From Verrucomicrobiaceae bacterium (GTDB lineage: Bacteria; Verrucomicrobiota; Verrucomicrobiia; Verrucomicrobiales; Verrucomicrobiaceae), in assembly GCA_016795485.1 (NCBI GenBank), contig JAEUHM010000004.1:1-64000 (forward strand): DNA of 64,000 nucleotides. Reading direction: 5' to 3'. Positions within the stretch are counted from its first letter, which is position 1, and each line of letters starts with the position of its first letter. The notes beneath the pieces are model-generated. The model was not told where the DNA came from, searched no databases, and saw nothing but the letters and a program-made list of their open reading frames with translations. Made by a program: the position numbers and the translations under genes. Positions 1 to 64,000 of this stretch are shown piece by piece.

Positions 1-1
1 C

Positions 2-451
2 TGGAGGCACGAGTTCAACCACGAGCGACCGCACGAGAGCCTGGGGATGAAGTGTCCCGCACAGGTGTATGAGAACTCGCCTCGGGGTTACAAAGCCAGC
101 GAGCAAGTCATCCTCGCCTATGAAGGCATGGAGGCGAGGAAAGTGCAGCGCATGGGCTACATCAAGTATGCCAAAGAACGCTACCAACTCTCCACCGCGT
201 TGCGTGGGTGGGATGTTGGCCTGAAGGCGGCAGGGAGCGAGCGAGTAGAAGTGTATTTGGGCACCTTGTGCATCGGGCACTTGGATCTGGCGAGCCGAGC
301 GTTCAAAGCCGTGTTAGAGGCTGACAAAACAGGAGAAGAGGGGGGCAAGACAAAGGCACATCGTCTTGGGTCTGGCCCTCCTCTACGTTCGGCTACGCCT
401 CACTGCGAGAAGGGCCAGACCCAAGACGCCCCCAATCTACACGCAGCCTGA
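2..451 (+). CDS. IS481-like transposase, C-terminal part (5' end outside window)
   Basis: The reading frame is open from base 2 and begins WRHEFNHERPHESLGMKCPA, which is the end of an rve/DDE integrase core (the NxERPHxxLG motif) as in IS481-family transposases. It continues into the small beta-rich tail typical of that family (VYLGTLCIGHLD). The catalytic DDE residues would lie upstream of the window, so activity cannot be judged. The last 30 or so residues are encoded by a large inverted repeat and look non-homologous, suggesting the original stop was replaced or that the IS end is composite. The ATG at 47 is internal and not the true start. Confidence 0.8.
   Translation, partial: WRHEFNHERPHESLGMKCPAQVYENSPRGYKASEQVILAYEGMEARKVQRMGYIKYAKERYQLSTALRGWDVGLKAAGSERVEVYLGTLCIGHLDLASRAFKAVLEADKTGEEGGKTKAHRLGSGPPLRSATPHCEKGQTQDAPNLHAA
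362..428. repeat. 18-bp perfect inverted repeat within the transposase 3' end
   Basis: Arms at 362-379 (CGTCTTGGGTCTGGCCCT) and 411-428 are perfect reverse complements separated by 31 bases. The element sits inside the annotated reading frame of the transposase tail and would form a very stable hairpin. It may be a transcription terminator or a REP-like insertion. No T-run follows it directly. Confidence 0.8.
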
Positions 452-508
452 AAACGACAGTTGACCCCACCTTGCCCACACCCTAAACCATAACCCAATC
501 ACACCATG

Positions 509-550
509 TGTTACCTATGTCCTGAACCAAAGGTGTTACCGATGTCCTGA
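509..550. repeat. Tandem 17-bp repeats, probable IS end
   Basis: TGTTACC(T/G)ATGTCCTGA occurs at 509-525 and again at 534-550, 25 bases apart and differing at one position. Closely spaced copies of such a motif just outside the transposase are consistent with transposase-binding repeats at the right end of the element. No target-site duplication can be checked because the left end is outside the window. Confidence 0.6.
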
Positions 551-605
551 CTGAGCCTCTGGTTCTGAAATTCTACTGCCCCCATTCTACTGCCTGATTC
601 TTGGT

Positions 606-3600
606 TCACGGCACCCAAACAAAGTCACGGTGAGTGATGAGGCTCCAGACGATGTCTTCATAGACCTCTCGCCATTCAGGTCGCAGGCGTGGATCAGGGC
701 TGGGGCCTGTTTGGACGCGGTTTTCGATCTCTTGCTGGATGGTGTTGGCGTCGGGAGTGACGTGATTGAGCCAAGTGACGAGGCGGAGCGGTTTGAGCGG
801 CGTGGGGACTACGATTTCATTTTGGGGCGTGAGTCGGCTTTCAAATCCTGAACGCAAATCTGACAGGAAGGAGTCCTTTTCGGAAGGTTGCGGGCTGCGA
901 TTGAGAAATCGGAGAAACAACTGCTCGAGCAAGATTTCCGGTGATTTGGCTTCCACAGCCAGATCGGCCAGTTTCGACTTCCACGATGCTCGGGACAAGG
1001 TTTGGGTGAGGATGCCGTTTTCGAGGATGCCGGGCTGGAGGACGTTGGATTCGCTTTCGCGCACGAAGAGCGGTTTTTGGCGGGCTCCATTCCATCCGAA
1101 GGCCTCCAGCACGTTCACCACGGCCTGCGCACGCGGCAGGGCGAGGCTGGGGCGGTCACGTTCGTTGTTGAGGCTGGCGAACATCCAGGCACGACGCGGA
1201 AAGCCGAGGTCCTGGCGGTTTTGCAGCGTCTTCGAGCCGTCGTGAACGAAGGTCATGGGCTCGGAATCAATCGCAGCTCCGGCAGCGGCGTGCAGCGAGT
1301 CCACAATCTGTTCGGCGGTGAGTCGGCGACGTGCGGGTGACTGAAAAAAGCGCTCTTCGGGGCCAGCGAAAGCCAGATTTTCCAGACCAGCTTCGCGTTG
1401 ATAGGCCTGCGAAGTGACGATGAGCCGAATGATGTGTCGGACATCGTAGTTCGCGGTCAGCAGTTCGTTGGCGAGCCAATCGAGCAGCTCCGGGTGGCTG
1501 GCATCATGACCTTCCCAATCCTGAACGGGCTCCACAAAACCCGCGCCCATGAGTCGCTTCCAAAGGCGGTTCACGATGACGCGTGGGAAGCGACGATTCT
1601 CCGGCGAGGTGATCAGGGCCGCGATGCGCTCGCGGGTGTCCTTTGAATCTTCGAGCAAGGCATCGAGACCCGCGTTTTCCAAAGCGCCAGTGACAGTGGC
1701 AAAAGGCCAGACCGGCGTCACAGGCTCGTCCGGTTTCAGCGTCACGCGGATCAAGGACTCACGGGCCTTCTTTTCAAAGAACGCCGCAGGCACGCGGCTC
1801 GTCTTGGGCACCGTCACAGTCTTGCGCTCGAGCAACGCGGCGAGGGAATAGAGATCGCGCTGCGTGGTGCTGTGATAGGGCGAGTCATGACAGCGGGCGC
1901 ACTGCAACTCCACGCCGAGAAACGCAGCAGCGATGATGTGGCCCTTCGTCGCGAAGGGCGCATCGTTTTCACCTGCCTGCGCAAAACCAGCGCTGCCTCC
2001 GTGAGCGGCATCTCCACGCATCATGAGCAGTTCCGTGACCATGCGGTCGAGCGGTTTGTGATCGCGCAGAGAGTCGTGTAGGAACCAGCGAAACGGGCCG
2101 GTGCTGTTGAGCGAGGCATTGATCAGCGTGGGATTCTCTGCGAGCGCATCCAGCCAGTGGCTGATCTCGTGATCGGCGCAGCGTTCGTCCGCCAGCAGGC
2201 GATCAATGAGCTTCGTGCGTTTGTCAGGAGACGGATCCGCGAGAAAGGCGGTGACCTCATCCGCGGCAGGCGGCAGGCCGATGAGGTCGAGATAGATGCG
2301 GCGGAGAAAAGCCGCATCAGAGGTGATCGGCGTCTTCGCGAGTTTCGAGGCATCCACCGGCGGTGAAGGCCAAGGCGCACCATCGCGAATCCACGCTTCC
2401 AGCCGGGCGATCTGCTCCGGGTTCAATCGCTCGCCCGTGGGCGGCATGACGTGGTCTTCGTCATTGGAACGAACACGCTTCAGCAGCTCGCTCGCGGCTG
2501 GATCACCGGGAATGACAGCAGCCAGCTCCGAATCACCCGCCCGCAGCGCCGCCTCACGCGTGTTCAGCTTCAGCCCGCCCTTGTCCTTCTCGCCGTGGCA
2601 GCGGAAACACTGCTCGCGCAAGATCGGCAGCACCTCGCCATGGAAGGTTTTTGCGGCAGCGGAGTCCGCTGGGGTCGAGGCGAGTGCTTTCTCGATCTTC
2701 GCGTCGATGAAAGCATCCACCGGATGGCCTTGGCGCGGTGGTTTTGGCGCTGGATGCTGCTTCACCCATGCCTCGGCGATGCCGTGTCGCTTCTGCCAAA
2801 ACGCGTCGCGTGATTTCGCGGCTTCACGTCGATTGGCATCATCAAGACGCGCCAGCGAGGTTTCGATCTCAGCGAGCACTGGCCCGACCTGCGCATCCGT
2901 CAAAGGAAGCTCCGGTTTGCCCTCAGCACGAAGAATGGAAAACGCGTCATGCTTTGCCGACTCGAGGGCCACACAGACCTCGCCGGTGTCTGTGCGCATG
3001 TTTTTACCTCCTACGATCAACTCCAGCACGACGCGGCTCGTCTTCTGTGGCGAGGCGGTCACCATTCCGAAGACCTCTTGTTGCTTGTAGCCCTTCACCC
3101 GCACACCGGGATGCGGCGGTTCGGCCAGCGGCGTCAGCGGATCAAAACCATTCTCGCCATTGCCGACAGCGGGCTGCGTTTCAGCGATCAATTTGCCATC
3201 CACCCACAGGCGGGCGAGTCCACGCGTGCGCAGCATCAGGCGATGCGATCCCTGCGGCAACGGCACGTCCGAGGCCATGCGCAGCACCACGGGAGCCGCC
3301 CATGCCGAGCGAATGCCCCAGTCATCGTAACGCAAAGGCATGCGCGGCAGCAGAAAGGCATCACCCGACCAGCGGAGGCTCTCCTTCAGCGTCTCCAGCG
3401 AGTTCGGCCAACGATTCGAGGCACTGTGGCCTTCATTCACCTGCACCAACACCTTGCACTCTTCGATTTTTCCCAGCTCCGGCATCTTCGCCACCTCGGG
3501 CTGGATCACCTGCGGTCCATCTTTGCGCCGGCAATGCTTCGCGATCTCCGCATCGCTAAGCGCCCGACGATGAATCGCCACGCCATCGAGAAATCCCGTC

Positions 3601-4319
3601 AGACTGTTGCCAGCGCTCCCACCCAGCGATGAGCCGATCCACACATCGTCATCATCCACCACCGGTGCCTTCGTGGTGGCTCCATCGACACTCCAGTTGC
3701 CATCGGTTGCCACACCGTCGATCCATCCACGCATCGTTTCCGGTTTCCCAAACTCATAAGCCACCGCCACATGATGCCAGCCTGACTTGATCTGAAAAGA
3801 CGCCGTTGAGTTCCAGAGGTGCCAGGTGTTGCCACCACCGGGTGCGGGAGCGCTGGCAAAGAGAAAACTCAGATGCGCCAGCCCCTCGTTCCCGCCAATG
3901 ACACGCAGCGACCAGTTTTGATTGTTGCGGGCGAAGTGCGGCGAGTTCGTGCGGCCTTTGCCGATCAAATACACCGGCTGCCCTGGGCCGATCTTGTCCA
4001 CCTTCACCCACGCCTCCAGCGTGATGGCATCGCCCTTCGTGAAATCGAACGGACTCTGCGCTCCCGAGTCCTTGATCTCGTAACGAGAGCCTTTGCCCTG
4101 CAATTGAATCGACGTGTTGTTCGCCTCAAAGTCTGGAAACTCCGGCGGCCGAGGCCCCGCCTGATCCCGCACCACGCCCCCGACCGCCATCAACGGAGCC
4201 GACTCCTCCTGCCCAAAGTCCAGTTGCAGCACCGGCTTGGCCTCATTCGCCTGAAGCCCCATGCCTGAGGCAAGGAAGAGACCGGATAGGAATAAGCGGT
4301 GGATGGAGATGAGCTTCAT
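606..4319 (-). CDS. Exported LamG / cytochrome-c-like / DUF1549-DUF1553 protein
   Basis: A 1237-residue protein from the preferred ATG at 4319, which gives a clean signal peptide (MKLISIHRLFLSGLFLASG); the longer reading from 4349 adds ten polar residues before it. Domain order: LamG/concanavalin-like lectin domain (about residues 70-260), a PSCyt1 cytochrome-c-like segment with REQCFRCHG (CxxCH, haem attachment), DUF1549 (FLRRIYLDLIGLPP, later CARCHDSPYH, a second CxxCH), and a C-terminal DUF1553 (VIVNRLWKRLMGAGFVEP, YQRE). This architecture is a hallmark of Planctomycetes and Verrucomicrobia and usually accompanies sulfatases and glycan-degradation genes; its biochemical role is not established. 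Monocistronic. Confidence 0.9.
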   Translation of the reverse strand: MKLISIHRLFLSGLFLASGMGLQANEAKPVLQLDFGQEESAPLMAVGGVVRDQAGPRPPEFPDFEANNTSIQLQGKGSRYEIKDSGAQSPFDFTKGDAITLEAWVKVDKIGPGQPVYLIGKGRTNSPHFARNNQNWSLRVIGGNEGLAHLSFLFASAPAPGGGNTWHLWNSTASFQIKSGWHHVAVAYEFGKPETMRGWIDGVATDGNWSVDGATTKAPVVDDDDVWIGSSLGGSAGNSLTGFLDGVAIHRRALSDAEIAKHCRRKDGPQVIQPEVAKMPELGKIEECKVLVQVNEGHSASNRWPNSLETLKESLRWSGDAFLLPRMPLRYDDWGIRSAWAAPVVLRMASDVPLPQGSHRLMLRTRGLARLWVDGKLIAETQPAVGNGENGFDPLTPLAEPPHPGVRVKGYKQQEVFGMVTASPQKTSRVVLELIVGGKNMRTDTGEVCVALESAKHDAFSILRAEGKPELPLTDAQVGPVLAEIETSLARLDDANRREAAKSRDAFWQKRHGIAEAWVKQHPAPKPPRQGHPVDAFIDAKIEKALASTPADSAAAKTFHGEVLPILREQCFRCHGEKDKGGLKLNTREAALRAGDSELAAVIPGDPAASELLKRVRSNDEDHVMPPTGERLNPEQIARLEAWIRDGAPWPSPPVDASKLAKTPITSDAAFLRRIYLDLIGLPPAADEVTAFLADPSPDKRTKLIDRLLADERCADHEISHWLDALAENPTLINASLNSTGPFRWFLHDSLRDHKPLDRMVTELLMMRGDAAHGGSAGFAQAGENDAPFATKGHIIAAAFLGVELQCARCHDSPYHSTTQRDLYSLAALLERKTVTVPKTSRVPAAFFEKKARESLIRVTLKPDEPVTPVWPFATVTGALENAGLDALLEDSKDTRERIAALITSPENRRFPRVIVNRLWKRLMGAGFVEPVQDWEGHDASHPELLDWLANELLTANYDVRHIIRLIVTSQAYQREAGLENLAFAGPEERFFQSPARRRLTAEQIVDSLHAAAGAAIDSEPMTFVHDGSKTLQNRQDLGFPRRAWMFASLNNERDRPSLALPRAQAVVNVLEAFGWNGARQKPLFVRESESNVLQPGILENGILTQTLSRASWKSKLADLAVEAKSPEILLEQLFLRFLNRSPQPSEKDSFLSDLRSGFESRLTPQNEIVVPTPLKPLRLVTWLNHVTPDANTIQQEIENRVQTGPSPDPRLRPEWREVYEDIVWSLITHRDFVWVP

Positions 4320-4433
4320 TCGGGCACAACAGGATGGAACAATACGCACAGACTCGTTGAATCACGCTGAGTGATGGAGAATGAAGGGCGAATCCAAAAG
4401 GCTTTGGACTGCCCAAGATGAACCCGGAAAAAA

Positions 4434-4976
4434 TCACTCTGCCACAGCCGCTCGACAAGAGTTCCACCATTGTTTTAAAGCGTGGCTTTTGGGCGGAAGA
4501 TACCTGGCACGAGTCTCGACGAGCTTGAGGAGAACACCCACAGCCTCGTCATCGGCCTTGGTTTGCTGTGACCAAGCGTGAAGCAAATCCGGCGTCGTCA
4601 GCATGGTCGCCAGCAAACCACGGCGCTGGGCGATATTGAATGCTCTGCGATCATCGATTGCGATGGCGAGATGACGAGCTTCGGCGATGGCAAGTGACAT
4701 GGCTTCGCCATCGTCCACCAGTGCTGAGTATTCCACATACCCCTCTATCTCAGATGGCTCCAGGGCGACAACTTCGATGAGCTGGCTGCGAATGAAGGGT
4801 TGCAGGTCGAGCGGCTCCATCTCGCCGGTTTCTGCGTTTCGTAGTGCCAGCACCTCGTTACGAACAGCCTCACAGATCACAAATCGCCAGCCAGATTGGC
4901 GTGCGATTTCTTCAAAGGCTTCGGTGGCGAGCAAGTTCACCAGCACAGAAGCGTCTGTGATGAGCAGGGGCTTCAT
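4434..4976 (-). CDS. PIN-domain protein, probable toxin nuclease
   Basis: A 180-residue PIN-fold protein. It begins MKPLLITDASVLVNLL, giving the first acidic residue (Asp8), followed by CEAVRNEVLAL (Glu), DDGEAMSLAIAEAR (Asp/Glu) and IAIDDRRAF (Asp), which is the spacing of PIN metal-binding acids. PIN proteins are Mg-dependent RNases, commonly VapC-type toxins. It is last in a four-gene minus-strand operon, 9 bp after an XRE-M78 peptidase gene; that neighbour is the likely antitoxin/regulator, replacing the small VapB normally seen. Target RNA cannot be inferred. Confidence 0.8.
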   Translation of the reverse strand: MKPLLITDASVLVNLLATEAFEEIARQSGWRFVICEAVRNEVLALRNAETGEMEPLDLQPFIRSQLIEVVALEPSEIEGYVEYSALVDDGEAMSLAIAEARHLAIAIDDRRAFNIAQRRGLLATMLTTPDLLHAWSQQTKADDEAVGVLLKLVETRARYLPPKSHALKQWWNSCRAAVAE

Positions 4977-4985
4977 GAGAGAGTG

Positions 4986-6212
4986 CTAGGAGACGACAGG
5001 CTCGGAAAGATCAGGAAGGTCCACGGGTTCGTAGCCATCGTCACCCGCGCTATCCACGAGTAGCGACAGACGCTCAAGCTCCAAGCGGGCGGAGACGCGG
5101 TCCGTGCGAAGCATTTTGGCCAACTGCCCCTCCGTGATCTCCGCGCGATCTTCATACGCATTCTTTGCCAGCAACCGGAAACGCAGTGGAAGCATCGGCT
5201 GTGGAGAAATCGGGTTCGCAAGCCCAAGGCTGCGACGGGCCTGCTCAGGCCTGAATCCGCGTTTCTTCAACTCCTCCCATTTTCCAAATGGCAGCCGCTT
5301 TAGTTCCTCCAGCCGACGAAACATCGCCTCGGCAGAGACACGGAAGAGGGCGGCCATGGCCATCACATCTGCAATGGTCACACCCTTCCCATGGGCTTGC
5401 ACCGACTCGGAGAGACGACGAGTCACCCCGGAGCGCGGCATCAAAAAGTTTTTCGCAAAAGCATCCGCAAAGCGCTCGGCGGCATTTTTTCCCCACGCAC
5501 CATGGACGAGGTCCACATCGGCCTGATACCGCGTGGTGAGAAAGTGACCGTATTCATGAGCCAGCGACCAGTTGCCGCGCTGAGGCGGATGCTTGCGATT
5601 GATCGCAATGCAGGCACCGAGTTCGTCATTACAGGCAAAGAGTCCTCCCACCCGTTGCGGCAGGTCCACATAAAAAACGCGAATGCCCATGGACTCCTCC
5701 AGCAGAGCACGCAAATCGGGAATCGGAGCGTCTCCGAGCCCCAAACGAGTGCGCTCAGCGGATGCCACATCTTCTCCCAAATGATCTGGGGTCGTTCCTG
5801 GCACATCGAGCGAGTAAACAGGTGGAAAAGTGGAACGAGTCGGCCGGCCATTGATCCTCTCCAGCAGTGCGTAGTCCTCGGCGAGAGCTTCGAGTTCCGT
5901 CGCACAAGAAATCACCTCCGCCTCCGAGACACCTTCTTCACCAGGCGGCAGCCTGAACTGCGGCACAAAGGGCTGCACGTTTGCCCGGCGACCGACAAAA
6001 TCGCCCGGCGCACGGCCATAGAGTTTCGCCATGTCCACCAGTTCGGCAGGCTGCAGCTTTCGCTCGCCTTTCTCAATCGCGACGAGCGTGGTGCGGACCA
6101 TGCCGAGCTTCTCGGCGACATCGTGCTGGGTCAGGCCGCACGCTTTACGGGCCTGCTGGAGACGTTCGCCAAGCAGTTTCGGTGGAATGACTTCTGAGGT
6201 TGGGGTTGGCAT
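4986..6212 (-). CDS. XRE helix-turn-helix / ImmA-IrrE (M78) metallopeptidase fusion
   Basis: 408 residues. The N-terminal HTH occupies about residues 14-68 (LGERLQQARKACGLTQHDVA with recognition helix near RTTLVAIEKGERK). The M78 peptidase signature HEYGH lies at residues 219-223 (SLAHEYGHF), supplying two zinc ligands and the catalytic Glu. Such fusions act as autorepressors that cleave a partner or themselves to derepress mobile elements, stress genes or toxins. The gene sits between the QueC-like gene (21 bp upstream) and the PIN gene (9 bp downstream), so it is likely both the operon repressor and the PIN partner. The half-sites at 8375-8450 are its plausible operator. Confidence 0.85.
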   Translation of the reverse strand: MPTPTSEVIPPKLLGERLQQARKACGLTQHDVAEKLGMVRTTLVAIEKGERKLQPAELVDMAKLYGRAPGDFVGRRANVQPFVPQFRLPPGEEGVSEAEVISCATELEALAEDYALLERINGRPTRSTFPPVYSLDVPGTTPDHLGEDVASAERTRLGLGDAPIPDLRALLEESMGIRVFYVDLPQRVGGLFACNDELGACIAINRKHPPQRGNWSLAHEYGHFLTTRYQADVDLVHGAWGKNAAERFADAFAKNFLMPRSGVTRRLSESVQAHGKGVTIADVMAMAALFRVSAEAMFRRLEELKRLPFGKWEELKKRGFRPEQARRSLGLANPISPQPMLPLRFRLLAKNAYEDRAEITEGQLAKMLRTDRVSARLELERLSLLVDSAGDDGYEPVDLPDLSEPVVS

Positions 6213-6233
6213 TTTAGAAGGTGTTTTCGATAG

Positions 6234-7697
6234 TCAGGCCGCAAGCGCAAGATGGTGGGCGGCTTTCCTCACTTGCGTGAATTGATCCCATTCCGCCCAG
6301 TAGGCACGATAAAGACCAACAATAGCGGCAATAGCTTGCTCATGGTTGACGCTCATGTGTTTTGCGGCAGCCAGAACCGAACTTCTCAGGCTGGGATAGA
6401 GGCCGCAGAGCGCATTCCATGGATCGGGAGAGCTGAGGCACTTATTCATCTCGAATCCCTGAGAGGAGGTTCTGAAGAATGCCATTTCATCTGCGTTCCG
6501 TGACAGACGCGAATGGGCAGTAATGTCCGTCGTGTAAAGGTCAGCAGAGTCATTTACACAGGCAGCTTGTAGTGCTGACCTGCGGAGCAAGCAGGAAGAG
6601 CAGACGCCGCATTGATCTTCTCTCTTCGGATAGTTTGGGAAGCGGTCACACGAGAACGAAAGCTCGACCAAGTCGGAATTGAGTTTCACAGGCACCGTCG
6701 AACACATCTGGGCCTTCGTGGTAAAGACGTATGGATTCGTGATTCGAAAATCACAGTCGAACAGTTTGGATAGCAGCGATGCCATTCCATTCAGAAAGGC
6801 TGGATGAGTGCCTCGACTCGTCTGGCTGCCCAACTGTGAACGATCTACAGGCAGATTGAAGCTGCCGATGCCATTCTCAAAGAGGTGTAGCTGGTTGGAA
6901 CCACCCATCATTGCGGTAATTGCACCTAACGCGGTATGGACGAAAGCACGCGTGCGTTGGGTCGGCTCCATCGCGTAGGAATCCAACTTCATCTGCATTC
7001 CGTAGCTAACAGGAAGCCAAGCTATGCGATTCGGGTATCTTTGACTGACTTTCTCCACGCACTTCTCCTGTAGCTCCCTCATTCGTGAGTGCGTCTGTCC
7101 TGACACAAGCATCCACCGAGTGTCGCTTGATTCCAAATGGTTCAGCAGTCCTGCCAAAGAATCCAATCCACCGCTAAACAGTGCAACTTGCCCGGAGCGA
7201 GCTGAGGCTGCCCTACAGTCCATCCAATCTTGGGTCTCCGTGTTAGTGCGCTGTCTGCCTTCGATAAAATCAATGCTCCAGTCATCCTCGGTCAAAAATG
7301 CCAGCAAAGATTCCAGTTCAGCTTTCGCAGCGATCCAGCGCCCCTTCTCCACGACAGGCACAGAAAGCCTGACTGACCTTCGCCAGCAAGGAGCTGCATT
7401 CACGCCGCATGGTCGGCGGGGCGCGAAGCGATCAGCCAAATACACAGCAAGTGCCAACCACTGAAGATCCACGTGGAGGCTGGATAGAGGCCCCTGAAAG
7501 AACCTGGAAATGGCTTCGAGGTCTGCATCAAACTCCTGTCCCTCAAATGCAGAGACTCTTCCTTTTGACCCGGTGCAGAGCCTCGAAAAGGTCCAATCGG
7601 CTCGAAACTGGAAAAGGAACTCTGGCCTCGCGGAAATGCTCCCAGAGGGCTTTTGCCTCGGCTTTAGCGAGCGTCCGATCTGGAAAAGTTGGTTCAT
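6234..7697 (-). CDS. QueC-like PP-loop ATP-pyrophosphatase, QatC-like, probable defence enzyme
   Basis: 487 residues, about twice the size of housekeeping QueC (about 230). The PP-loop SGGLDS is at residues 175-180 and a QueC-type zinc site is present as Cys350, Cys363, Cys366 and Cys369 (CGVCSSC). The first 170 residues are an extension not found in QueC. Long QueC paralogues with such extensions are known in anti-phage operons (QatC of Qat, Cap9 of type IV CBASS), where they act on a protein partner rather than in queuosine synthesis. No queD, queE, queF, QatA or QatD is present here. Start overlaps the upstream stop by 4 bp (ATGA), so translation is coupled. Substrate unknown. Confidence 0.75.
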   Translation of the reverse strand: MNQLFQIGRSLKPRQKPSGSISARPEFLFQFRADWTFSRLCTGSKGRVSAFEGQEFDADLEAISRFFQGPLSSLHVDLQWLALAVYLADRFAPRRPCGVNAAPCWRRSVRLSVPVVEKGRWIAAKAELESLLAFLTEDDWSIDFIEGRQRTNTETQDWMDCRAASARSGQVALFSGGLDSLAGLLNHLESSDTRWMLVSGQTHSRMRELQEKCVEKVSQRYPNRIAWLPVSYGMQMKLDSYAMEPTQRTRAFVHTALGAITAMMGGSNQLHLFENGIGSFNLPVDRSQLGSQTSRGTHPAFLNGMASLLSKLFDCDFRITNPYVFTTKAQMCSTVPVKLNSDLVELSFSCDRFPNYPKREDQCGVCSSCLLRRSALQAACVNDSADLYTTDITAHSRLSRNADEMAFFRTSSQGFEMNKCLSSPDPWNALCGLYPSLRSSVLAAAKHMSVNHEQAIAAIVGLYRAYWAEWDQFTQVRKAAHHLALAA

Positions 7698-8344
7698 GGC
7701 GCGAGCACCTCCGATTCAAGACTCTCTGCTGAATTGTCGATTGCCATTTCACTCACGTTGACCTTGCTCCGGCGCCCCGTAGGCGAGTTCAGAACATCGC
7801 GAGCAAGCTCACGAAGATCATCTGCTGCCAAATGCTCGATGGCTGCCATATCCGCTTTGCATTGCTCAGGAGTGAGATGGCGATGAAATGCATGGTAATC
7901 CTCCATCGGAGAAACAGCCAACTGTCTGAAGAGATCCAAAACAACCATCTCGCTGATCTGGCTCTGATCTAGCGATGCGGCTTTGCCAATCTTGCCTTGG
8001 ATGATCTGTTCTTTCAGCCTGTCGGCGGCATCTAGAATGTGCCTCGTTGAGTCATGTGCATTGTAGATTGCTCCGATCATCGATAACTCGCGCTGAAAGG
8101 CCTCTGAATTGAAGCCCGCGTCACACGACAGTAAGCTCGAAGAGTCGTGAACGCCGTTGGCAAGGCTCACCAAAGCCAGACAAACCGGTTTCAAGGCATG
8201 CAAAGGCCGGGATTTGATTTCCAATCGCAAGCCCTTCGCCAAAGCCGGGGCAATCTCCGTCAGTTCACGCCCCTCTTTCGACAGGCGATAGGAGACGCCA
8301 TAAAGCTTCTTTCTCCGAGTAAAGTCTTCGCCATCTGCTGCCAT
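7694..8344 (-). CDS. Unrecognised protein, first gene of the QueC-like operon
   Basis: 216 residues, no family recognised. The N terminus (MAADGEDFTRRKKLYGVSYR) is basic, the middle is predicted largely helical (KPVCLALVSLANGV, ILDAADRLKEQIIQGK), and the C terminus is acidic and Ser-rich (SEMAIDNSAESLESEVLAP). No signal peptide or membrane segment. It overlaps the QueC-like gene by 4 bp, so the two products are probably made in fixed ratio and may interact. By position it could be the partner or substrate of the QueC-like enzyme, as QatB is for QatC, but it lacks an N-terminal glycine and no sequence similarity to QatB is evident by eye. Confidence 0.7.
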   Translation of the reverse strand: MAADGEDFTRRKKLYGVSYRLSKEGRELTEIAPALAKGLRLEIKSRPLHALKPVCLALVSLANGVHDSSSLLSCDAGFNSEAFQRELSMIGAIYNAHDSTRHILDAADRLKEQIIQGKIGKAASLDQSQISEMVVLDLFRQLAVSPMEDYHAFHRHLTPEQCKADMAAIEHLAADDLRELARDVLNSPTGRRSKVNVSEMAIDNSAESLESEVLAP

Positions 8345-8374
8345 AGTCCTTGGTGGGTTTGTTCAGCTACAATG

Positions 8375-8450
8375 TGACAGGTTTGCCAACTCGGTCAAGA
8401 ATAAACTGACATTGTCATAACTTGTCAGTCATAAAATGAGCAAAATGTCA
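8375..8450 (-). promoter_or_regulatory. Cluster of TGACA/TGTCA half-sites upstream of the QueC-like operon
   Basis: Five half-sites occur in 76 bp: TGACA 8375-8379, the near-palindrome TGACATTGTCA 8407-8417, TGTCA 8423-8427 and TGTCA 8446-8450. A TTGACC -35-like hexamer on the minus strand (8398-8393) sits among them, with no convincing -10. The arrangement looks like an operator array, most simply for the XRE protein of this operon. The remaining sequence of the 8345-8705 gap shows no gene I can support. Confidence 0.55.
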
Positions 8451-8705
8451 TCATCTTGGCGGCATGAGCTTCCCTGGCGAGATATTGACCCCTTGCAGGG
8501 GAGACGATGTCACCCGCTTTACAGACCTTGGCTACTCTTCGGTAACGGATGACGGCGGGTGAAGACTTTGAGGACGCTCACCATCTGCCGTTCAGATTTT
8601 CGGGTGTTTATGGGTGTGTTTGCAGGTGCTGGAGCCCGCGATGCTAAAAAGCTACACCCTTCTCCATTCCCATGAGTCGCTCTCGATCTGTCCTAGCAGC
8701 CAGAT

Positions 8706-9437
8706 TCATCCTATACCCCCACGCAAAGGTTGAACGACGTTGCGGTAGCTCTCGCGCAGAAGCGTGAGGTCCGTCTCAACGGCGAGGTGGGTGAAGCCGA
8801 TGGCTTGCAGCTCGGCAAAATCATCGGTTTGGCGACAAAACAGGCCGCAGGCCTTGCCCGCTTCTTTGGCGGCAGCGGCGACTTCTCGCAGGCAGGCGCT
8901 GAAGTCGAGCTGGGTGCGTTCGGGGTAGGATTGAAGCTGTAGTTTGAGGTCCATCTGACCGACGAGCAGGACATCGACACCGTCCACGGCAGCGATGGCG
9001 CGGGCGTTTTGCACGCCTTCGATGGTTTCGATCTGCGCGTAGAAGACAGGTTTCGGCATATTGCGATGCAGGCCGTAGTCGAAGGCACGCACCATACCAG
9101 CGAGGCCACGATCACCCTGCGGCGGGTAGCGCATGGCACGCACACAGGCGGCGGCTTTCTCGGCGGTGGAGACCATCGGAACCATGATGCCTGCCGCGCC
9201 CCAATCGAGCGCACGTGCAATGACCTCAGGATGAGGCGCTCCCACACGGACGATGGCCGCAGCATGGCGAATGACCTGAATCTGCGAAAGCACCGCCGCC
9301 TCCGTGCCGCAGCCATGCTCGAGGTCGATGAGCAGCCAGTCAAAGCCGCTCAAGTCCGCAAGTTCGGCGATGATGGGCGAGCCGGTCTGGAGCCAGGTGC
9401 CGAGTTGGAGGTTCGAGCTGCGAGATGAGTTTTGCAT
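8706..9437 (-). CDS. HpcH/HpaI-family aldolase
   Basis: 243 residues from the ATG at 9437; an upstream TTG at 9485 would overlap the previous gene and add a non-conserved leader. Class II (divalent-metal, pyruvate-dependent) aldolase fold: FDWLLIDLEHG near the N terminus, then IVRVGAPHPEVIARALDWGAAGIMVPMV with the metal/pyruvate-binding region, and RGLAGMVRAFDYG. Relatives cleave 4-hydroxy-2-oxo acids such as 2-dehydro-3-deoxyglucarate; the exact substrate is undetermined. It follows a DHDPS-family gene on the same strand by 28 bp, suggesting a two-gene sugar-acid catabolic unit. Confidence 0.85.
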   Translation of the reverse strand: MQNSSRSSNLQLGTWLQTGSPIIAELADLSGFDWLLIDLEHGCGTEAAVLSQIQVIRHAAAIVRVGAPHPEVIARALDWGAAGIMVPMVSTAEKAAACVRAMRYPPQGDRGLAGMVRAFDYGLHRNMPKPVFYAQIETIEGVQNARAIAAVDGVDVLLVGQMDLKLQLQSYPERTQLDFSACLREVAAAAKEAGKACGLFCRQTDDFAELQAIGFTHLAVETDLTLLRESYRNVVQPLRGGIG

Positions 9438-9465
9438 GGTGGGACGGGAAGGATTGAAAAGAACC

Positions 9466-10560
9466 TCACTTGGCTCGTGCATCAAAGCTAGGCGGATTGG
9501 CCTTCAAATACGGCCTCAACGCCTCAAAGCGGAAATCGATCTCGACGACTTCATCATCTGTCAGCTTCAACTCGGAAAAGATGGGCTTGCCCGGGATCGT
9601 CTGCTTTGGGCCGTATTGGCGGGAGATCATGTTTTTGAAGACGCCACGCTTCTTCCACAAATGGAGCTGGAAGCCGCGCAGGTCGCCGCCGGGCAGGTGC
9701 TGGCCGAGATTGAAGAGGAGCATCAGCTTCGCGTGGATGTCGCGCACGGTGTCGGGGTCTTGGCCGCTGTCCATGAGCCGCCAAAGCTTCGCAAGCACAT
9801 CGGCATACACCGCACGCTCGGTGATAAGCCCCTCGGTGCCGAGGTGGGACTCGAAGAGCCATCCATGCGCTCCGCGGGCGCTGAACACACGACGGATGAC
9901 CGGCTTCGCCGCACACAGCTCCCGCGTGCGGGCGATGATCGGCGCGGCTTCTTCTTTGATGTAGCCGAAGTGCGGAAACTCCTTCGCCAGCTCGATCATG
10001 AGCTTCACGGACGGCACCGGGCCTTTGTAAGCCACGCCGCCGGTCGTTTGGAAGATGACGGGACGTTTCGCCACCTTCGCGAGTTCACGCCAATACTGCC
10101 TCAGATCGTCTTCCGTGCGTCCCGAGTCCGGCGGACGCGAGATGATGGCCGCAGGCGCGAGCTTTTCGGCATGTCGCGCATACACGAGCATCTCCGCGGT
10201 GTCCTTGCCCTGCACACCGAGACACAGCGCCGATGTTTTGAAGCCACGCGAAGCCTCCGCCAGCACCTCCATGCCGCGCAGTTTCTCCTCCAACGTCAGC
10301 AAATCCACGCTGTCGCCAGACTGTGGCCAGATCATGCCAGGACAGCCGCCCCAATCGACAAACCGCGCCTCATTCGCCAGCACCTCAAAGTCCACCGCAC
10401 CCGTCTCCGTGAACGGCGTCGAGAGGATCGGAAACGGCCCGCGCACTCGCGGATCGGCATCTGCGGCAAGAAGCCGCTCTTTATCCCAAAACACCGCCGC
10501 ACCCGAGATCGCGGTGCCGAGGAGTTTTCGTCGGGTGAGGTGATTTGTCATGGATTGCAT
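9466..10560 (-). CDS. DHDPS/NAL-family (DapA-like) lyase with Tat-like leader
   Basis: 364 residues. The leader NHLTRRKLLGTAISGAAVF has the twin-arginine pattern, unusual for this normally cytoplasmic TIM-barrel family. The barrel begins at VRGPFPILSTPFTETGAVDF, the standard DHDPS opening (PTPF variant), and continues with GCPGMIWPQSGDSVDLLTLEEK, equivalent to the GTTGE/S substrate loop. The Schiff-base Lys is plausibly in FGYIKEEAAP. True DapA is about 290 residues, so this is a paralogue, probably for an aldol cleavage of a sugar acid. A start three codons later (10551) is equally possible. Divergent from the gene at 10592. Confidence 0.8.
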   Translation of the reverse strand: MQSMTNHLTRRKLLGTAISGAAVFWDKERLLAADADPRVRGPFPILSTPFTETGAVDFEVLANEARFVDWGGCPGMIWPQSGDSVDLLTLEEKLRGMEVLAEASRGFKTSALCLGVQGKDTAEMLVYARHAEKLAPAAIISRPPDSGRTEDDLRQYWRELAKVAKRPVIFQTTGGVAYKGPVPSVKLMIELAKEFPHFGYIKEEAAPIIARTRELCAAKPVIRRVFSARGAHGWLFESHLGTEGLITERAVYADVLAKLWRLMDSGQDPDTVRDIHAKLMLLFNLGQHLPGGDLRGFQLHLWKKRGVFKNMISRQYGPKQTIPGKPIFSELKLTDDEVVEIDFRFEALRPYLKANPPSFDARAK

Positions 10561-10591
10561 CTGTTTACGCGACAGAAGTGCGGTCTCTCGA

Positions 10592-11836
10592 ATGAAAAAA
10601 TGTCTCTTCTCCTGTCTGATCCTTTGGTCCGCTTGCTTCTGTCACGCGCAAGATGCCCTGCCAAATATCTCGAAGGCTTGGGACATGGTTTGGAGCCGCT
10701 TTTATCTTCCGAAGGTGCAGACCTTTGGAGATTGCCTCAGCAGCTACGAGAAGGGCAAAGAGCAAGCGCATCTGCCGAGTGCGGATGAGGTGAGGCGGCA
10801 GTATCCGAATCCCTGCGGCTACAGCACAGGCATGGAGGATGGCGCGATCCTCGGTGGTGCGATGCTGAGCGTGTTGTGTGATCGCTTTGAGGTAACGAAG
10901 GATGATTCGCTGCGAGAAAAAGCCGCGAACGTCTTCGAGGGGCTTCAACGCTGTGCCACGGTGCATGGTGTGAAGGGCTTTGTGGCACGAAATGTGTGCC
11001 CGGAGGATGCCAAGAGCACTTACATCAACTCATCGCGCGATCAGGTGACGCACTTCGTGCATGGGCTGTGGCAGTATTTTCACAGCCCGATGCCGGATGA
11101 GACCACGAAGCAGCAAATCCGTGTCATTCTCGCCGATGTAGCCGAGCGCATGATCGAGACGGTCACGCCTGAAAACGACTTCGATTTTCTCCGTGCCGAT
11201 GGCACGCGGTGTCCGCTGGGCATCTGCCGCATGTGGAATGTGCAGGCACACGAGGCAGCACGATTGCCGATGATTTATGCGGCGGCGTGGGATGTGACGA
11301 AGAACGAACGCTATCGCGTGGAGTGGCGGAAATACGCCGCCGAAGCCGTCGCGCAGTCGGCGAACCCCGGCGAGAGCAAACCGGCCTACGCGCTTCTTCA
11401 AATGCAGTGCTCGCTGGAGCTTCTTCATGCCTTGGAGCCTGATTCGGCACTCAAAGCGCAGATTCACACGCACATGCTCCACGTCCGAGAATTGGCCGCG
11501 AAGCGATTCACGAGCGTTGTGGCCCAAATCTCGAAAAAGAGCCCTGAAGACATGCGGATGCTTGGTCCAGATTGGCGCAAGGTGCCGGAGTGGAAGAACC
11601 AAAAAGGCTACCCCAACCCGCAGTGGGGCACGTTTCGCGAAATCTGGCATCTCACGCGTGAAGCCGGCGAATCAGCGCTGATTTTGATGATGATCGATTC
11701 GCCGACGCTGACGGACGAGCAGCAAACGTCGCTCAAAAACCTCATCAGCGGCTTTGATTACACGCACAACGCGAGCTGCGGACTCGTTTACCACCTCGCG
11801 GCGTATTGGAAGGCTCGGCGGCATGGCTTGCTCTGA
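10592..11836 (+). CDS. Exported protein of unknown function, probable alpha/alpha barrel
   Basis: 414 residues from ATG 10592, chosen because it gives a signal peptide (MKKCLFSCLILWSACFCHAQ); the frame is open from 10550. The mature part is helix-rich with repeated hairpin-like segments (GYSTGMEDGAILGGAMLSVL, FEVTKDDSLREKAANVFEGL, VTKNERYRVEWRKYAAEAV), reminiscent of six-hairpin glycosidase-like toroids. I do not recognise a named family. It is divergent from the DHDPS-like gene and ends before a hairpin terminator facing katG. Confidence 0.75.
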   Translation: MKKCLFSCLILWSACFCHAQDALPNISKAWDMVWSRFYLPKVQTFGDCLSSYEKGKEQAHLPSADEVRRQYPNPCGYSTGMEDGAILGGAMLSVLCDRFEVTKDDSLREKAANVFEGLQRCATVHGVKGFVARNVCPEDAKSTYINSSRDQVTHFVHGLWQYFHSPMPDETTKQQIRVILADVAERMIETVTPENDFDFLRADGTRCPLGICRMWNVQAHEAARLPMIYAAAWDVTKNERYRVEWRKYAAEAVAQSANPGESKPAYALLQMQCSLELLHALEPDSALKAQIHTHMLHVRELAAKRFTSVVAQISKKSPEDMRMLGPDWRKVPEWKNQKGYPNPQWGTFREIWHLTREAGESALILMMIDSPTLTDEQQTSLKNLISGFDYTHNASCGLVYHLAAYWKARRHGLL

Positions 11837-11840
11837 GTGA

Positions 11841-11857
11841 GCAGTCCAGAGGACTGC
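11841..11857. repeat. 17-bp palindrome after the 10592 gene
   Basis: GCAGTCC-AGA-GGACTGC, 7-bp arms with a 3-base centre, four bases after the stop codon. Too little T-rich sequence follows for a classical terminator; it may be a small dispersed palindrome. Confidence 0.5.
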
Positions 11858-11865
11858 ACCACATT

Positions 11866-11904
11866 GGAAAAAGCCCCGCTCCAGCGGATGCCGGAGCGGG
11901 GCTT
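11866..11904 (-). terminator. Rho-independent terminator of katG
   Basis: Perfect 12-bp arms AAGCCCCGCTCC (11871-11882) and its complement (11893-11904) with a 10-base loop. Read on the minus strand the hairpin is followed by five T residues, so it terminates the katG transcript. Confidence 0.85.
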
Positions 11905-11932
11905 GGGGGGGGGTGGGGTTTTGGGTTTCGGA

Positions 11933-15263
<3,331 letters not shown>

Positions 15264-15294
15264 CCTTCAGTCAGCGTTCCAGATGCTCCCGCAC

Positions 15295-16707
15295 ATGAAA
15301 CGCACCCTCACCGCGCTCCTCCTCGCCTCCACGCTTGGCTTTGCTGCCGATCTTGTCTCGCTGGGCTCGAAGCGCGAGTTGTTTGTGGATGAGCATCTCA
15401 TCGCGTCGAAGAGCGGGGTGGAGCTGAAGCTGCACAAGCCGCAGGCGCGGGAGGTGGCGCTGGTGTGTGATGCGCCGTGGGAGGGGAACACGTCTGGTTA
15501 CTTCACGCTGCTCCAGGATGGTGATCTCTATCGTTGCTACTACCGCGGATCGCATCATGGCGAGCCTGGAGGGCGTCCCGGCCATTCCGGCGTGACCTGC
15601 TACGCGGAGAGCCGCGATGGCATCACCTGGACGAAGCCTAAGCTCGGCATTTTCGAGTTCGGAGGAACCAAGGACAACAACATCACGCACATGGGCGACG
15701 GCTGCGGCACTTTCGCGCCTTTCCTCGACACAAATCCCAACTGCCCGCCGGAGTCGCGCTACAAGGCGCTCGCGACGATGGGGAATGATGTCGAGCGCAA
15801 GAAGAACCCCGCGCTACAAGCCTATCACAGCGCCGACGGCCTGCATTGGAAGCTCATGCGCGAAAAGCCGGTGATCACCGCAGGCTCGTTTGATTCGCAA
15901 AACACCGCCTTCTACGACAACGAGAACGGCGTGTATCGCGCCTACTGGCGCTACTTCACCGGTGGCTACACGGATGAGCGCGGCTGGAAGCCCGCAGGTG
16001 TCCGCGCCATCCGAACCGCGACATCGAAAGACTTCCTCACTTGGGAAAACCAGGCTGATCTGGCCTATGGCAAGGATGCCCCAGTCGTGCAGCTTTACAC
16101 CAACGCGGTGCGGCCGTATGCCCGTGCGCCGCATCTGCTGCTCGGCTTTCCCACGCGCTACCAGCCGAAGGGATCGCAGGTCGAGCCGGTGCTCATGACC
16201 AGCCGCGATGGCGTGAACTTCAAGCGCTGGGAGGAACCGCTGATCCCAATCACCGCGCCGAAGGATCGCGATTGGAATCGCAGCAACTATATGACCATCG
16301 GTGTGCTCTCGCTGCCCGGAAAGCCGGGCGAACTCAGCGTCTATGCCACGGAGGCTTACTACCAAGGCCCCGGCAGCCGCATCCGCCGCTTCACCTTCCG
16401 CACCGATGGGTTTGTCTCCGCATCCGCCGAAGATGGCGAGCTCATCACGAGACCGCTGACCTTCACCGGCTCGAAGCTCTCGCTGAATCTTGTTAGCCGT
16501 GGCAAAACGCTCGTGGAGATTCAAGACGAGGGCGGCAAGGCGATTCCCGGCTTCACCTTGGACGATTGCTCGCCCATGCAGGCCGATTCCATTGATGCGG
16601 TGGTAACGTGGAAAGGTGGCAGCCTCGCTGCTCTCGCCGGAAAGCCGGTGCGCCTGCGCTTCAAGCTGATCGAAGCGGATTTGTTCGCGTTGCAGTTCGT
16701 GAAATGA
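15295..16707 (+). CDS. Exported glycoside-hydrolase-like protein (five-bladed propeller type)
   Basis: 470 residues from ATG 15295, which gives the signal peptide MKRTLTALLLASTLGFAA. The body has repeated segments of the GH32/43/beta-fructosidase superfamily type: ELFVDEHLI, YRCYYRGSHHG, YAESRDGITWTKPKLG, AYHSADGLHWKLM, IRTATSKDFLTWENQ. These are characteristic of an uncharacterised glycosidase-like family frequent in Verrucomicrobia and Planctomycetes. Substrate unknown. Followed after 16 bp by the M14 peptidase gene, so probably co-transcribed. Confidence 0.75.
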   Translation: MKRTLTALLLASTLGFAADLVSLGSKRELFVDEHLIASKSGVELKLHKPQAREVALVCDAPWEGNTSGYFTLLQDGDLYRCYYRGSHHGEPGGRPGHSGVTCYAESRDGITWTKPKLGIFEFGGTKDNNITHMGDGCGTFAPFLDTNPNCPPESRYKALATMGNDVERKKNPALQAYHSADGLHWKLMREKPVITAGSFDSQNTAFYDNENGVYRAYWRYFTGGYTDERGWKPAGVRAIRTATSKDFLTWENQADLAYGKDAPVVQLYTNAVRPYARAPHLLLGFPTRYQPKGSQVEPVLMTSRDGVNFKRWEEPLIPITAPKDRDWNRSNYMTIGVLSLPGKPGELSVYATEAYYQGPGSRIRRFTFRTDGFVSASAEDGELITRPLTFTGSKLSLNLVSRGKTLVEIQDEGGKAIPGFTLDDCSPMQADSIDAVVTWKGGSLAALAGKPVRLRFKLIEADLFALQFVK

Positions 16708-16723
16708 ACCTCCCCTCACGTCT

Positions 16724-18337
16724 ATGAAAGCTTTTGCATCTGTTTTTCTACTTCTGACTTCGAGCCTCGCGCTGGCGCTGGATGCCGACCCGCTCTCCCG
16801 CCTGCCACAGCCGTGGAAGGAGCCGGTGCATCGCATCTCCTTCGCGGAATACGAGGCCACGTTGAGGCATTGGGCGGCGAAACATCCAGATGTGTTTCAC
16901 TTTGAGAAACGCGGCGAGTCGCATGACGGGCAGCCGGTGTATCTGGTGAAAATCACGGATGCAGGTGTGCCGAACGACGACAAGCAAGTGGCGCTCGTCT
17001 CCGCGCTGCATGGCGGACCGGAGCGCTCCGGCACGACGACGATCCTGCATCTCATCGAGCGCTTGCTGGACGATTCCGAGTTCTCCAAAGAAACACGGCG
17101 GAAGCAGATCGTGCTGCTGGTGCCCATCGCCAATCCGTATGCATTTTTCAACACGGACCGCTTCACGAACAAGGAGAAAATCGACCTCTACGATCCACAA
17201 ATCAGCTACTGGGACCTGCCAAAGCTGAAGCTCGCCGTGCCGGAGCGCACGCCGGAGCTAGCGGCCTTTCTCGGCATCGTGGATGAATACCGACCGGAGG
17301 TGCATCTCGATCTGCACGGCACCGGCTTGCAGGCCTTTCCGGATGACAAGCTCGGGAACCGCACGATGCGTCAGGGCCAGACGATGTTTGAGATCAGCGC
17401 CTGCTCGTATTCCAACTGCGGCGTGCGCCCGTGGGACCCGCGTGTGACGGAGGCGATGGTGAAGGCGGGCGTTGAGGCCGGGTTTGGATCAGATCGTGCC
17501 GAGGCAGATGCACAGCGCTGCTTTTACAATCCCGATCATGACGTGTTCCGCAGCCGCTTGTGGAATGCGCCGAGGCCGCAGCGATTCCGCACCATGTTTT
17601 ATGGCTACATGAAGTATCACACGATGATCTCCACGACCGAGATCGGCTGGGAGCAAAGCGGCGTCGCGCGTGTGTGCGGCATCCTCGCGCTGGGAAACAA
17701 GCAATGGGTGGATGAGAAGTTCAGCGGCTATCCCGTCACTCGCGTGCGTGCTCGCGCAGGCCGGTTCGTCACCGCTTATGGTCAGACCGCGTCACAGCGC
17801 CGTGAGAGCCGCGTGGAGCTATGGAATCGCCAGCCAGGCTTCGCCGATGGCATGATGTATCCCGAGTATGAAGGCCGCGCCACCTACGTCTGCGCGGTGA
17901 CGCCCAAAGGCATCGCCGCGCTCGACAATGATCCCGCGAAGTTCATCACCAACCTCCGCACACTGCCTGGCGTGAATGCGGACCGCATTGAGCGCTTTGT
18001 GAAGCTCGGCCCCGAATACGAGTTCACCTCTGATCCCCGCGAGGCCACGAAGGGCGAGCCTATTCAAAACGGCATCGGCTTCCGCTTGCGCGTGCCGTAT
18101 CGCTCGCCCACGCTGCTCGATGTGTCGGTGAACGGTCACACGCTCAAAGAAAGCGCCTCTGACGGCTACCAAGCCTGGTATGCCGACGGCTACACCCAGG
18201 TGCAGATCAATCTCCCGCCCGAGAAAACGAAGACGATGGACCTCTGCGTCGTCACCTGTGCCTACAACGGCAACGAAAAGCGCAGCTCCGGCTGGCAGCC
18301 TCCAGAGGCGGTGATGAAGGAGCTGAAGGGGAAGTAA
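16724..18337 (+). CDS. Exported M14-family zinc carboxypeptidase
   Basis: 537 residues with a signal peptide (MKAFASVFLLLTSSLALA). The zinc motif appears as LHGGPERSG, a variant of the HxxE first pair, and the third ligand as HLDLHGTG. The residues SYSNCGVRPWDPR and the C-terminal beta-sandwich-like segment (GFRLRVPYRSPTLLDVSVNG) follow. M14 enzymes remove C-terminal residues or trim peptidoglycan stem peptides; the substrate here cannot be read. Likely acts in the periplasm. Confidence 0.85.
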   Translation: MKAFASVFLLLTSSLALALDADPLSRLPQPWKEPVHRISFAEYEATLRHWAAKHPDVFHFEKRGESHDGQPVYLVKITDAGVPNDDKQVALVSALHGGPERSGTTTILHLIERLLDDSEFSKETRRKQIVLLVPIANPYAFFNTDRFTNKEKIDLYDPQISYWDLPKLKLAVPERTPELAAFLGIVDEYRPEVHLDLHGTGLQAFPDDKLGNRTMRQGQTMFEISACSYSNCGVRPWDPRVTEAMVKAGVEAGFGSDRAEADAQRCFYNPDHDVFRSRLWNAPRPQRFRTMFYGYMKYHTMISTTEIGWEQSGVARVCGILALGNKQWVDEKFSGYPVTRVRARAGRFVTAYGQTASQRRESRVELWNRQPGFADGMMYPEYEGRATYVCAVTPKGIAALDNDPAKFITNLRTLPGVNADRIERFVKLGPEYEFTSDPREATKGEPIQNGIGFRLRVPYRSPTLLDVSVNGHTLKESASDGYQAWYADGYTQVQINLPPEKTKTMDLCVVTCAYNGNEKRSSGWQPPEAVMKELKGK

Positions 18338-18367
18338 GAGGTTTATGTCAGCTAGCCAGCAGCCAGA

Positions 18368-18396
18368 TTGACGCCAAAGGTGAAATGATGTATAAA
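18368..18396 (+). promoter_or_regulatory. Sigma-70 promoter of vapBC, apparently leaderless
   Basis: TTGACG (18368-18373) and TATAAA (18391-18396) are separated by exactly 17 bp. The expected transcription start falls near 18402-18404, at the ATG of vapB (18404), so the mRNA would have little or no 5' leader. No Shine-Dalgarno sequence could then be used. Confidence 0.65.
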
Positions 18397-18405
18397 ACGC
18401 ATCAT
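18385..18405. promoter_or_regulatory. Inverted repeat over the vapBC -10 box, probable VapB operator
   Basis: ATGATG (18385-18390) and CATCAT (18400-18405) flank the -10 hexamer and run into the start codon. This is where an autorepressing ribbon-helix-helix antitoxin would bind. Confidence 0.55.
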
Positions 18406-18655
18406 GACACGCACCCAAATCCAATTCCCTGATCCGCTCTACCAGCGGCTCAAAGTGATCGCTGAACAGCAGGACTGGTCGCTCTCGGAGGTCATGCGAA
18501 AGGCCGCTGAGCACTTCATCACCCGCTTCCCCGAAGACCCGAAGCCGAAGGCCGTCTGGCGCTTCCCCACGCTCGACTGCGGTGGCGATTTCCTCACTGA
18601 TCCCGCCAGCCTGCGGCCTGAGGCCGATGCCATCCTCCAGCGCTCCGGCTCATGA
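18404..18655 (+). CDS. vapB: VapB-like ribbon-helix-helix antitoxin
   Basis: 83 residues. The N terminus TRTQIQFPDPLYQRLKVIA followed by WSLSEVMRKAAEHFI has the beta-strand plus two-helix pattern of RHH/CopG-type DNA-binding antitoxins. The proline-rich, disordered C terminus (PEDPKPKAVWRFPTLDCGGDF) would wrap the toxin. It overlaps the downstream PIN toxin gene by 4 bp (ATGA), the standard coupling of TA pairs. Confidence 0.85.
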   Translation: MTRTQIQFPDPLYQRLKVIAEQQDWSLSEVMRKAAEHFITRFPEDPKPKAVWRFPTLDCGGDFLTDPASLRPEADAILQRSGS

Positions 18656-19092
18656 TTCTCTCCGCTGACACGAACCTCTTCCTCTACGCGGCGAACCCCG
18701 ATTCACCGCATCACGAGGCCGCCCAACGGTTCTTTGAGGAGGAGGCCTCCGGCAAGCAGCGCTTCTTGCTCTGCGGCCTCGTGCTGGTGGAAATCTACAT
18801 GCAGCTCCGCAATCCCTCGGTCTTCAAAAAGCCGAAGACCGCCAAGGAAGCCACCGCCTTCTGCGATGCCCTCCGCGCCAATCCGGTCTGGGAGTTCGGC
18901 GACTACGGACCCGAAGTCGCCAAACCGCTCTGGAACTGGGCCGCCAAGACCACCACCGGCTTCCGCCACATCATCGACGCTCGACTCGCTCTTACTCTCC
19001 GCCACCACGGCGTCAGTCACTTCGCCACCGCCAACGAGAAGCACTTTGAGGGCTTTGGGTTTGAGAGGGTTTGGAGTCCTTTGGGATACTAA
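18652..19092 (+). CDS. vapC: VapC-like PIN-domain toxin
   Basis: 146 residues. PIN acids are visible as Asp6 (MILSADTNLFLYA), Glu in LVLVEIYMQL, and Asp in HIIDARLALTL; the final motif reads FATANEKHFEGFG. VapC toxins are site-specific RNases, often cutting tRNA. It belongs to the subfamily in which the RHH antitoxin directly precedes the toxin. The TrlF-type gene starts 36 bp later on the same strand, so the TA pair may serve as an addiction element for that module. Confidence 0.88.
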   Translation: MILSADTNLFLYAANPDSPHHEAAQRFFEEEASGKQRFLLCGLVLVEIYMQLRNPSVFKKPKTAKEATAFCDALRANPVWEFGDYGPEVAKPLWNWAAKTTTGFRHIIDARLALTLRHHGVSHFATANEKHFEGFGFERVWSPLGY

Positions 19093-19128
19093 AAAAGTGT
19101 GCCCATGCGGGCTATGCGCTCATCAGTT

Positions 19129-22100
19129 ATGAAGACTTCACCGACAAACACCATAGGATCAGAATGGCGTAAGTGGGACTTACACATCCACACACCGGCT
19201 TCTTTTCATTGGAAGGGAGAACGATTACCTGATGGTCCCCAAGAAGCGCGGGACAAAGTGCTGTCCGATGTTGTTGATGCCATGAACGCCACCGACGTAG
19301 CTGTGTTCGGGATCATGGATTACTGGACCTTCGACGGTTTCATCGCAATTCGGGACTACCTGAGACGCCACCCGGAGAAGGCGAAGAAATGTGTCCTTCC
19401 GGGGATCGAAGTGCGTGTAGAAGCTCCCACGAATTTTCGCCTGAATTGCCACGCGATTTTTTCGGAATCAATTTCCGATGATCGTCTTCGCGAATTTCTG
19501 GCAACTCTTCAGTTTCGAGGGCTCAAAAAAGCGCCAACGCGAGGCGCATTCATCGAACTTGGTAGGGCGCTTGGCACTGACAAACGTGCGATCCATGGCA
19601 TGCCTGACGCGAAGGATACGGACGAGGAAAAAATGCTCCTGCTAGGTCTGAAGACGGCCGAACTTACACGAGATTCATTTGAGGATGCGATTGCAAAGTT
19701 CGAGAAGGACGGCTGCCTTTTTATTCTACCGTTCGACACAAGCGACGGCGCGGTAAAGTTGGACTGGAAAAAGCACGCATTTTCAGACATCAGCCTGATG
19801 CAGTCAGCTGACGTGTTCGAGGCGAAAGACCCTGAACTTATCAATCTGTTCCTTGGGCGTGGGAACATTGATGCCGAACTCGCGGCGAACTTCCTTAAGA
19901 GCTTGGGTGGGAGATCAAAACCCGTGGTGCGAGGCAGCGACGCCCATGCAATCGGAGAATACGGGAAGTATCCGAACGACAAAATCACCTGGCTGAAAGC
20001 CGATCCGAATTTCGCTGGATTGAAGCAGGTGTGCCACGAGCCTAGCGAACGCTGCTGGATCGGTGTGAAGCCACCGAAACTTGAAAATGTCGAGTCGGCT
20101 CCGACGAAGCACATCCGATCACTGAAGATTGAGAAACTCCCCGAGGCGAAAACTGATGAAAAGTGGTTTCAGGCCGTCGATCTGAGCTTCAACCCCGGAC
20201 TCGTCGCCATCATCGGGAACAAAGGAAGCGGTAAAAGTGCTCTTGCCGACATCTTGGCGCTACTTGGCAACACCCGAAGCGACTGCATGGAGTTCCTTAA
20301 CGCTGAGCGATTCAGGCGAAGCCGAGGCGTTTCGGAGAGCTTTTCTGCAACTATTGAATGGCACGACGGCGGCACGGCCCAGCGGCTGCTCTCGGAAAAC
20401 TCAGATACCGCTCACCCGGAGCGAGTCCGCTACCTGCCCCAATCAGCAATTGAGCGCCTCTGCAATGAGATTGCTGCATCGGGTGGCACGGCATTCGAGT
20501 CGGAGTTGAAGAAGGTGATCTTCTCTCACGTCCCGCTCGACGATCGCATCGGTAAAGCTTCGTTGGACGAACTACTCGCGTATAAGACGACCACTATCGC
20601 AGAAAGCATTGACCGATTGCGCTCCAAAATGAGCGCCCTCAATCGCGAGATAGTAGTCGGCGAGACTGCAACCACGGCGGCGGCTAAGGCTGCGCTAACA
20701 AACGAGTTGTCCCTGAGACAAGCCGAGTTGGTGGCACACGAAAAGACTAAGCCAACGGATGTTCCACCACCTGTTCCTCCGACGGATGACTCGCCAGCCG
20801 CTGCTGCGGCGAATGAGCTCAAGGCGGCGCTCGAAGAGATTTCTGGCATCAAAAAAACAATTGAGGATGAAGAGAAAAAACGTGCGGAGGTGATTGCTCA
20901 AAAAGCCGCGTTCGAACGCCTGGCGGAGAAGTTGAAAAATCTTCAAGCGACATTTGATGCCTTCATCGCAGAAAACCAGCCCGAGTTCGCCGCGTCTGGC
21001 TTCGATCTCGGGAAGATGGCGACACTCAAGATTGACAGCTCCGAGTTGGTGAAGCGCGGATCGGTGATTGCCAATGAAGTGGAGAGAATCACGCTGGCCC
21101 TCGGTGCACCTGGCGAAGCCGGCCTACTCGCGGATTTTGCTAGAAAGCAGGCACTAATATCTGAGCTGCGGAGCAAGCTCGACGCGCCTCAAAAGGCGTA
21201 TCAGCAATACTTGGTTGAGAGCGAGGCGTGGACCAAGCGGAAAGCGGATATTGATGGAGACGACAACGCGCCGGGGACAATCAAGTTCCTCGAAGCTCAG
21301 ATTCGAGCTGCTGGCACGACGATACCGGAAAACCTCGCTACTTGGCGCATCGAGCGAACAAAACTGGCGCAAGAGATTCACGGGGAAATTGTCAGAATCC
21401 GCAAAGAATATGAATCGCTCTATAAACCGGTCCAGGAATTTGCGACAAGTAACTCAACTGCCAGCGAAGCTTTGAAGATCGAGTTCGACGCCTTCCTGAT
21501 GATGGACGGATTCGAAGAGCGTTTCCTCGCCTTGATCAACCAGGGTAGGCGCGGGTCGTTTTACGGTGCTGAAGAAGGTCGGAAGACCCTGCGGCAGATC
21601 ATGAGGGATTGCGACGCGAACGATGGAAAATCTATGGATGAGTTTCTGACGCATATGCTCCATGCGCTGCAATTCGATATTCGTGGTGGGCACGAAGAGC
21701 CTACGGCAACTGAAATCACCTCTCAGCTAGCAAGAGACGTGAAGCTCGCAGACATTTATGACTTTATCTTTTCGCTCAAGTATATTGAGCCAAGGTATAC
21801 GTTGAAATTGGCGGGCAAAGAAATCTCCAGACTGTCGCCAGGAGAGAAGGGGGCACTGTTGCTGGTGTTCTACCTGCTCTTGGACAAAGAGGACGTGCCT
21901 ATCATCATCGACCAGCCCGAGCAGAATCTCGACAACGAGTCCGTCGTGAGTCTTTTGGCCGAATGCTTCAAGCGAGCCAGAGACAGGCGGCAGGTCATCA
22001 TAGTCACGCACAATCCGAACTTGGCTGTGTTCTGCGATGCCGATCAGATCATATACAGCGAGATCGACAAGGCAGATGGCAACCTTGTCTCCTACTCCTC

Positions 22101-22209
22101 AGGCTCGATTGAAAATGCAGCGATGAATCTCCGCACGGTCAATGTGCTTGAGGGCACCTACCCTGCATTCGACAACCGGAAGAGGAAGTATTTGGAACCT
22201 GCAATTTAA
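19129..22209 (+). CDS. TrlF-type PHP-domain / SMC-like ATPase
   Basis: 1026 residues from ATG 19129; a GTG at 19099 is possible. The N-terminal PHP phosphoesterase domain starts WDLHIHTPAS (metal-binding His19, His21) and contains RGSDAH. An ABC/SMC-type ATPase follows: Walker A IIGNKGSGKSALAD near residue 365, a long coiled-coil region (about residues 480-780, rich in Glu, Lys and Ala), signature LSPGEKGALLLVF, and Walker B IIIDQPEQNLDNES. The architecture matches TrlF-family proteins, found in mobile and defence islands and thought to act on nucleic acid. Adjacent to vapBC. The coiled-coil region has lower GC than the flanking genes, consistent with acquisition. Confidence 0.85.
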   Translation: MKTSPTNTIGSEWRKWDLHIHTPASFHWKGERLPDGPQEARDKVLSDVVDAMNATDVAVFGIMDYWTFDGFIAIRDYLRRHPEKAKKCVLPGIEVRVEAPTNFRLNCHAIFSESISDDRLREFLATLQFRGLKKAPTRGAFIELGRALGTDKRAIHGMPDAKDTDEEKMLLLGLKTAELTRDSFEDAIAKFEKDGCLFILPFDTSDGAVKLDWKKHAFSDISLMQSADVFEAKDPELINLFLGRGNIDAELAANFLKSLGGRSKPVVRGSDAHAIGEYGKYPNDKITWLKADPNFAGLKQVCHEPSERCWIGVKPPKLENVESAPTKHIRSLKIEKLPEAKTDEKWFQAVDLSFNPGLVAIIGNKGSGKSALADILALLGNTRSDCMEFLNAERFRRSRGVSESFSATIEWHDGGTAQRLLSENSDTAHPERVRYLPQSAIERLCNEIAASGGTAFESELKKVIFSHVPLDDRIGKASLDELLAYKTTTIAESIDRLRSKMSALNREIVVGETATTAAAKAALTNELSLRQAELVAHEKTKPTDVPPPVPPTDDSPAAAAANELKAALEEISGIKKTIEDEEKKRAEVIAQKAAFERLAEKLKNLQATFDAFIAENQPEFAASGFDLGKMATLKIDSSELVKRGSVIANEVERITLALGAPGEAGLLADFARKQALISELRSKLDAPQKAYQQYLVESEAWTKRKADIDGDDNAPGTIKFLEAQIRAAGTTIPENLATWRIERTKLAQEIHGEIVRIRKEYESLYKPVQEFATSNSTASEALKIEFDAFLMMDGFEERFLALINQGRRGSFYGAEEGRKTLRQIMRDCDANDGKSMDEFLTHMLHALQFDIRGGHEEPTATEITSQLARDVKLADIYDFIFSLKYIEPRYTLKLAGKEISRLSPGEKGALLLVFYLLLDKEDVPIIIDQPEQNLDNESVVSLLAECFKRARDRRQVIIVTHNPNLAVFCDADQIIYSEIDKADGNLVSYSSGSIENAAMNLRTVNVLEGTYPAFDNRKRKYLEPAI

Positions 22210-22265
22210 GATTCGCGCCATTATGCGCATCTCATTGCAATCGTTTTCAGTGCCATCCTCACCGC

Positions 22266-23573
22266 ATGACCACCACCTCACCCGACATCGGAGACCGTGT
22301 CCGCAACCGGGTCATGGCGCGGCTGATGCCGTATCTCGTGCTGCTCTACATTGTCGCCTATCTGGACCGCGTGAACGTGAGCTATGCGGCGCTGGAGATG
22401 ACGGCTGACCTGGGCTTCTCGGCGGCGACTTATGGGCTGGGAGCGGGGATTTTCTTTGTGGGATATTTTTTGTTCGAGATCCCGGCGGCGGTGATGGCGC
22501 AGCGGCAGGGCGTGCGGCGGCTGGTGTGCCGCATCATGGTCACTTGGGGCATTCTCGCGATGGGCATGGGCTTCATTCAAAACGCGGCGCAGTTTCACAC
22601 GCTGCGTTTCCTCATCGGCGCGGCGGAGGCGGGCTTTTTCCCGGCCATGATCGTGTATCTCGGGCAGTGGTTCCGCGCGGCGGATCGTGGGAAGGCGGTG
22701 GCGGTGTTCATGTCGGCCATTTCACTGGCGATGGTGATCGGCGGGCCGGTTTCAGGAGCATTGCTGAAAGTGGAATGGCTGGGCCTGGAGGGCTGGCGCT
22801 GGCTCTTCATCCTCGAAGGTCTCCCTGCGGTGGTGCTCGGCTTCTCGGTGCTATTTTATCTCACGGAGCGGCCCGAGAACGCGAAATGGCTGCCCGACGA
22901 TGAAAAGGCCTGGCTGATCGCTGAACTCGGGCGCGAACGGCTGGCGCGTGAGGCCGCGCAAACACAAAAGCCCTCCATCGCGCTCGCGCTGCGCGATCCG
23001 CGTGTGTGGTTGTTCGCGGTGGCGTATTTCTTCGGTCTCATCGCTTCCAACGGCCTCGGTTACTGGTTGCCGACGATGGTGAAATCGTGGTCCGGCTTCT
23101 CCAGTTTCACCGTGGGCTTGATCGTGAGCCTGCCGTATTCGCTCGGCGTCATCGCCAAGGTGCTCGCGGGCTGGTCCTCCGACCGCATGGGCGAGCGGCG
23201 CTGGCACACGGCGGGCCTGCAGCTGCTCGGCGGCGCGGGTCTGGCGGCGCTGACGTCGGTGCAGGCGCATTTTGCCATCGCGCTCATCTGCCTGTGCGTC
23301 GCGGTGATCGGCCTCACTGGCTACACATCGAGCTTCTGGGCCTACGCCACGAGTTTTCTCGCGGGAACGGCCAACGCCGCAGCCATAGGCCTCATCAATA
23401 GCATCGGCAATCTCGGCAGCTTCGCAGGTCCGTATGCGATGGGCTGGCTGAAGGAGCACACCACGGGCTACACAGCAGGAGTGCTGGTGCTGGCCGCATC
23501 GAGTGTGATCACCGCGCTGCTGGTGCTGGCCGCAAGACCTTCCACAACCCGGCACGTTAAGGTGGCTTCATGA
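22266..23573 (+). CDS. MFS transporter, anion:cation symporter (ACS) type
   Basis: 435 residues with about 12 membrane segments. The opening RLMPYLVLLYIVAYLDRVNV is the ACS-family signature seen in hexuronate, galactonate, tartrate and phthalate permeases, followed by GYFLFEIPAAVMAQR and GAAEAGFFPAMIVYLGQWF. The substrate is probably a carboxylated sugar or organic acid. Its stop overlaps the start of the ceramidase-like gene by 4 bp, and it leads a four-gene coupled operon. Confidence 0.9.
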   Translation: MTTTSPDIGDRVRNRVMARLMPYLVLLYIVAYLDRVNVSYAALEMTADLGFSAATYGLGAGIFFVGYFLFEIPAAVMAQRQGVRRLVCRIMVTWGILAMGMGFIQNAAQFHTLRFLIGAAEAGFFPAMIVYLGQWFRAADRGKAVAVFMSAISLAMVIGGPVSGALLKVEWLGLEGWRWLFILEGLPAVVLGFSVLFYLTERPENAKWLPDDEKAWLIAELGRERLAREAAQTQKPSIALALRDPRVWLFAVAYFFGLIASNGLGYWLPTMVKSWSGFSSFTVGLIVSLPYSLGVIAKVLAGWSSDRMGERRWHTAGLQLLGGAGLAALTSVQAHFAIALICLCVAVIGLTGYTSSFWAYATSFLAGTANAAAIGLINSIGNLGSFAGPYAMGWLKEHTTGYTAGVLVLAASSVITALLVLAARPSTTRHVKVAS

Positions 23574-25090
23574 AAGTGTTCATCGTCATCCCCTGCCTGC
23601 TCCTCGCTTCCTGGCTGCACGCTGCCGATCCCGTGCTCAAAGCCGCCGCGCTGGAGTTTGACCTCGTGCCCGGCACCGGCGGGCCGACTTCCAGCAAGGT
23701 GGGCGCGCTCGTGCAAAAGGTCGAGGGACCGCTGAAGACCACCGTCACCTTATTGGAGGGGAATAGCGGACGCGTGTGCATCATCGCGTCGCACATGAAC
23801 TCGCCCAAGGGCGCGAACATCAGCCCGCTGATCCGCCGCACTGCCGCCGAGGCGCTGGACATGCCGTTCGAGCGTGTGCTGCTGATGCTCTCGCACAACC
23901 ACACGGACCTCAATCTCGTCAGCAATCACATCGAGGCCTATTCCGCCATCTCGATGAAACCGGAAGAGTTGCCGGAGCCAAAGCTCGTGCCCGCAGGCGA
24001 GGATTTTCTCAAACAACTCACCGCCACGGCGAAACAACTGCCCGCGCGGCTGCAACCCGTCACCGTGTGGTGGGCCATGGGCAGCGAGGGCCGCATCAGC
24101 TACAACCGCAAAGGCTACCGCGCTGATGGCAGCACCTATTTGATCCGCGAGGAGGACCGCGACCTGCTCGGCACCGACTTCAACGGCGACATGGACCGCG
24201 AGGCACCCATCGTCGTGCTCAAGAACACAAAAGGCGAGGTCGTCACCGCGATCACGCACTTCACCGCGCACCCGTGCTCCTGCTTTCACCCCGAGAAGCC
24301 GATCATCTTTGGCGATTGGCCGCAGGTGGCCTGCGAGCATCTCGCGCAGCACTTTTCGCCGACCAAGCCCATCGCTGTGAGCTTCCTGCAAGGCTGCGCG
24401 GGTGACGTGAACTCCAAAGGCATGTTTCGTGGCGATGCGGATCTCTCGCGAAAATACGGCCGCATGCTCGCGGACAGCTACATCGCCGCTTTGGCCGATT
24501 TGAAGCCCTCGAAGCGCGACGGGCTCGATTTCGCCATCGAGCAGGTGCGTATCCCGCTCGCGCCTTTGCCGCCTGCGGACGTTTTGAAGGCCGAGATCGC
24601 CGAAATGGAGGATTTCATCAAGCGCGCGACCGCAGGCGATGAAAACACCCTGCGCTGTCTCGGGCATAATTTCCCACGCGAGCTCACGCCGGCGTATCGC
24701 GGCAAATTGATCGAGATGATCCTGCCGTGGAGCCAGTGGGCGCTCGAAATGCATCAACAAGGCAAAGCAGGCAGCGTGGCGAAAACACTTGATGTGGACA
24801 TCCAGGTGCTGCGCATCGGCGATGTGGGCATCGTCGGGATGCCGTTTGAGCCATTTCAAGGCATCGGCAGGCAAATCCGCGCCGGATCGCCGCTGCCGCT
24901 CTCCCTGCCCTGCGGCTACACAAACCTATCCTACGGCTACCTCACCGACGGCGCGAACACCAACCCCGACCACGGCGAATACATGAGCGCCCACTATCGC
25001 TACAGCAAGTTCCGCGCCCCTTACGCCAAGCCTGCGGGCGACGTGATCGCCACGCAAGCCCTCGAAACCCTCCGCCGCTTTGCCAAATGA
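23570..25090 (+). CDS. Exported neutral/alkaline ceramidase-like protein
   Basis: 506 residues with signal peptide MKVFIVIPCLLLASWLHAA. Motifs of the neutral/alkaline non-lysosomal ceramidase family: LEFDLVPGTGG, MLSHNHTD (metal-binding His), ITHFTAHPC and LQGCAGDVN. Family members are zinc amidases; in this lineage most are uncharacterised and shorter than true ceramidase (about 650 residues), so the substrate may not be ceramide. Coupled to its neighbours by ATGA overlaps on both sides. Confidence 0.8.
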   Translation: MKVFIVIPCLLLASWLHAADPVLKAAALEFDLVPGTGGPTSSKVGALVQKVEGPLKTTVTLLEGNSGRVCIIASHMNSPKGANISPLIRRTAAEALDMPFERVLLMLSHNHTDLNLVSNHIEAYSAISMKPEELPEPKLVPAGEDFLKQLTATAKQLPARLQPVTVWWAMGSEGRISYNRKGYRADGSTYLIREEDRDLLGTDFNGDMDREAPIVVLKNTKGEVVTAITHFTAHPCSCFHPEKPIIFGDWPQVACEHLAQHFSPTKPIAVSFLQGCAGDVNSKGMFRGDADLSRKYGRMLADSYIAALADLKPSKRDGLDFAIEQVRIPLAPLPPADVLKAEIAEMEDFIKRATAGDENTLRCLGHNFPRELTPAYRGKLIEMILPWSQWALEMHQQGKAGSVAKTLDVDIQVLRIGDVGIVGMPFEPFQGIGRQIRAGSPLPLSLPCGYTNLSYGYLTDGANTNPDHGEYMSAHYRYSKFRAPYAKPAGDVIATQALETLRRFAK

Positions 25091-25749
25091 AAGAGATGTA
25101 TGCTGAAATCGGCGCGAATGCGCAAATCGATCCCGATGTGATCCTCGGGTATCGTTATCCAGGTGACTCGCAGCCCACGCGCATCGGCGATCACGCCATC
25201 ATCCGCAGCGGCAGCATCATTTACGCGAACACGACCATCGGGCATCGCTTTCAATGTGGGCATAAGGTGCTCATTCGTGGCGAGATCGTGATCGGCGACC
25301 GCTGCGTGGTGCATCACAAATGCACATTGGAGGGCAGGCTCAAGATTGGCAACGGCGTGAAGATCATGGCGCACGTCTATGTGCCCAGCCGCACCACCAT
25401 CGGCGACTTTGTCTTCATCGGCCCAGGCACCACGTTTTTGAACGCCAAGTATCCCATGCGCGAAGGCACCGTGCAGGGCGCGACCATCGAAGAGCACGTC
25501 TGCATTGGTGGCGGCGTCACGATCTGTCCCGGCGTGCGCATTGGGTGCGGTAGTTTTATTGCAGCAGGTGCTGTGGTGAACAAAGATGTGCCTCCAGGCA
25601 CTCTCGCGATGGGCGTTCCCGCACGTCACCAGCCGTTGCCGCCGAATATTTTGCCCGAAAACCTTCTGGAAGAGCTCTTGCCGCAAACCGACCTCTTCGG
25701 CGCACCGCACGACGATTCCTGGAAAACTGAAAACTGGCCTCAATCATGA
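25087..25749 (+). CDS. Left-handed beta-helix acyltransferase
   Basis: 220 residues built from hexapeptide repeats ([LIV]GxxxxI pattern): IGDHAIIRSGSIIYANTTIG, IRGEIVIGDRCVVHH, IGNGVKIMAHVYV, IGDFVFIGPGTTF, IGGGVTICPGVRIGCGSF. This is the LbH trimeric fold of O- and N-acetyltransferases, like WbpD or sugar acetyltransferases. C-terminal GVPARHQPLPPNILPE is typical of the fold's exit. Coupled by ATGA overlaps to the ceramidase-like gene and to the next gene. Confidence 0.85.
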   Translation: MKEMYAEIGANAQIDPDVILGYRYPGDSQPTRIGDHAIIRSGSIIYANTTIGHRFQCGHKVLIRGEIVIGDRCVVHHKCTLEGRLKIGNGVKIMAHVYVPSRTTIGDFVFIGPGTTFLNAKYPMREGTVQGATIEEHVCIGGGVTICPGVRIGCGSFIAAGAVVNKDVPPGTLAMGVPARHQPLPPNILPENLLEELLPQTDLFGAPHDDSWKTENWPQS

Positions 25750-26414
25750 AAAACACCCTCACCGCCCTCCTTCTCGCCTCCACGCTCGTTTTAGCCGCTG
25801 ATCCTGTGCCGCCAACCACGCAACTTTGCACCGTGGACAAGCTCATCTCTGCCGAAAACTTCGATAGGCCCGAATCCTTCGCGAAGGAGAAGCAGTCCGG
25901 CACGGATGGCTGGCGCGGCGGCATCGGCACGTGGAGCATCAAGGACGGAGCGGCCTACGCGGTGCAGGAAGGTCCGAGCGAAAAGCGCCCGAACGGCCAC
26001 GAGGCCGTTTGCGAGCACATCGTGGACCTCGGTGACTATGTCTTGATCGCCGAGTTCAAGCTCGGTCCCTCGCCGCAGATTGGTTTTGTGTGTCGTGACA
26101 CGAATAAACCGAACCTCCATCAAGGCCGCGCCATGATCACGCCCACGGCCATCTGGATTCAAAAGATGAGCGGCATCGCCAAAGAGACGCGGCGCGAGGA
26201 ATTGAAGAAAATTGAGGTCAAACTCGATCCCAACACCTGGCATCGCATCACCATCGAAATCTGCGGCGACCGCTTCCTCGCGAAAATCGACGACCATGTC
26301 CTCGAAGCCAGCCACGAGCGTTTCAAGGAGCGCAAAGGCCGCATCGGCTTCGTTGCGCGTGCCGAAGGTGCCCAGTTTCGCAACGTGGCGCTGTGGAGCG
26401 CGAAGGCGAAGTGA
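25746..26414 (+). CDS. Exported LamG/DUF1080-like protein
   Basis: 222 residues with signal peptide MKNTLTALLLASTLVLAA. The mature part is a jelly-roll-like domain resembling DUF1080 (3-keto-disaccharide hydrolase-like): IGTWSIKDGAAYAV, YVLIAEFKLGPSPQIGF, LDPNTWHRITIEICGDRFLAKIDDHVLE, KGRIGFVARAEGAQFRNVALW. Likely glycan-binding or hydrolytic; the activity is not readable from sequence. Last gene of the operon that starts with the MFS transporter. Its signal-peptide coding stretch is nearly identical to that of the gene at 15295. Confidence 0.75.
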   Translation: MKNTLTALLLASTLVLAADPVPPTTQLCTVDKLISAENFDRPESFAKEKQSGTDGWRGGIGTWSIKDGAAYAVQEGPSEKRPNGHEAVCEHIVDLGDYVLIAEFKLGPSPQIGFVCRDTNKPNLHQGRAMITPTAIWIQKMSGIAKETRREELKKIEVKLDPNTWHRITIEICGDRFLAKIDDHVLEASHERFKERKGRIGFVARAEGAQFRNVALWSAKAK

Positions 26415-26421
26415 GTGTGAC

Positions 26422-28215
26422 TCACCAACGCGGCACGACGGTCTTCAAGTAGTCTTTTTGATAAGCTTCCAGCTCCTTGCGAGTGATCGCAGGAGCTTTG
26501 GGATCGGATATGGCGGCCTTCACGTAGCGGATGATGACACCGTGCGGATCGGGCTTCGCGGCGGCAGAGCGGATGCGAAGGTAGCTGAGGCCATTGAGGG
26601 TGCGGTGACGGAGTTTGTGAGTGGCGATGAGCTGATCATCGAGTCGTTGCTCGCACTCGCCGCGAGTGAGGTCCCAGCGGAGGGAAAGCGTGTGCCAGGA
26701 GTCGGGTTTGGCAGTGTCGGTGGTCACGCGGGCTTGGAACATGGCGAGATCCTCGCCAAGTGTGTTTGAGGGGTCGAAGAAGCGGTCGTTCAGCGAGAAG
26801 ATCGCGCCTTGTGAGCCAGCAGAAAGACGGATGCGGGCGGTGAGTTCACCGCGCCAGCCGTTGGGCAAGTTCCAGACGGCGGTGTCGGGTTCGTCAGGGT
26901 TGCGCACATGTAGGCCTTGTGTGCCGGGTTCATCGGGTGTTTCGATGAGTTCGCAGCCGATGCGACGCGCACGCCACCAGCGTTTCGCGGGGCCGGTGTG
27001 CTGATAGACGGCCCATTGCGCGAGACCGTCGCGGAAGTCGCATTCGGCGGTGGTGGCGGTGATCCAGTCGGGATCGACGAGGATGGGATTGCGTCCGCCT
27101 TTGCCCTGGCCGGCGAGGACGACGATTTGACCGTCTTCGGTGAATGCGGCGAGCGGATAAGCCGTGCCGCGATCACCGTTGGCGGCAGGATTGTCATTGC
27201 GGCGATGATCGAGGTAGATCTCGCGAAATCCCTGCCATGTGCGGCCATCATCGTCGGAGATGGCTATGTGCAAGGCATCGCGCCCGCCATACACGCCCAC
27301 GCCGTCGTGCTTGGGAGGCAGTTCGCAGTTGTTCCAGGTCAAAACGAGACGTCCATCGCGATGGCGTAGCAGGTTCGCGGGTCCGGTGGAGGTGCGGAAG
27401 CGTGAAGGCGCGGCGGCGGACCAACTGGTGCCGTTGTCTTTGGAAAAAGACTCGTAGAGACAACCGGCCTGCGAACGCATGAGCATCCAGATCGAGCCAT
27501 CGTGCAGCTCTTCAAAGCAAGGCTCGCAGGCACCTTCGTTCGAGCCGTTGTAGCCTTCGTAGCAGGGCGAGGTGAGCTTGGAAGCACTGAGCTGCCAGCT
27601 CGCGCCACCGTCATCAGAATACTCGATCACCGTCTCGTGGCGACCCGTGGGCGGAACGGCTTTCGCATGTGGCAAAAAGCTGCCATGCGGAACGAGCAGC
27701 CTACCGCTGACAAGTCGCTGATATTCCATCTGCGAGCCGTTGTAGCCTCGCCAAGTCCGCACCGGCTCGGAAACGGCCTGCGCATTCCCCTGGCGATACC
27801 ACACATCGAGATGCATCGGCAGACCAATGCGCACGGCGTCCTCTTTGCTGTGCTTTTCAGCTTTCACCGTGATGCTGCGGACGGTGCCATCGGCTGCGAG
27901 CAACGTCTGCGTGTTGTTGAGCAAGCCGCTGTCGATGAGCTCTTTCGATTGAGCGAGGCTTTCGGGCAATGCGGGCCGCAGCGTGTGTTTTTTGCCTTTT
28001 GCGTCCGGCAGACTCAGTGGCTCGGCGCTGGGTGCGTAGGGATTGTAGAAGCAAAATGTGCCATCTTCACGCCGCAGGATGGCAAAGCCCGATCTCGTGC
28101 CGCTCGGCGCGGTGGGATCATGGCCGGCATCTTCGAGAAAAAGCATGCGCGGCGGCTCGGCAGCACTGCAAGCAAGGCATAACGCCAGCGTGGCGCATGG
28201 AAGGAAGTGGTTCAT
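26422..28215 (-). CDS. Exported BNR/Asp-box sialidase-like protein
   Basis: 597 residues with signal peptide MNHFLPCATLALCLACSAA. Three Asp-box motifs (SxDxGxxW) are visible: YSDDGGASWQL, FSKDNGTSWSA and ISDDDGRTWQG, indicating a six-bladed propeller of the sialidase superfamily. A C-terminal jelly-roll-like region follows (about residues 400-570). It may be an exo-alpha-sialidase or a related glycosidase. It converges on the 25746 gene with 7 bp between stops. Confidence 0.85.
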   Translation of the reverse strand: MNHFLPCATLALCLACSAAEPPRMLFLEDAGHDPTAPSGTRSGFAILRREDGTFCFYNPYAPSAEPLSLPDAKGKKHTLRPALPESLAQSKELIDSGLLNNTQTLLAADGTVRSITVKAEKHSKEDAVRIGLPMHLDVWYRQGNAQAVSEPVRTWRGYNGSQMEYQRLVSGRLLVPHGSFLPHAKAVPPTGRHETVIEYSDDGGASWQLSASKLTSPCYEGYNGSNEGACEPCFEELHDGSIWMLMRSQAGCLYESFSKDNGTSWSAAAPSRFRTSTGPANLLRHRDGRLVLTWNNCELPPKHDGVGVYGGRDALHIAISDDDGRTWQGFREIYLDHRRNDNPAANGDRGTAYPLAAFTEDGQIVVLAGQGKGGRNPILVDPDWITATTAECDFRDGLAQWAVYQHTGPAKRWWRARRIGCELIETPDEPGTQGLHVRNPDEPDTAVWNLPNGWRGELTARIRLSAGSQGAIFSLNDRFFDPSNTLGEDLAMFQARVTTDTAKPDSWHTLSLRWDLTRGECEQRLDDQLIATHKLRHRTLNGLSYLRIRSAAAKPDPHGVIIRYVKAAISDPKAPAITRKELEAYQKDYLKTVVPRW

Positions 28216-28288
28216 GTTTGGGATGATTCAGAAACGCGGCTGGATGTCGAGTCTGTGCCGGTCATCTGTGTCAAACCAACGCCTCTCC

Positions 28289-28729
28289 ATGAAAAATCTC
28301 CTTCTGATGTTCTTTGGCGGCTTATTCATCGTTTCCATGGCCGCCGCTCCAACTGACATGAATCACGCCACCGCCCTCTCCACCTACGTCGAGGCCCTCA
28401 ACACGCATGCGTGGGACCGGATCGCCCCACATGTCGCGGAGGACGCCGTGTTCATTTTCACAGAAGACACCTTCACGGGCCACACCGCTGCCAAAGCCGC
28501 TTTTGAGAAGACCTTCGCACTCATTCATGACGAGCACTTCAGCCTTCACGACATCGACTGGACGGTCGTCACCGATGATGTGGCGGCCTGCCGCTACGAA
28601 TTTCGCTGGAAAGGCCTCATCAGCGGTCAGGAAGCCTCCGGCGGCGGTCGCGGCACCACGATCCTGCGCAAGGCGAAGGACCGCTGGCTCATCACGCATG
28701 AGCATCTCGGGCCTTATCCTCGGAAGTGA
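28289..28729 (+). CDS. Exported NTF2-like (SnoaL/DUF4440) protein
   Basis: 146 residues from ATG 28289, chosen because it yields a signal peptide (MKNLLLMFFGGLFIVSMAAA). The NTF2-like cone fold is suggested by YVEALNTHAWDRIAPHVAEDAVF, FTEDTFTGHTAAKAAFEKTF, and the terminal strands RKAKDRWLITHEHLG. DUF4440/SnoaL-like proteins have diverse or unknown roles. Separated by 44 bp from the Gfo/Idh gene. Confidence 0.75.
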   Translation: MKNLLLMFFGGLFIVSMAAAPTDMNHATALSTYVEALNTHAWDRIAPHVAEDAVFIFTEDTFTGHTAAKAAFEKTFALIHDEHFSLHDIDWTVVTDDVAACRYEFRWKGLISGQEASGGGRGTTILRKAKDRWLITHEHLGPYPRK

Positions 28730-28773
28730 AGTCTGAGTGATTGAGGCATTTCCAACGTTTGATCGCTCGCACC

Positions 28774-30201
28774 ATGAAATCACCTGCCTCCTCCCGTCGT
28801 CACTTCGTCAAACAAGCCGCTGCAGCCGGCTTGAGTTTCAATTTCCTTCCTGCTTACCTCACGAGCGCACGCGCGGCTGACAATCCGAAGCTGCCGCCGA
28901 GTCGGCGCATCAATTTGGGCTGCATTGGCATCGGTGGACGTGCGGGGAGTGTGATTCCGGGGCTGACGGCGGATGGCATGGCGACGCCGGTGGCGTTCAC
29001 GGATGTGGATTTTGTCACGGCGAAGAGTTTGGAGAAGAATTTGAAGGCGTTTCCGGACGTGAAGCGCTTTCAGGATTTCCGCGAGATGCTCGACAAGATG
29101 GGCAAGGATATCGACGCGGTCAGCGTGGTGACGCCGGATCACACGCACTTCGTCGCGGCGATCAGCGCGATGGCACTTGGCAAGCATGTGTATGTCGAAA
29201 AGCCGCTCACGCACACCTTTGAAGAGGCGGAGATCCTCATGCGTGCGGAGAAGAAGTTCAAAGTGGTCACCCAGATGGGCAATCAGGGCCACACCTCGGC
29301 CGGAGCGGAGCAGTTCAAGCAAATGCTCGCCGCAGGCATCGTGGATGACATCGTGAAGATCGACGCATGGAAGTCGCCCTCGCTGTGGTTCATGAACGCG
29401 ACGGAGCGGGCGCTCGTGAAGGGCTATCCAGCGGAGGAGCCGAAGCCCGAAACGCTGAACTGGGACCTGTGGTGCGGACCGCAGGAGGTGAAGCCTTACA
29501 GCAAGATGTATCATCCCTTCAACTGGCGCGGCTTCCACCTCTACGGTGGCGGCATGTTTGGCGATTGGGGTGCCCACATCATCGACTTTGCGCATCATCA
29601 TCTGAAGCTCGGCCTGCCCACCCGCATCACGCCGCTGGAGCTCGCTGACTACAACAAGATCAGCTACCCGCTCAGCTCGGACATCCGCTTCGAATTTCCG
29701 GCCCGTGGCGAGAAATTGCCCGCTGTGGAGCTGCATTGGAAAGCCGGTGGCGATATAAAAGTCGAGATTGAAGAGAAGTTTGGAGATCCCGGTCCAGACG
29801 GGAAGGTGCTTATTCCAAATCCAGGCGCGACCGGATCGCTTTTGCACCGTAAGCAGGGCGATTACCTCGTGCAGCGTGGTTCTCACGATCGTCACTCGAC
29901 GGTGTATCCAAGAAGTAAGATGGTTGAGTTCAAGGATGCCGTTGCACTTAACAAGCCGAAGTATAACCACTTCGAGAGCTTTATTCACGCTTGCATGGGT
30001 GAAGGAATGACGGAGTCGCCTTTCAGTGTTTCAGGGGAGCTCACGCAGGTGCTAAATCTCGGAACGATTGCCGAGTATTTGAATGTCGATTTGAAGTTTG
30101 ATCCGGCCACTAAGTGCTTTATTGGCAACGACGAAGCTAATGCGCGTCTCGCGGGGCCGGCTCCACGTGCGGAGTGGGCAGATTGCTACAAGCTGGCGTA
30201 A
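28774..30201 (+). CDS. Tat-exported Gfo/Idh/MocA-family oxidoreductase
   Basis: 475 residues from ATG 28774. A twin-arginine leader (SSRRHFVKQAAAAGLSFNFLP) precedes a Rossmann fold with INLGCIGIGGRAGSV and the family motif VEKPLTH (catalytic Lys of EKP). The C-terminal domain contains GDWGAHIIDFAHH. Such proteins oxidise or isomerise sugars with tightly bound NAD(P), and the Tat route fits export of the folded cofactor-bound protein. Many Verrucomicrobia carry large numbers of these paralogues, probably for polysaccharide catabolism. Codon use becomes visibly more AT-rich towards the end of this gene. Confidence 0.9.
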   Translation: MKSPASSRRHFVKQAAAAGLSFNFLPAYLTSARAADNPKLPPSRRINLGCIGIGGRAGSVIPGLTADGMATPVAFTDVDFVTAKSLEKNLKAFPDVKRFQDFREMLDKMGKDIDAVSVVTPDHTHFVAAISAMALGKHVYVEKPLTHTFEEAEILMRAEKKFKVVTQMGNQGHTSAGAEQFKQMLAAGIVDDIVKIDAWKSPSLWFMNATERALVKGYPAEEPKPETLNWDLWCGPQEVKPYSKMYHPFNWRGFHLYGGGMFGDWGAHIIDFAHHHLKLGLPTRITPLELADYNKISYPLSSDIRFEFPARGEKLPAVELHWKAGGDIKVEIEEKFGDPGPDGKVLIPNPGATGSLLHRKQGDYLVQRGSHDRHSTVYPRSKMVEFKDAVALNKPKYNHFESFIHACMGEGMTESPFSVSGELTQVLNLGTIAEYLNVDLKFDPATKCFIGNDEANARLAGPAPRAEWADCYKLA

Positions 30202-30216
30202 ATTGAATTTCTCAGC

Positions 30217-31188
30217 ATGAAACCACTCCTCTTACTTTTAGCGCTCGCGGTTACCGTTGTATTCGCCGAGCCTGCAAAGCCGTATCAGCTTCCGGCAGGC
30301 ATCAAACTGGAGAAAGACATCGCCTACATTGAGGGTGGTGATGAAGCTCAAAAACTCGATCTTTACCTTCCGGAGGCACCTTCAGACAAACCGCTGCCGC
30401 TCATCGTGCACATCCATGGCGGCGGATGGCGTGCCGGGAACAAATTTCCCTGTCCATTGGTGACCATGGTCCTGAAGGGCTATGCGGTTGCGAGCATTGA
30501 GTATCGTTTTAGTCAGAAGGCGGTCTTTCCTGCACAGATTCAGGATTGTAAAGCTGCCATCCGTTGGCTGCGAGCCCATGCTAAGCAATACAACTTCGAC
30601 ACGAAGCGCCTTGGTGCGGTGGGTGGATCGGCAGGCGGACACCTGTCCGCGCTTGTGGGTACTTCAGGTGGCGACAAAGCCTTTCCTCCCATCGGTGGCT
30701 ATTTGGATTATTCTGATCGCGTCCAAGCCGTGATTGACATCTACGGCCCTGCCAATTTCAGCTCGGTGATACAGCAGGCAAGTGATGACAAGAATGTGAA
30801 GAACATCTTTCAATTCAATACGCCTAGCGATCCGTATTCCGGTCTTATTGGCACCAACTTGGAGGATAAGACCAAGGCTGATGCCGTGAGCCCGATCCAC
30901 TATGTTTCTAAAGACAGCCCTCCATTCCTTATCTTGCATGGAACGCACGATACTTTGGTGCCGTATGCACAAAGCGTTGAACTAGAGGCTGCTCTCAAAG
31001 CTCATGGGGTCGATGTTTGGCTGCAAACCCTTCCTGGTGCTGGGCATGGTGGTCCTGCTTTTGGGTTGCCTGCAATCCATCTACTGATGCAGAGCTTCTT
31101 TGACCGATATCTCAAGGGAACAGACGTAGAGATCAAGCTTGTGCCTGAGGCTGACTTAAAAGCCCAAGCTGGACCTGCAAAGAACTGA
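30217..31188 (+). CDS. Exported alpha/beta-hydrolase (esterase/acetylxylan esterase-like)
   Basis: 323 residues with signal peptide MKPLLLLLALAVTVVFA. Oxyanion-hole motif HIHGGGW, nucleophile elbow GGSAGGH (Ser), acid in LHGTHDTLVP (Asp) and catalytic His in PGAGHGG. This is the hormone-sensitive-lipase/BD-FAE type of esterase, often acting on acetylated plant polysaccharides. It follows the Gfo/Idh gene by 15 bp, so is likely co-transcribed. Confidence 0.9.
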   Translation: MKPLLLLLALAVTVVFAEPAKPYQLPAGIKLEKDIAYIEGGDEAQKLDLYLPEAPSDKPLPLIVHIHGGGWRAGNKFPCPLVTMVLKGYAVASIEYRFSQKAVFPAQIQDCKAAIRWLRAHAKQYNFDTKRLGAVGGSAGGHLSALVGTSGGDKAFPPIGGYLDYSDRVQAVIDIYGPANFSSVIQQASDDKNVKNIFQFNTPSDPYSGLIGTNLEDKTKADAVSPIHYVSKDSPPFLILHGTHDTLVPYAQSVELEAALKAHGVDVWLQTLPGAGHGGPAFGLPAIHLLMQSFFDRYLKGTDVEIKLVPEADLKAQAGPAKN

Positions 31189-31244
31189 ACGGATCGTTTT
31201 TCCTGTGGCGTGAAGCCACTGTTTTTAGCTAGGCTGGTGTTTCC

Positions 31245-32816
31245 ATGGAAACACCGCTCACTCCGCTCGATTTTGCTCGCCGCGCAAGACGTCTTTATCC
31301 TGAACGCGAGGCTGTGGTGGATGGTGAGATCAGGTTGACGTATCGCGAGTTCTTTGAGCGTTGCGACCAATGGTCTGCGGCATTGCAGAAGTATGGCATC
31401 AAGCGTGGTGATCGGGTGGCAACGATAGCGCCCAATACTCATGCGCATCTGGAGGCCTTTTATGCAGTGCCACAAGCGGGTGCAGTGATCGTGCCCATCA
31501 ACTTTCGGCTCACAGCAGCCGATTTTGCTTACATCTTGAATCACAGCGGTGCGCGGATGGTGTGTGTTCAAGCTGATTATCTTGATATTGTCGACAGCAT
31601 CCGGGATCAGGTTCCCCAGGTAGAGAGCTTTGTTGCCTATTCTGGAGTGAAGGTAGGCTGGAGCAGCTACGAGGAAATGCTGAAAGGAGCTGATACGAGC
31701 TTTGAGGCTGTGTCCGTCGATGAGACTGAGATGATAGCACTCAATTATACAAGCGGGACTACTGCCAATCCCAAAGGAGTGATGGTGACGCATCGGAATA
31801 CTGCGATGAACATCATGGGTCACCTCATGCACACACAGATGACGGCTGCTGATCGCTATTTGTGGGTGCTGCCGATGTTTCATGCGAACGGATGGTGTTT
31901 CGTGTGGACCATCACGGCTGTTGGTGGTTGTCATATTTGTCTTCCGAAGGCCGACCCGAAGCTGATTTTTGAGATGATCTTGCGTGAGCATGTCACGCTC
32001 TTGTGCGCTGCTCCCACGGTTCTGATTAGCATCGCAAATGCGCCGCAAGAGCTACGTGCAGGAGCTCCACGAGGGGTGAGAGTTTTCACTGCGGGGGCAC
32101 CGCCAGCAGCGGCTACCATCGAGCGTGTGGAAGGTGAACTCGGATGGGAGATTACCCATGTGTACGGCTTGACCGAGGTTTCTCCGATTGTGACCATCAG
32201 CGAAATAAGGCCCGAGCATGCGGGGCTTTCGCCGCAGGAGCGTGCAGTCATTAAGGCTCGGCAAGGAGTCGAATACCTGGGTAACGCGGAGGTGCGAGTC
32301 GTAGGCGATACTGGCGCGGAAGTGCCACGAGATGGAGCGACGATGGGTGAGATCGTCATTCCTGGAAATGCGGTGATGAAGGGCTACTACAATGATGCGG
32401 AAGCTACCGCGCGAGCGATCAGAGATGGATGGTTTCACAGCGGAGACGCGGCTGTGGTCCACTCAGATGGCTACATAGAGATTCGCGACCGATGGAAAGA
32501 CGTCATCATCAGCGGGGGCGAGAATATTTCATCGGTGGAGGTGGAGGGAGTGCTTTTGCGGCATCCTGCGGTGCAGGAGGCGGCTGTCGTGGGAATGCCT
32601 CACGAGAAGTGGGGTGAGTCACCTCAGGCGTTTGTCGTGCTTAGATCAGGACACACAGCGACCAGTGAGGAAATGAGGCTGTTTTGCCGTGAGCATTTGG
32701 CCCACTTTAAGGTGCCGCACGGTTTTGAGTTCATTGCTGAACTCCCAAAGACCGCCACGGGCAAGATTCAAAAGTACGTTTTGCGAGGCGGAAGAGCAAA
32801 TATCACTCGGCAGTGA
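31245..32816 (+). CDS. AMP-forming acyl-CoA ligase (long-chain fatty acid type)
   Basis: 523 residues of the ANL superfamily. ATP-binding P-loop YTSGTTANPKGVM, A5 motif YGLTEVSP, A7 GWFHSGD, A8 hinge DRWKDVIISGGENIS, and catalytic Lys in KTATGKIQK. It activates a carboxylic acid to acyl-AMP and then acyl-CoA. The chain-length preference cannot be read. The gene is complete and has no operon partner upstream; the PIG-L gene follows after 49 bp. Confidence 0.92.
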   Translation: METPLTPLDFARRARRLYPEREAVVDGEIRLTYREFFERCDQWSAALQKYGIKRGDRVATIAPNTHAHLEAFYAVPQAGAVIVPINFRLTAADFAYILNHSGARMVCVQADYLDIVDSIRDQVPQVESFVAYSGVKVGWSSYEEMLKGADTSFEAVSVDETEMIALNYTSGTTANPKGVMVTHRNTAMNIMGHLMHTQMTAADRYLWVLPMFHANGWCFVWTITAVGGCHICLPKADPKLIFEMILREHVTLLCAAPTVLISIANAPQELRAGAPRGVRVFTAGAPPAAATIERVEGELGWEITHVYGLTEVSPIVTISEIRPEHAGLSPQERAVIKARQGVEYLGNAEVRVVGDTGAEVPRDGATMGEIVIPGNAVMKGYYNDAEATARAIRDGWFHSGDAAVVHSDGYIEIRDRWKDVIISGGENISSVEVEGVLLRHPAVQEAAVVGMPHEKWGESPQAFVVLRSGHTATSEEMRLFCREHLAHFKVPHGFEFIAELPKTATGKIQKYVLRGGRANITRQ

Positions 32817-32865
32817 GAGTTGGATGCGAGTGTTCGTATCAGAATGCCCCCATTTTCCCCATCAT

Positions 32866-33660
32866 ATGAGAAAGTCTGCGATAGCTGTTTTTGCCCACCC
32901 CGACGACATTGAGTTTGTCGCAGCGGGGACTTTGTTGCTTCTGGCGGAGGCAGGATGGGAGATTCACTACATGAACTTGTCTCGTGGAAACTGTGGAAGT
33001 GTGCAGTTTGATCCCGAAACGACGGCTAGGCTGCGGCTTGAGGAGGGAAAGAATGCAGCGCATATCTTGGGAGCCCACTTCCATGGCCCGATTGCGAATG
33101 ATCTTGAGATCAATTACTGCCCTGAACTGATCAAGAAGGTGGCTGCGGCTATTCGTCAGGCCAAAGCGTCGATTGTGCTCACCCACAGTCCGCAAGATTA
33201 TATGGAAGACCACATGAGCACATCGCGACTGGCTGTAACTGCCGCCTTTACGCACGGGATGCCCAATTTTGAGAGTGATCCGCCAGTTGAGGTCTATGGC
33301 GGTGACGTTGTGGTGTATCATGCGCTGCCGCATGGGTTGCGTGATCCACTGAGGAGACGTGTGAGGGCCGGACTTTATGTGGACACGAGTAGTGTTCATC
33401 AACGGAAGCGACTGGCCCTGGCGGCTCATGAGAGTCAAAAGCACTGGTTGGATGTGAGCCAAGGCATGGACTCTTATCTTGTATCGATGGATGAGTCCGC
33501 AGCGGAGGTGGGCAAACTGAGCGGGAAGTATCAACAAGCCGAAGGATGGCGCAGACATTTGCATCTAGGCTTTAGTGCCAATGAGATAGATCCTCTGGCG
33601 GATGCGCTTGCCGGCAAGTGCTGGGTGGATCCCGCTTACGAAAGTAGTCTTGAAGGCTGA
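32866..33660 (+). CDS. PIG-L-family (LmbE-like) deacetylase, possibly BshB1
   Basis: 264 residues from ATG 32866; an in-frame ATG at 32824 is possible. The zinc site is AHPDDIE (His, two Asp) with the downstream HSPQDYMEDHMSTS. Family members remove N-acetyl groups from GlcNAc conjugates: GlcNAc-PI, mycothiol or bacillithiol precursors, or antibiotics. The sequence resembles the BshB1-like group, but no bshA or bshC is in the window, so the substrate is unassigned. Confidence 0.88.
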   Translation: MRKSAIAVFAHPDDIEFVAAGTLLLLAEAGWEIHYMNLSRGNCGSVQFDPETTARLRLEEGKNAAHILGAHFHGPIANDLEINYCPELIKKVAAAIRQAKASIVLTHSPQDYMEDHMSTSRLAVTAAFTHGMPNFESDPPVEVYGGDVVVYHALPHGLRDPLRRRVRAGLYVDTSSVHQRKRLALAAHESQKHWLDVSQGMDSYLVSMDESAAEVGKLSGKYQQAEGWRRHLHLGFSANEIDPLADALAGKCWVDPAYESSLEG

Positions 33661-33716
33661 GATTTCGACGATGGCCTTGCCAGAGCGTCTCAGGGAGTGT
33701 TTGGTTCTTGCTTCAA

Positions 33717-34916
33717 ATGGCAGGCAAGACTTGGAAGACCGAAACGCAGTTTTTTCAACTGGCAACTCCACGCAAACCATTCCGGTTTGCTAGTGGTGAA
33801 GTCTTGCGTGATGCGGTGGTGGCCTATGAGGCGTATGGCGAACTGAATGCGAAGAAGGATAATGCTATTCTCTTGTTTCATGCCCTTTCGGGAAGTCAGC
33901 ATGCCGCAGGCTACACGAGCCATGTCGAGGGAACCGGAGATCGTTGGACACGAGATTGTCAGGAAGGCTGGTGGGACGACTTTATAGGCCCGGGCAAGGC
34001 ATTGGATACGAGTCGTTACTTCGTGATCTGCGCGAACTACCTCGGTGGCTGCTATGGCACGACGGGGCCCACATCCATCAATCCAGAAACCGGGAAACCG
34101 TACGGAAGTGTGTTTCCCGCAGTCCGGACATCGGATGTGGTGAAGTCCCAGTTGGCTTTGCTCGATCATCTGGGCATCAAGAAGCTTCATGCTGTGATAG
34201 GGGCTTCGGTAGGAGGCCTCCTGGCCATCAATCTCGCCACAATGTTTCCTGAACGGGTGAAGATCGTGGTGCCGATTGCTTCAGGACCTAGGACTACCGT
34301 TTTGACCCGATTGACGTTGTTCGAACAAGTTATCGCGATTGAAAACGACCCACACTTTCACGGCGGCAACTACTATGAGCACGACAAGTCCCCAGAGTAT
34401 GGCTTGGCCCTAGCGCGGATGATCAGCCACAAAACATTTGTGCACCTTGATGCGATTGAACGCCGTGCGAGGGCAGACATCGTGCAGAAGCCAACTGAGT
34501 TGTCATGGTTCAAGGTTAAGCACAACGTGGAGAGTTACATGCTCCACCAGGGGAAGAAGTTCGTTAAAAGATTCGATGCGAACACCTATCTGCGGATTAT
34601 TGAGATGTGGTTGAGGTTTGACCCTCTTGGTGACGCGGGAGTTGAAGACTATTCCGGTCTGTTTGCCAGATCACGCAAGGCTGGACATCATTATCTGGTG
34701 TTCAGCATTGATTCTGACTTTTGCTTCTACCCTGAAGAGCAAACGGAACTCGTACGGCATTTGGAAGGGGCAAATGTGAAGTCGATGCACATCACCGTAC
34801 ACTCTGACAAAGGCCACGATTCGTTTTTGCTAGAGCCCGAGCTTTACACACCTCACCTCGTGCACACGCTAGAGGGACGATGGGGAAAGCGCGCTGAGCG
34901 AGATGCTGTGGAGTAG
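33717..34916 (+). CDS. metX: Homoserine O-acetyltransferase
   Basis: 399 residues from ATG 33717; a TTG at 33708 is the only earlier candidate. Alpha/beta-hydrolase with ALSGSQHAAG, the GGCYGTTGP loop, nucleophile elbow GASVGGL (Ser), Asp in SIDSDFCFYPEEQ and His in DKGHDSF. It acetylates homoserine with acetyl-CoA for methionine synthesis. Assignment as acetyl- rather than succinyl-transferase rests on family resemblance. Its pathway partner MetY is encoded at 57598 in the same window. The gene converges on a sulfatase gene. Confidence 0.93.
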   Translation: MAGKTWKTETQFFQLATPRKPFRFASGEVLRDAVVAYEAYGELNAKKDNAILLFHALSGSQHAAGYTSHVEGTGDRWTRDCQEGWWDDFIGPGKALDTSRYFVICANYLGGCYGTTGPTSINPETGKPYGSVFPAVRTSDVVKSQLALLDHLGIKKLHAVIGASVGGLLAINLATMFPERVKIVVPIASGPRTTVLTRLTLFEQVIAIENDPHFHGGNYYEHDKSPEYGLALARMISHKTFVHLDAIERRARADIVQKPTELSWFKVKHNVESYMLHQGKKFVKRFDANTYLRIIEMWLRFDPLGDAGVEDYSGLFARSRKAGHHYLVFSIDSDFCFYPEEQTELVRHLEGANVKSMHITVHSDKGHDSFLLEPELYTPHLVHTLEGRWGKRAERDAVE

Positions 34917-34978
34917 TTATGCAGTTGTTAAGCCCACCGATTTGGATTGGGCGTGTGCTGCTAGGACAGCTAAGTTCC

Positions 34979-35002
34979 TAGCCGGTCGCTTGCGATCGGC
35001 TA
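34979..35002. terminator. Hairpin between convergent metX and sulfatase genes
   Basis: TAGCCGGTCGC and GCGATCGGCTA form an 11-bp stem with one G-U pair and a minimal loop. There is no T-run on either side, so it is at best a weak bidirectional terminator. Confidence 0.35.
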
Positions 35003-35021
35003 TCGTCTCCTCCAGAGATCC

Positions 35022-36554
35022 TTACTTATCGAGGGCGGGAAAAGGGAATGTTATGCTCGGAGTGCGTGCGGATGCAGCTAGGGACTCCAGGCGAGATACT
35101 ACTGCAGGGTTTTCTGATGCTAGATTCTTTGTTTCTCCCGGATCGCTTTCAAGATCATACAAAGCGGTCTCTTGCTTTGCGGCGCGCTTTGATTTCCCCC
35201 CCTTGCTGGACAAGCCGTTCTTCAACAGTTTCCACTTCCCGCTGCGGATCATTTGTTGCCCCCCGTAGCTGGGAAACTCACGGTAAAGATAGTCCCGTTC
35301 TGATTGTGTTTCTCCGCGGAGGGTTGGGGCAAAACTGATGCCATCGATTCCACTGGGTGCTTTGCTGGATGCACTCACGAGATCAAGCAACGTAGGCATC
35401 CAGTCTTCAAATCCACAGACGCGATCGCTCACAGCCGGTTTGATGTGGCCTTTCCATCTCACGATTCCTGGCACGCGGAAACCGCCTTCGTAAAGCGTGC
35501 CCTTTCCGTCACGAAATGGGCCGTTGGAATCAAAAAACTCGCAATCAGTACCCGCAAGGCCTTGATGCGTCCCCGTCAGGGGGCCGTTGTCGCTGGTGAA
35601 ACAGAAAATGGTGTGTTCACCTAGGCCAAGTTTGTCGATCGTGGCCATCATTTGGCCAATATCACGGTCCATACGTGTGATCATGGCCGCGTATGCTGCC
35701 TTCGGCTTGTGGTGGGGAAGATATCCCTTTCCGCCGGGGTAGGGAGGATCGTCCCATTTTCCGGTGTATTCGAGAAGGGACTCCTCAGGCACCTGAAGTG
35801 ATACATGTGGCACGGTGGTAGGCCAGTAGATGAAAAACGGCTTCTCTTTGTTCTGTGTCGCAAAGGCGATGGCTTGTTCATCGATCAAATCAGGTGCGTA
35901 ATCGTTGCCTCTGAATCGTGCATAAACCTGCGGGTTTGAAGGATCTTCATCGGATTTCAACGCGTCAGGTACCTGAAAAGGGTGGTTATTGAGCGAAACG
36001 GGGTTGGCGTCATCCCAGAGGTAGGTCGGGTAAAAGTTGTGGGCAACACCCTGGCAGTTGTAGCCATACCAGCGGTCAAATCCTTGCTTCAGCGGCTCCC
36101 CGGTGGAACCTGGACCGCCTAATCCCCACTTTCCGAATCCGCCCGTGGTAAACCCAGCCGCCTTGAATGCCTCAGCCATGGTGATTTCGTTGTCTGGAAT
36201 GGGTTCTTGCCCTTCAAACTCGGGTTTACCGATTTTGGAGAGACCTTTTGCCTTCTCCCACTGGCGGTTGTCACGGATGTGGGCATGTCCAGGATGCTTT
36301 CCGGTCATCAAAACGCATCGCGAAGGAGCGCAGACGGCATTTCCTGAGTGCATCTGCGTTAAGCGGACCCCTTCAGAGGCCATCTTATCGAGGTTTGGGG
36401 TCCTGATCTTTGTTTGCCCGTAACACCCGAGGTCTCCCCAACCCAAATCGTCAGCAATGATGAAGATGATGTTTGGCGGGCGATCGCCGGAAGCACCGAG
36501 AGTGCAATTTACCGCTAGGAGCCAACAGAATGAGAGGCAGAAGAGACGAAGCAT
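35022..36554 (-). CDS. Exported arylsulfatase-like sulfatase
   Basis: 510 residues with signal peptide (MLRLFCLSFCWLLAVNCTLGA). The formylglycine motif is CAPSR (NAVCAPSRCVLMTG), preceded by the metal-binding IIADDLGWGD; the second metal pair is in FTSDNGPLTG. This is the C-type sulfatase core of sulfatase family S1. It hydrolyses sulfate esters and needs maturation by a formylglycine-generating enzyme or anSME encoded elsewhere. It is one of two sulfatases in the window. Confidence 0.93.
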   Translation of the reverse strand: MLRLFCLSFCWLLAVNCTLGASGDRPPNIIFIIADDLGWGDLGCYGQTKIRTPNLDKMASEGVRLTQMHSGNAVCAPSRCVLMTGKHPGHAHIRDNRQWEKAKGLSKIGKPEFEGQEPIPDNEITMAEAFKAAGFTTGGFGKWGLGGPGSTGEPLKQGFDRWYGYNCQGVAHNFYPTYLWDDANPVSLNNHPFQVPDALKSDEDPSNPQVYARFRGNDYAPDLIDEQAIAFATQNKEKPFFIYWPTTVPHVSLQVPEESLLEYTGKWDDPPYPGGKGYLPHHKPKAAYAAMITRMDRDIGQMMATIDKLGLGEHTIFCFTSDNGPLTGTHQGLAGTDCEFFDSNGPFRDGKGTLYEGGFRVPGIVRWKGHIKPAVSDRVCGFEDWMPTLLDLVSASSKAPSGIDGISFAPTLRGETQSERDYLYREFPSYGGQQMIRSGKWKLLKNGLSSKGGKSKRAAKQETALYDLESDPGETKNLASENPAVVSRLESLAASARTPSITFPFPALDK

Positions 36555-36883
36555 GGTGTGATTGATTTGGAACGGTCCGAAGTGACGGATGTTTGCCTCG
36601 GCTAGCCGATCACAACCCTAAACTTTTTCAAAAAAGACCCTCAATTGTGAGACTCGTCGGGGAGGGTGGACAAAGTTCGAGGATAGCCAATCTATATAAT
36701 GAGGCAAATCCATCTTTAACATAATCTTTATACATGGAGTGGTTAAAGAGGTTATCAAAAATACAAAAATACATTGCGTTTTTGATTCGGTTTCGTAAAA
36801 TTGGGATGAGATACCCTATTTCCATCAGTACGGCATTGTGCTAGCTTCCAAGGCCTGATCGCTGACGGGTACACTGTCGACGT
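36555..36883 (+). promoter_or_regulatory. AT-rich 329-bp intergenic region upstream of the pseudokinase gene
   Basis: Markedly more AT-rich than its surroundings, with no coding sequence I can support. A TATAAT hexamer at 36695-36700 lacks a good -35 box. The best sigma-70 match is TTGCGT (36774-36779) and TAAAAT (36796-36801) with 16-bp spacing, which would give a leader of about 75 bases before the ATG at 36884. Confidence 0.5.
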
Positions 36884-39070
36884 ATGTCCCTCATTCACAA
36901 TCAGTTCCAACATTTCTTGATCGCCCAACAGGCGGACGGGAGACCTGTGGAGTTGATCAGGTCGGCTGATGAAATCGCCTTTTTGGCGTTCGACACCAAG
37001 ATCAAGCGGTTGGTTGAGTTGCATGTTCTCAAACGAGGTCAGGCGATGGATGCTGTGGGTCGGCGTTCGGCGTTAGACCGCATTGAGCAGGCGCAAAGTC
37101 TTAGGGGCCTCAGTTTCATGCGAGTGCTGGAGCATGGAGAAGAGAACGGGGTCGTGTACTACTCTGCCAATTTGAATGATGGCGAAAGTGTAGAAGACTA
37201 TGTTTCACGTCGTGGTGCTGTGCCTGCCGTGACAGTTTTCTGCTTGATGCACCATTTCGTTGAAGACTTGGTGGCAGCAAAACGGTGTGACCGACTCTTG
37301 TCGCTGATGCGCGTTGGAACGCCGCTCGTAACCACTCATGAAGATGCCTTTCTTCAATTGAGGATCGTTGACTATGGGTTGTCTGGCAATGAGGCAATCA
37401 ATGATGATACCCGCACCAGGCGAGTGGTGGCCGAGTGTGGTCAATTGCTCTTCGTGCTACTCACTGGGCAGCCGTATGAAGGGCAAAATCCAGACAAATA
37501 TCCTGCTCTGACATGCTTGCCTACCAATTTAAGGATGCTTTTGCGCACCGCGTTGGTCGATCCAGACAATGTCTCACCAGTGTTAGAGAAACTGATGGAC
37601 GACATCCGAGAGGCCTATGCGTCTCTTGTTCCCAGCATTCAGGTGCGAACATCGAAGAAGCATCTGATCCTCAACGAAGCATTGCATCCCAAGTCCCATG
37701 TGCAGTCCTTGTTGCTGTCTGGAGTGGATGTCGCGGAACTCCTAAAGAGCCGCTATGAGATAGCCAGCGGAGAGGATTTCGTGCGCTATCCGTTTGCGAT
37801 TCCAGCAGTGCATCTTGCAGATCGGGCACCTGTGACAGTACATCTACTTCCGCCATCGCGAATAGCTGATAAGTCGCAGTATGAGACTGTGCCGCTCCAG
37901 ATGTGGAGGTTTAATCGGGAATCTCATCCCAACATTTTGCGCTCGCTGAGCTTGTGGGAGACTCCAGACTGGACGTTCCTAACAGAGGAAAGAGAGGGCG
38001 GATTCCCTTTGAGTCGCCTTCTCGCAGAGCGTGGAGTGCTCAATCCCACCGAGGTGTCTGTGGTGCTGCGGCAGGTGTGTGCTGCCCTCGATCAGGCTCA
38101 AGAGTGCGGAGTTACTCGGGTGGATATCCATCCTTCCAACTTAGTGTTCAAGGTGGGTCGTGAAGGAACGCCGACCGGGCGTGAGTATGACCGTCTGATG
38201 CAAAAGCGCTTGGATGCGTGGCCACCTTTCTTGCTGAAGGTAAGGACCCACTCCACTATGCGTGCTCTTTATGAGCCTTTGCTTGTAGAGCCTTCGGTTT
38301 CAGGCGAGGACCAGGAGTCCTTCCGAGCGCAAAAAGATTTCAGGAACCGATCTTTCGTGGCTTTGGCGGTGTACCTTCTCACTGGAGAGCGCCAAGTGGG
38401 AAGTGTGCCCGAGTTTGGCGAGGCCGTGCCGGATACATTGGCAGCTTTCTTGAAGGAAATGCTGTTGGCTGGTCGATATGAAGGCACGACACCGGTTCCA
38501 GCCGATTTTCTGAGTCAGTTTGAGTCGCACATGGTTGCCCCAAGTTCCGAAGGGAGAGGATTCGCTGCGATCCGAGCCATGGGAGACACTCCGGTGGAGG
38601 AGTTAGAGAGCGCTGGCTCGGTATCCGACTTTGATGAGGACTGGGCCAAGGTGGAACCTGCTGCCCCAAGCTACTTGAAAGCACGCACGGCACCTCTTGG
38701 ACTTGGGGTGAAGCCTATGCCCAAAGAGAAGCCCATGGACCGTGGGTCTTTGGGGATGATTCTCTGGGGAATTGGAGCTTCGGCGTTAGCGGTCATCGCC
38801 TTTTTGACGTTCTTTGGAGGGGGATCGCCCAATCAAGGCGTCTCTACGACTACGTCGGTGCCATCACCTGTCGTTAATCCCAACCAAACCAAAGACGGCA
38901 GCGGAGGATCGCCTGCTGTTCGCACCAAAACGCCAGAGGAGATAAAGAAGGCCATAGTACCGACCCAGGTGGAACTTCAGCGCCTCAAGCAAACACAAGA
39001 CACCGTGCAAAGTGCCGTTGGGCCAAGCAGTGGGATTGGCGGTGCGCCGGTGGCAACGGCTAGGCAATGA
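36884..39070 (+). CDS. Membrane-anchored tandem pseudokinase-like protein upstream of btubA
   Basis: 728 residues, with no signal peptide and one transmembrane helix at about 622-645 (MILWGIGASALAVIAFLTFF), so the long N-terminal part should be cytoplasmic. Domain 1 (about 10-250) resembles a Ser/Thr kinase: ELHVLK at 45-50 (VAxK Lys replaced by His47), IVDYGLSG with a DYG (163-165) in place of DFG, then LLFVLLTGQPYEG; no HRD is visible. Domain 2 (about 290-550) has VTVHLLPP (His320 again for Lys), HPNILRSL at 348-353, and VDIHPSNL (Asp414, Asn419) matching the catalytic-loop DxKPxN, but no DFG. The C-terminal tail is Ser/Pro/Thr-rich. It is co-directional with, and 134 bp from, btubA. Kinase activity is unlikely; a scaffold or membrane anchor is inference. 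Confidence 0.75.
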   Translation: MSLIHNQFQHFLIAQQADGRPVELIRSADEIAFLAFDTKIKRLVELHVLKRGQAMDAVGRRSALDRIEQAQSLRGLSFMRVLEHGEENGVVYYSANLNDGESVEDYVSRRGAVPAVTVFCLMHHFVEDLVAAKRCDRLLSLMRVGTPLVTTHEDAFLQLRIVDYGLSGNEAINDDTRTRRVVAECGQLLFVLLTGQPYEGQNPDKYPALTCLPTNLRMLLRTALVDPDNVSPVLEKLMDDIREAYASLVPSIQVRTSKKHLILNEALHPKSHVQSLLLSGVDVAELLKSRYEIASGEDFVRYPFAIPAVHLADRAPVTVHLLPPSRIADKSQYETVPLQMWRFNRESHPNILRSLSLWETPDWTFLTEEREGGFPLSRLLAERGVLNPTEVSVVLRQVCAALDQAQECGVTRVDIHPSNLVFKVGREGTPTGREYDRLMQKRLDAWPPFLLKVRTHSTMRALYEPLLVEPSVSGEDQESFRAQKDFRNRSFVALAVYLLTGERQVGSVPEFGEAVPDTLAAFLKEMLLAGRYEGTTPVPADFLSQFESHMVAPSSEGRGFAAIRAMGDTPVEELESAGSVSDFDEDWAKVEPAAPSYLKARTAPLGLGVKPMPKEKPMDRGSLGMILWGIGASALAVIAFLTFFGGGSPNQGVSTTTSVPSPVVNPNQTKDGSGGSPAVRTKTPEEIKKAIVPTQVELQRLKQTQDTVQSAVGPSSGIGGAPVATARQ

Positions 39071-39097
39071 TGGATAAGCTATTGATAATTGCTGCCG

Positions 39098-39113
39098 TGG
39101 CAAGCTCCTTGCA
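39098..39113 (+). promoter_or_regulatory. Sigma-54 (-24/-12) promoter upstream of btubA
   Basis: TGGCAAGCTCCTTGCA fits the RpoN consensus TGGCACRNNNNTTGCW with a single mismatch, including GG and GC exactly 10 bases apart. The predicted start is near 39124, giving a leader of about 80 bases to the btubA ATG at 39205. No sigma-70 promoter of comparable quality is seen in this gap. RpoN use requires an activator encoded elsewhere. Confidence 0.6.
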
Positions 39114-39194
39114 TTCCATGTAAAGGCTGCCAAAAACAACAGGACAATCACCCCCTCGCTAACTACTCAAAACACTCACTCAAGACAACTCATC

Positions 39195-39198
39195 GGAG
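39195..39198 (+). promoter_or_regulatory. Shine-Dalgarno of btubA
   Basis: GGAG six bases before the ATG at 39205. Most other genes in the window, including btubB, lack a clear Shine-Dalgarno, so this one stands out and supports the chosen start. Confidence 0.5.
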
Positions 39199-39204
39199 CG
39201 GCAC

Positions 39205-40641
39205 ATGAAGGTCAACAATTGCATCGTGGTATCAGTCGGTCAGGCAGGCAATCAGATTGCAGCCTCATTTTGGAAAACGATCTGCCTGGAGCACGGGATT
39301 GATCCCCTAACAGGACAGACTGCAGGAGGAGCAGAACCGAAAGGCAATTGGAGTGCGTTCTTTTCGCGATTGGGCGAGTCAAGCGGCAGTAGCTACGTCC
39401 CGCGAGCTGTCATGGTGGACCTTGAGCCTTCAGTTATCGACAATGTAAAAGCTGGCTCAGGTTCTTTGTTCAACCCTGCCAACTTGATCGCTAGGTCTGA
39501 AGGCTCAGGAGGAAACTTTGCGGTAGGTTACCTTGGGGAAGGGCGGACGGTTCTCCCCGAGATCATGAATCGTCTGAACACTGAGATCGACAAGTGTGAC
39601 AACGTCGGTGGCATCATCGTTCTCCACTCGACGGGTGGTGGAACAGGCTCTGGTTTGGGCTCCCTCATCATCGAGAGCCTCAAGGAGCGCTATCCCGAGC
39701 ACCCGATTCTCTCTTGTGCGATCCTTCCGTCTCCTCAGGTCTCATCCGTTGTTACAGAGCCATACAATACCGTCTTTGCCCTGAACACACTTCGGCGGAC
39801 TGCGGATGCCTGCCTTATTTTTGATAATGAGGCGCTGTTTGAACTCGCCCATCGGAAGTGGAACATCGACAGCCCTTCGGTGGATGATCTCAACCTTCTC
39901 ATCACCGAGGCGCTAGCGGGTCTCACGGCTTCCATGCGTTTCAGCGGGTTCCTGACCGTAGAGATCAGTCTTCGTGAGATGCTTACCAATCTCGTTCCTC
40001 AGCCGTCCCTGCACTTCTTGATGCTGTCGTTTGCTCCGTTAACTCCACCAGATCGCAGTAAGTTCGAGGAGATGGGCATTGAAGAGATGATTCGCTCTCT
40101 GTTCCAGAATGAGTCCGTCTTTGCTGCGTGCCATCCAATGGAAGGACGATTCCTATCCACGGCGGTCCTTTATCGGGGAATCATGGAAGACAAGCCGCAA
40201 GCGGATGCCGCGCTAGCAGCCATGCGCGAGCAACTCCCCCTGACTTATTGGATACCAACGGCATTCAAGATCGGTTACGTGGAGCAGTCTGGCATGGCGC
40301 ACCGCAAGAGTATGGTGTTGCTCTCCAATAACACTGAAGTTGCTCGTGTTCTTGACCGGATCGCAGCCAACTTCGACAAACTTTGGCAGCGGAAGGCATT
40401 CGCCAACTGGTATCTTAACGAAGGCATGTCAGAGGAGCAGATCAATGCCTTGCGTGCTTCAGCTCAAGAGCTCATCCAAAGTTACCAAGTGGCAGAGGAA
40501 AGTGGTGCCAAGGCAAAGGTTCAGGATGACCCAAGTGTGGCAGCGCGGGCGGGCACTGGATTGCCTCCTGCGGCTGCATCTGATGAGCCGAAGACAGGTT
40601 CACTAAGCCTCCGTGATCTCGTCGACCGCCGCAAAGCCTAA
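39205..40641 (+). CDS. btubA: Bacterial tubulin A
   Basis: 478 residues, a true tubulin rather than FtsZ. The N terminus carries VSVGQAGNQIAASFW (tubulin GQxGNQI, T1 loop), the tubulin signature STGGGTGSGLGSL is at residues 142-153 (GTP phosphate-binding T4 loop), and the C-terminal helices include NWYLNEGMSEEQI, as in eukaryotic tubulins. BtubA pairs with BtubB into heterodimers that polymerise into bacterial microtubules, known from Prosthecobacter. The C-terminal tail is short (about 40 residues after the core, RDLVDRRKA), not an acidic eukaryotic tail. 35 bp separate it from btubB. Confidence 0.97.
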   Translation: MKVNNCIVVSVGQAGNQIAASFWKTICLEHGIDPLTGQTAGGAEPKGNWSAFFSRLGESSGSSYVPRAVMVDLEPSVIDNVKAGSGSLFNPANLIARSEGSGGNFAVGYLGEGRTVLPEIMNRLNTEIDKCDNVGGIIVLHSTGGGTGSGLGSLIIESLKERYPEHPILSCAILPSPQVSSVVTEPYNTVFALNTLRRTADACLIFDNEALFELAHRKWNIDSPSVDDLNLLITEALAGLTASMRFSGFLTVEISLREMLTNLVPQPSLHFLMLSFAPLTPPDRSKFEEMGIEEMIRSLFQNESVFAACHPMEGRFLSTAVLYRGIMEDKPQADAALAAMREQLPLTYWIPTAFKIGYVEQSGMAHRKSMVLLSNNTEVARVLDRIAANFDKLWQRKAFANWYLNEGMSEEQINALRASAQELIQSYQVAEESGAKAKVQDDPSVAARAGTGLPPAAASDEPKTGSLSLRDLVDRRKA

Positions 40642-40676
40642 CCCGCCCGTATCCCATCCCTCACCCTTTTTGACTC

Positions 40677-41951
40677 ATGAGAGAAATCGTCAGCATTCAC
40701 GTCGGCCAGTGCGGAAACCAAATTGCAGACCGTTATTGGCGGCTGATCTTGCGAGAGCATGGTTTGGATGACAGCGGAGTGCCCAAGCAGGGCTCAAATG
40801 TCGCAAGCAATGCCAATATGGAAGTCTTCTTCACGAAGATTCGGGAAGGAAAGTACACTCCGCGAGCAGTCCTTGTGGACCTAGAGCCTGGCGTGATTGC
40901 CAGGATTGAGAAAGGCGAGATGTCCCAGCTTTTCGATGAAGGCTCCATCATTCGCAAGATCCCTGGTGCAGCCAATAACTGGGCACGTGGCTATCACGTG
41001 GAAGGTGAACGTGTGATCGACCAGATCATGAACGTCATTGATGCTGCCGTTGAGAAGACCAAGGCGCTTCAGGGCTTTCTGCTGACTCATTCAATCGGTG
41101 GCGGTTCCGGTTCTGGCCTTGGTTCGCTCATTCTTGAGCGTCTTCGTCAGGCCTATCCCAAAAAGAAGATCTTCACGTTTTCGGTGGCACCGTCACCTGT
41201 CATCTCTGATGCAGCTGTGGAGCCGTACAATGCCATTTTGACGCTTCAGCGAATCAAAGACAATGCTGACGCGGCTGTCATCTTGGATAACGAGGCGCTG
41301 TTCCGTATTGCCAAGAGCAAGCTGCATCGCGCACCCAACTACATGGACTTGAACCACATCGTGGGCTTGATCATGTCCAGCGTCACGGCGTCTCTGCGTT
41401 TTCCGGGCAAGCTTAACACGGATCTGGGCGAGTTTGTTACCAATCTCGTTCCGTTCCCAGGCAATCACTTTCTGACCGCGTCTTTTGCGCCTATGCGTGC
41501 CGCAGGGGCCGAGGGACAAGTGCGGATGCCATTCCCAGATCTGGCTCGTGAGACTTTTGCCCAAGACAATTTCACGGCTGCTATCGACTGGCAGAATGGC
41601 GCTTACCTTTCTGCTTGTGCGTTGTTCCGTGGTGATGTGAAAGCCAAAGAAGTAGAAGAGAACATGGCGGCTATCCGCAAGAGCCTCAACTTCGTGACTT
41701 ACATTCCAACCGGGGTGAAGATCGGTGTGGCTGAGACTGCCCCAGAAGGCTTTGCATCGTCAGGGCTTGCCTTGGTCAATCACACAGGCATTGCTGCTGT
41801 CTTTGAGCGACTGATTAGCAACTTCAACATCATGTTCGACAACCACGCCTACACCCACTGGTATGAGAGTGCCGGAGTATCGCGCGACATGATGGCGGAA
41901 GCTCGTGATTGCGTTACGGAACTCGCCAAGAGCTACCGGGACGCGACCTAG
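40677..41951 (+). CDS. btubB: Bacterial tubulin B
   Basis: 424 residues. It opens MREIVSIHVGQCGNQIADRYW, strikingly like eukaryotic beta-tubulin (MREIVxIQxGQCGNQIG). The signature is GGGSGSGLGS at 141-150 (Ser in place of the usual Thr). The T7-loop region reads LNTDLGEFVTNLVP, so the alpha-tubulin-like acidic residue is retained. The C terminus ends shortly after the HWYESAG segment, with no acidic tail. BtubB forms the heterodimer and filament with BtubA. No Shine-Dalgarno is seen; translation may rely on the btubA transcript. Confidence 0.97.
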   Translation: MREIVSIHVGQCGNQIADRYWRLILREHGLDDSGVPKQGSNVASNANMEVFFTKIREGKYTPRAVLVDLEPGVIARIEKGEMSQLFDEGSIIRKIPGAANNWARGYHVEGERVIDQIMNVIDAAVEKTKALQGFLLTHSIGGGSGSGLGSLILERLRQAYPKKKIFTFSVAPSPVISDAAVEPYNAILTLQRIKDNADAAVILDNEALFRIAKSKLHRAPNYMDLNHIVGLIMSSVTASLRFPGKLNTDLGEFVTNLVPFPGNHFLTASFAPMRAAGAEGQVRMPFPDLARETFAQDNFTAAIDWQNGAYLSACALFRGDVKAKEVEENMAAIRKSLNFVTYIPTGVKIGVAETAPEGFASSGLALVNHTGIAAVFERLISNFNIMFDNHAYTHWYESAGVSRDMMAEARDCVTELAKSYRDAT

Positions 41952-41976
41952 TGCATTCTGGATAAAGTCACCAAGA

Positions 41977-42747
41977 ATGGACCAGACTCTCGACAAGCAG
42001 CTTGCCTCCGCTACCCGTAGCGTGGAGGAGGCACGACGGTTGGCGTATCGCGATCCATCCCGAGTTGGTGATCTTGTGGAGCAGATTTCGGTGCTTGCAG
42101 ACCTTCGTCAGAAGGAAGGAGATTTCCGCAAGGCTGAGTCGCTGTATCGGGAGGCGCTATTTAGAGTCCAAGACCTTAAAAAGCCTGACTCGAGCCTGAC
42201 GGCAGGCATCTACTCACTGCTGGCGTACCTCTACGATCGCTGGGGTAAGATGGACTTGGCCGCTCAATACTATGAAAAGGCGTTGAAGCTCTCTGAGTCC
42301 GATGATGTTACCGACCCTGACAAGTCGGCGACCATCAAAAACAATTTGGCGATGATCTTCAAAAACTTGAAGAACACTCAGAAAGCGGAGCAGTATTATC
42401 ATGAAGCGCTTGAGGGCTTCACCAAGTTGTATGGCGAAAACCACAGCAAAGTGGCAGCTGTGTACAACAATCTTGGAGTGCTCTACTACGCCGGAATGGA
42501 TATCGAGCGAGCCCAGAAGGTCCATGAACGTGCGCTGGAGATCAGGCAGAATCTCACATCGGGAGAGGTTGATCCTGGAGACTTGAGTCAGACGTACATT
42601 AACCTTGGAGCAGTTTACAAAGCCCTGGGCAACTTCCAGCAAGCTGAAGAGTGTGTAACCAAGGCCAAGCGTCTGCGTGCAGAGCAGAGTGGCTACGTGC
42701 CAGCCCCCCGTAGATCTGCTAGTTTGCTTCAAGACAAGACAGCCTAA
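41977..42747 (+). CDS. bklc: Bacterial kinesin light chain-like TPR protein
   Basis: 256 residues from ATG 41977, 25 bp after btubB; an upstream ATG at 41905 would overlap btubB and is not preferred. At least four tetratricopeptide repeats of the kinesin-light-chain type are visible: GDFRKAESLYREALFRV, GKMDLAAQYYEKALKL, KNTQKAEQYYHEALEGF, DIERAQKVHERALEI and NFQQAEECVTKAKRL. The TPR array suggests a protein-binding partner of the tubulin filaments; Bklc is established as the third gene of Prosthecobacter tubulin operons. No motor domain is present, so no kinesin heavy-chain function is implied. Confidence 0.95.
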   Translation: MDQTLDKQLASATRSVEEARRLAYRDPSRVGDLVEQISVLADLRQKEGDFRKAESLYREALFRVQDLKKPDSSLTAGIYSLLAYLYDRWGKMDLAAQYYEKALKLSESDDVTDPDKSATIKNNLAMIFKNLKNTQKAEQYYHEALEGFTKLYGENHSKVAAVYNNLGVLYYAGMDIERAQKVHERALEIRQNLTSGEVDPGDLSQTYINLGAVYKALGNFQQAEECVTKAKRLRAEQSGYVPAPRRSASLLQDKTA

Positions 42748-42785
42748 CGATTGCTAGTCTTGGGCGGCTCGCTTTTTGAGCGTTT

Positions 42786-42861
42786 TGGTGCTCCCGGCCG
42801 GACTCGAACCGACAACCAAGGCATTATGAGTGCCCTGCTCTAACCATTGAGCTACAGGAGC
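42786..42861 (-). tRNA. tRNA with CAT anticodon (Met elongator or Ile2)
   Basis: Complete cloverleaf on the minus strand: acceptor GCTCCTG pairing with CGGGAGC, D-arm TAGCTCAATGGTTAGAGC, anticodon loop CTCATAA (anticodon CAT), T-arm GTCGGTTCGAGTCCGGC, discriminator A and encoded CCA. The D-arm and variable region resemble tRNA-Ile2 (lysidine-modified CAT) somewhat more than elongator Met. The initiator is unlikely because the acceptor is fully paired. Directly follows bklc on the opposite strand. Confidence 0.88.
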
Positions 42862-42894
42862 GGAGTATCTTCGACCAAGAGAGGTCAGCCAAAG

Positions 42895-42971
<77 letters not shown>

Positions 42972-43028
42972 ACGATTTTGGCGAGGGCGGGCAATCTGGC
43001 GTGACCCGCCCAACCTTCAAGTAGAGAA

Positions 43029-43364
43029 TCAATTTCCTTTACTGTCGGGTGCATCGGAGACGTGTTCAGCGGCATCGTCAGCCACCGCTGCAGCTTCTGC
43101 ATCGTCTTCTTTTGGAGTGCCAACTTTGAGCGTGGCTTTGATGCCATGCTTGTCAGCGGCAACGTTTAACAATGATCGGATGGCGCTGATGGTATGCCCA
43201 TGTTTGCCTATCACTCGTTTCACGTCGTCCTGGGCAAGTTGAACTCTGAATGTCGTAGCGCCGCTGGCATTGTGACCAATTGCAATCGACGCCTGTTGAG
43301 GGTGCTCAATCAAGCTGGCCACGACGTACATGAGGTATTCCTTGAGGGCTTCTGGTGCGTCCAT
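43029..43364 (-). CDS. khpA: KH-domain RNA-binding protein KhpA
   Basis: 111 residues. A single KH domain with the GxxG loop in VKRVIGKHGHTISAIRSLL, preceded by ASIAIGHNASGATTFRVQLAQ. The tail is acidic and Ala-rich (DDAEAAAVADDAAEHV), a lineage extension beyond the usual 75-80 residues. KhpA (YlqC) binds RNA with KhpB and affects cell elongation. It sits downstream of rpsP and ffh on the same strand, the common order, but a terminator separates it from rpsP. Confidence 0.9.
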   Translation of the reverse strand: MDAPEALKEYLMYVVASLIEHPQQASIAIGHNASGATTFRVQLAQDDVKRVIGKHGHTISAIRSLLNVAADKHGIKATLKVGTPKEDDAEAAAVADDAAEHVSDAPDSKGN

Positions 43365-43394
43365 GGCAGTGAGGTAGCGTGAGGGTATTGAGTG

Positions 43395-43439
43395 AAAAAA
43401 GCAAAGGGTCCGGCACCGCTTGATCGGCTACCGGACCCT
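43395..43439 (-). terminator. Rho-independent terminator between rpsP and khpA
   Basis: On the minus strand, a 9-bp stem AGGGTCCGG/CCGGACCCT (43405-43413 and 43431-43439) is followed by a run of six T residues (43395-43400). It should end most rpsP transcripts before khpA, so khpA expression needs read-through or its own promoter. Confidence 0.85.
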
Positions 43440-43467
43440 GCTGAAAAATCAGTCCGCTGGGAAAAAC

Positions 43468-43713
43468 TTAGGCTCCGGCACGGGCACGCTTCACAAGTGA
43501 AGCGACTGTTTCAGAGGCAGAAGCGCCTTTGGCAAGCCAAGCGTCTACTTTATCGAGCGCGACATTAACCCCGCCCTTAGCAGCGCTTGGGTCATAGGTG
43601 CCAAGAACCTCAAGGAAACGGCCCTCACGACGAAAACGCTTGTCGGCTGCGACAATACGATAAAAAGGGCGATCTTTGGTGCCTTCCCGGCGGAGACGAA
43701 GTGTTACGGCCAT
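43468..43713 (-). CDS. rpsP: 30S ribosomal protein S16
   Basis: 81 residues from ATG 43713 (MAVTLRLRREGTKDRPFYRIVAADKR), the canonical S16 start; the frame stays open upstream but that is not coding. RFLEVLGTYDPSA and the Ala-rich C terminus complete the family. S16 is an early-assembly 30S protein. It lies between ffh and khpA; trmD and rplS, often in this cluster, are absent here. Confidence 0.96.
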   Translation of the reverse strand: MAVTLRLRREGTKDRPFYRIVAADKRFRREGRFLEVLGTYDPSAAKGGVNVALDKVDAWLAKGASASETVASLVKRARAGA

Positions 43714-43854
43714 GATAAAAGTGTAGTAGACGGACTGGGTGTTTTGAGGGGCGGGGAGTTTGCCTCCTCCAAGCCCGAAATCAAGCGGCAATTTGACTGT
43801 CTTCAGGTCCCTAGGTCCCTCTGAACTTGGATCTGAGCTAAAAAGCAAAAATTA

Positions 43855-45312
43855 CTAGAACTTGAAGCGCTTGTGCATCTTTGGCTTCCCGTCTTGGCCC
43901 AGAGCGGGAGCGGATTTCTGCTTAAACCCTCCCAGTCCAGGCATCCCTGGCATTCCGCCGCCCATGCCGGGCATCCCTGGCATTTTCCCACCGCCCATCA
44001 TGGCACTCATGAGCCCGCCCATCATGCCTTTGTTGCTCATGAGGGCCTGCATCATTTCCTGCTGCTTGATCAACTGACTCACATCTGCCAAGGAGCGCCC
44101 GGAACCGCTGGCGATTCGCTTTTTGCGGCTGCTGTTTAGCAAGCTTGGGTTGGAGCGCTCTTTCGGCGTCATGGAGAGCACCATCGCTTCCAGGTGCCTC
44201 ATGCGCTGATCGGCGTCAGTGCCAGCCATGGCTTCCTTGAGTTTGCCCATGCCTGGTAGCATCCCCATGATGCCTGAGACTGGCCCGAGGCGCTTCATCA
44301 TTTTCATCTGGCTCAGGAGGTCATTGAAGTCGAACTGGCCTGCTTCCATGCGCTTGGCCATGCGTTCAGCATCCTTCTCCTCAATCTCCTGAGCAGCTTT
44401 TTCTACGAGCGAGACAACGTCGCCCATGCCCAGGATGCGTTGGGCCATGCGGTCTGGGTGGAAGACCTCAAGCTGATCAGACTTCTCGCCAACACCGAGG
44501 AACTTGATGGGGCAGCCGGTTACCTTCCGCATGGACAAGACAGCGCCACCGCGCGCATCACCGTCCAGCTTGGTCATGATCAAGCCCGTGAGCGTGATCG
44601 CATCGTGGAATGTTTTTGCAACCGACACCGCAGCTTGGCCGGTAGCTGCATCCGCTACGAGGAGTGTCTCAGTGGGTTTCACGACGGCGGCCACGCGTTT
44701 GAGCTCTTTGATGAGTGCCTCGTCCACTTCTTGACGACCTGCGGTGTCGAAAATCGCAACCACGGCCTGACCTTGGCCGTCTACCCACTTCAAGGCATCG
44801 GAAGCGGCCTTGACTGGGTCTGTTTCGCCCGCTGCGGGTGTAAATACCGGGACTCCGAGGCTTTGAGCCAGGACCTGGAGCTGATGAACGGCTGCCGGGC
44901 GATACAGATCGAGTGCTACGAGCACGGGGCGTTTGCCTTGCTTCTTCAAGTAGGCAGCAAGCTTGCCGGATGTCGTCGTTTTGCCCGCTCCGTTGAGACC
45001 TGCGATCAAGATTCTGCTCGCTGCACTGACTTGAAGGCCAGCGGCTTCGTCGCCGAGGAGTTTGACCAGTTCATCGTGGAAGATTTTGACGATCTGTTCA
45101 CCTGGCTTAATGGAGCGCAAGACTTCCTGGCCCATGGAGGCTGTCTTGACGGACTCAAGGAGGTCTTTGGTAACGGCGAAATCAACGTCTGCTTCGAGCA
45201 AGGCGAGTCGAATGTCTTTGAGCGCGTCCGTGATGTTGGACTCGGATATTTTTCCGAGGCCACGGAGTTTCTTGAAGGCATCTTCTAGCTTTTCGGTGAG
45301 GGCGGAGAACAT
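43855..45312 (-). CDS. ffh: Signal recognition particle protein Ffh
   Basis: 485 residues. N domain (MFSALTEKLEDAFKKLRG), G domain with P-loop GLNGAGKTTTSGKLA, ALDLYRPAAVHQL, DTAGR and TKLDGDARGG, then the Met-rich M domain that binds SRP RNA and signal sequences (SGRSLADVSQLIKQQEMM, GMLPGMGKLKEAM). The Gly/Met/Pro-rich tail (GMPGMGGGMPGMPG) is longer than usual. It delivers nascent membrane and secretory proteins to FtsY. First of the ffh-rpsP-khpA group, divergent from the cobalamin adenosyltransferase gene. Confidence 0.97.
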   Translation of the reverse strand: MFSALTEKLEDAFKKLRGLGKISESNITDALKDIRLALLEADVDFAVTKDLLESVKTASMGQEVLRSIKPGEQIVKIFHDELVKLLGDEAAGLQVSAASRILIAGLNGAGKTTTSGKLAAYLKKQGKRPVLVALDLYRPAAVHQLQVLAQSLGVPVFTPAAGETDPVKAASDALKWVDGQGQAVVAIFDTAGRQEVDEALIKELKRVAAVVKPTETLLVADAATGQAAVSVAKTFHDAITLTGLIMTKLDGDARGGAVLSMRKVTGCPIKFLGVGEKSDQLEVFHPDRMAQRILGMGDVVSLVEKAAQEIEEKDAERMAKRMEAGQFDFNDLLSQMKMMKRLGPVSGIMGMLPGMGKLKEAMAGTDADQRMRHLEAMVLSMTPKERSNPSLLNSSRKKRIASGSGRSLADVSQLIKQQEMMQALMSNKGMMGGLMSAMMGGGKMPGMPGMGGGMPGMPGLGGFKQKSAPALGQDGKPKMHKRFKF

Positions 45313-45344
45313 GGTGAACGAGGTGCAATGCCCTGACTGGGCGG

Positions 45345-45376
45345 AATGTCAACGCCTTGTGTGCCCGGTTGACATT
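45345..45376. promoter_or_regulatory. Inverted repeat in the ffh-adenosyltransferase divergent promoter
   Basis: AATGTCAAC (45345-45353) and GTTGACATT (45368-45376) are perfect 9-bp arms separated by 14 bases. Its place between two divergent genes suggests an operator. It is not a cobalamin riboswitch by any motif I can find. Confidence 0.5.
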
Positions 45377-45403
45377 GGGGGTCGAGAAAGATTGCTTCTG
45401 TGC

Positions 45404-45934
45404 ATGTCAATTAGCACACGTCGGGGCGATGAAGGAGAGACGGACCTCTTGTTTGGGGTGCGCACCAGCAAGGCTGCCTGCCGTGTCGTGGCTCTTGGGG
45501 ATGTGGATGAACTCAATGCGGCCCTGGGCGTGCTGCGTGCCAATGCAGTCGACGCCAGAACGAAGGAAGTGATGCACACCGTCCAGCCTTGGCTGATCAA
45601 CCTGATGGGTGAACTTGCCACGCCACCGGGAGAGGAAACTCGCTACACCACGTCGTTTGGAGCTGGGATTACTCACAAGGAAATCGAGTGGCTGGACGAA
45701 CAGGTGAAGTCGATCGAAGCCATTGGAATGACTTTCAAGGGATGGGTGCTCCCCGGTGCAGCAGGTTCAAAAAGTGGTGCGTTTGCAGACCTCGCGCGTG
45801 CAGTGGCTCGCCGGGCTGAGCGTTCTGTCACTGCGTTAGAGCCACCACTGGCCAACGGATTGGTGATCGCGTTTCTCAACCGGCTCTCAGACGTGCTTTG
45901 GCTGCTTGCGCGTGTGGAGGACTCCCATGGATAA
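45404..45934 (+). CDS. PduO-type ATP:cob(I)alamin adenosyltransferase
   Basis: 176 residues from ATG 45404 (MSISTRRGDEGETDLLFG), which carries the ATP-binding TRxGDxGxT-like motif near the N terminus. DVDELNAALG and the C-terminal NRLSDVLWLLAR (the conserved RxxD-type cobalamin-binding region) complete the family. It makes adenosylcobalamin from cob(I)alamin. The stop overlaps the start of the EamA-type transporter by 8 bp, so the two are coupled. Confidence 0.9.
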   Translation: MSISTRRGDEGETDLLFGVRTSKAACRVVALGDVDELNAALGVLRANAVDARTKEVMHTVQPWLINLMGELATPPGEETRYTTSFGAGITHKEIEWLDEQVKSIEAIGMTFKGWVLPGAAGSKSGAFADLARAVARRAERSVTALEPPLANGLVIAFLNRLSDVLWLLARVEDSHG

Positions 45935-46892
45935 AGCACGTCTCGCGAGCCGCTATTTGGTGGTTGCTTGCGCCATGTGGGGGCTGAGTTTTCCTGCTGG
46001 CAAGGCATTGATCATGGTGCAGGCACAGTTAGCACCGGAGAATGACTCGTGGTTTTACTCTGCGGTGGGCATGGTGGCTAGGTTTGCCGTGGCGGCGGCT
46101 ATCGTGGTTGGTTTGAGTTGGAGAAATCGACCCACGGTGGAGGAAATCTGGCAAGGGGTAGGTGTAGCGTTCTTTGGTGGTGTTGGGATGCTGTTTCAAC
46201 TCGATGGGTTGGCGCACACAGAGGCCAGCACATCGGCATTTTTGACACAAGGCTCTGTGATTTTTATCCCGCTGATGGCTGCTCTCATTCAGAAAAAGAG
46301 GTCATCGCTTGTAGATGTCCTCTGCATCATCCTGGCTATTGCTGGTGTAGCTGTCCTCGCAGGATTCGATCCACGGACGCTTCATCTAGGGCGGGGTGAG
46401 GCTGAGACGCTGATTTCAGCGCTATTCTTCACTGGCCACATCATGTGGTTAGAGCGTCCCCGATTTGCTAACAATAACTCGCTCACCGTATCTTGGATCA
46501 TGTTTGCTCTGGTGGCCCTGATTTGTGTGCCAGTGGTCCTTTTGAGCGGTCCTGGAGTCAGTTTGGCGGTGTCATCTTTAAGCTCTGTATCGGCTTGGTT
46601 TTTTCTCGGTATCCTGATCGGTCCTTGCACGCTGATGGCCTTCTTATTGATGAATCACTGGCAGAGGCACATCACGGCCACCAAGGCCGGATTGATCTAT
46701 TGTCTGGAGCCAGTGTTTGCTAGCCTCCTTGCGTTATTCTTGCCCGCCCTGTTTTCGCGAGTGGCGGGCTTGGATTACGCGAATGAAACGGTCACCGTGA
46801 GACTGCTGGTCGGTGGTGGCCTTGTGATGGCTGCCAACGTGCTCATGCAGGCTGGCTCATCGCACGGAGCGATGAACGAGCGACAGTTGTGA
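45927..46892 (+). CDS. EamA/DMT-superfamily transporter
   Basis: 321 residues from ATG 45927, overlapping the adenosyltransferase stop. About ten membrane helices in two EamA halves (YLVVACAMWGLSFPAGKAL, TSAFLTQGSVIFIPLMAALI; and ILIGPCTLMAFLLMNHW, YCLEPVFASLLALFLP). Drug/metabolite transporters of this type export amino acids or small metabolites; substrate unknown. Coupling to a B12 enzyme could mean a corrinoid or precursor transporter, but this is only positional. Confidence 0.85.
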   Translation: MDKARLASRYLVVACAMWGLSFPAGKALIMVQAQLAPENDSWFYSAVGMVARFAVAAAIVVGLSWRNRPTVEEIWQGVGVAFFGGVGMLFQLDGLAHTEASTSAFLTQGSVIFIPLMAALIQKKRSSLVDVLCIILAIAGVAVLAGFDPRTLHLGRGEAETLISALFFTGHIMWLERPRFANNNSLTVSWIMFALVALICVPVVLLSGPGVSLAVSSLSSVSAWFFLGILIGPCTLMAFLLMNHWQRHITATKAGLIYCLEPVFASLLALFLPALFSRVAGLDYANETVTVRLLVGGGLVMAANVLMQAGSSHGAMNERQL

Positions 46893-46906
46893 CTTCAGTC
46901 GTTTAC

Positions 46907-48400
46907 TCAGCGGATCTTTTTGTCTGGAAGTTCAGACTTGATGCCTTCGTCGAGTGGCATCTTATCGTTTTCAGGTGTGAGTCCGGTGGCCTTCATGGCC
47001 GCGAGCCACTCCTGATGAAGCTTGGCGATGTTCTCCTTCTGTGCCGGCTCGTTTATCAGGTTGCGAGTTTCGCCAGGGTCAGACTCTAGGTCGTAGAGCT
47101 CGGACATGTGTCTGGCTGGAGTGTTATCTCCGTGTGGATAATGAATGTATTTCCACTTCTCGGTGCGTAGAGCGCGCACGTTGGGCGTGTAAGGGAACTG
47201 CTTTTCGTAGTTGTAATGGTAATGCCAAGACTTTCGCCACTCATTGTCACTCCCGGTCTCAACAAGCTTTCTCCAACTGCGACCGTGAATGGAAGGAATG
47301 GGGTCAGCACCACAAACATCGAGCAAGCTGGGCGTCACATCCACCGTCAGCACTTGATTTTGGATCACTTTGCCGCTGGCTGAACCTGGTGTCCGGACGA
47401 TGATTGGAATACGAATGCTTGCCTCGTGTGCGGTACGCTTGTCCACCATGCCGTGTTCGCCTTCTAGCAATCCATTGTCACCCATGAAGACTACGATCGT
47501 GTTGTCCCACTGCCCGGTTTCTTCCAACCAGGAGCGCAAGCGGCCAAGAGAATCGTCCACACTCAGCACAGTGCCCCAATAGGCATGCACCATGTTCTCG
47601 AAGTCCTTCACGGCTTCTGGGCGATCATCCGGAAATTTCTTTCGCCACTCAAACAAGGGACCATAGATGCCGTGCCAGGTATAGAGGCGCTCTTTGATCC
47701 ACTTTGGCTTATCGTCCAGCGCGAATGCGGTGGCAGGGTAGGGGACTCGCACACTGTCAAACGCGTGCTCATATTTCGGTTCAGGGAAATAGAAGGAATG
47801 CGGCGCTTTTTGCCCGATCGTCATGCACCAAGGACTCTCTTTGTCCTGCTTCTTCAGCCAGTCGAGCGCCAAGTCGGTCACAACTGTCGTGTAGTAGCCT
47901 TTGATCAACTTTGATCCGCTGCCATGGATGTTGAACTCGGTATCAAAGTATTGTCCTTGGCCTTTGTGAGTGACGAAATGATCAAATCCAGGTCTGGGAG
48001 CATCATTGTTCTCTCCCATATGCCACTTTCCGATGTAAGCCGTCTTGTAACCAGCTTTTTGGAGTTGCTTGGGCAGCGTTGGTAGTTGATCTGGAAGCTC
48101 AGTGAAGTTGTTTGTGACCGTATGTTGATGAGCGTAGATGCCCGTCAAGATCGAGGCACGGCTGGGTGAGCAGAGGGAGGTAGTGCAGAACGCATTGGCA
48201 AAACGCACACCCTCGGAAGCTAGTTTATCGATCTGGGGAGTCTTGACGTGCTTGGAGCCGTAGCAACCCAGTGCATCTGGACGGAGATCGTCACAGAGAA
48301 TGAATAACACATTGGGTTTGCTGGCGGCATTCGCCGTGAAGGTGACGCCAAAAACCGCAGCAACGAGAAGCGCTGCCTTTTGGATAAAGCCTCTTGTCAT
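46907..48400 (-). CDS. Exported sulfatase (iduronate-2-sulfatase/N-sulfatase-like)
   Basis: 497 residues with signal peptide ([25 protein letters not shown]). The formylglycine motif is CSPSR ([15 protein letters not shown]), with metal-binding [13 protein letters not shown] and [14 protein letters not shown]; the C-terminal region matches the sulfatase DUF4976 tail ([13 protein letters not shown]). It is distinct from the 35022 sulfatase in substrate-region sequence. Twelve bp after the ThuA-like gene, so probably co-transcribed with it. Confidence 0.93.
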
Positions 48401-48411
48401 CGTCGTGGAAT

Positions 48412-49425
48412 CTAGTGTTTGAGATCGGCAACCTTGACGCCCTTCTTGAAGCCGTCGAAACCATACATCGTGGGATTGTAGCCTTCCACGGCCACATCCG
48501 CCTTGGCTGGCACTTCAAGGCCAAGCAAGTGGTAGGCACCGTTGGTGACTAGACGCCGAAGTCCCTCGTTTTTGAGATCTGTTGCGGCACCCATCGTGGT
48601 GCAAAGGATCTTGTTCTTCGTGCCGCTGCCGTTATCTACTTCGCGTGTCCACACGATCGGCATCATAGGTGCGTTTACGTCTTGTTCTTGGCCGCCTTTG
48701 TTCTTTTTGCTGTAAATGGCGGGAGGTGTGTCTGCCGTCATTCCAGCTAGCACTTTGCCACGCATCAAGATTTTGGCGTCAGCAGGTGGTGCGGCCTCAT
48801 AAACATCGCTGTCGGCAAACACAGCCTCTACTCCGCGCAAGATTGGGCTCGCCGCGTTTGCTTCTTCCACCACTCCAAGGCAGCCTTCCTTCTTGTGTTT
48901 GCCCCAATGGCTCACCCAGGTTTCGCCAAGAATGTGGCGGCCAAATCCGCCGGGCCAGTTGCCCTTTGCCGTCCATGAATAGTCAGCGTATTTGCCGTCT
49001 TTGATGTTGAAGGCATGGGTGCTGGTCCGTAGCGCTATGATGGGTTTGCCGCTTTTCAGGTAGGCGTCGAACTTCGCCATTTTGTCATCCGGCCAATGGC
49101 GAAATCGGAGAAGCATGATCACTAGGTCAGCGCTGTCGAGTGCCTCGATGCCCTCCACGCTGTCGCCTTTGTTGGGATTGATCGTGCCGTCTTCACCTAT
49201 CGAGAAGAGGACGGTTGTTTTGAAGCCGTGCTTCTCTGCCAGGAGTTTGCCGAGCATAGGCAGAGCTTCCTCGCTGCGGTATTCCTCATCACCGGAGAGA
49301 AGGACAATGTGTTTACCGCCACCCGCACCATCTTTGGGGGTAAACGAGAGAACGTGTTCGTTTGCTGCAACAGCTTGGAGGCTTAGCGCGAGAGCGGTGA
49401 ATGTTGAGGCGATAAGGCGGTTCAT
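48412..49425 (-). CDS. Exported ThuA-like protein (class I glutamine-amidotransferase-like fold)
   Basis: 337 residues from ATG 49425, giving signal peptide [21 protein letters not shown]. The ThuA-like flavodoxin/GATase fold is indicated by [47 protein letters not shown] and [14 protein letters not shown]. ThuA proteins are linked to trehalose and sugar utilisation, and exported versions are widespread next to sulfatases and Gfo/Idh proteins in this phylum. The biochemical function is not established. Confidence 0.8.
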
Positions 49426-49435
49426 GTTCAGTGGT

Positions 49436-50557
49436 CTATTCGTTGCGGAAAGTGTCGGAGGTGGCAAGCGGAGATGCTCCCAGTGCTTTTCGGCGTGCCG
49501 CGTGGTCCATCCGTTTGAACGTTTCCGCGCGGGCGAAAAATGCGTCCAGATCGCCTTTGCATTCGCGGATCAGTTTCTCAAAAGCTGGAACCAAGTCGTA
49601 ATAGGTGGACAGTGTGCAGAGGCGCGCGTTGTTCATTGGCACCTTGAACATCTTGTCATAGCGAGAATCACCAGCCCAACCGGCTCTGATGCGCAGATAA
49701 TCGTTCTTGATGGCTTCCATGGCTGCCTTTTTGGCACCCCTTTGCTGTTCGACTGGCAGTTTGCGGTTTGCTTCGTAGAGTTTCTGCAACTCAGGCCGTT
49801 TTGCGGTCAGCATGTGAATGATCTCTGCGTCTTTTTTCAGCGCGTCGTCATACTCGGTCAAATCGGACATCTTCTTTTGGGAGCGTAGCCATCGTCTGGC
49901 ACCTTCTTGGCCAACTGCCGTTGCCAGCGCTTCGTTGAACTCGGTATCGCCCGGTATGAATAGACGAATGTGAGTTAGTTCGTGAAAGAGTAACTCGGCG
50001 AGATCTGCTTCTTCCCGTCGGAGGAACGTATTGAGCACAGGATCGTCAAACCAACCGAGCGTCGAGTAGGCTTCCACTCCTCCGACGAGGACATCGTAGT
50101 CCTCGGCTTTCAGTTTTGCTGCGAGCGTCTTGGCGTCCTTCTCGCTGAAGAAGCCGCGATACTTGAGATTGCCCACGATGGGATACCACCAGCCCTTGGC
50201 TTCAATGTCAAACTCTGGGGCCGCATACACAACCCAGACTACGTAATCGCGGCCAAGGTCTGCATAGTGGTGATAAGTATCGCCTCCTGGCAGATGCAGA
50301 TGATTGGTCGCGAAATCACGCAGTTGCTGCACCAACTCAAGGCGCTGCCTGAGCTTTGGTTTAGTGTCGGACTTCTTCAGAACTTGATCAATTGGGTGCG
50401 ATTTGCGCCAGATCTCCATCTGACCTGACACCGCCTGCGTGTAATATTTGACCGTCCCACAAGACGCGAGCGCGCCGAACAAACAAATGGCGACTAGCGC
50501 ACGCAGAATGGTTTTGCGTGCTCTGCCCGACGGCGTTGTCGGCATTTGAGCAACCAT
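49436..50557 (-). CDS. Putative aminopeptidase lipoprotein (Aminopep family)
   Basis: 373 residues. A lipobox ALASC near residue 33 marks a lipoprotein (LFGALASCGTVKYY). The zinc motif HELTH (LLFHELTHIRLF) with downstream NEALATAVGQEGA identifies the putative aminopeptidase family PF10023. It should be anchored in a membrane facing the periplasm. It starts four bases before the stop of the isomerase-like gene and lies just upstream of the ThuA-like gene, suggesting a shared transcript. Confidence 0.88.
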   Translation of the reverse strand: MVAQMPTTPSGRARKTILRALVAICLFGALASCGTVKYYTQAVSGQMEIWRKSHPIDQVLKKSDTKPKLRQRLELVQQLRDFATNHLHLPGGDTYHHYADLGRDYVVWVVYAAPEFDIEAKGWWYPIVGNLKYRGFFSEKDAKTLAAKLKAEDYDVLVGGVEAYSTLGWFDDPVLNTFLRREEADLAELLFHELTHIRLFIPGDTEFNEALATAVGQEGARRWLRSQKKMSDLTEYDDALKKDAEIIHMLTAKRPELQKLYEANRKLPVEQQRGAKKAAMEAIKNDYLRIRAGWAGDSRYDKMFKVPMNNARLCTLSTYYDLVPAFEKLIRECKGDLDAFFARAETFKRMDHAARRKALGASPLATSDTFRNE

Positions 50558-50561
50558 GACG

Positions 50562-51443
50562 TTATTTCGCTGCCTTGCGTGCAGCAGTGATCCATTCCAC
50601 CCATTTGGCTTTTTCCGCTTGGAGCGCTGCTACAGCGTTGGCCGTAGGCGGCTTGTGACCTTCCAGAAGTATCCAGCCAGCATAGTCGGCATTCACCAAC
50701 AAGCTCGCCAGTTTGTCCCAAGGGTAGTCTGGCGCGCTGGTTTCACGCACATGCGTCGTTGCGCCCAGATAATCCTGCACTTTGGCGAAGTTGCTTTCGA
50801 TGCCGCCCTCCAGGTCTTGCTTGTTCGAGTTCCAGCACACTCGGACGTTGTCGCGATCTGCCATCTTCATGATTTGGGCGATGTGGCCGAGATCGCTCAC
50901 GCCACCATGCACTTCTAACCGAATCTGTTGGCCGAATCCGAGTGAGTAGTCTGCTAGTTCTGCGAGTGATTTTGCTATTTGCTCTAACGTCTTCTCCACT
51001 GGCACATCCTTGGGTAGCTGGTTGGGCTTTACCTTCACACCAGAGCCGCCCACATCATGGCTGAGTTTGATGTATTGCTTTGCGCCTTCGATGTTTTTCT
51101 TCACTTCCGCAGCATCTGGAGAGTGAAACTCCCAATTGCAGCCCATGCCAACCAACTCAATGCCCGCATCTGCAAATTGAGCGCGCACTTTGCTCCGTTG
51201 TTCGGCGTTAATGTCTGGATTGACGCCGTGGGCATGGTCGACTCGCAGTTCCACGCCGCGCACGTCTGCCTCATTCAAGTTTTGGATCAAGGTAGGCAGA
51301 TCCCACTTGGCACCCCACATGTAGGTGACTAGCCCATACTGGATGTTCTCACCCTTGTAGCTCAGGGCCGAGTCCTGAGCTCTCAGTGTGGCAGCCGCAG
51401 CCGCGCCGCTCAGGGTAGTGAAGAAATGTCGGCGTGTGTTCAT
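50562..51443 (-). CDS. Tat-exported xylose-isomerase-like TIM-barrel protein
   Basis: 293 residues from ATG 51443. The leader NTRRHFFTTLSGAAAAATLRA is twin-arginine-like. The AP endonuclease 2/xylose isomerase-like barrel shows YGLVTYMWGAKWDLPTLIQNL, GVELRVDHAHG, and the metal-site remnants CWNSNKQDLEGG and GWILLEGHKPP. Relatives are sugar-phosphate isomerases/epimerases; the export signal implies a periplasmic carbohydrate substrate. Confidence 0.85.
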   Translation of the reverse strand: MNTRRHFFTTLSGAAAAATLRAQDSALSYKGENIQYGLVTYMWGAKWDLPTLIQNLNEADVRGVELRVDHAHGVNPDINAEQRSKVRAQFADAGIELVGMGCNWEFHSPDAAEVKKNIEGAKQYIKLSHDVGGSGVKVKPNQLPKDVPVEKTLEQIAKSLAELADYSLGFGQQIRLEVHGGVSDLGHIAQIMKMADRDNVRVCWNSNKQDLEGGIESNFAKVQDYLGATTHVRETSAPDYPWDKLASLLVNADYAGWILLEGHKPPTANAVAALQAEKAKWVEWITAARKAAK

Positions 51444-51502
51444 AAGCGAGACGAAGAGTCTGAGACAAGACACTCTTCACTGCCAGCAACTTTCGAGGAA
51501 AA

Positions 51503-52990
51503 TCAGTTCGTGGGCATCGGAGCCGGTTTGGGCCGCGGCGAGCGCAAAACAACGTGTTTGGTGATTGGCTCTATGCGCTTTCCGTCCTTCCGGGTGCGTT
51601 CCAGCATGTAGGCCAGCTCCCAGCGTTCGACTTGGCCTAGAACTCCGTGCTCCCTGTTCCACTTTTTCACCAGATAGTCGGCAAGGTAACGTCTGTGGCG
51701 CTCGTGTTGGCTCATCCACAGGTTACAGAGATACTTTTGCCAACGTGAGTCCTTGTAGTCGGAGCTGGAGTGAGGGGGCTTCTGTTCAGTGGGTTCTTGG
51801 TGAGGTTTGAGAAGGTCGACTTCGGTTCCGTCTGTGAGTTTTGCTGCCAGCACGAACCATCCATCATCTAGCCAGGGGTAAGGGGCAAACATCGTCCAGA
51901 ACTGATCCACTCGGAGGGCATATCCGATGGGATTGGTCTCCTTGGGCAACCACTTCTCCCAGCGCTTAAATGCGGTGGTGCGAATGTTCCAGAGCGTGAT
52001 GTAGATGATACACAGCAAGCAGGCCGTGTCTCGTGTCCAACGTATCCAAGCGTTACCCAATGGGTTTGTTGCAACGGTAGGAGTGGATTTTCGACGGCTC
52101 CAAACATAAGACGGAATCGCTGCACACCATGCCGACGTCATTGCCCATGGAAAAGAGCCGATGTCCATCGTGACCGCGATGCCCAAGTGAAAACCAATGA
52201 ACAGGACTACGGCGATGGTACGGAACAGCCCAGTCCAAAATGGAATAAGCAGCAGTAGCGGGCCATAAAGCTCCAGCCAGACCGTGCATTGAGTGAGCGA
52301 GCGGCAGACTTCTGGGAAGAGACGAAGCCAAACGGCTGCCTGCCTTGCAAAGACGTCAGCATGCATCACCTGCCACACGGCTGTAAAGTCCTTGGTCCAG
52401 GTGTGATCGGTCTTGAGCAGGGCGGAGTAGAAGTAAATGCTTCCGATTTGAATCCAAAGGCACACCACGGGGAGTGCAGTCACCACCATGCTCGCTGGGC
52501 GGCCCTTCTTGAGCTGATCGATGGACCAAACGGTGCCAGTGGGCAGAAACATCATCCAGAAAAGCAACATGCGGATGGCCGGATCTGCCCCGTTGATGAT
52601 CATCGTGTTGCGTGTCTCCAAAGAGCCCCACAAGATCGTGGTGACCACCACCGCCGTTCGGCTGTGCCAGCCGAGCGTCATGGCCACACCGGCCAGCAGC
52701 CCTATGGCCAGCAGGAAATACTGCCAACTTGCTTCACCACTCCACTCGTGCAGCGACCACGCACCCGCACCGGGCCAGCAGGTGGCGTGCAGAAGTTGTC
52801 GAGGCAGTACCCCAGCATCCGTGTAGAAGACTTCAACATTCGTCCAGGAGACCACAAGATCGCTCACGACAACGATCCCCAAGGCGATGCGCAACAGCGC
52901 TAGACTGCGCAAGTCAGCAGTGGCCAGTGCGCGGTAGCCTGCGGCAATCCACGAGGCACCTTTTTTCAAGAGTTGGAGGAGAGGGGTCAA
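51503..52990 (-). CDS. HTTM-domain membrane protein (vitamin-K-carboxylase-like)
   Basis: 495 residues with several membrane helices (LRSLALLRIALGIVVVSDLVVSW, YFLLAIGLLAGVAMTLGW, ILWGSLETRNTMIINGADPAIRMLLFWMMFLP). The motif region around RNTMIINGAD and DQFWTMFAPYPWLDDGWFV places it in the HTTM family, homologous to gamma-glutamyl carboxylases. Bacterial members often lack known substrates; whether carboxylase residues are all present was not resolved by eye. Confidence 0.85.
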   Translation of the reverse strand: MTPLLQLLKKGASWIAAGYRALATADLRSLALLRIALGIVVVSDLVVSWTNVEVFYTDAGVLPRQLLHATCWPGAGAWSLHEWSGEASWQYFLLAIGLLAGVAMTLGWHSRTAVVVTTILWGSLETRNTMIINGADPAIRMLLFWMMFLPTGTVWSIDQLKKGRPASMVVTALPVVCLWIQIGSIYFYSALLKTDHTWTKDFTAVWQVMHADVFARQAAVWLRLFPEVCRSLTQCTVWLELYGPLLLLIPFWTGLFRTIAVVLFIGFHLGIAVTMDIGSFPWAMTSAWCAAIPSYVWSRRKSTPTVATNPLGNAWIRWTRDTACLLCIIYITLWNIRTTAFKRWEKWLPKETNPIGYALRVDQFWTMFAPYPWLDDGWFVLAAKLTDGTEVDLLKPHQEPTEQKPPHSSSDYKDSRWQKYLCNLWMSQHERHRRYLADYLVKKWNREHGVLGQVERWELAYMLERTRKDGKRIEPITKHVVLRSPRPKPAPMPTN

Positions 52991-53098
52991 AACCGGGCAG
53001 AATGATACACGGAATAATCTACCGGGCTATGCCGTCCTAGTGATGCACTGGCACACTCTTGCTTTTTCTAACTCTGGGGTGACCATGGCCCGCTTCTT

Positions 53099-53683
53099 AT
53101 GTTTTTCCGTTCCGTTGCCATTTTCTTCCTGCCAGTGCTTCTAGCGGGCTGTTTCAGCGCCCAAGTATCCCTCGACTACCTTCCTCGTCCTGGAATGCAT
53201 CTAACAGGGAAAAGCGAGATTGGGGTTGGTCATTTTTACGATAACCGTGGCGTCCCTCCGTTTTACCTTTGCACCTCTCGCAGTGCGCTAGGCACACCTT
53301 CTGAGCACGTTTTGCTCCGAGTCCCGGCGGATGAGGCGGTAAAGAACGCATTCCTTCACGCGCTGGAGTCGCGGGGCATGCTTGCAGACGGTCCCGATCA
53401 GAAATACTACCTCTCTGGCGAGGTGGAAGTGCTCCGAGCCAATATTGTGCAGAAGCCTTTCGCTGAGGCTGTGATCCGGCTGCATGTTTTGCAGACAGGG
53501 TCGGATAAGATGGTGTTCCGGCGCACCTATTCAGCCCAACGCGCTGCTGCGGGATTCATTTTCGGTTACGAGGACACCGTGCAGGTCATTCGAGAGCTCA
53601 CCTCTCGCACGTTGCAGGACGCGGTGGACAAGGCGCTGGATGATCCGGCTCTCCGTAGAGCCATTCGTGCTCGCAAATACTAG
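53099..53683 (+). CDS. Lipoprotein of unknown function (YajG-like)
   Basis: 194 residues. A lipobox LLAGC (MFFRSVAIFFLPVLLAGCFS) gives an 18-residue type II signal peptide. The mature part resembles YajG-type outer-membrane lipoproteins with an alternating beta pattern (YYLSGEVEVLRANIV, AEAVIRLHVLQTGSD). Convergent with the 53686 gene, leaving only two bases between the stops. Function unknown. Confidence 0.75.
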   Translation: MFFRSVAIFFLPVLLAGCFSAQVSLDYLPRPGMHLTGKSEIGVGHFYDNRGVPPFYLCTSRSALGTPSEHVLLRVPADEAVKNAFLHALESRGMLADGPDQKYYLSGEVEVLRANIVQKPFAEAVIRLHVLQTGSDKMVFRRTYSAQRAAAGFIFGYEDTVQVIRELTSRTLQDAVDKALDDPALRRAIRARKY

Positions 53684-53685
53684 GC

Positions 53686-55104
53686 TCACCAACGCTGAGC
53701 AGCTCCCAAACGTGCATCGGACAGATCTAGCCGATACATGAGCTGACAGCCCTCGTAGCGTGGCAATCCGCTGCCGCTTACGGCTCCGTCGAAGTAGATG
53801 ACCCGCCCTTTTTCCTCGGTGAGGAAGGGCCGCTGACACACTTTACGATAATCCATGCCCGCGAGAGTCACGATTCGCACCGCCTTGCCCCATGGCCCTT
53901 CGGGTTTGACCGATTCGGCATACCAAACTTCGTCCAATGCTGCTGAGGCGATCATCACCCAGCGTTGCCGGAACTCATTCCATTGCACGGAGCCAGTGGC
54001 GACTGGCACTGCGGTACCGCTCACCGCTTCTAACAGGCGAAAACGGGCCTGATTGGCACTGACCATCCCACCTGCGAGCAGCTCTACTTCATTGCTTGGC
54101 TCCATGGGGCCTCGCTCTGTCTGCCAGCGGTAGTCCTTGGCGTCAGCGTCCCACGTCAGTGCCTGGTAAAAAGACGGCGTGCGGATCGCTTCAAACGTTG
54201 CCGGCACTCTCACCGTGCAGAAGGGGCGGGCAAAGTAGAGCCATTCCTGCTCATGCTCCTTCACCTTCACGGCTCCGCCAGCGGGGAGCTGCCATTGATA
54301 CTCATCTCCTAGCACCACAATGCGGTCAAAGAGCCCTTCCTCATTTAGTTCTGCCAGTCCGTGCTCCACTTTGGCCGTGTCTTTGCCCTGGATGATGTAG
54401 TGCGCCACCAGTCGTGCATTTCCGTCCGCATCGGGCACGGATACCAGCCCATCTACGACTACCCACGGCGCACCGGGCACGGGTAACAGCGTCTGGGGCG
54501 CTGGTGTGGGGCTCCATTGCTCCATGGCTAGTGCGGAGGGCGGACTGGCCAGCCGCGATTTCGTTCCGGTGACAGCAAGGCGTTGTCCTGGGTGCGTCAT
54601 TTGCTCCGCTTCTTGCCACAGCCAACACACTTCACCCCGATGTAATTCCGTTAGGGCATTCGATTGCCTTGCTAGCGGTGGTGGCGTGTGCGCGGCGATT
54701 GCTATGTCTTTGCCCAGCGCCTTTGAGTCCCGATAAAGACCTGTCCCGGTCAGTCTTGCCATCCGCTCTGCCAGATCGGTGCGCATCATTTTGAGCACCA
54801 CCGTCCCACCGGCCTCCACCTTCACCTCCGTTCCGGAGAAACCGGCTGAGTCTTTGGGGTAAACATAACCCGGACTCACCGCCGTGAGATAAATGGGCTG
54901 CCCTTGCAGATCCGGTTCATCCACGCAGGCCCAGCCAGCGTTGTCCGTCACCCATGTGGCACCGTTGTTGGCGCTGAGCACCACCATCGGGATGCCTCGG
55001 CCGCTCGTCTCGTCCACCACTTGCACGCCCCACCCCGCGGCCCACGCCACCGCAGCTTGCAGCGTGCAAGCCAACATCACTGTGGTTGGAGTTCGGTATC
55101 GCAT
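53686..55104 (-). CDS. Exported protein of unknown function with an N-terminal beta-sandwich
   Basis: 472 residues from ATG 55104 with signal peptide MRYRTPTTVMLACTLQAAVAWA. The first mature domain (WGVQVVDETSGRGIPMVVLSANNGATWVTDNAGWACVDEP) resembles carboxypeptidase-regulatory-like (CarboxypepD_reg-type) sandwiches that decorate surface proteins. The rest has no recognised family; it contains repeated acidic-basic beta segments. The gene is divergent from the DUF1549 gene at 55232, with 127 bp between starts. Confidence 0.7.
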   Translation of the reverse strand: MRYRTPTTVMLACTLQAAVAWAAGWGVQVVDETSGRGIPMVVLSANNGATWVTDNAGWACVDEPDLQGQPIYLTAVSPGYVYPKDSAGFSGTEVKVEAGGTVVLKMMRTDLAERMARLTGTGLYRDSKALGKDIAIAAHTPPPLARQSNALTELHRGEVCWLWQEAEQMTHPGQRLAVTGTKSRLASPPSALAMEQWSPTPAPQTLLPVPGAPWVVVDGLVSVPDADGNARLVAHYIIQGKDTAKVEHGLAELNEEGLFDRIVVLGDEYQWQLPAGGAVKVKEHEQEWLYFARPFCTVRVPATFEAIRTPSFYQALTWDADAKDYRWQTERGPMEPSNEVELLAGGMVSANQARFRLLEAVSGTAVPVATGSVQWNEFRQRWVMIASAALDEVWYAESVKPEGPWGKAVRIVTLAGMDYRKVCQRPFLTEEKGRVIYFDGAVSGSGLPRYEGCQLMYRLDLSDARLGAAQRW

Positions 55105-55231
55105 CGGATGGGAAAGGGTCTGCGCGTTCCAGGGATTACCCCGTCTATTCAATTCGTGCGAAACAAAGCGCAAGTTCTATCGTTTCACGCCCCAGACTTG
55201 CCGTTTGGCAGTCGCTAACCCGCTTTTTCCC

Positions 55232-57424
55232 ATGAAAAACGTGCTCCTCATCTCTTCCTCGTTGCTCGCTCTCACTTTGGTGGCTCAGGCCACCTCTCCG
55301 CTGCCGGAGAGTCAGAAGATAGATCAACTCCTGGCCAAAGACTGGCAGAAGCATGGCGTTAGTGCCAATCCCCCAGCCTCTGATGATGTCCTCGTGCGCC
55401 GTCTCTACCTCGACATCACTGGCCGCATCCCCACCATCGAAGAAACCCGCTCCTTTGTGGAATCCAGGGACCCTGCCAAGCGCACGAAGCTCATCGACCG
55501 GCTCTTGGAGGGCGATGGCTACACCAGCCACATGTTCAACTACTTTGCCGATCTCCTTCGGCTGACGGACAACAACAAAGCCCGGCTCGCCTCCCAGGCT
55601 TATGAGGAGTGGCTCAAAAAGAAGCTCAAGGCCAACACCCCCTATGACCAACTGGTGCGAGACCTCCTCACCACGGAAGGGGCCGTGTGGGACAGCGGCG
55701 CCATTGGCTTCTACCTTCGGGACGAAAACAAGCTCGATCACCTTGCCTACACCGTGCAGGTCTTCCTTGGCACCCAGATCGTCTGTGCTCAGTGCCACAA
55801 TCACCCCTTCGACAAGTGGACCCAGATGGACTACTACCAGATGGCAGCCTTCACCTACGGTATGGACAATCGCCTCCGCGGAGGCGGTCTTGACAGCATC
55901 GTCAAAGGCAAAGAGAAGACCGTAGCGGCCACCATTCCTAAGCCAGACCTCACTGGGAAGACCCCCGAGGAGGCGAAGAAGCTCACCAAGCAGTACCGCA
56001 GTCAAGTAGCTGCCGCACGCAAGAAGACGGAGGTCGGCGGCCTTTCCAGAGACGATGCCCAGGAGGTGAAACGCGCCATGCAGGACGTCACCAAGCCTCT
56101 CCGCTACACCCAGATCGCCTGGAAGGATGATGCCCTGCCGAAGCTCCCAGACGACTACTCTTATTCCGATGCAAAGCCAGGCCAGCAAGTGCTGCCTCGC
56201 GCCATGTTTGGTCATGATGCGGAGGCTGGCCCCACAGAAAATCGCCTCCAGGCCTTTGCACGGTGGATGACCTCGCCAGAAAATCCCCGCTTCACCACCG
56301 TCATTGCCAACCGCATGTGGAAGTCGGCGTTCGGCCTCGGTCTCATTGAGCCTGTGGATGAGATGATGGACAGCACGGTCGCATCCAACCCGGAACTCAT
56401 GGACTACCTCACCCAGCTCATGATCGAGAAGAAATACTCGCTCAAGAGCTTCCTGCGCGTCCTTTACAACACAGACACTTATCAGCGCATGGCTAGCACT
56501 CAAGAGGTGGCCTTGGGAGAAACCTCCCGCTTCACAGGTCCGCTGCTGCGGCGCATGAGCGCGGAGCAGATTTGGGACTCGGTAGCCACGCTCGTCGCGG
56601 GCAACATCGACAGCACGGTAGAGGAGGACAACGTTCGCCTTCATCAGTATCTCGACGACTTACAGTTTTTTGTTAACACTGTGAAGACCAAGGGCGTGGA
56701 AGGTCTGGTGGAGATTTCAAAGAAGGTCAACGACCAGAACGATGCCAACCTCGCTGCCTTGGAAGAGAAGCGCAAAGCCCTAGTCGAGTCTGGCAAAGAG
56801 ACAGACGTTGCCCAAGCCAAGGCACTCGCCCAGGAGGCCAATCGCCTCCGCAGTCAGAAGTCCCGTGACATGTTGGTGGCGCTTCTTGGTGAGGAGCGCG
56901 CGGCTGAACTCCGGCGTGGTTACAACGAGAAAGCTCCCAGCCAGAACAAGCGCCCGCAGTTGAGCAAGGCAGAGATTCAGAAGCTCAAGAACCTCCCCAA
57001 AGATCAGCGCAAGTCCGCTATGGAGGCGCTTCAGCCCAAGACTAGCCTCAGTTTTAGTGCGCGCGCCTCTGAGCAGCCATCCCCGGCTCGTCCTGGCACC
57101 TTCTTGCGTACCTTTGGTCAGTCGGACCGCGAGGAGATCGACAACTTCAACCGCTCGGCAGCTATTCCGCAGGCGCTGGCCTTGTTGAACAGCCCCATCA
57201 TCACCACCCTCACCCGCGAGAGCTCGGTGTTGAGCAAGGCGCTGGAAGCTGCACCCACTGCGGAGAAGCGCGCCGCTCTCCTTTATGAAGCTCTCCTCAG
57301 CCGCAGACCCAATGCAGACGAGCAGCGGATATTGAGCCAGGTTTTGAAGGAGCGCGGTGACACAGCGTTGGAAGACATCGCCCACGCCTTGCTCACGGGC
57401 AGCCAGTTCCTCTTCATTCAGTAA
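55232..57424 (+). CDS. Exported DUF1549-DUF1553 protein
   Basis: 730 residues from ATG 55232 with signal peptide MKNVLLISSSLLALTLVAQA. DUF1549 (LVRRLYLDITGRIPTIEETR, CAQCHNHPFDKWTQMDYYQMAAF) and DUF1553 (TTVIANRMWKSAFGLGLIEPVDEM, YNTDTYQRM) are in the standard order. It lacks the LamG and PSCyt1 N-terminal additions of the paralogue at 606. The CxxCH motif suggests haem or metal binding. The DUF1501 partner usually downstream is absent. Confidence 0.92.
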   Translation: MKNVLLISSSLLALTLVAQATSPLPESQKIDQLLAKDWQKHGVSANPPASDDVLVRRLYLDITGRIPTIEETRSFVESRDPAKRTKLIDRLLEGDGYTSHMFNYFADLLRLTDNNKARLASQAYEEWLKKKLKANTPYDQLVRDLLTTEGAVWDSGAIGFYLRDENKLDHLAYTVQVFLGTQIVCAQCHNHPFDKWTQMDYYQMAAFTYGMDNRLRGGGLDSIVKGKEKTVAATIPKPDLTGKTPEEAKKLTKQYRSQVAAARKKTEVGGLSRDDAQEVKRAMQDVTKPLRYTQIAWKDDALPKLPDDYSYSDAKPGQQVLPRAMFGHDAEAGPTENRLQAFARWMTSPENPRFTTVIANRMWKSAFGLGLIEPVDEMMDSTVASNPELMDYLTQLMIEKKYSLKSFLRVLYNTDTYQRMASTQEVALGETSRFTGPLLRRMSAEQIWDSVATLVAGNIDSTVEEDNVRLHQYLDDLQFFVNTVKTKGVEGLVEISKKVNDQNDANLAALEEKRKALVESGKETDVAQAKALAQEANRLRSQKSRDMLVALLGEERAAELRRGYNEKAPSQNKRPQLSKAEIQKLKNLPKDQRKSAMEALQPKTSLSFSARASEQPSPARPGTFLRTFGQSDREEIDNFNRSAAIPQALALLNSPIITTLTRESSVLSKALEAAPTAEKRAALLYEALLSRRPNADEQRILSQVLKERGDTALEDIAHALLTGSQFLFIQ

Positions 57425-57430
57425 CTCAAC

Positions 57431-57460
57431 AGGGCCGGGGCATCTCCCGGCCCTACTTTT
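57431..57460 (+). terminator. Rho-independent terminator after the DUF1549 gene
   Basis: Perfect 9-bp stem AGGGCCGGG (57431-57439) and CCCGGCCCT (57446-57454) with a 6-base loop, followed by ACTTTT. Confidence 0.75.
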
Positions 57461-57597
57461 GCCCAGTCACAGCGGCTAGGGCACCGTTGGCTGAGTGCAT
57501 CCTGTCGCCAGGAGCGTGTGGTTTGCGCTCAAGAATCACTGTCAAGGGCTGGACACCTTCCAGGGCCTTCTTCATACTGCGTGCCCGACCACATTCT

Positions 57598-58887
57598 ATG
57601 AAACTCGAAACTATCTGCCTCCACGGAGGTCACACCCCAGACGCTGTTACCCACTCACGCGCCGTGCCGGTTTACCGCACCGCTTCCTATGTGTTCAAGA
57701 ACACGGAGCATGCGGCCAATCTCTTTGCGCTTAGAGAGCTTGGCAACGTCTACACCCGCCTCATGAACCCCACCACCGACGTGCTGGAGAAGCGCGTTGC
57801 CCTGTTGGAGGGTGCTCACGAGATGGCTGGCCTTGCGTTGGCGTCTGGGACGTCAGCAGTCTTCTATGCCGTCATCAATCTGGCCCAAGCGGGTGATAAC
57901 ATCGTCTCCGCACGCAATCTCTACGGCGGCACCTACACCCAGTTCAACGACATCCTCCCCTCTCTCGGCATTACCGTGAAGTTTGTGGACTCCACCGACC
58001 CAGAAAACTTCCGCAAAGCCATCGACGACAAGACCCGCGCGGTCTTTTGCGAGAGCGTGTCCAATCCCGCGCTCGAAATCGCCGACCTGGACGCCATCGG
58101 AGCCGTGGCTAAGGCCGCTGGCATCCCGCTCATTGTAGACAGCACCTTCTCCACGCCCTACCTCACCCAGCCCTTGCAACATGGTGCAGACATCGTGGTG
58201 CACTCGCTCACCAAATGGTTCGGCGGGCACGGAGTAGGCATCGGTGGTGTGGTTGTAGACTCTGGCCGCTTCAACTGGGCGGCGGGCAAGCATCCGCTCT
58301 TTGACAAGCCAGACACCTCCTACCACGGCCTTCGGTGGGGGCATGACCTCCCAGCACCGCTCGCACCGCTGGCCTACATCCTCCGCATGCGCACCGTGCC
58401 ACTGCGTAACCTTGGTGCCTGCATTGCTCCGGACAACTCCTGGTTCCTTCTCCAGGGCATTGAAACCTTGCCCCTCCGCATGGAGCGCCATTGTGAGAAC
58501 GCCCTAGCGGTGGCCCAGCACCTCAAGTCCCACTCCAACGTCAACTGGGTCCGCTTCCCCGGCCTCCCGGATGATCCCGAGTACGCCCGCAGCCAGAAGT
58601 ACCTCAAGGGCAAAGGCGGCAGCATGGTCGTCTTCGGCATCAAAGGAGGCCGCGCCGCAGGGGAGAAGTTCATCAACAACCTCAAGCTCTTCTCTCATCT
58701 TGCCAACGTAGGAGACGCCAAGTCCCTGGCCATCCACAGTGCGAGCACCACCCATAGCCAGCTCAACGAAGAGCAGCAGAAGGCAGGCGGCATCACGCCG
58801 GATCTTGTCCGCCTCAGCGTTGGCCTGGAGCACATCGACGACATCCTGGCCGATCTCGATCAGGCCCTGGCAGCTTCCCAGGCCTGA
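57598..58887 (+). CDS. metY: O-acetylhomoserine sulfhydrylase
   Basis: 429 residues from ATG 57598. PLP-dependent Cys/Met metabolism fold: PVYRTASYVF, YTRLMNPTTDVLEKRVALLEGA, LASGTSAVFYAV, and the PLP-lysine motif SLTKWFGGHG. The length (about 430) and RLSVGLEHIDDILADLDQAL end match MetY rather than cystathionine gamma-synthase (about 390). It makes homocysteine from O-acetylhomoserine, the product of MetX at 33717. The 143 bases before the start show no SAM-riboswitch motif I recognise. Confidence 0.92.
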   Translation: MKLETICLHGGHTPDAVTHSRAVPVYRTASYVFKNTEHAANLFALRELGNVYTRLMNPTTDVLEKRVALLEGAHEMAGLALASGTSAVFYAVINLAQAGDNIVSARNLYGGTYTQFNDILPSLGITVKFVDSTDPENFRKAIDDKTRAVFCESVSNPALEIADLDAIGAVAKAAGIPLIVDSTFSTPYLTQPLQHGADIVVHSLTKWFGGHGVGIGGVVVDSGRFNWAAGKHPLFDKPDTSYHGLRWGHDLPAPLAPLAYILRMRTVPLRNLGACIAPDNSWFLLQGIETLPLRMERHCENALAVAQHLKSHSNVNWVRFPGLPDDPEYARSQKYLKGKGGSMVVFGIKGGRAAGEKFINNLKLFSHLANVGDAKSLAIHSASTTHSQLNEEQQKAGGITPDLVRLSVGLEHIDDILADLDQALAASQA

Positions 58888-58911
58888 TTTCTACCTTCTA
58901 GACCAAAAACA

Positions 58912-58945
58912 AAGCGCGCGAGGTAGCCCAATACCTCGCGCGCTT
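58912..58945. terminator. Strong hairpin downstream of metY
   Basis: Perfect 14-bp arms AAGCGCGCGAGGTA and TACCTCGCGCGCTT with a 6-base loop, 24 bases after the metY stop. No T-run follows on the plus strand (AACGTTAG), but A-rich sequence precedes it, so it could also terminate transcription arriving from the minus-strand lspA. Confidence 0.6.
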
Positions 58946-59082
58946 AACGTTAGCTCATCCTTTACTGTTCAGTCGGTAAACCGGCAGGGGAAGATGTGGT
59001 GGAAGCCCGCCCAACAACAAGCGAGCTTCATAGGGGTATAGTCACAACCGCAGCGGAAGGTTCCGCAGAAAGTGAACTTTTT

Positions 59083-59580
59083 TTATTTTTCTGCGTTTTC
59101 GCCCGTTTTGGCCGCCGGTGGGGCCTCCAGGAAAGACGATAATGCCAGCAAAACAGCCGCTACGACCACACACGCATCCGCCACGTTAAAGCTCGGCCAC
59201 ATCATGAACTTCAGGTCAAAGCGCAGAAAATCCACCACGTAGCCGTGAAGGAAACGATCCGTCAGGTTGCCAAAGATCCCAGACAGCAGAAGCGCGGCGG
59301 CCGTTTTTGACATCCAGCCGGGAAATTGGCCCTTCCGGTAGAGAACCGTGATCACCACCGCCGCCACCACCGCCACCGTGCCGAAGAAGTAGTTGGCCCA
59401 CCACTGTCCGTTGCCCATCCCGAACGCCACGCCCGTATTTGCCGTGTGGTGCAGCCAGAAGAACCCTGGGATCACCTCATCCTCGTAGCCATTGAGCGGA
59501 TACTTCTTCACGATCCACAGCTTCGTGGCCTGATCCAGCACGTAGAGGGGCAGGGTGATGGCCAGCAGCAGGCGGATCAT
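59083..59580 (-). CDS. lspA: Lipoprotein signal peptidase (signal peptidase II)
   Basis: 165 residues with four membrane helices. The aspartyl-protease motifs are NTGVAFG, GNLTDRF (Asp) and VVDFL/FNVADA (Asp). It cleaves prolipoprotein signal peptides after lipidation, consistent with lipoproteins such as those at 49436 and 53099. It follows the PDH beta-subunit gene by 13 bp on the same strand, so is probably co-transcribed. Confidence 0.95.
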   Translation of the reverse strand: MIRLLLAITLPLYVLDQATKLWIVKKYPLNGYEDEVIPGFFWLHHTANTGVAFGMGNGQWWANYFFGTVAVVAAVVITVLYRKGQFPGWMSKTAAALLLSGIFGNLTDRFLHGYVVDFLRFDLKFMMWPSFNVADACVVVAAVLLALSSFLEAPPAAKTGENAEK

Positions 59581-59593
59581 GAGCGCTTCTTGA

Positions 59594-60589
59594 TCAGCAA
59601 ATCGACAGCGCCTTGTCCACTACCAAGTCAGCCGTAGGCAGTTGCAGTTTCTCCAGCGGCGGGCTGTAGATTGCTGGGGCATCCAGCGAGTTCACCCGCA
59701 GCACCGGAGCGTCCAGGTCATCGAAGCACTGTTGCATGATCATGCTGGAAACTTGCGCGCCCACGCCGCAGAAAGGCTTGCCCTCCTCCACATAAATGGC
59801 CCGGTGCGTTTTGCGCACGGAGTCCATGATCGCATCTTCATCCAGCGGGCGGATGCTTCTCAGGTCCACCACCTCGGCTTGGATGCCGTGGTCCTCCTCC
59901 AGAATCCTTGCCGCTTCCAAGCAAGTCAGCACCGCACGGCCATGGCAGATCAGAGAAATATCGGTCCCCTGGCGCTTCACATCCGCCACTCCCAGCGGAA
60001 TGACTAGCTCGCCCTCTGGCAGCTCGCTGTTGTCCGGCACTTCACCTTTGATGCCGTAAAGCATGGTGCTCTCCATGAACATCACCGGGTCATTGTCACG
60101 AATGGAAGCTTTCAGCAGCCCCTTCACGTCATAGGCCGTGGCTGGGCACACGCACTTCATGCCAGGGAAGCTGGCCATGATATTCTCCGGCGTGTGAGAG
60201 TGTGTGGCTCCCACATTGGTGCCTCCATTGGCCGGGCCGCGGATGACGATAGGGCAGTTGATCTTGCCGCCAGACATGTAGCGCACCATGGCCGCGTTGT
60301 TTACGATCTGATCCCAAGCCACGGTGTAGAAGCTCCAGAACATCAGTTCCATCACCGGGCGGACGCCTAACATAGACGCACCCACTCCCATGCCGATGAA
60401 ACCCGCCTCGCTAATGGGTGTGTCTACCACCCGTTTGTCTCCCCATTTCTCCCACAGCCCCTTCGTGACCTTGTAAGCGCCATTGTAGCGCGCCACTTCT
60501 TCACCCATCACCACCACCATCGGGTCGCGGGCAAGTTCTTCGTCCAAGGCTTCCTTGATGGCGTCACGGTATTCGATCAGTCGCGGCAT
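59594..60589 (-). CDS. pdhB: Pyruvate dehydrogenase E1 component, beta subunit
   Basis: 331 residues of the transketolase C-terminal family: EALDEELARDPMVVVMGEEVARYNGAYKVTKGL, RVVDTPISEAGFIGMGVGASMLG, GGTNVGATHSHTPENIMA, RSIRPLDEDAI, GKPFCGVGAQVSSMI. This is the E1-beta subunit of the heterotetrameric complex; the E1-alpha gene is not adjacent in this window. It decarboxylates pyruvate with TPP. Most likely PDH, though a branched-chain 2-oxo acid dehydrogenase subunit cannot be fully excluded. Confidence 0.92.
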   Translation of the reverse strand: MPRLIEYRDAIKEALDEELARDPMVVVMGEEVARYNGAYKVTKGLWEKWGDKRVVDTPISEAGFIGMGVGASMLGVRPVMELMFWSFYTVAWDQIVNNAAMVRYMSGGKINCPIVIRGPANGGTNVGATHSHTPENIMASFPGMKCVCPATAYDVKGLLKASIRDNDPVMFMESTMLYGIKGEVPDNSELPEGELVIPLGVADVKRQGTDISLICHGRAVLTCLEAARILEEDHGIQAEVVDLRSIRPLDEDAIMDSVRKTHRAIYVEEGKPFCGVGAQVSSMIMQQCFDDLDAPVLRVNSLDAPAIYSPPLEKLQLPTADLVVDKALSIC

Positions 60590-60909
60590 GTCGTTTTATA
60601 CGGGGGATTGGGGATGGCGGATGCTAGCGGGGAGATTCACCGCGTCAATCTGTGGTACGGAGCAGCCAGGGTGCCAGGATCTGCCAAGGTATGAGCGTGG
60701 GGGAAGCTCAGCGGCAGCTCAGTACGAGGCTACCCTCAGCAGAGTAGAGTCTGGGCGGAATAGTAGCGTATGAGGGCTATAAACTGGCATTATTTTGGCC
60801 TAGTGCGTTGCTATTTTGGCAGAAAGGAGCATTATATAGGTCATATAGGACTGTATAGGACCTATATGACCTATTTCTTTACCCACATCTACACCCAAAG
60901 CTACCAACT
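60590..60909. other. 320-bp intergenic region between pdhB and the 60910 gene
   Basis: Divergent promoter region. Apart from the palindrome at 60836-60874 I see no gene in it. The last 120 bases before 60910 are AT-rich. Confidence 0.5.
60836..60874. repeat. 14-bp inverted repeat of TATAGG units
   Basis: ATAGGTCATATAGG (60836-60849) and its exact complement CCTATATGACCTAT (60861-60874), separated by 11 bases that contain another TATAGGA unit. TATAGG occurs in rhythmic copies, followed by a T-rich stretch. It lies 36 bases before the start codon at 60910 and could be an operator or a leader hairpin. Confidence 0.7.
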
Positions 60910-61884
60910 ATGCCGCTGCTAGGCCCAACTAGCTACCCACAGACCCTTGAGTCCTTCCTCGGCCACTGGGAGGAAGTCAACAAGCGCCTTGGGGTAGGGC
61001 ACCCGCTGGTTTTGCCAGACGGGCTAGACTTAGCGGGCGGCCAGGCGCTGCTGGCAGAGGTGGAGGCTCTGTCTTTTGCGGCGGCAGATGCCTTGCAAGA
61101 CCAGGTGATCGCGCGCACGGGGTGGCAACTCACCCGCAATGCCCTGCGGGCGCGGCTCGCGCAGTTCAGCGATTTAGTGCGTGCTTACTGGCACAGCACT
61201 CCGTGGGCGCAGTTGGTGGGTCATTTGCCCCAAGCCCAAGCCTCAGCGGAGAAGTTCTTACAACCCTGCCGTGAAGCTCAGCGGCTCTGGACCCTGCTGG
61301 AGGCCGAGACGCCACCTCCAGGGGCCCCAAACCCCATTTTTTTAGACCCAGGCGGCCAATACGGCCTAGCGGACTTCACCGCCCACATCGCAAAAGCCAC
61401 GGCGGACGCCCTAGCCCTGGAAGCAGCTATCTGGAATCGCTCCGTGGCGCTCGCCCGCCGAAATGCCATCATGAACAAGGTCAAAACCGAGCTCATGGCC
61501 TACAACCGCGCCGTGACCGGACGTCTGCCCCCTGGGGATGCCCTTCTGAGCATCATGCCAGCCCTCTGGCCTGCACCCGGCCACACGCCGGAGCCGGTAG
61601 AGCTTACTGGAGCCTGGGACAGTGCCGCTAACGCAGCGCGCTTCACTTGGAGCGCTAGCGAGGACAAGCTGCTCTCTCATTATGAACTCCGCGTGTGTGC
61701 AGGCGCGGACTACAACACGGACGACGAACGCTCCGTCAAACGAATCGCCAAAGACGCCCCTAGAGAAGCAGTGACCAACCTCCTGCTCACCCAACCCGCT
61801 GCCACGGCCTGCTTCCGCCTCTACGTGGTGCTAGAGACCGCCAACGAGAAAGGCAGTAACACCAGCGTCATCCAACGGCCCTAA
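60910..61884 (+). CDS. Protein of unknown function with C-terminal fibronectin-III-like domain
   Basis: 324 residues, no signal peptide. The N-terminal two thirds are helical and Ala/Leu-rich (GGQALLAEVEALSFAAADALQDQV, TAHIAKATADALALEAAIWNRSVALARR), apparently a helical bundle. From about residue 225 a beta-sandwich follows with FnIII features (PEPVELTGAWDSAANAARFTWSAS, LLSHYELRVCAG, CFRLYVVLETANEKGS). No family recognised. Convergent with the 61952 gene, 67 bp apart. Confidence 0.7.
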   Translation: MPLLGPTSYPQTLESFLGHWEEVNKRLGVGHPLVLPDGLDLAGGQALLAEVEALSFAAADALQDQVIARTGWQLTRNALRARLAQFSDLVRAYWHSTPWAQLVGHLPQAQASAEKFLQPCREAQRLWTLLEAETPPPGAPNPIFLDPGGQYGLADFTAHIAKATADALALEAAIWNRSVALARRNAIMNKVKTELMAYNRAVTGRLPPGDALLSIMPALWPAPGHTPEPVELTGAWDSAANAARFTWSASEDKLLSHYELRVCAGADYNTDDERSVKRIAKDAPREAVTNLLLTQPAATACFRLYVVLETANEKGSNTSVIQRP

Positions 61885-61951
61885 CGTAGAGCTGGAGTAC
61901 GGAGTTGGTTAGCTAAAAACGGCGAAACTCAGCTCTGGGTGCGTCCCCCAC

Positions 61952-63412
61952 TCACTTGGACGGTGGAAGATCGCCACGCATGGCCGTGACGAGCTTGCCC
62001 TCTGCATTGTGGACGCCCACGATGCCGCCTGTATCAAACGCGGCCACAGTAACGCCAGGGTTGCCCGTGTTGTTGAGATAGAGCCCAGGGGCCTCATTGT
62101 GAATGCCCAGGATGATGCGTTGGATACCCAGGTCATTGTTAATGCTGAGTTTACCTCCGTGTTCATTGGCGTGGAGCATAGCGTAGTCCGTACCGTCAGC
62201 GGTGCCCACTCTGACGCTGCCCAGGCGCTCTCCTCCCGCCAGAGCGGCCATGCCGCCCTGCTCTCCGCTGGGACCAAAGGCGCTGACGGTGCCGCATTGC
62301 TCAGCAACGGTGATCAGCACGCGGCCCTGGTTCTGCTCACTGATCATGATGTTAGGTGTTTCATCCTTTACGGCCACGCTGACGCGGGTAGTGGCCTCGT
62401 TGGGAGAGTTGACGGTGAGCAAGTTCATCTCTGGGGTGCTGAGCAGTTGAACGCCCTGCTTGGAGGGCTCTGACTGGAGCTTCAGGTAGGTAGACTCGTT
62501 GGGATAGTGTGCCAAGCTGACCACGTCATGCTCTTCCTCATCAGAGAGGACCAAACTTGTGCGATCCTCTGTATGCTCCAGACTGGCACGGCGCACTCCA
62601 TGGGTGTCATGGAGGTTGACGCTGCTGCCAATCTGCTCGCCAGCCATGAGGGAGATCTCCGTGGCGTTCCTCAGGGGGCTGGCTGCCTTGGCGGCGATCT
62701 GCGCGATTTCCTCCGTGGCTAACAGGGTGATGCTGGCACCCTCGTTGGGCGACTTGAGCATGAGGCTGCCGCCCTCTGAGCCAGAGCTGAGCACGGTGGC
62801 CTGAGGCAAGCCGGGCACGGAGAGGGAAAGAATGCCATGGCTGGGGTCTGCCAAGAGCTTGACGACAGTGGAGGCGTTGGCGTCTGCAAAGATGAGCTCG
62901 GTGCGGCCGCCATCTTTGGTGTCGGTATGGGCTAACACGCCCCTGGTCTTCCCGTCTGGTTGCAGCACGGCCACACTGCCGCCGCCGGGCTGTGCTTGCA
63001 TCACCGCAGCAGGACAGCCTTCCTCATCAAACACTGCCATGACTCCGCGCTCTGGGTTTGCGGAGATGAGGGCGCGGTCGGTGCCGTCCGGGGCGTGCAA
63101 GAAGATCTCAGGCACGCCTTCCCGCCTAAACCCAGCAAAGAAACCGCAGTTCCGAGCACCGTCCGCCATGGGCTTGTGGAGGATGTTGATGTAGCCGCCG
63201 TTTTCATCGCTGGAGAGGGTGGCGCCGATGCCGCGCCCACCACGCTCTAGGATGGACAAGTGATGGCACTGGAGGGTGTTCCACGGTTTGCCGTCTTCAT
63301 CCACGTCGATGCGGATGACGGAGTGCAGGTCGCGGATCTGGGCTTGCATCTCCAGTATCTGGCGCTGGAGAGTCTCAACGGTGGCTTGGAGTTGGCTGAT
63401 GGAGTCGCTCAT
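61952..63412 (-). CDS. Beta-repeat protein with N-terminal coiled coil, function unknown
   Basis: 486 residues from ATG 63412 (MSDSISQLQATVETLQRQIL). Residues 1-32 form a heptad-like coiled coil (QLQATVETLQRQILEMQAQI). The rest is about 20-25-residue beta repeats with Gly/Asp turns (GGGSVAVLQPDGKTRGVLAH, GGRTELIFADANASTVVKLL, GASITLLATEEIAQIAA), consistent with an elongated fibre or beta-helix like phage tail fibres. No secretion signal is visible. Coiled-coil trimerisation plus beta fibre is a reasonable structural inference; the role is unknown. Confidence 0.65.
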   Translation of the reverse strand: MSDSISQLQATVETLQRQILEMQAQIRDLHSVIRIDVDEDGKPWNTLQCHHLSILERGGRGIGATLSSDENGGYINILHKPMADGARNCGFFAGFRREGVPEIFLHAPDGTDRALISANPERGVMAVFDEEGCPAAVMQAQPGGGSVAVLQPDGKTRGVLAHTDTKDGGRTELIFADANASTVVKLLADPSHGILSLSVPGLPQATVLSSGSEGGSLMLKSPNEGASITLLATEEIAQIAAKAASPLRNATEISLMAGEQIGSSVNLHDTHGVRRASLEHTEDRTSLVLSDEEEHDVVSLAHYPNESTYLKLQSEPSKQGVQLLSTPEMNLLTVNSPNEATTRVSVAVKDETPNIMISEQNQGRVLITVAEQCGTVSAFGPSGEQGGMAALAGGERLGSVRVGTADGTDYAMLHANEHGGKLSINNDLGIQRIILGIHNEAPGLYLNNTGNPGVTVAAFDTGGIVGVHNAEGKLVTAMRGDLPPSK

Positions 63413-63587
63413 AAGATAAGGCCGGGTGAAGTGGTGGCTTTTAGGCGCGCGGCCAATGAATGGCAAGGGAAACGGGGCCAAGGAAAACGGAATGTGCGGC
63501 CCTGGAGACGTGGATTGGATGCATTGGCTTGCGTTGTGGGAGGTTTTCTAGTTGTCTCGTGGGAAGTTGGAGTCCGCAGCGAGCACA

Positions 63588-64000
63588 ATGACGTTACGAG
63601 CGATGGAGCGGCCATGGTTTAGGCCGTGGATGGTGTTTTGCGCCATGGCGCTGGTGGCCCTGGGGTTCGCGCTGGGGACGGATCGCATCTGGGAGGACTA
63701 TCTGATCACGTACCGGAGCAGCAAGAACCTCGTAGAGGGTAACGGGCTGGTGTTCCACCCAGGGGAGAAGCTTCACACGTTCACTTCACCGTTAGGAGTG
63801 CTGCTGCCGGCGTTCTGCCATTGGGTGAGCGGGCGCTCCAGTGACGCGGTGACGATGTGGTGCTTCCGGGTGCTGAGCATCGCGGCACTGGCAGCAGCCG
63901 CAGCGGTGGCGTTTAGCGTGCTAGATAGACTCCGTTGGCCAGGATGGGCGGCAGGTCTGCTGGCGCTGTGGCTGGTGACTGAAGCTAAGAGCGTGGACTT
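63588..64000 (+). CDS. GT-C-type membrane glycosyltransferase, N-terminal part (3' end outside window)
   Basis: The frame is open to the window end. From ATG 63588 it reads MTLRAMERPWFRPWM; ATG 63603 is an alternative. A first membrane helix (VFCAMALVALGFALG) is followed by the GT-C motif region DRIWEDYLITYRSSKNLVEGNGLVFHPGE, with the acidic ED pair typical of polyprenyl-phosphate-dependent glycosyltransferases, then further hydrophobic helices. It would transfer sugars from a lipid carrier at the periplasmic face. Donor and acceptor cannot be assigned from this fragment. Confidence 0.75.
   Translation, partial: MTLRAMERPWFRPWMVFCAMALVALGFALGTDRIWEDYLITYRSSKNLVEGNGLVFHPGEKLHTFTSPLGVLLPAFCHWVSGRSSDAVTMWCFRVLSIAALAAAAAVAFSVLDRLRWPGWAAGLLALWLVTEAKSVD

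Follow-up and report, generated by a model that had tools for sequence, protein, structure and literature searches.

Bacterial tubulins have so far been described as a three-gene system in which Bklc is the sole accessory protein. What, then, is the open reading frame directly upstream of btubA in the Verrucomicrobiaceae contig JAEUHM010000004.1, and does it belong to the tubulin system? The window analyzed here is the whole stretch of 64,000 nucleotides from the start of this contig, and its tubulin locus reads as follows:

36884..39070, + strand: pk, a tandem pseudokinase with a single transmembrane (TM) helix, 728 aa (ORF, ortholog alignment, structure model)
39071..39204, + strand: pk-btubA intergenic gap, with a weak promoter-like match at 39061-39089
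39205..40641, + strand: btubA (ORF and homology)
40677..41951, + strand: btubB (ORF and homology)
41977..42747, + strand: bklc (BtubC), a TPR protein (match to solved Bklc 5o01/5o09, E 1.9e-112)
42767..42781, + strand: weak terminator-like hairpin 3′ of bklc, such hits being near the chance number in this region

The pk ORF (36884-39070, + strand) is intact, encodes 728 aa and begins with an ATG whose position is common to the aligned orthologs. Its stop codon lies 134 bp from the btubA start at 39205 on the same strand, with btubB and bklc next, and the ORF coordinates thus confirm the spacing given in a preliminary description of this DNA. The encoded protein (PK) divides into these parts:

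36887..37633, + strand: pseudokinase domain 1, residues 2-250, with the H47 codon at 37022-37024 (AlphaFold2, profile, PDB comparison)
37739..38533, + strand: pseudokinase domain 2, residues 286-550, with the H320 codon at 37841-37843 (sub-threshold Pfam match, AlphaFold2, profile, PDB comparison)
38753..38815, + strand: predicted TM helix, residues 624-644, its positive side facing the kinase domains
38942..38974, + strand: C-terminal tail motif IKKAIVPTQVE after a Pro-rich linker, predicted to be periplasmic (ortholog alignment)

Pfam returned Pkinase alone, below threshold (E 9e-7, 29 bits versus a cut-off of 31.7, residues 334-423). When PK was aligned by hhalign to a profile of six true kinases from the same genome, domain 1 scored E 5e-12 and domain 2 E 1e-13. 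An AlphaFold2 model built from 26 natural sequences (pLDDT 78 overall, mostly 80-96 within the domains) contains two kinase folds (2-250 and 286-550), a disordered linker (554-621, pLDDT < 50) and the TM helix at 624-644. In the PDB comparison, domain 1 matched PknB and PknA with Z 19-20 (PknB Z 19.6 over residues 4-246) and domain 2 matched Pim1 with Z 18.1. By structural score and by hhalign, both domains therefore have the kinase fold that had been proposed for them.

The preliminary description had also reported His in place of the VAxK lysine in both domains, a DYG without HRD in domain 1 and a VDIHPSN loop without DFG in domain 2, and sequence and profile alignment agree on these points. 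H47 and H320 align opposite the VAIK lysine of the true kinases from the same genome; H47 is invariant in 16 and in 26 aligned orthologs, and H320 is kept in at least 90% of the 26, with Gln in Verrucomicrobium. Domain 1 has D163-Y164-G165 and lacks the HRD loop, while domain 2 has R-V-D-I-H-P-S-N at 412-419, which keeps Asp414 and Asn419, and lacks DFG. An active Hanks-type Ser/Thr kinase has the VAIK lysine in beta-3 as well as the HRD Asp and the DFG Asp within one domain; PK carries H47 and H320 instead of the lysine, and neither of its domains has both Asp residues. PK might still retain weak or unusual catalysis despite the His, as some displaced-lysine kinases do: domain 1 has its DYG, domain 2 has Asp414 and Asn419, and the invariance of H47 indicates a position under selection. 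We consider this highly improbable, as the full catalytic set is found in neither domain, the domain 2 Asp is replaced by Glu in one ortholog (L075) and the loop is degenerate in another (G177). PK is thus most probably a catalytically dead double kinase-fold protein with a predicted TM helix, and the loss of its catalytic residues makes a scaffold more likely than an enzyme.

The proposal of a single TM helix held for the window protein and did not extend to every ortholog: none is predicted in the btubA-adjoining pk ortholog of a second family (f3; see below), and Verrucomicrobium PK has a weak C-terminal hydrophobic stretch instead of a clear TM helix. Since a pk that adjoins btubA can lack the helix, membrane anchoring is not universal. 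Most orthologs of the family carry the tail motif in the form I[RK]KAIxPTxEE. The tandem pseudokinase also has two more groups of paralogs (G000:C6:29205-30527, L002, ORF 511-2838; and L108-L110): one is represented in most family genomes, and eight genomes of the Prosthecobacter clade have the other (~940-980 aa).

How closely pk follows the tubulins was scored in 68 genomes of the family. Orthologs of pk were present in 47/68 and btubA in 42/68; 39 genomes had both, 8 pk only, 3 btub only and 18 neither. Two of the three btub-only genomes are incomplete or fragmented, and the third, G018 (99% complete), has btub and no pk. Of the 39 genomes that have both genes, at least 25 place pk directly 5′ of btubA on the same strand, and six genera (g1, that of the window, g3, g4, g5, g6 and g8, Prosthecobacter) retain the order pk-btubA-btubB-bklc, so that the position of pk 5′ of btubA is conserved across genera. 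The block has at least 7 different upstream and at least 9 different downstream neighbors; thus, the four genes are kept together while their flanks turn over. Directly 5′ of pk, on the same strand, g4 and one Prosthecobacter clade encode a protein of ~500 aa (L118 4208-5749, L072 10002-11474 and orthologs), which is possibly a fifth cassette member; Pfam gave no match for it, and one possible TM helix was seen by eye.

Linkage with btubA had been expected in all tubulin-bearing Prosthecobacter. It was found in the six genera and in f3, and it failed for one whole Prosthecobacter clade, in which the pk tree places every pk away from btub (the other family branches with both genes are linked), and for G018. 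The companion expectation, that tubulin-lacking relatives have no pk, proved wrong: Verrucomicrobium and five Prosthecobacter-clade genomes keep pk without intact tubulins. Among the 68 family genomes, presence of pk and presence of tubulins do not coincide strictly, and on independent pairs their co-occurrence was not significant (7 pairs, median p 0.125). Four genomes of the unlinked clade (G014, G015, G028 and G054) have kept pk and lost btub and bklc, with the linker motif described below intact in some.

The genomes of best quality fall in the unlinked clade, as does one (G013) with two divergent btubAB-bklc operons (L092 and L093), neither adjoining pk. Two btub operons have been described for P. 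debontii. Given the genome quality and the two operons of G013, the cultured Prosthecobacter species on which the btub operon was defined probably lie in this clade, and pk may have been overlooked because those species seem to have pk and btub apart. A literature search joining Prosthecobacter, tubulin and pseudokinase found no account of pk (Pilhofer 2007, on the flanks of the cultured btub operons, lay outside that search). Upstream of btubA, the unlinked clade has a conserved TTGGGATCATTCTTGCTA / CGGGAACAATTCTTGCG (L091, L092, L094-L097, L099, L104, L106 and L107), whose GG-N10-GC pattern resembles a sigma-54 promoter.

The linked Prosthecobacter clade conserves a sigma-70-like element, TTGGAC-N17-GGTAAAA, in the pk-btubA gap, so btubAB-bklc need not share a transcript with pk. 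No terminator-like site was seen on the + strand of the gap (39071..39204) in the window. Small ORFs of 80-107 aa between the two genes lack conservation, and we did not accept them as genes.

These observations bear on a reading that we regard as quite possible, namely that PK is a general envelope or signaling pseudokinase of the Verrucomicrobiales that sits at an ancestral btub locus, its linkage inherited and non-functional. It would account for (i) a larger tandem kinase-fold family with paralogs in most family genomes, (ii) the survival of pk in four Prosthecobacter-clade genomes that lost btub and bklc and its separation from btub throughout one clade, (iii) the promoter-like element that separates pk from btubA and (iv) a co-occurrence that loses significance once corrected for phylogeny. 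It fits less well with a four-gene block that outlives flank changes across six genera and is seen again in a second family, or with a pk that still adjoins bklc in Verrucomicrobium after tubulin loss.

The second family emerged from an order-wide search of 386 genomes. A 2023 survey describes bacterial tubulins as restricted to Prosthecobacter (PMC9871819). Among the 386, bacterial tubulins outside the window's family occur in f3 only, leaving aside G349, whose "tubulins" (L166, L167) look like eukaryotic alpha-tubulin contamination (one of the two scores 982 bits to an algal alpha-tubulin); surveys of tubulins could be misled by this bin, a public Verrucomicrobiales genome. Sampling across the phylum gave no btubB and no full-length pk outside this order. 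In the f3 genome G177, one contig carries tub3-pk-btubA and another has btubB-bklc at its end; this gene order is present in decayed form in G100, and G203 has btubAB-bklc without pk upstream. An apparent BtubA-BtubB fusion in G203 was rejected, since a run of N joins two ORFs. The gene tub3 is a third bacterial tubulin (L160 3473-4951, − strand, in G177; L162 11535-12806, − strand, in G100), with a Pfam Tubulin match of E 4e-40, 71% identity between the two species, 31-33% identity to BtubA and 23-26% to BtubB. It lies directly 5′ of pk in f3, and an HTH gene lies upstream of it.

The tubulins of f3 and of the window's family share 65-70% identity and their PK proteins about 26-30%. In the pk tree, the btubA-adjoining pk of G177 groups with the f3 pk genes, outside the window's family, which rejects the idea that f3 recently acquired pk with the cassette from the window's family. 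Therefore, the association of pk with btub is either old or was built twice. Taken with its distribution in the window's family, pk is an ancestral, recurrent, non-obligatory neighbor of the bacterial tubulin genes.

In three Verrucomicrobium genomes (including BvORR034 and BvORR106), pk is followed directly by a TPR gene, and searches of these genomes for btubA and btubB gave no hit. The TPR gene is a Bklc ortholog (support 99/99 for f1 plus g11 Bklc). That it might instead be a widespread TPR paralog, of which a separate copy exists in the G067 genome, was rejected (AU p 0.014). Placement inside versus beside the Bklc of the Prosthecobacter family gave AU p 0.27. In the Ffh tree, Verrucomicrobium falls with G010, which carries the full cassette, and for this reason it is most parsimonious that btubAB once lay between pk and bklc and was lost. 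A recent parallel is the Prosthecobacter-clade genome G042, which keeps pk and bklc, with btubA gone and btubB in pieces. In G048 (L170 5700-8190), pk, btubA and btubB are cleanly lost, and 172 bp now separate the upstream F6 gene from an intact bklc; here the filament genes have been deleted naturally and bklc spared.

The tubulin-free pair makes Bklc, a known tether between Btub and membranes, the likely partner of PK; the strongest partner signal of pk is Bklc rather than tubulin. It also bears on the suggestion that PK regulates Btub assembly or expression, for instance by acting allosterically on an active Ser/Thr kinase encoded elsewhere in the genome, with no anchoring function. Pseudokinases frequently serve as allosteric partners, several active-looking Hanks kinases are encoded in the genome, and the btubA-adjoining f3 ortholog has no TM helix. 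Still, the loci that were read showed no kinase gene in linkage with pk, and pk-bklc pairing without tubulin suggests a role on the tether side, so that we think a purely regulatory PK improbable.

A candidate site for contact with Bklc or Btub lies in the disordered linker of PK:

38603..38644, + strand: conserved short motif ESAGSVSDFDEDW, residues about 574-587, in the juxtamembrane linker (conservation, pLDDT)
peptide of this motif: ESAGSVSDFDEDWAK, with aromatic positions F583 and W587

The linker consensus ESxGSVSDFDxDW has a conservation of 0.82, compared with 0.54 and 0.33 in its flanks; the linker varies freely outside the motif, which occurs in nearly all family pk orthologs, Verrucomicrobium included, and is absent from the pk paralogs by sequence comparison. 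Bklc binds both Btub filaments and membranes, and purified Bklc attaches to membranes without PK (PMC5372463). Kinesin light chain (KLC) TPR domains bind W- and Y-acidic peptides in the TPR groove (PMC6214655), and the TPR domain of the window Bklc matches kinesin light chains. The conserved motif, the binding properties of Bklc and its KLC-type TPR groove together led us to propose PK as a receptor for the Bklc/Btub complex.

From this we infer the following arrangement. Both kinase folds would face the cytoplasm, as the predicted topology suggests; the aromatic-acidic linker motif might be held by the KLC-like TPR groove of Bklc, or by Btub; and the TM helix and Pro-rich tail could anchor the Btub/Bklc complex at the inner membrane, possibly reaching the periplasm. 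PK may thus serve as the membrane receptor of the complex. We give a probability of roughly 45% to the reading that pk encodes a dead, membrane-anchored scaffold and is the fourth ancestral member of a pk-btubA-btubB-bklc locus. Given the six-genus linkage, the second family and the pairing with bklc, we see in PK a likely scaffold partner that earlier descriptions of the bacterial microtubule system missed. Against the scaffold stand membrane binding by Bklc alone, pk without btub or bklc, btub without pk, the null independent-pairs test, the promoter-like element and an f3 PK without a TM helix. A stronger version, in which PK would be a dedicated membrane receptor for bacterial microtubules, a tandem pseudokinase whose aromatic-acidic motif is read by the KLC-like protein, the pair outliving the tubulins in Verrucomicrobium, seems doubtful to us; if true, it would be a bacterial analogue of KLC-cargo recognition. 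With a fourth gene at the locus across genera, and with pk and bklc paired in tubulin-free Verrucomicrobium, there is a concrete candidate for the means by which Btub filaments reach their place at the membrane. The pairing also indicates that the accessory proteins do something in their own right, and Verrucomicrobium allows them to be studied without tubulins.

Among known systems, the closest is the BtubABC operon of Prosthecobacter, with which the window shares the order and orientation of btubA-btubB-bklc and a Bklc close to 5o01/5o09; the window locus differs in adding a fourth, upstream gene, pk. The Hanks kinases PknB and PknA share the fold of PK (Z 19-20), whereas PK has two domains, His for both catalytic lysines, HRD or DFG missing and no PASTA domain. 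Mycobacterial Rv3910/MviN is likewise a membrane-linked bacterial pseudokinase and matches PK domain 1 (Z 17.9). In Rv3910, one pseudokinase domain is fused to a MurJ-type multi-TM protein; PK, with two domains and one predicted TM helix, is not of this type. Finally, the W-/Y-acidic cargo motifs of KLC (SKIP, calsyntenin, JIP1) resemble PK in presenting a short aromatic-acidic motif in a disordered linker, and a KLC-like TPR protein is encoded beside PK. The candidate core in PK differs in being F-acidic, SDF[DE], with the W present in many orthologs and not in all.

What the first reader, a model, noticed from the sequence alone, without database searches (positions are those of the whole stretch)
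39205..42747. Complete bacterial tubulin operon btubA-btubB-bklc
Two genuine tubulins (GGGTGSG and GGGSGSG signatures; MREIVxIxxGQCGNQI start in BtubB) and a TPR protein lie in one strand with 35- and 25-bp gaps. Bacterial tubulins are known essentially from Prosthecobacter, so this both identifies the organism and is the main rare system in the window.
Basis: partly seen in the sequence, partly recalled or inferred. Interest (0 to 1): 0.9.

Follow-up and report, generated by a model that had tools for sequence, protein, structure and literature searches.

The report
Bacterial tubulin (mini-microtubule) operon
The window holds an intact copy of the already known bacterial tubulin operon (two tubulins plus a kinesin-light-chain-like protein) in a genome that stands alone in its genus, and comparison with relatives adds two untested leads: a membrane pseudokinase gene that usually sits next to the operon, and a third tubulin in a related family.

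Summary
Confirmed: 39205-42747 encodes BtubA (478 aa), BtubB (424 aa) and Bklc (256 aa), with gaps of 35 and 25 bp. BtubA and BtubB are 84% and 83% identical to the crystallised Prosthecobacter proteins (2BTO/2BTQ); Bklc matches 5O01/5O09 over its full length. GTP-binding loops are conserved, the T7 glutamate is present in both tubulins, and FtsZ is encoded elsewhere in the genome. A tree groups BtubA with Asgard AtubA and BtubB with AtubB, as published in 2026.

The operon is a known kind. The inference that it identifies Prosthecobacter is not supported: btub matches occur in 43 of 68 held genomes of this family (one only fragments), in 7 of 11 genera, and in three genomes of another family of the order. 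The window's genome is the only one held of its genus code.

Two additions are not described in the papers I could search. (1) A tandem-pseudokinase/transmembrane gene (36884-39070) lies directly upstream of btubA in 25 of 39 genomes that have both; co-occurrence controlled for descent is suggestive, not significant. (2) Two genomes of the other family carry a third, divergent tubulin and a pseudokinase relative in the same cluster. An apparent BtubA-BtubB fusion was an assembly gap.

The parts
39205..40641 (+). btubA, bacterial tubulin A (478 aa); GGAG Shine-Dalgarno-like sequence just upstream
   Evidence: 84% identical to PDB 2bto; Pfam Tubulin + Tubulin_C; T1-T7 loops as in the crystallised protein; clade with AtubA
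40677..41951 (+). btubB, bacterial tubulin B (424 aa)
   Evidence: 83% identical to PDB 2btq; Pfam Tubulin + Tubulin_C; clade with AtubB
41977..42747 (+). bklc, TPR protein 'bacterial kinesin light chain' (256 aa). The mechanical ORF opens earlier (41905, GTG), but the ATG at 41977 matches the N-terminus of the solved protein
   Evidence: PDB 5o01 E=1.9e-112 over residues 1-255, and the Bklc chain of entry 5o09; TPR_12 2.8e-35
36884..39070 (+). candidate fourth component (role inferred only): two degenerate protein-kinase-like domains, one transmembrane helix (residues about 623-643), then a low-complexity tail with a conserved end (728 aa)
   Evidence: directly upstream of btubA in six genus codes; weak Pfam Pkinase in all 8 aligned members; Foldseek best hits are protein kinases, PknB first; kinase motifs degenerate; hydropathy peak; dN/dS 0.05-0.15 in related pairs
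42767..42782 (+). terminator-like hairpin with T run just after bklc, before a tRNA-Met/tRNA-Pro pair on the other strand
   Evidence: consensus scan only; 9 such sites found against 6.3 expected in the region; tRNAs

Best explanation
This is an intact bacterial tubulin operon. BtubA and BtubB most likely form a heterodimer that polymerises with GTP into a mini-microtubule of four or five protofilaments, and Bklc binds the assembled filament and links it to membrane. These steps were shown experimentally for Prosthecobacter proteins; here they are inferred from high identity and conserved GTPase loops. The filament works beside FtsZ, not instead of it. The upstream transmembrane pseudokinase (36884-39070) is a possible accessory, for example a membrane-side receptor or regulator; that role is inference only and is weighed separately below.
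For: Full-length matches to the crystallised and cryo-EM proteins. GTP-binding loops as in 2bto/2btq and the T7 glutamate present in both subunits. dN/dS about 0.015-0.065 for btubA, btubB and bklc in related pairs. Order btubA-btubB-bklc kept in the family loci that are not truncated. Separate FtsZ-family gene at G000:C11. Filament and Bklc-membrane biochemistry: PMC5372463; bacterial microtubules: PMC3232192.
Against: Polymerisation, expression and localisation were not tested for this organism. Presence of btub changes at least 13 times on the ffh tree and the tubulins are broken in G042, so the system is dispensable in some lineages and its role in the cell is unknown.
Confidence: 0.93

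Rival explanations
1. The upstream pseudokinase gene is only a neighbour: an unrelated membrane signalling gene that stayed beside the operon by shared descent.
For: Related genes occur in genomes without btub, both in the family (G014, G028, G042, G054) and in other families of the order. It lies on a different contig or far from btub in about a dozen genomes. A conserved promoter-like block lies between the two genes in many relatives, so they may be separate transcripts. Co-occurrence controlled for descent is not significant (median p 0.125). Other neighbours (clusters C3, C8) are also partly conserved.
Against: Uncorrected co-occurrence is strong (39 both, 3 btub only, 5 pseudokinase only, 21 neither; Fisher 5e-10), and independent pairs go the same way 4.2 times against 0.2 the other way. 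Genomes in which it is unlinked still keep it. A diverged relative sits directly before btubA in another family.
Confidence: 0.6
2. The tubulins came from eukaryotes, and their likeness to Asgard tubulins is superficial.
For: The older literature favoured transfer from eukaryotes (abstract of PMC3349469). My tree has few reference sequences and long branches.
Against: BtubA (with the third paralogue) groups with AtubA at 99/98 and BtubB with AtubB of Loki- and Heimdallarchaea at 98/92. The best non-Btub PDB scores are AtubA for BtubA and AtubB for BtubB, above eukaryotic tubulins. The same result is published with 477 sequences (PMC13394414).
Confidence: 0.1
3. BtubA/BtubB replace FtsZ as the cell-division tubulin in this organism.
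For: They are tubulin-superfamily GTPases in a bacterium.
Against: A separate FtsZ-family gene is in the same genome, and many related genomes have no btub.
Confidence: 0.02

Closest known systems
Prosthecobacter btubA-btubB-bklc operon (PDB 2bto, 2btq, 5o09, 5o01)
   Same: Same three genes, order, lengths, domains and GTPase loops; BtubA 84% and BtubB 83% identical, Bklc matched over its full length
   Different: Genome coded as a genus of its own; bounded downstream by tRNA-Met, tRNA-Pro, a KH-domain gene, rpsP and ffh; two residues fewer in BtubB than 2btq (after YIPT/YMPA)
Asgard archaeal AtubA/AtubB tubulins (PDB 9f6t, 9hxc, 24rt, 9tqj)
   Same: Tandem tubulin pair; BtubA groups with AtubA and BtubB with AtubB
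   Different: About 42-45% identity; Loki AtubA has Lys at the T7 position where both Btubs have Glu; no Bklc reported in the passages I read
Bacterial Ser/Thr kinases of the PknB/PknE/PknI type and the kinase-homology domain of Rv3910 (3uqc), for the upstream gene
   Same: Kinase-like fold by Foldseek; one transmembrane helix after the kinase-like part
   Different: Two tandem degenerate kinase-like domains; no domain has all catalytic motifs; the window protein is below Pfam's cut-off

Membership tests
Bacterial tubulin BtubA/BtubB | Two full-length tubulins with GTPase and C-terminal domains | tested here: met
   Pfam PF00091 + PF03953 in both
Bacterial tubulin BtubA/BtubB | Phylogenetic placement with known BtubA and BtubB | tested here: met
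   BtubB clade 100/99; BtubA clade 78/84, or 99/96 with the third paralogue
Bacterial tubulin BtubA/BtubB | Outside FtsZ/TubZ | tested here: met
   Best matches are tubulins: 800-900 bits to Btub chains and 300-400 to Asgard and eukaryotic tubulins. FtsZ/TubZ were not included in the tree itself
Bacterial tubulin BtubA/BtubB | GTP-binding loops T1-T6 and T7 catalytic acid | tested here: met
   Loop-by-loop comparison with 2bto/2btq, alpha and beta tubulin
Bacterial tubulin BtubA/BtubB | GTP-dependent heterodimer polymerisation into mini-microtubules | not testable with these tools
   Known for Prosthecobacter proteins (PMC2746283, PMC3232192, PMC5372463); inferred here by homology
btub operon | bklc (TPR, kinesin-light-chain-like) directly downstream on the same strand | tested here: met
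   41977-42747, PDB 5o01 E=1.9e-112
btub operon | Co-transcription of the three genes | not testable with these tools
   Reported for Prosthecobacter in PMC5372463; here only gaps of 35 and 25 bp
Genus Prosthecobacter | Presence of btub diagnoses the genus | tested here: not met
   btub in 7 of 11 genus codes of the family and in family f3; window genome alone in g1. The organism could not be formally named here
Active Ser/Thr protein kinase (upstream gene 36884-39070) | VAIK Lys, catalytic-loop Asp and DFG Asp in one domain | tested here: not met
   Alignment A1: second domain keeps D and N of the catalytic loop (VD[IL]HPSN) but has no DFG and has VTVH where VAIK would be; first domain keeps only a DYG

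The most novel reading that the evidence does not exclude
The ancestral verrucomicrobial microtubule cluster is larger than the known three genes. It includes a membrane-spanning tandem pseudokinase that works with the Btub filament (in the window, 36884-39070) and, in another family of the order, a third tubulin with a degenerate T7 loop that could act as a non-hydrolysing cap or nucleator.
Probability: 0.3. Interest if true: 0.65.

Novelty: new member of a known kind. Interest (0 to 1): 0.38.

Why it matters
The operon itself is well studied. This copy extends it to another genus, and the comparison shows a wide, patchy distribution in the order rather than a Prosthecobacter peculiarity. The role of bacterial microtubules in the cell is still unknown; the pseudokinase neighbour and the third tubulin give concrete genes to test for membrane attachment, regulation or nucleation.

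Tried and rejected
(1) BtubA-BtubB fusion in L037 (one 912-aa ORF): rejected, the join crosses a run of about 100 N. (2) Tubulins in G350 (family f2): rejected as eukaryotic contamination; an alpha-tubulin with a GEEEGEEY end and best PDB match to eukaryotic alpha-tubulin, on a contig with an ion-channel-like ORF. (3) The name 'BtubC' for the third tubulin: dropped, because a paper already uses btubC for the bklc gene (PMC9871819). (4) A promoter before btubA in the window: the only consensus-like site (39061-39089) is not above chance. (5) A class-wide sample found btub only in the window's own family. (7) The founding operon paper (PMC2175320) is not held, so its account of flanking genes could not be read.

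Full report
Observation. BtubA matches PDB 2bto over its full length (E 5.6e-271, 84% identity), BtubB matches 2btq (2e-239, 83%), and Bklc matches 5o01 (1.9e-112) and the Bklc chain of 5o09. Both tubulins carry Pfam Tubulin and Tubulin_C.

The GTP-binding loops agree with the crystallised proteins, with one conservative change in T3 of BtubA and a few in T5. The T7 glutamate (alpha-tubulin E254 position) is present in both BtubA and BtubB, whereas beta-tubulin and Loki AtubA have lysine there. In a careful tree of 30 sequences, BtubB (100/99) groups with AtubB of Loki- and Heimdallarchaea (98/92), and BtubA groups with AtubA (99/98). This agrees with a 2026 paper that infers an Asgard origin of bacterial tubulins (PMC13394414). 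The tree has long branches and few references, so it supports that placement without proving it. FtsZ and TubZ were not in the tree; the match scores alone exclude them. A separate FtsZ-family gene is in the same genome (G000:C11).

How it works. By homology, BtubA/BtubB heterodimers polymerise with GTP into mini-microtubules of four or five protofilaments (PMC3232192; PMC13394414 and references there), and Bklc binds polymerised Btub and lipid vesicles (PMC5372463). Nothing here tests this for the window's proteins; it rests on identity and conserved catalytic residues. The genes are under strong purifying selection in related pairs (dN/dS mostly 0.015-0.04 for btubA/btubB, up to 0.065 for bklc).

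Distribution. A scan of genome contigs gave 34 loci, among them records named Prosthecobacter, Brevifollis gellanilyticus and Phragmitibacter. In the window's family, 43 of 68 held genomes match, in 7 of 11 genus codes; one of these (G042) has only tubulin fragments with stops, beside a bklc that looks intact. In the order sample, three genomes of family f3 match (G100, G178, G204), and a fourth hit (G350) is eukaryotic contamination. A class-wide sample gave nothing outside the family. The window's genome is the only one held of genus code g1. By contig coordinates, the locus L014 named Prosthecobacter sp. is G030 and Brevifollis gellanilyticus is G018, both in g8. Carrying btub therefore does not make the organism Prosthecobacter; its name could not be determined here. 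On an ffh tree, presence of btub needs at least 13 changes, so it has been lost or gained often. G013 carries two operons on one contig, reminiscent of the two operons reported for P. debontii (PMC3232192).

Upstream gene. In the window, 36884-39070 encodes 728 aa and ends 134 bp before btubA. Homologues (42-54% identity) are found just upstream of btubA in 19 fetched loci and, by coordinates, in 25 of 39 genomes that have both genes, in six genus codes (my count). All eight aligned members match Pfam Pkinase weakly, the window's own below the cut-off. The AlphaFold model is of modest confidence (mean pLDDT 66 from 8 sequences), and its best Foldseek hits are protein kinases, PknB first. Motifs are degenerate: the second domain keeps the catalytic-loop D and N (VD[IL]HPSN) but has no DFG and has VTVH where VAIK would be; the first keeps only a DYG. 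A hydrophobic helix at 623-643 is followed by a low-complexity tail with a conserved end. It is probably a membrane-anchored tandem pseudokinase. dN/dS is 0.05-0.15.

Is that gene part of the system? For: co-occurrence is 39 both, 3 btub only, 5 pseudokinase only, 21 neither (Fisher 5e-10), and genomes in which it is unlinked keep it. Against: with control for descent, only 7 independent pairs are available (4.2 same, 0.2 opposite, median p 0.125); homologues exist without btub across the order; and in many relatives a conserved promoter-like block lies between the genes. Absence calls also depend on incomplete genomes. I regard it as a candidate only.

Third tubulin. In f3 genomes G178 (L060, L059) and G100 (L061) the cluster reads: helix-turn-helix gene, third tubulin, pseudokinase relative, btubA, btubB, bklc. 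In G178 btubA and btubB are at the ends of two different contigs, so their adjacency is inferred. In G100 btubA and the start of btubB are missing and the pseudokinase ORF is broken, by deletion or assembly error. The third tubulin is 71% identical between the two genomes and closest to BtubA (about 33%). It keeps the T4 loop GGGSGSG and has changed T2, T6 and T7 loops without the T7 glutamate. The window's genome has only BtubA, BtubB and FtsZ by Pfam Tubulin, and none of the other 73 f3 genomes held has the third tubulin. A non-hydrolysing accessory tubulin is a reasonable guess and is untested.

Verdict. The finding is real and correctly named; it is a new member of a known kind, and the taxonomic inference is too strong. 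The comparative leads are the more interesting part and carry modest probability. I found no mention of them in the papers I could search, which leave out most subscription journals and the paper that first described the operons.

Noticed in passing
L060:3476-4768 (-) and L061:7538-8806 (-): Third tubulin paralogue in the btub cluster of two family-f3 genomes, 71% identical to each other and about 33% to BtubA, with a changed T7 loop lacking the glutamate.
   Followed up: partly
L061:4884-7020: In G100 the cluster lacks btubA and roughly the first 97 residues of BtubB; the rest of BtubB is joined in frame to pseudokinase sequence. Deletion or assembly error.
   Followed up: partly
L063:5406-6600 and L064: G042 has tubulin fragments with stops beside an apparently intact bklc and, on another contig, a pseudokinase gene without stops: probably a recent decay of the tubulins.
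   Followed up: partly
L057, L058 (G350): A held genome of the same order contains contigs that look eukaryotic (alpha-tubulin, ion-channel-like and splicing-factor-like ORFs): contamination.
   Followed up: yes
L065 and G013:C9:235506: Two btub operons on one contig of G013; their BtubB proteins are 79% and 83% identical to the window's.
   Followed up: no
upstream of btubA in L008, L014, L016-L019, L023: A conserved block within 280 bp before btubA (TTGGAC, 17 bases, GTAAAA in many relatives) looks like a promoter; the window's own sequence does not clearly keep it.
   Followed up: partly
window 35022-36554 (-) and 46907-48400 (-): Sulfatase genes lie on both sides of the operon region; a homologue of the first is also beside the cluster in L004 and L006 (66% identity).
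   Followed up: no
L026, L027, L034, L035, L036 upstream of btubA: In this group of relatives a different gene (cluster C13, on the other strand) lies upstream of btubA in place of the pseudokinase gene.
   Followed up: no
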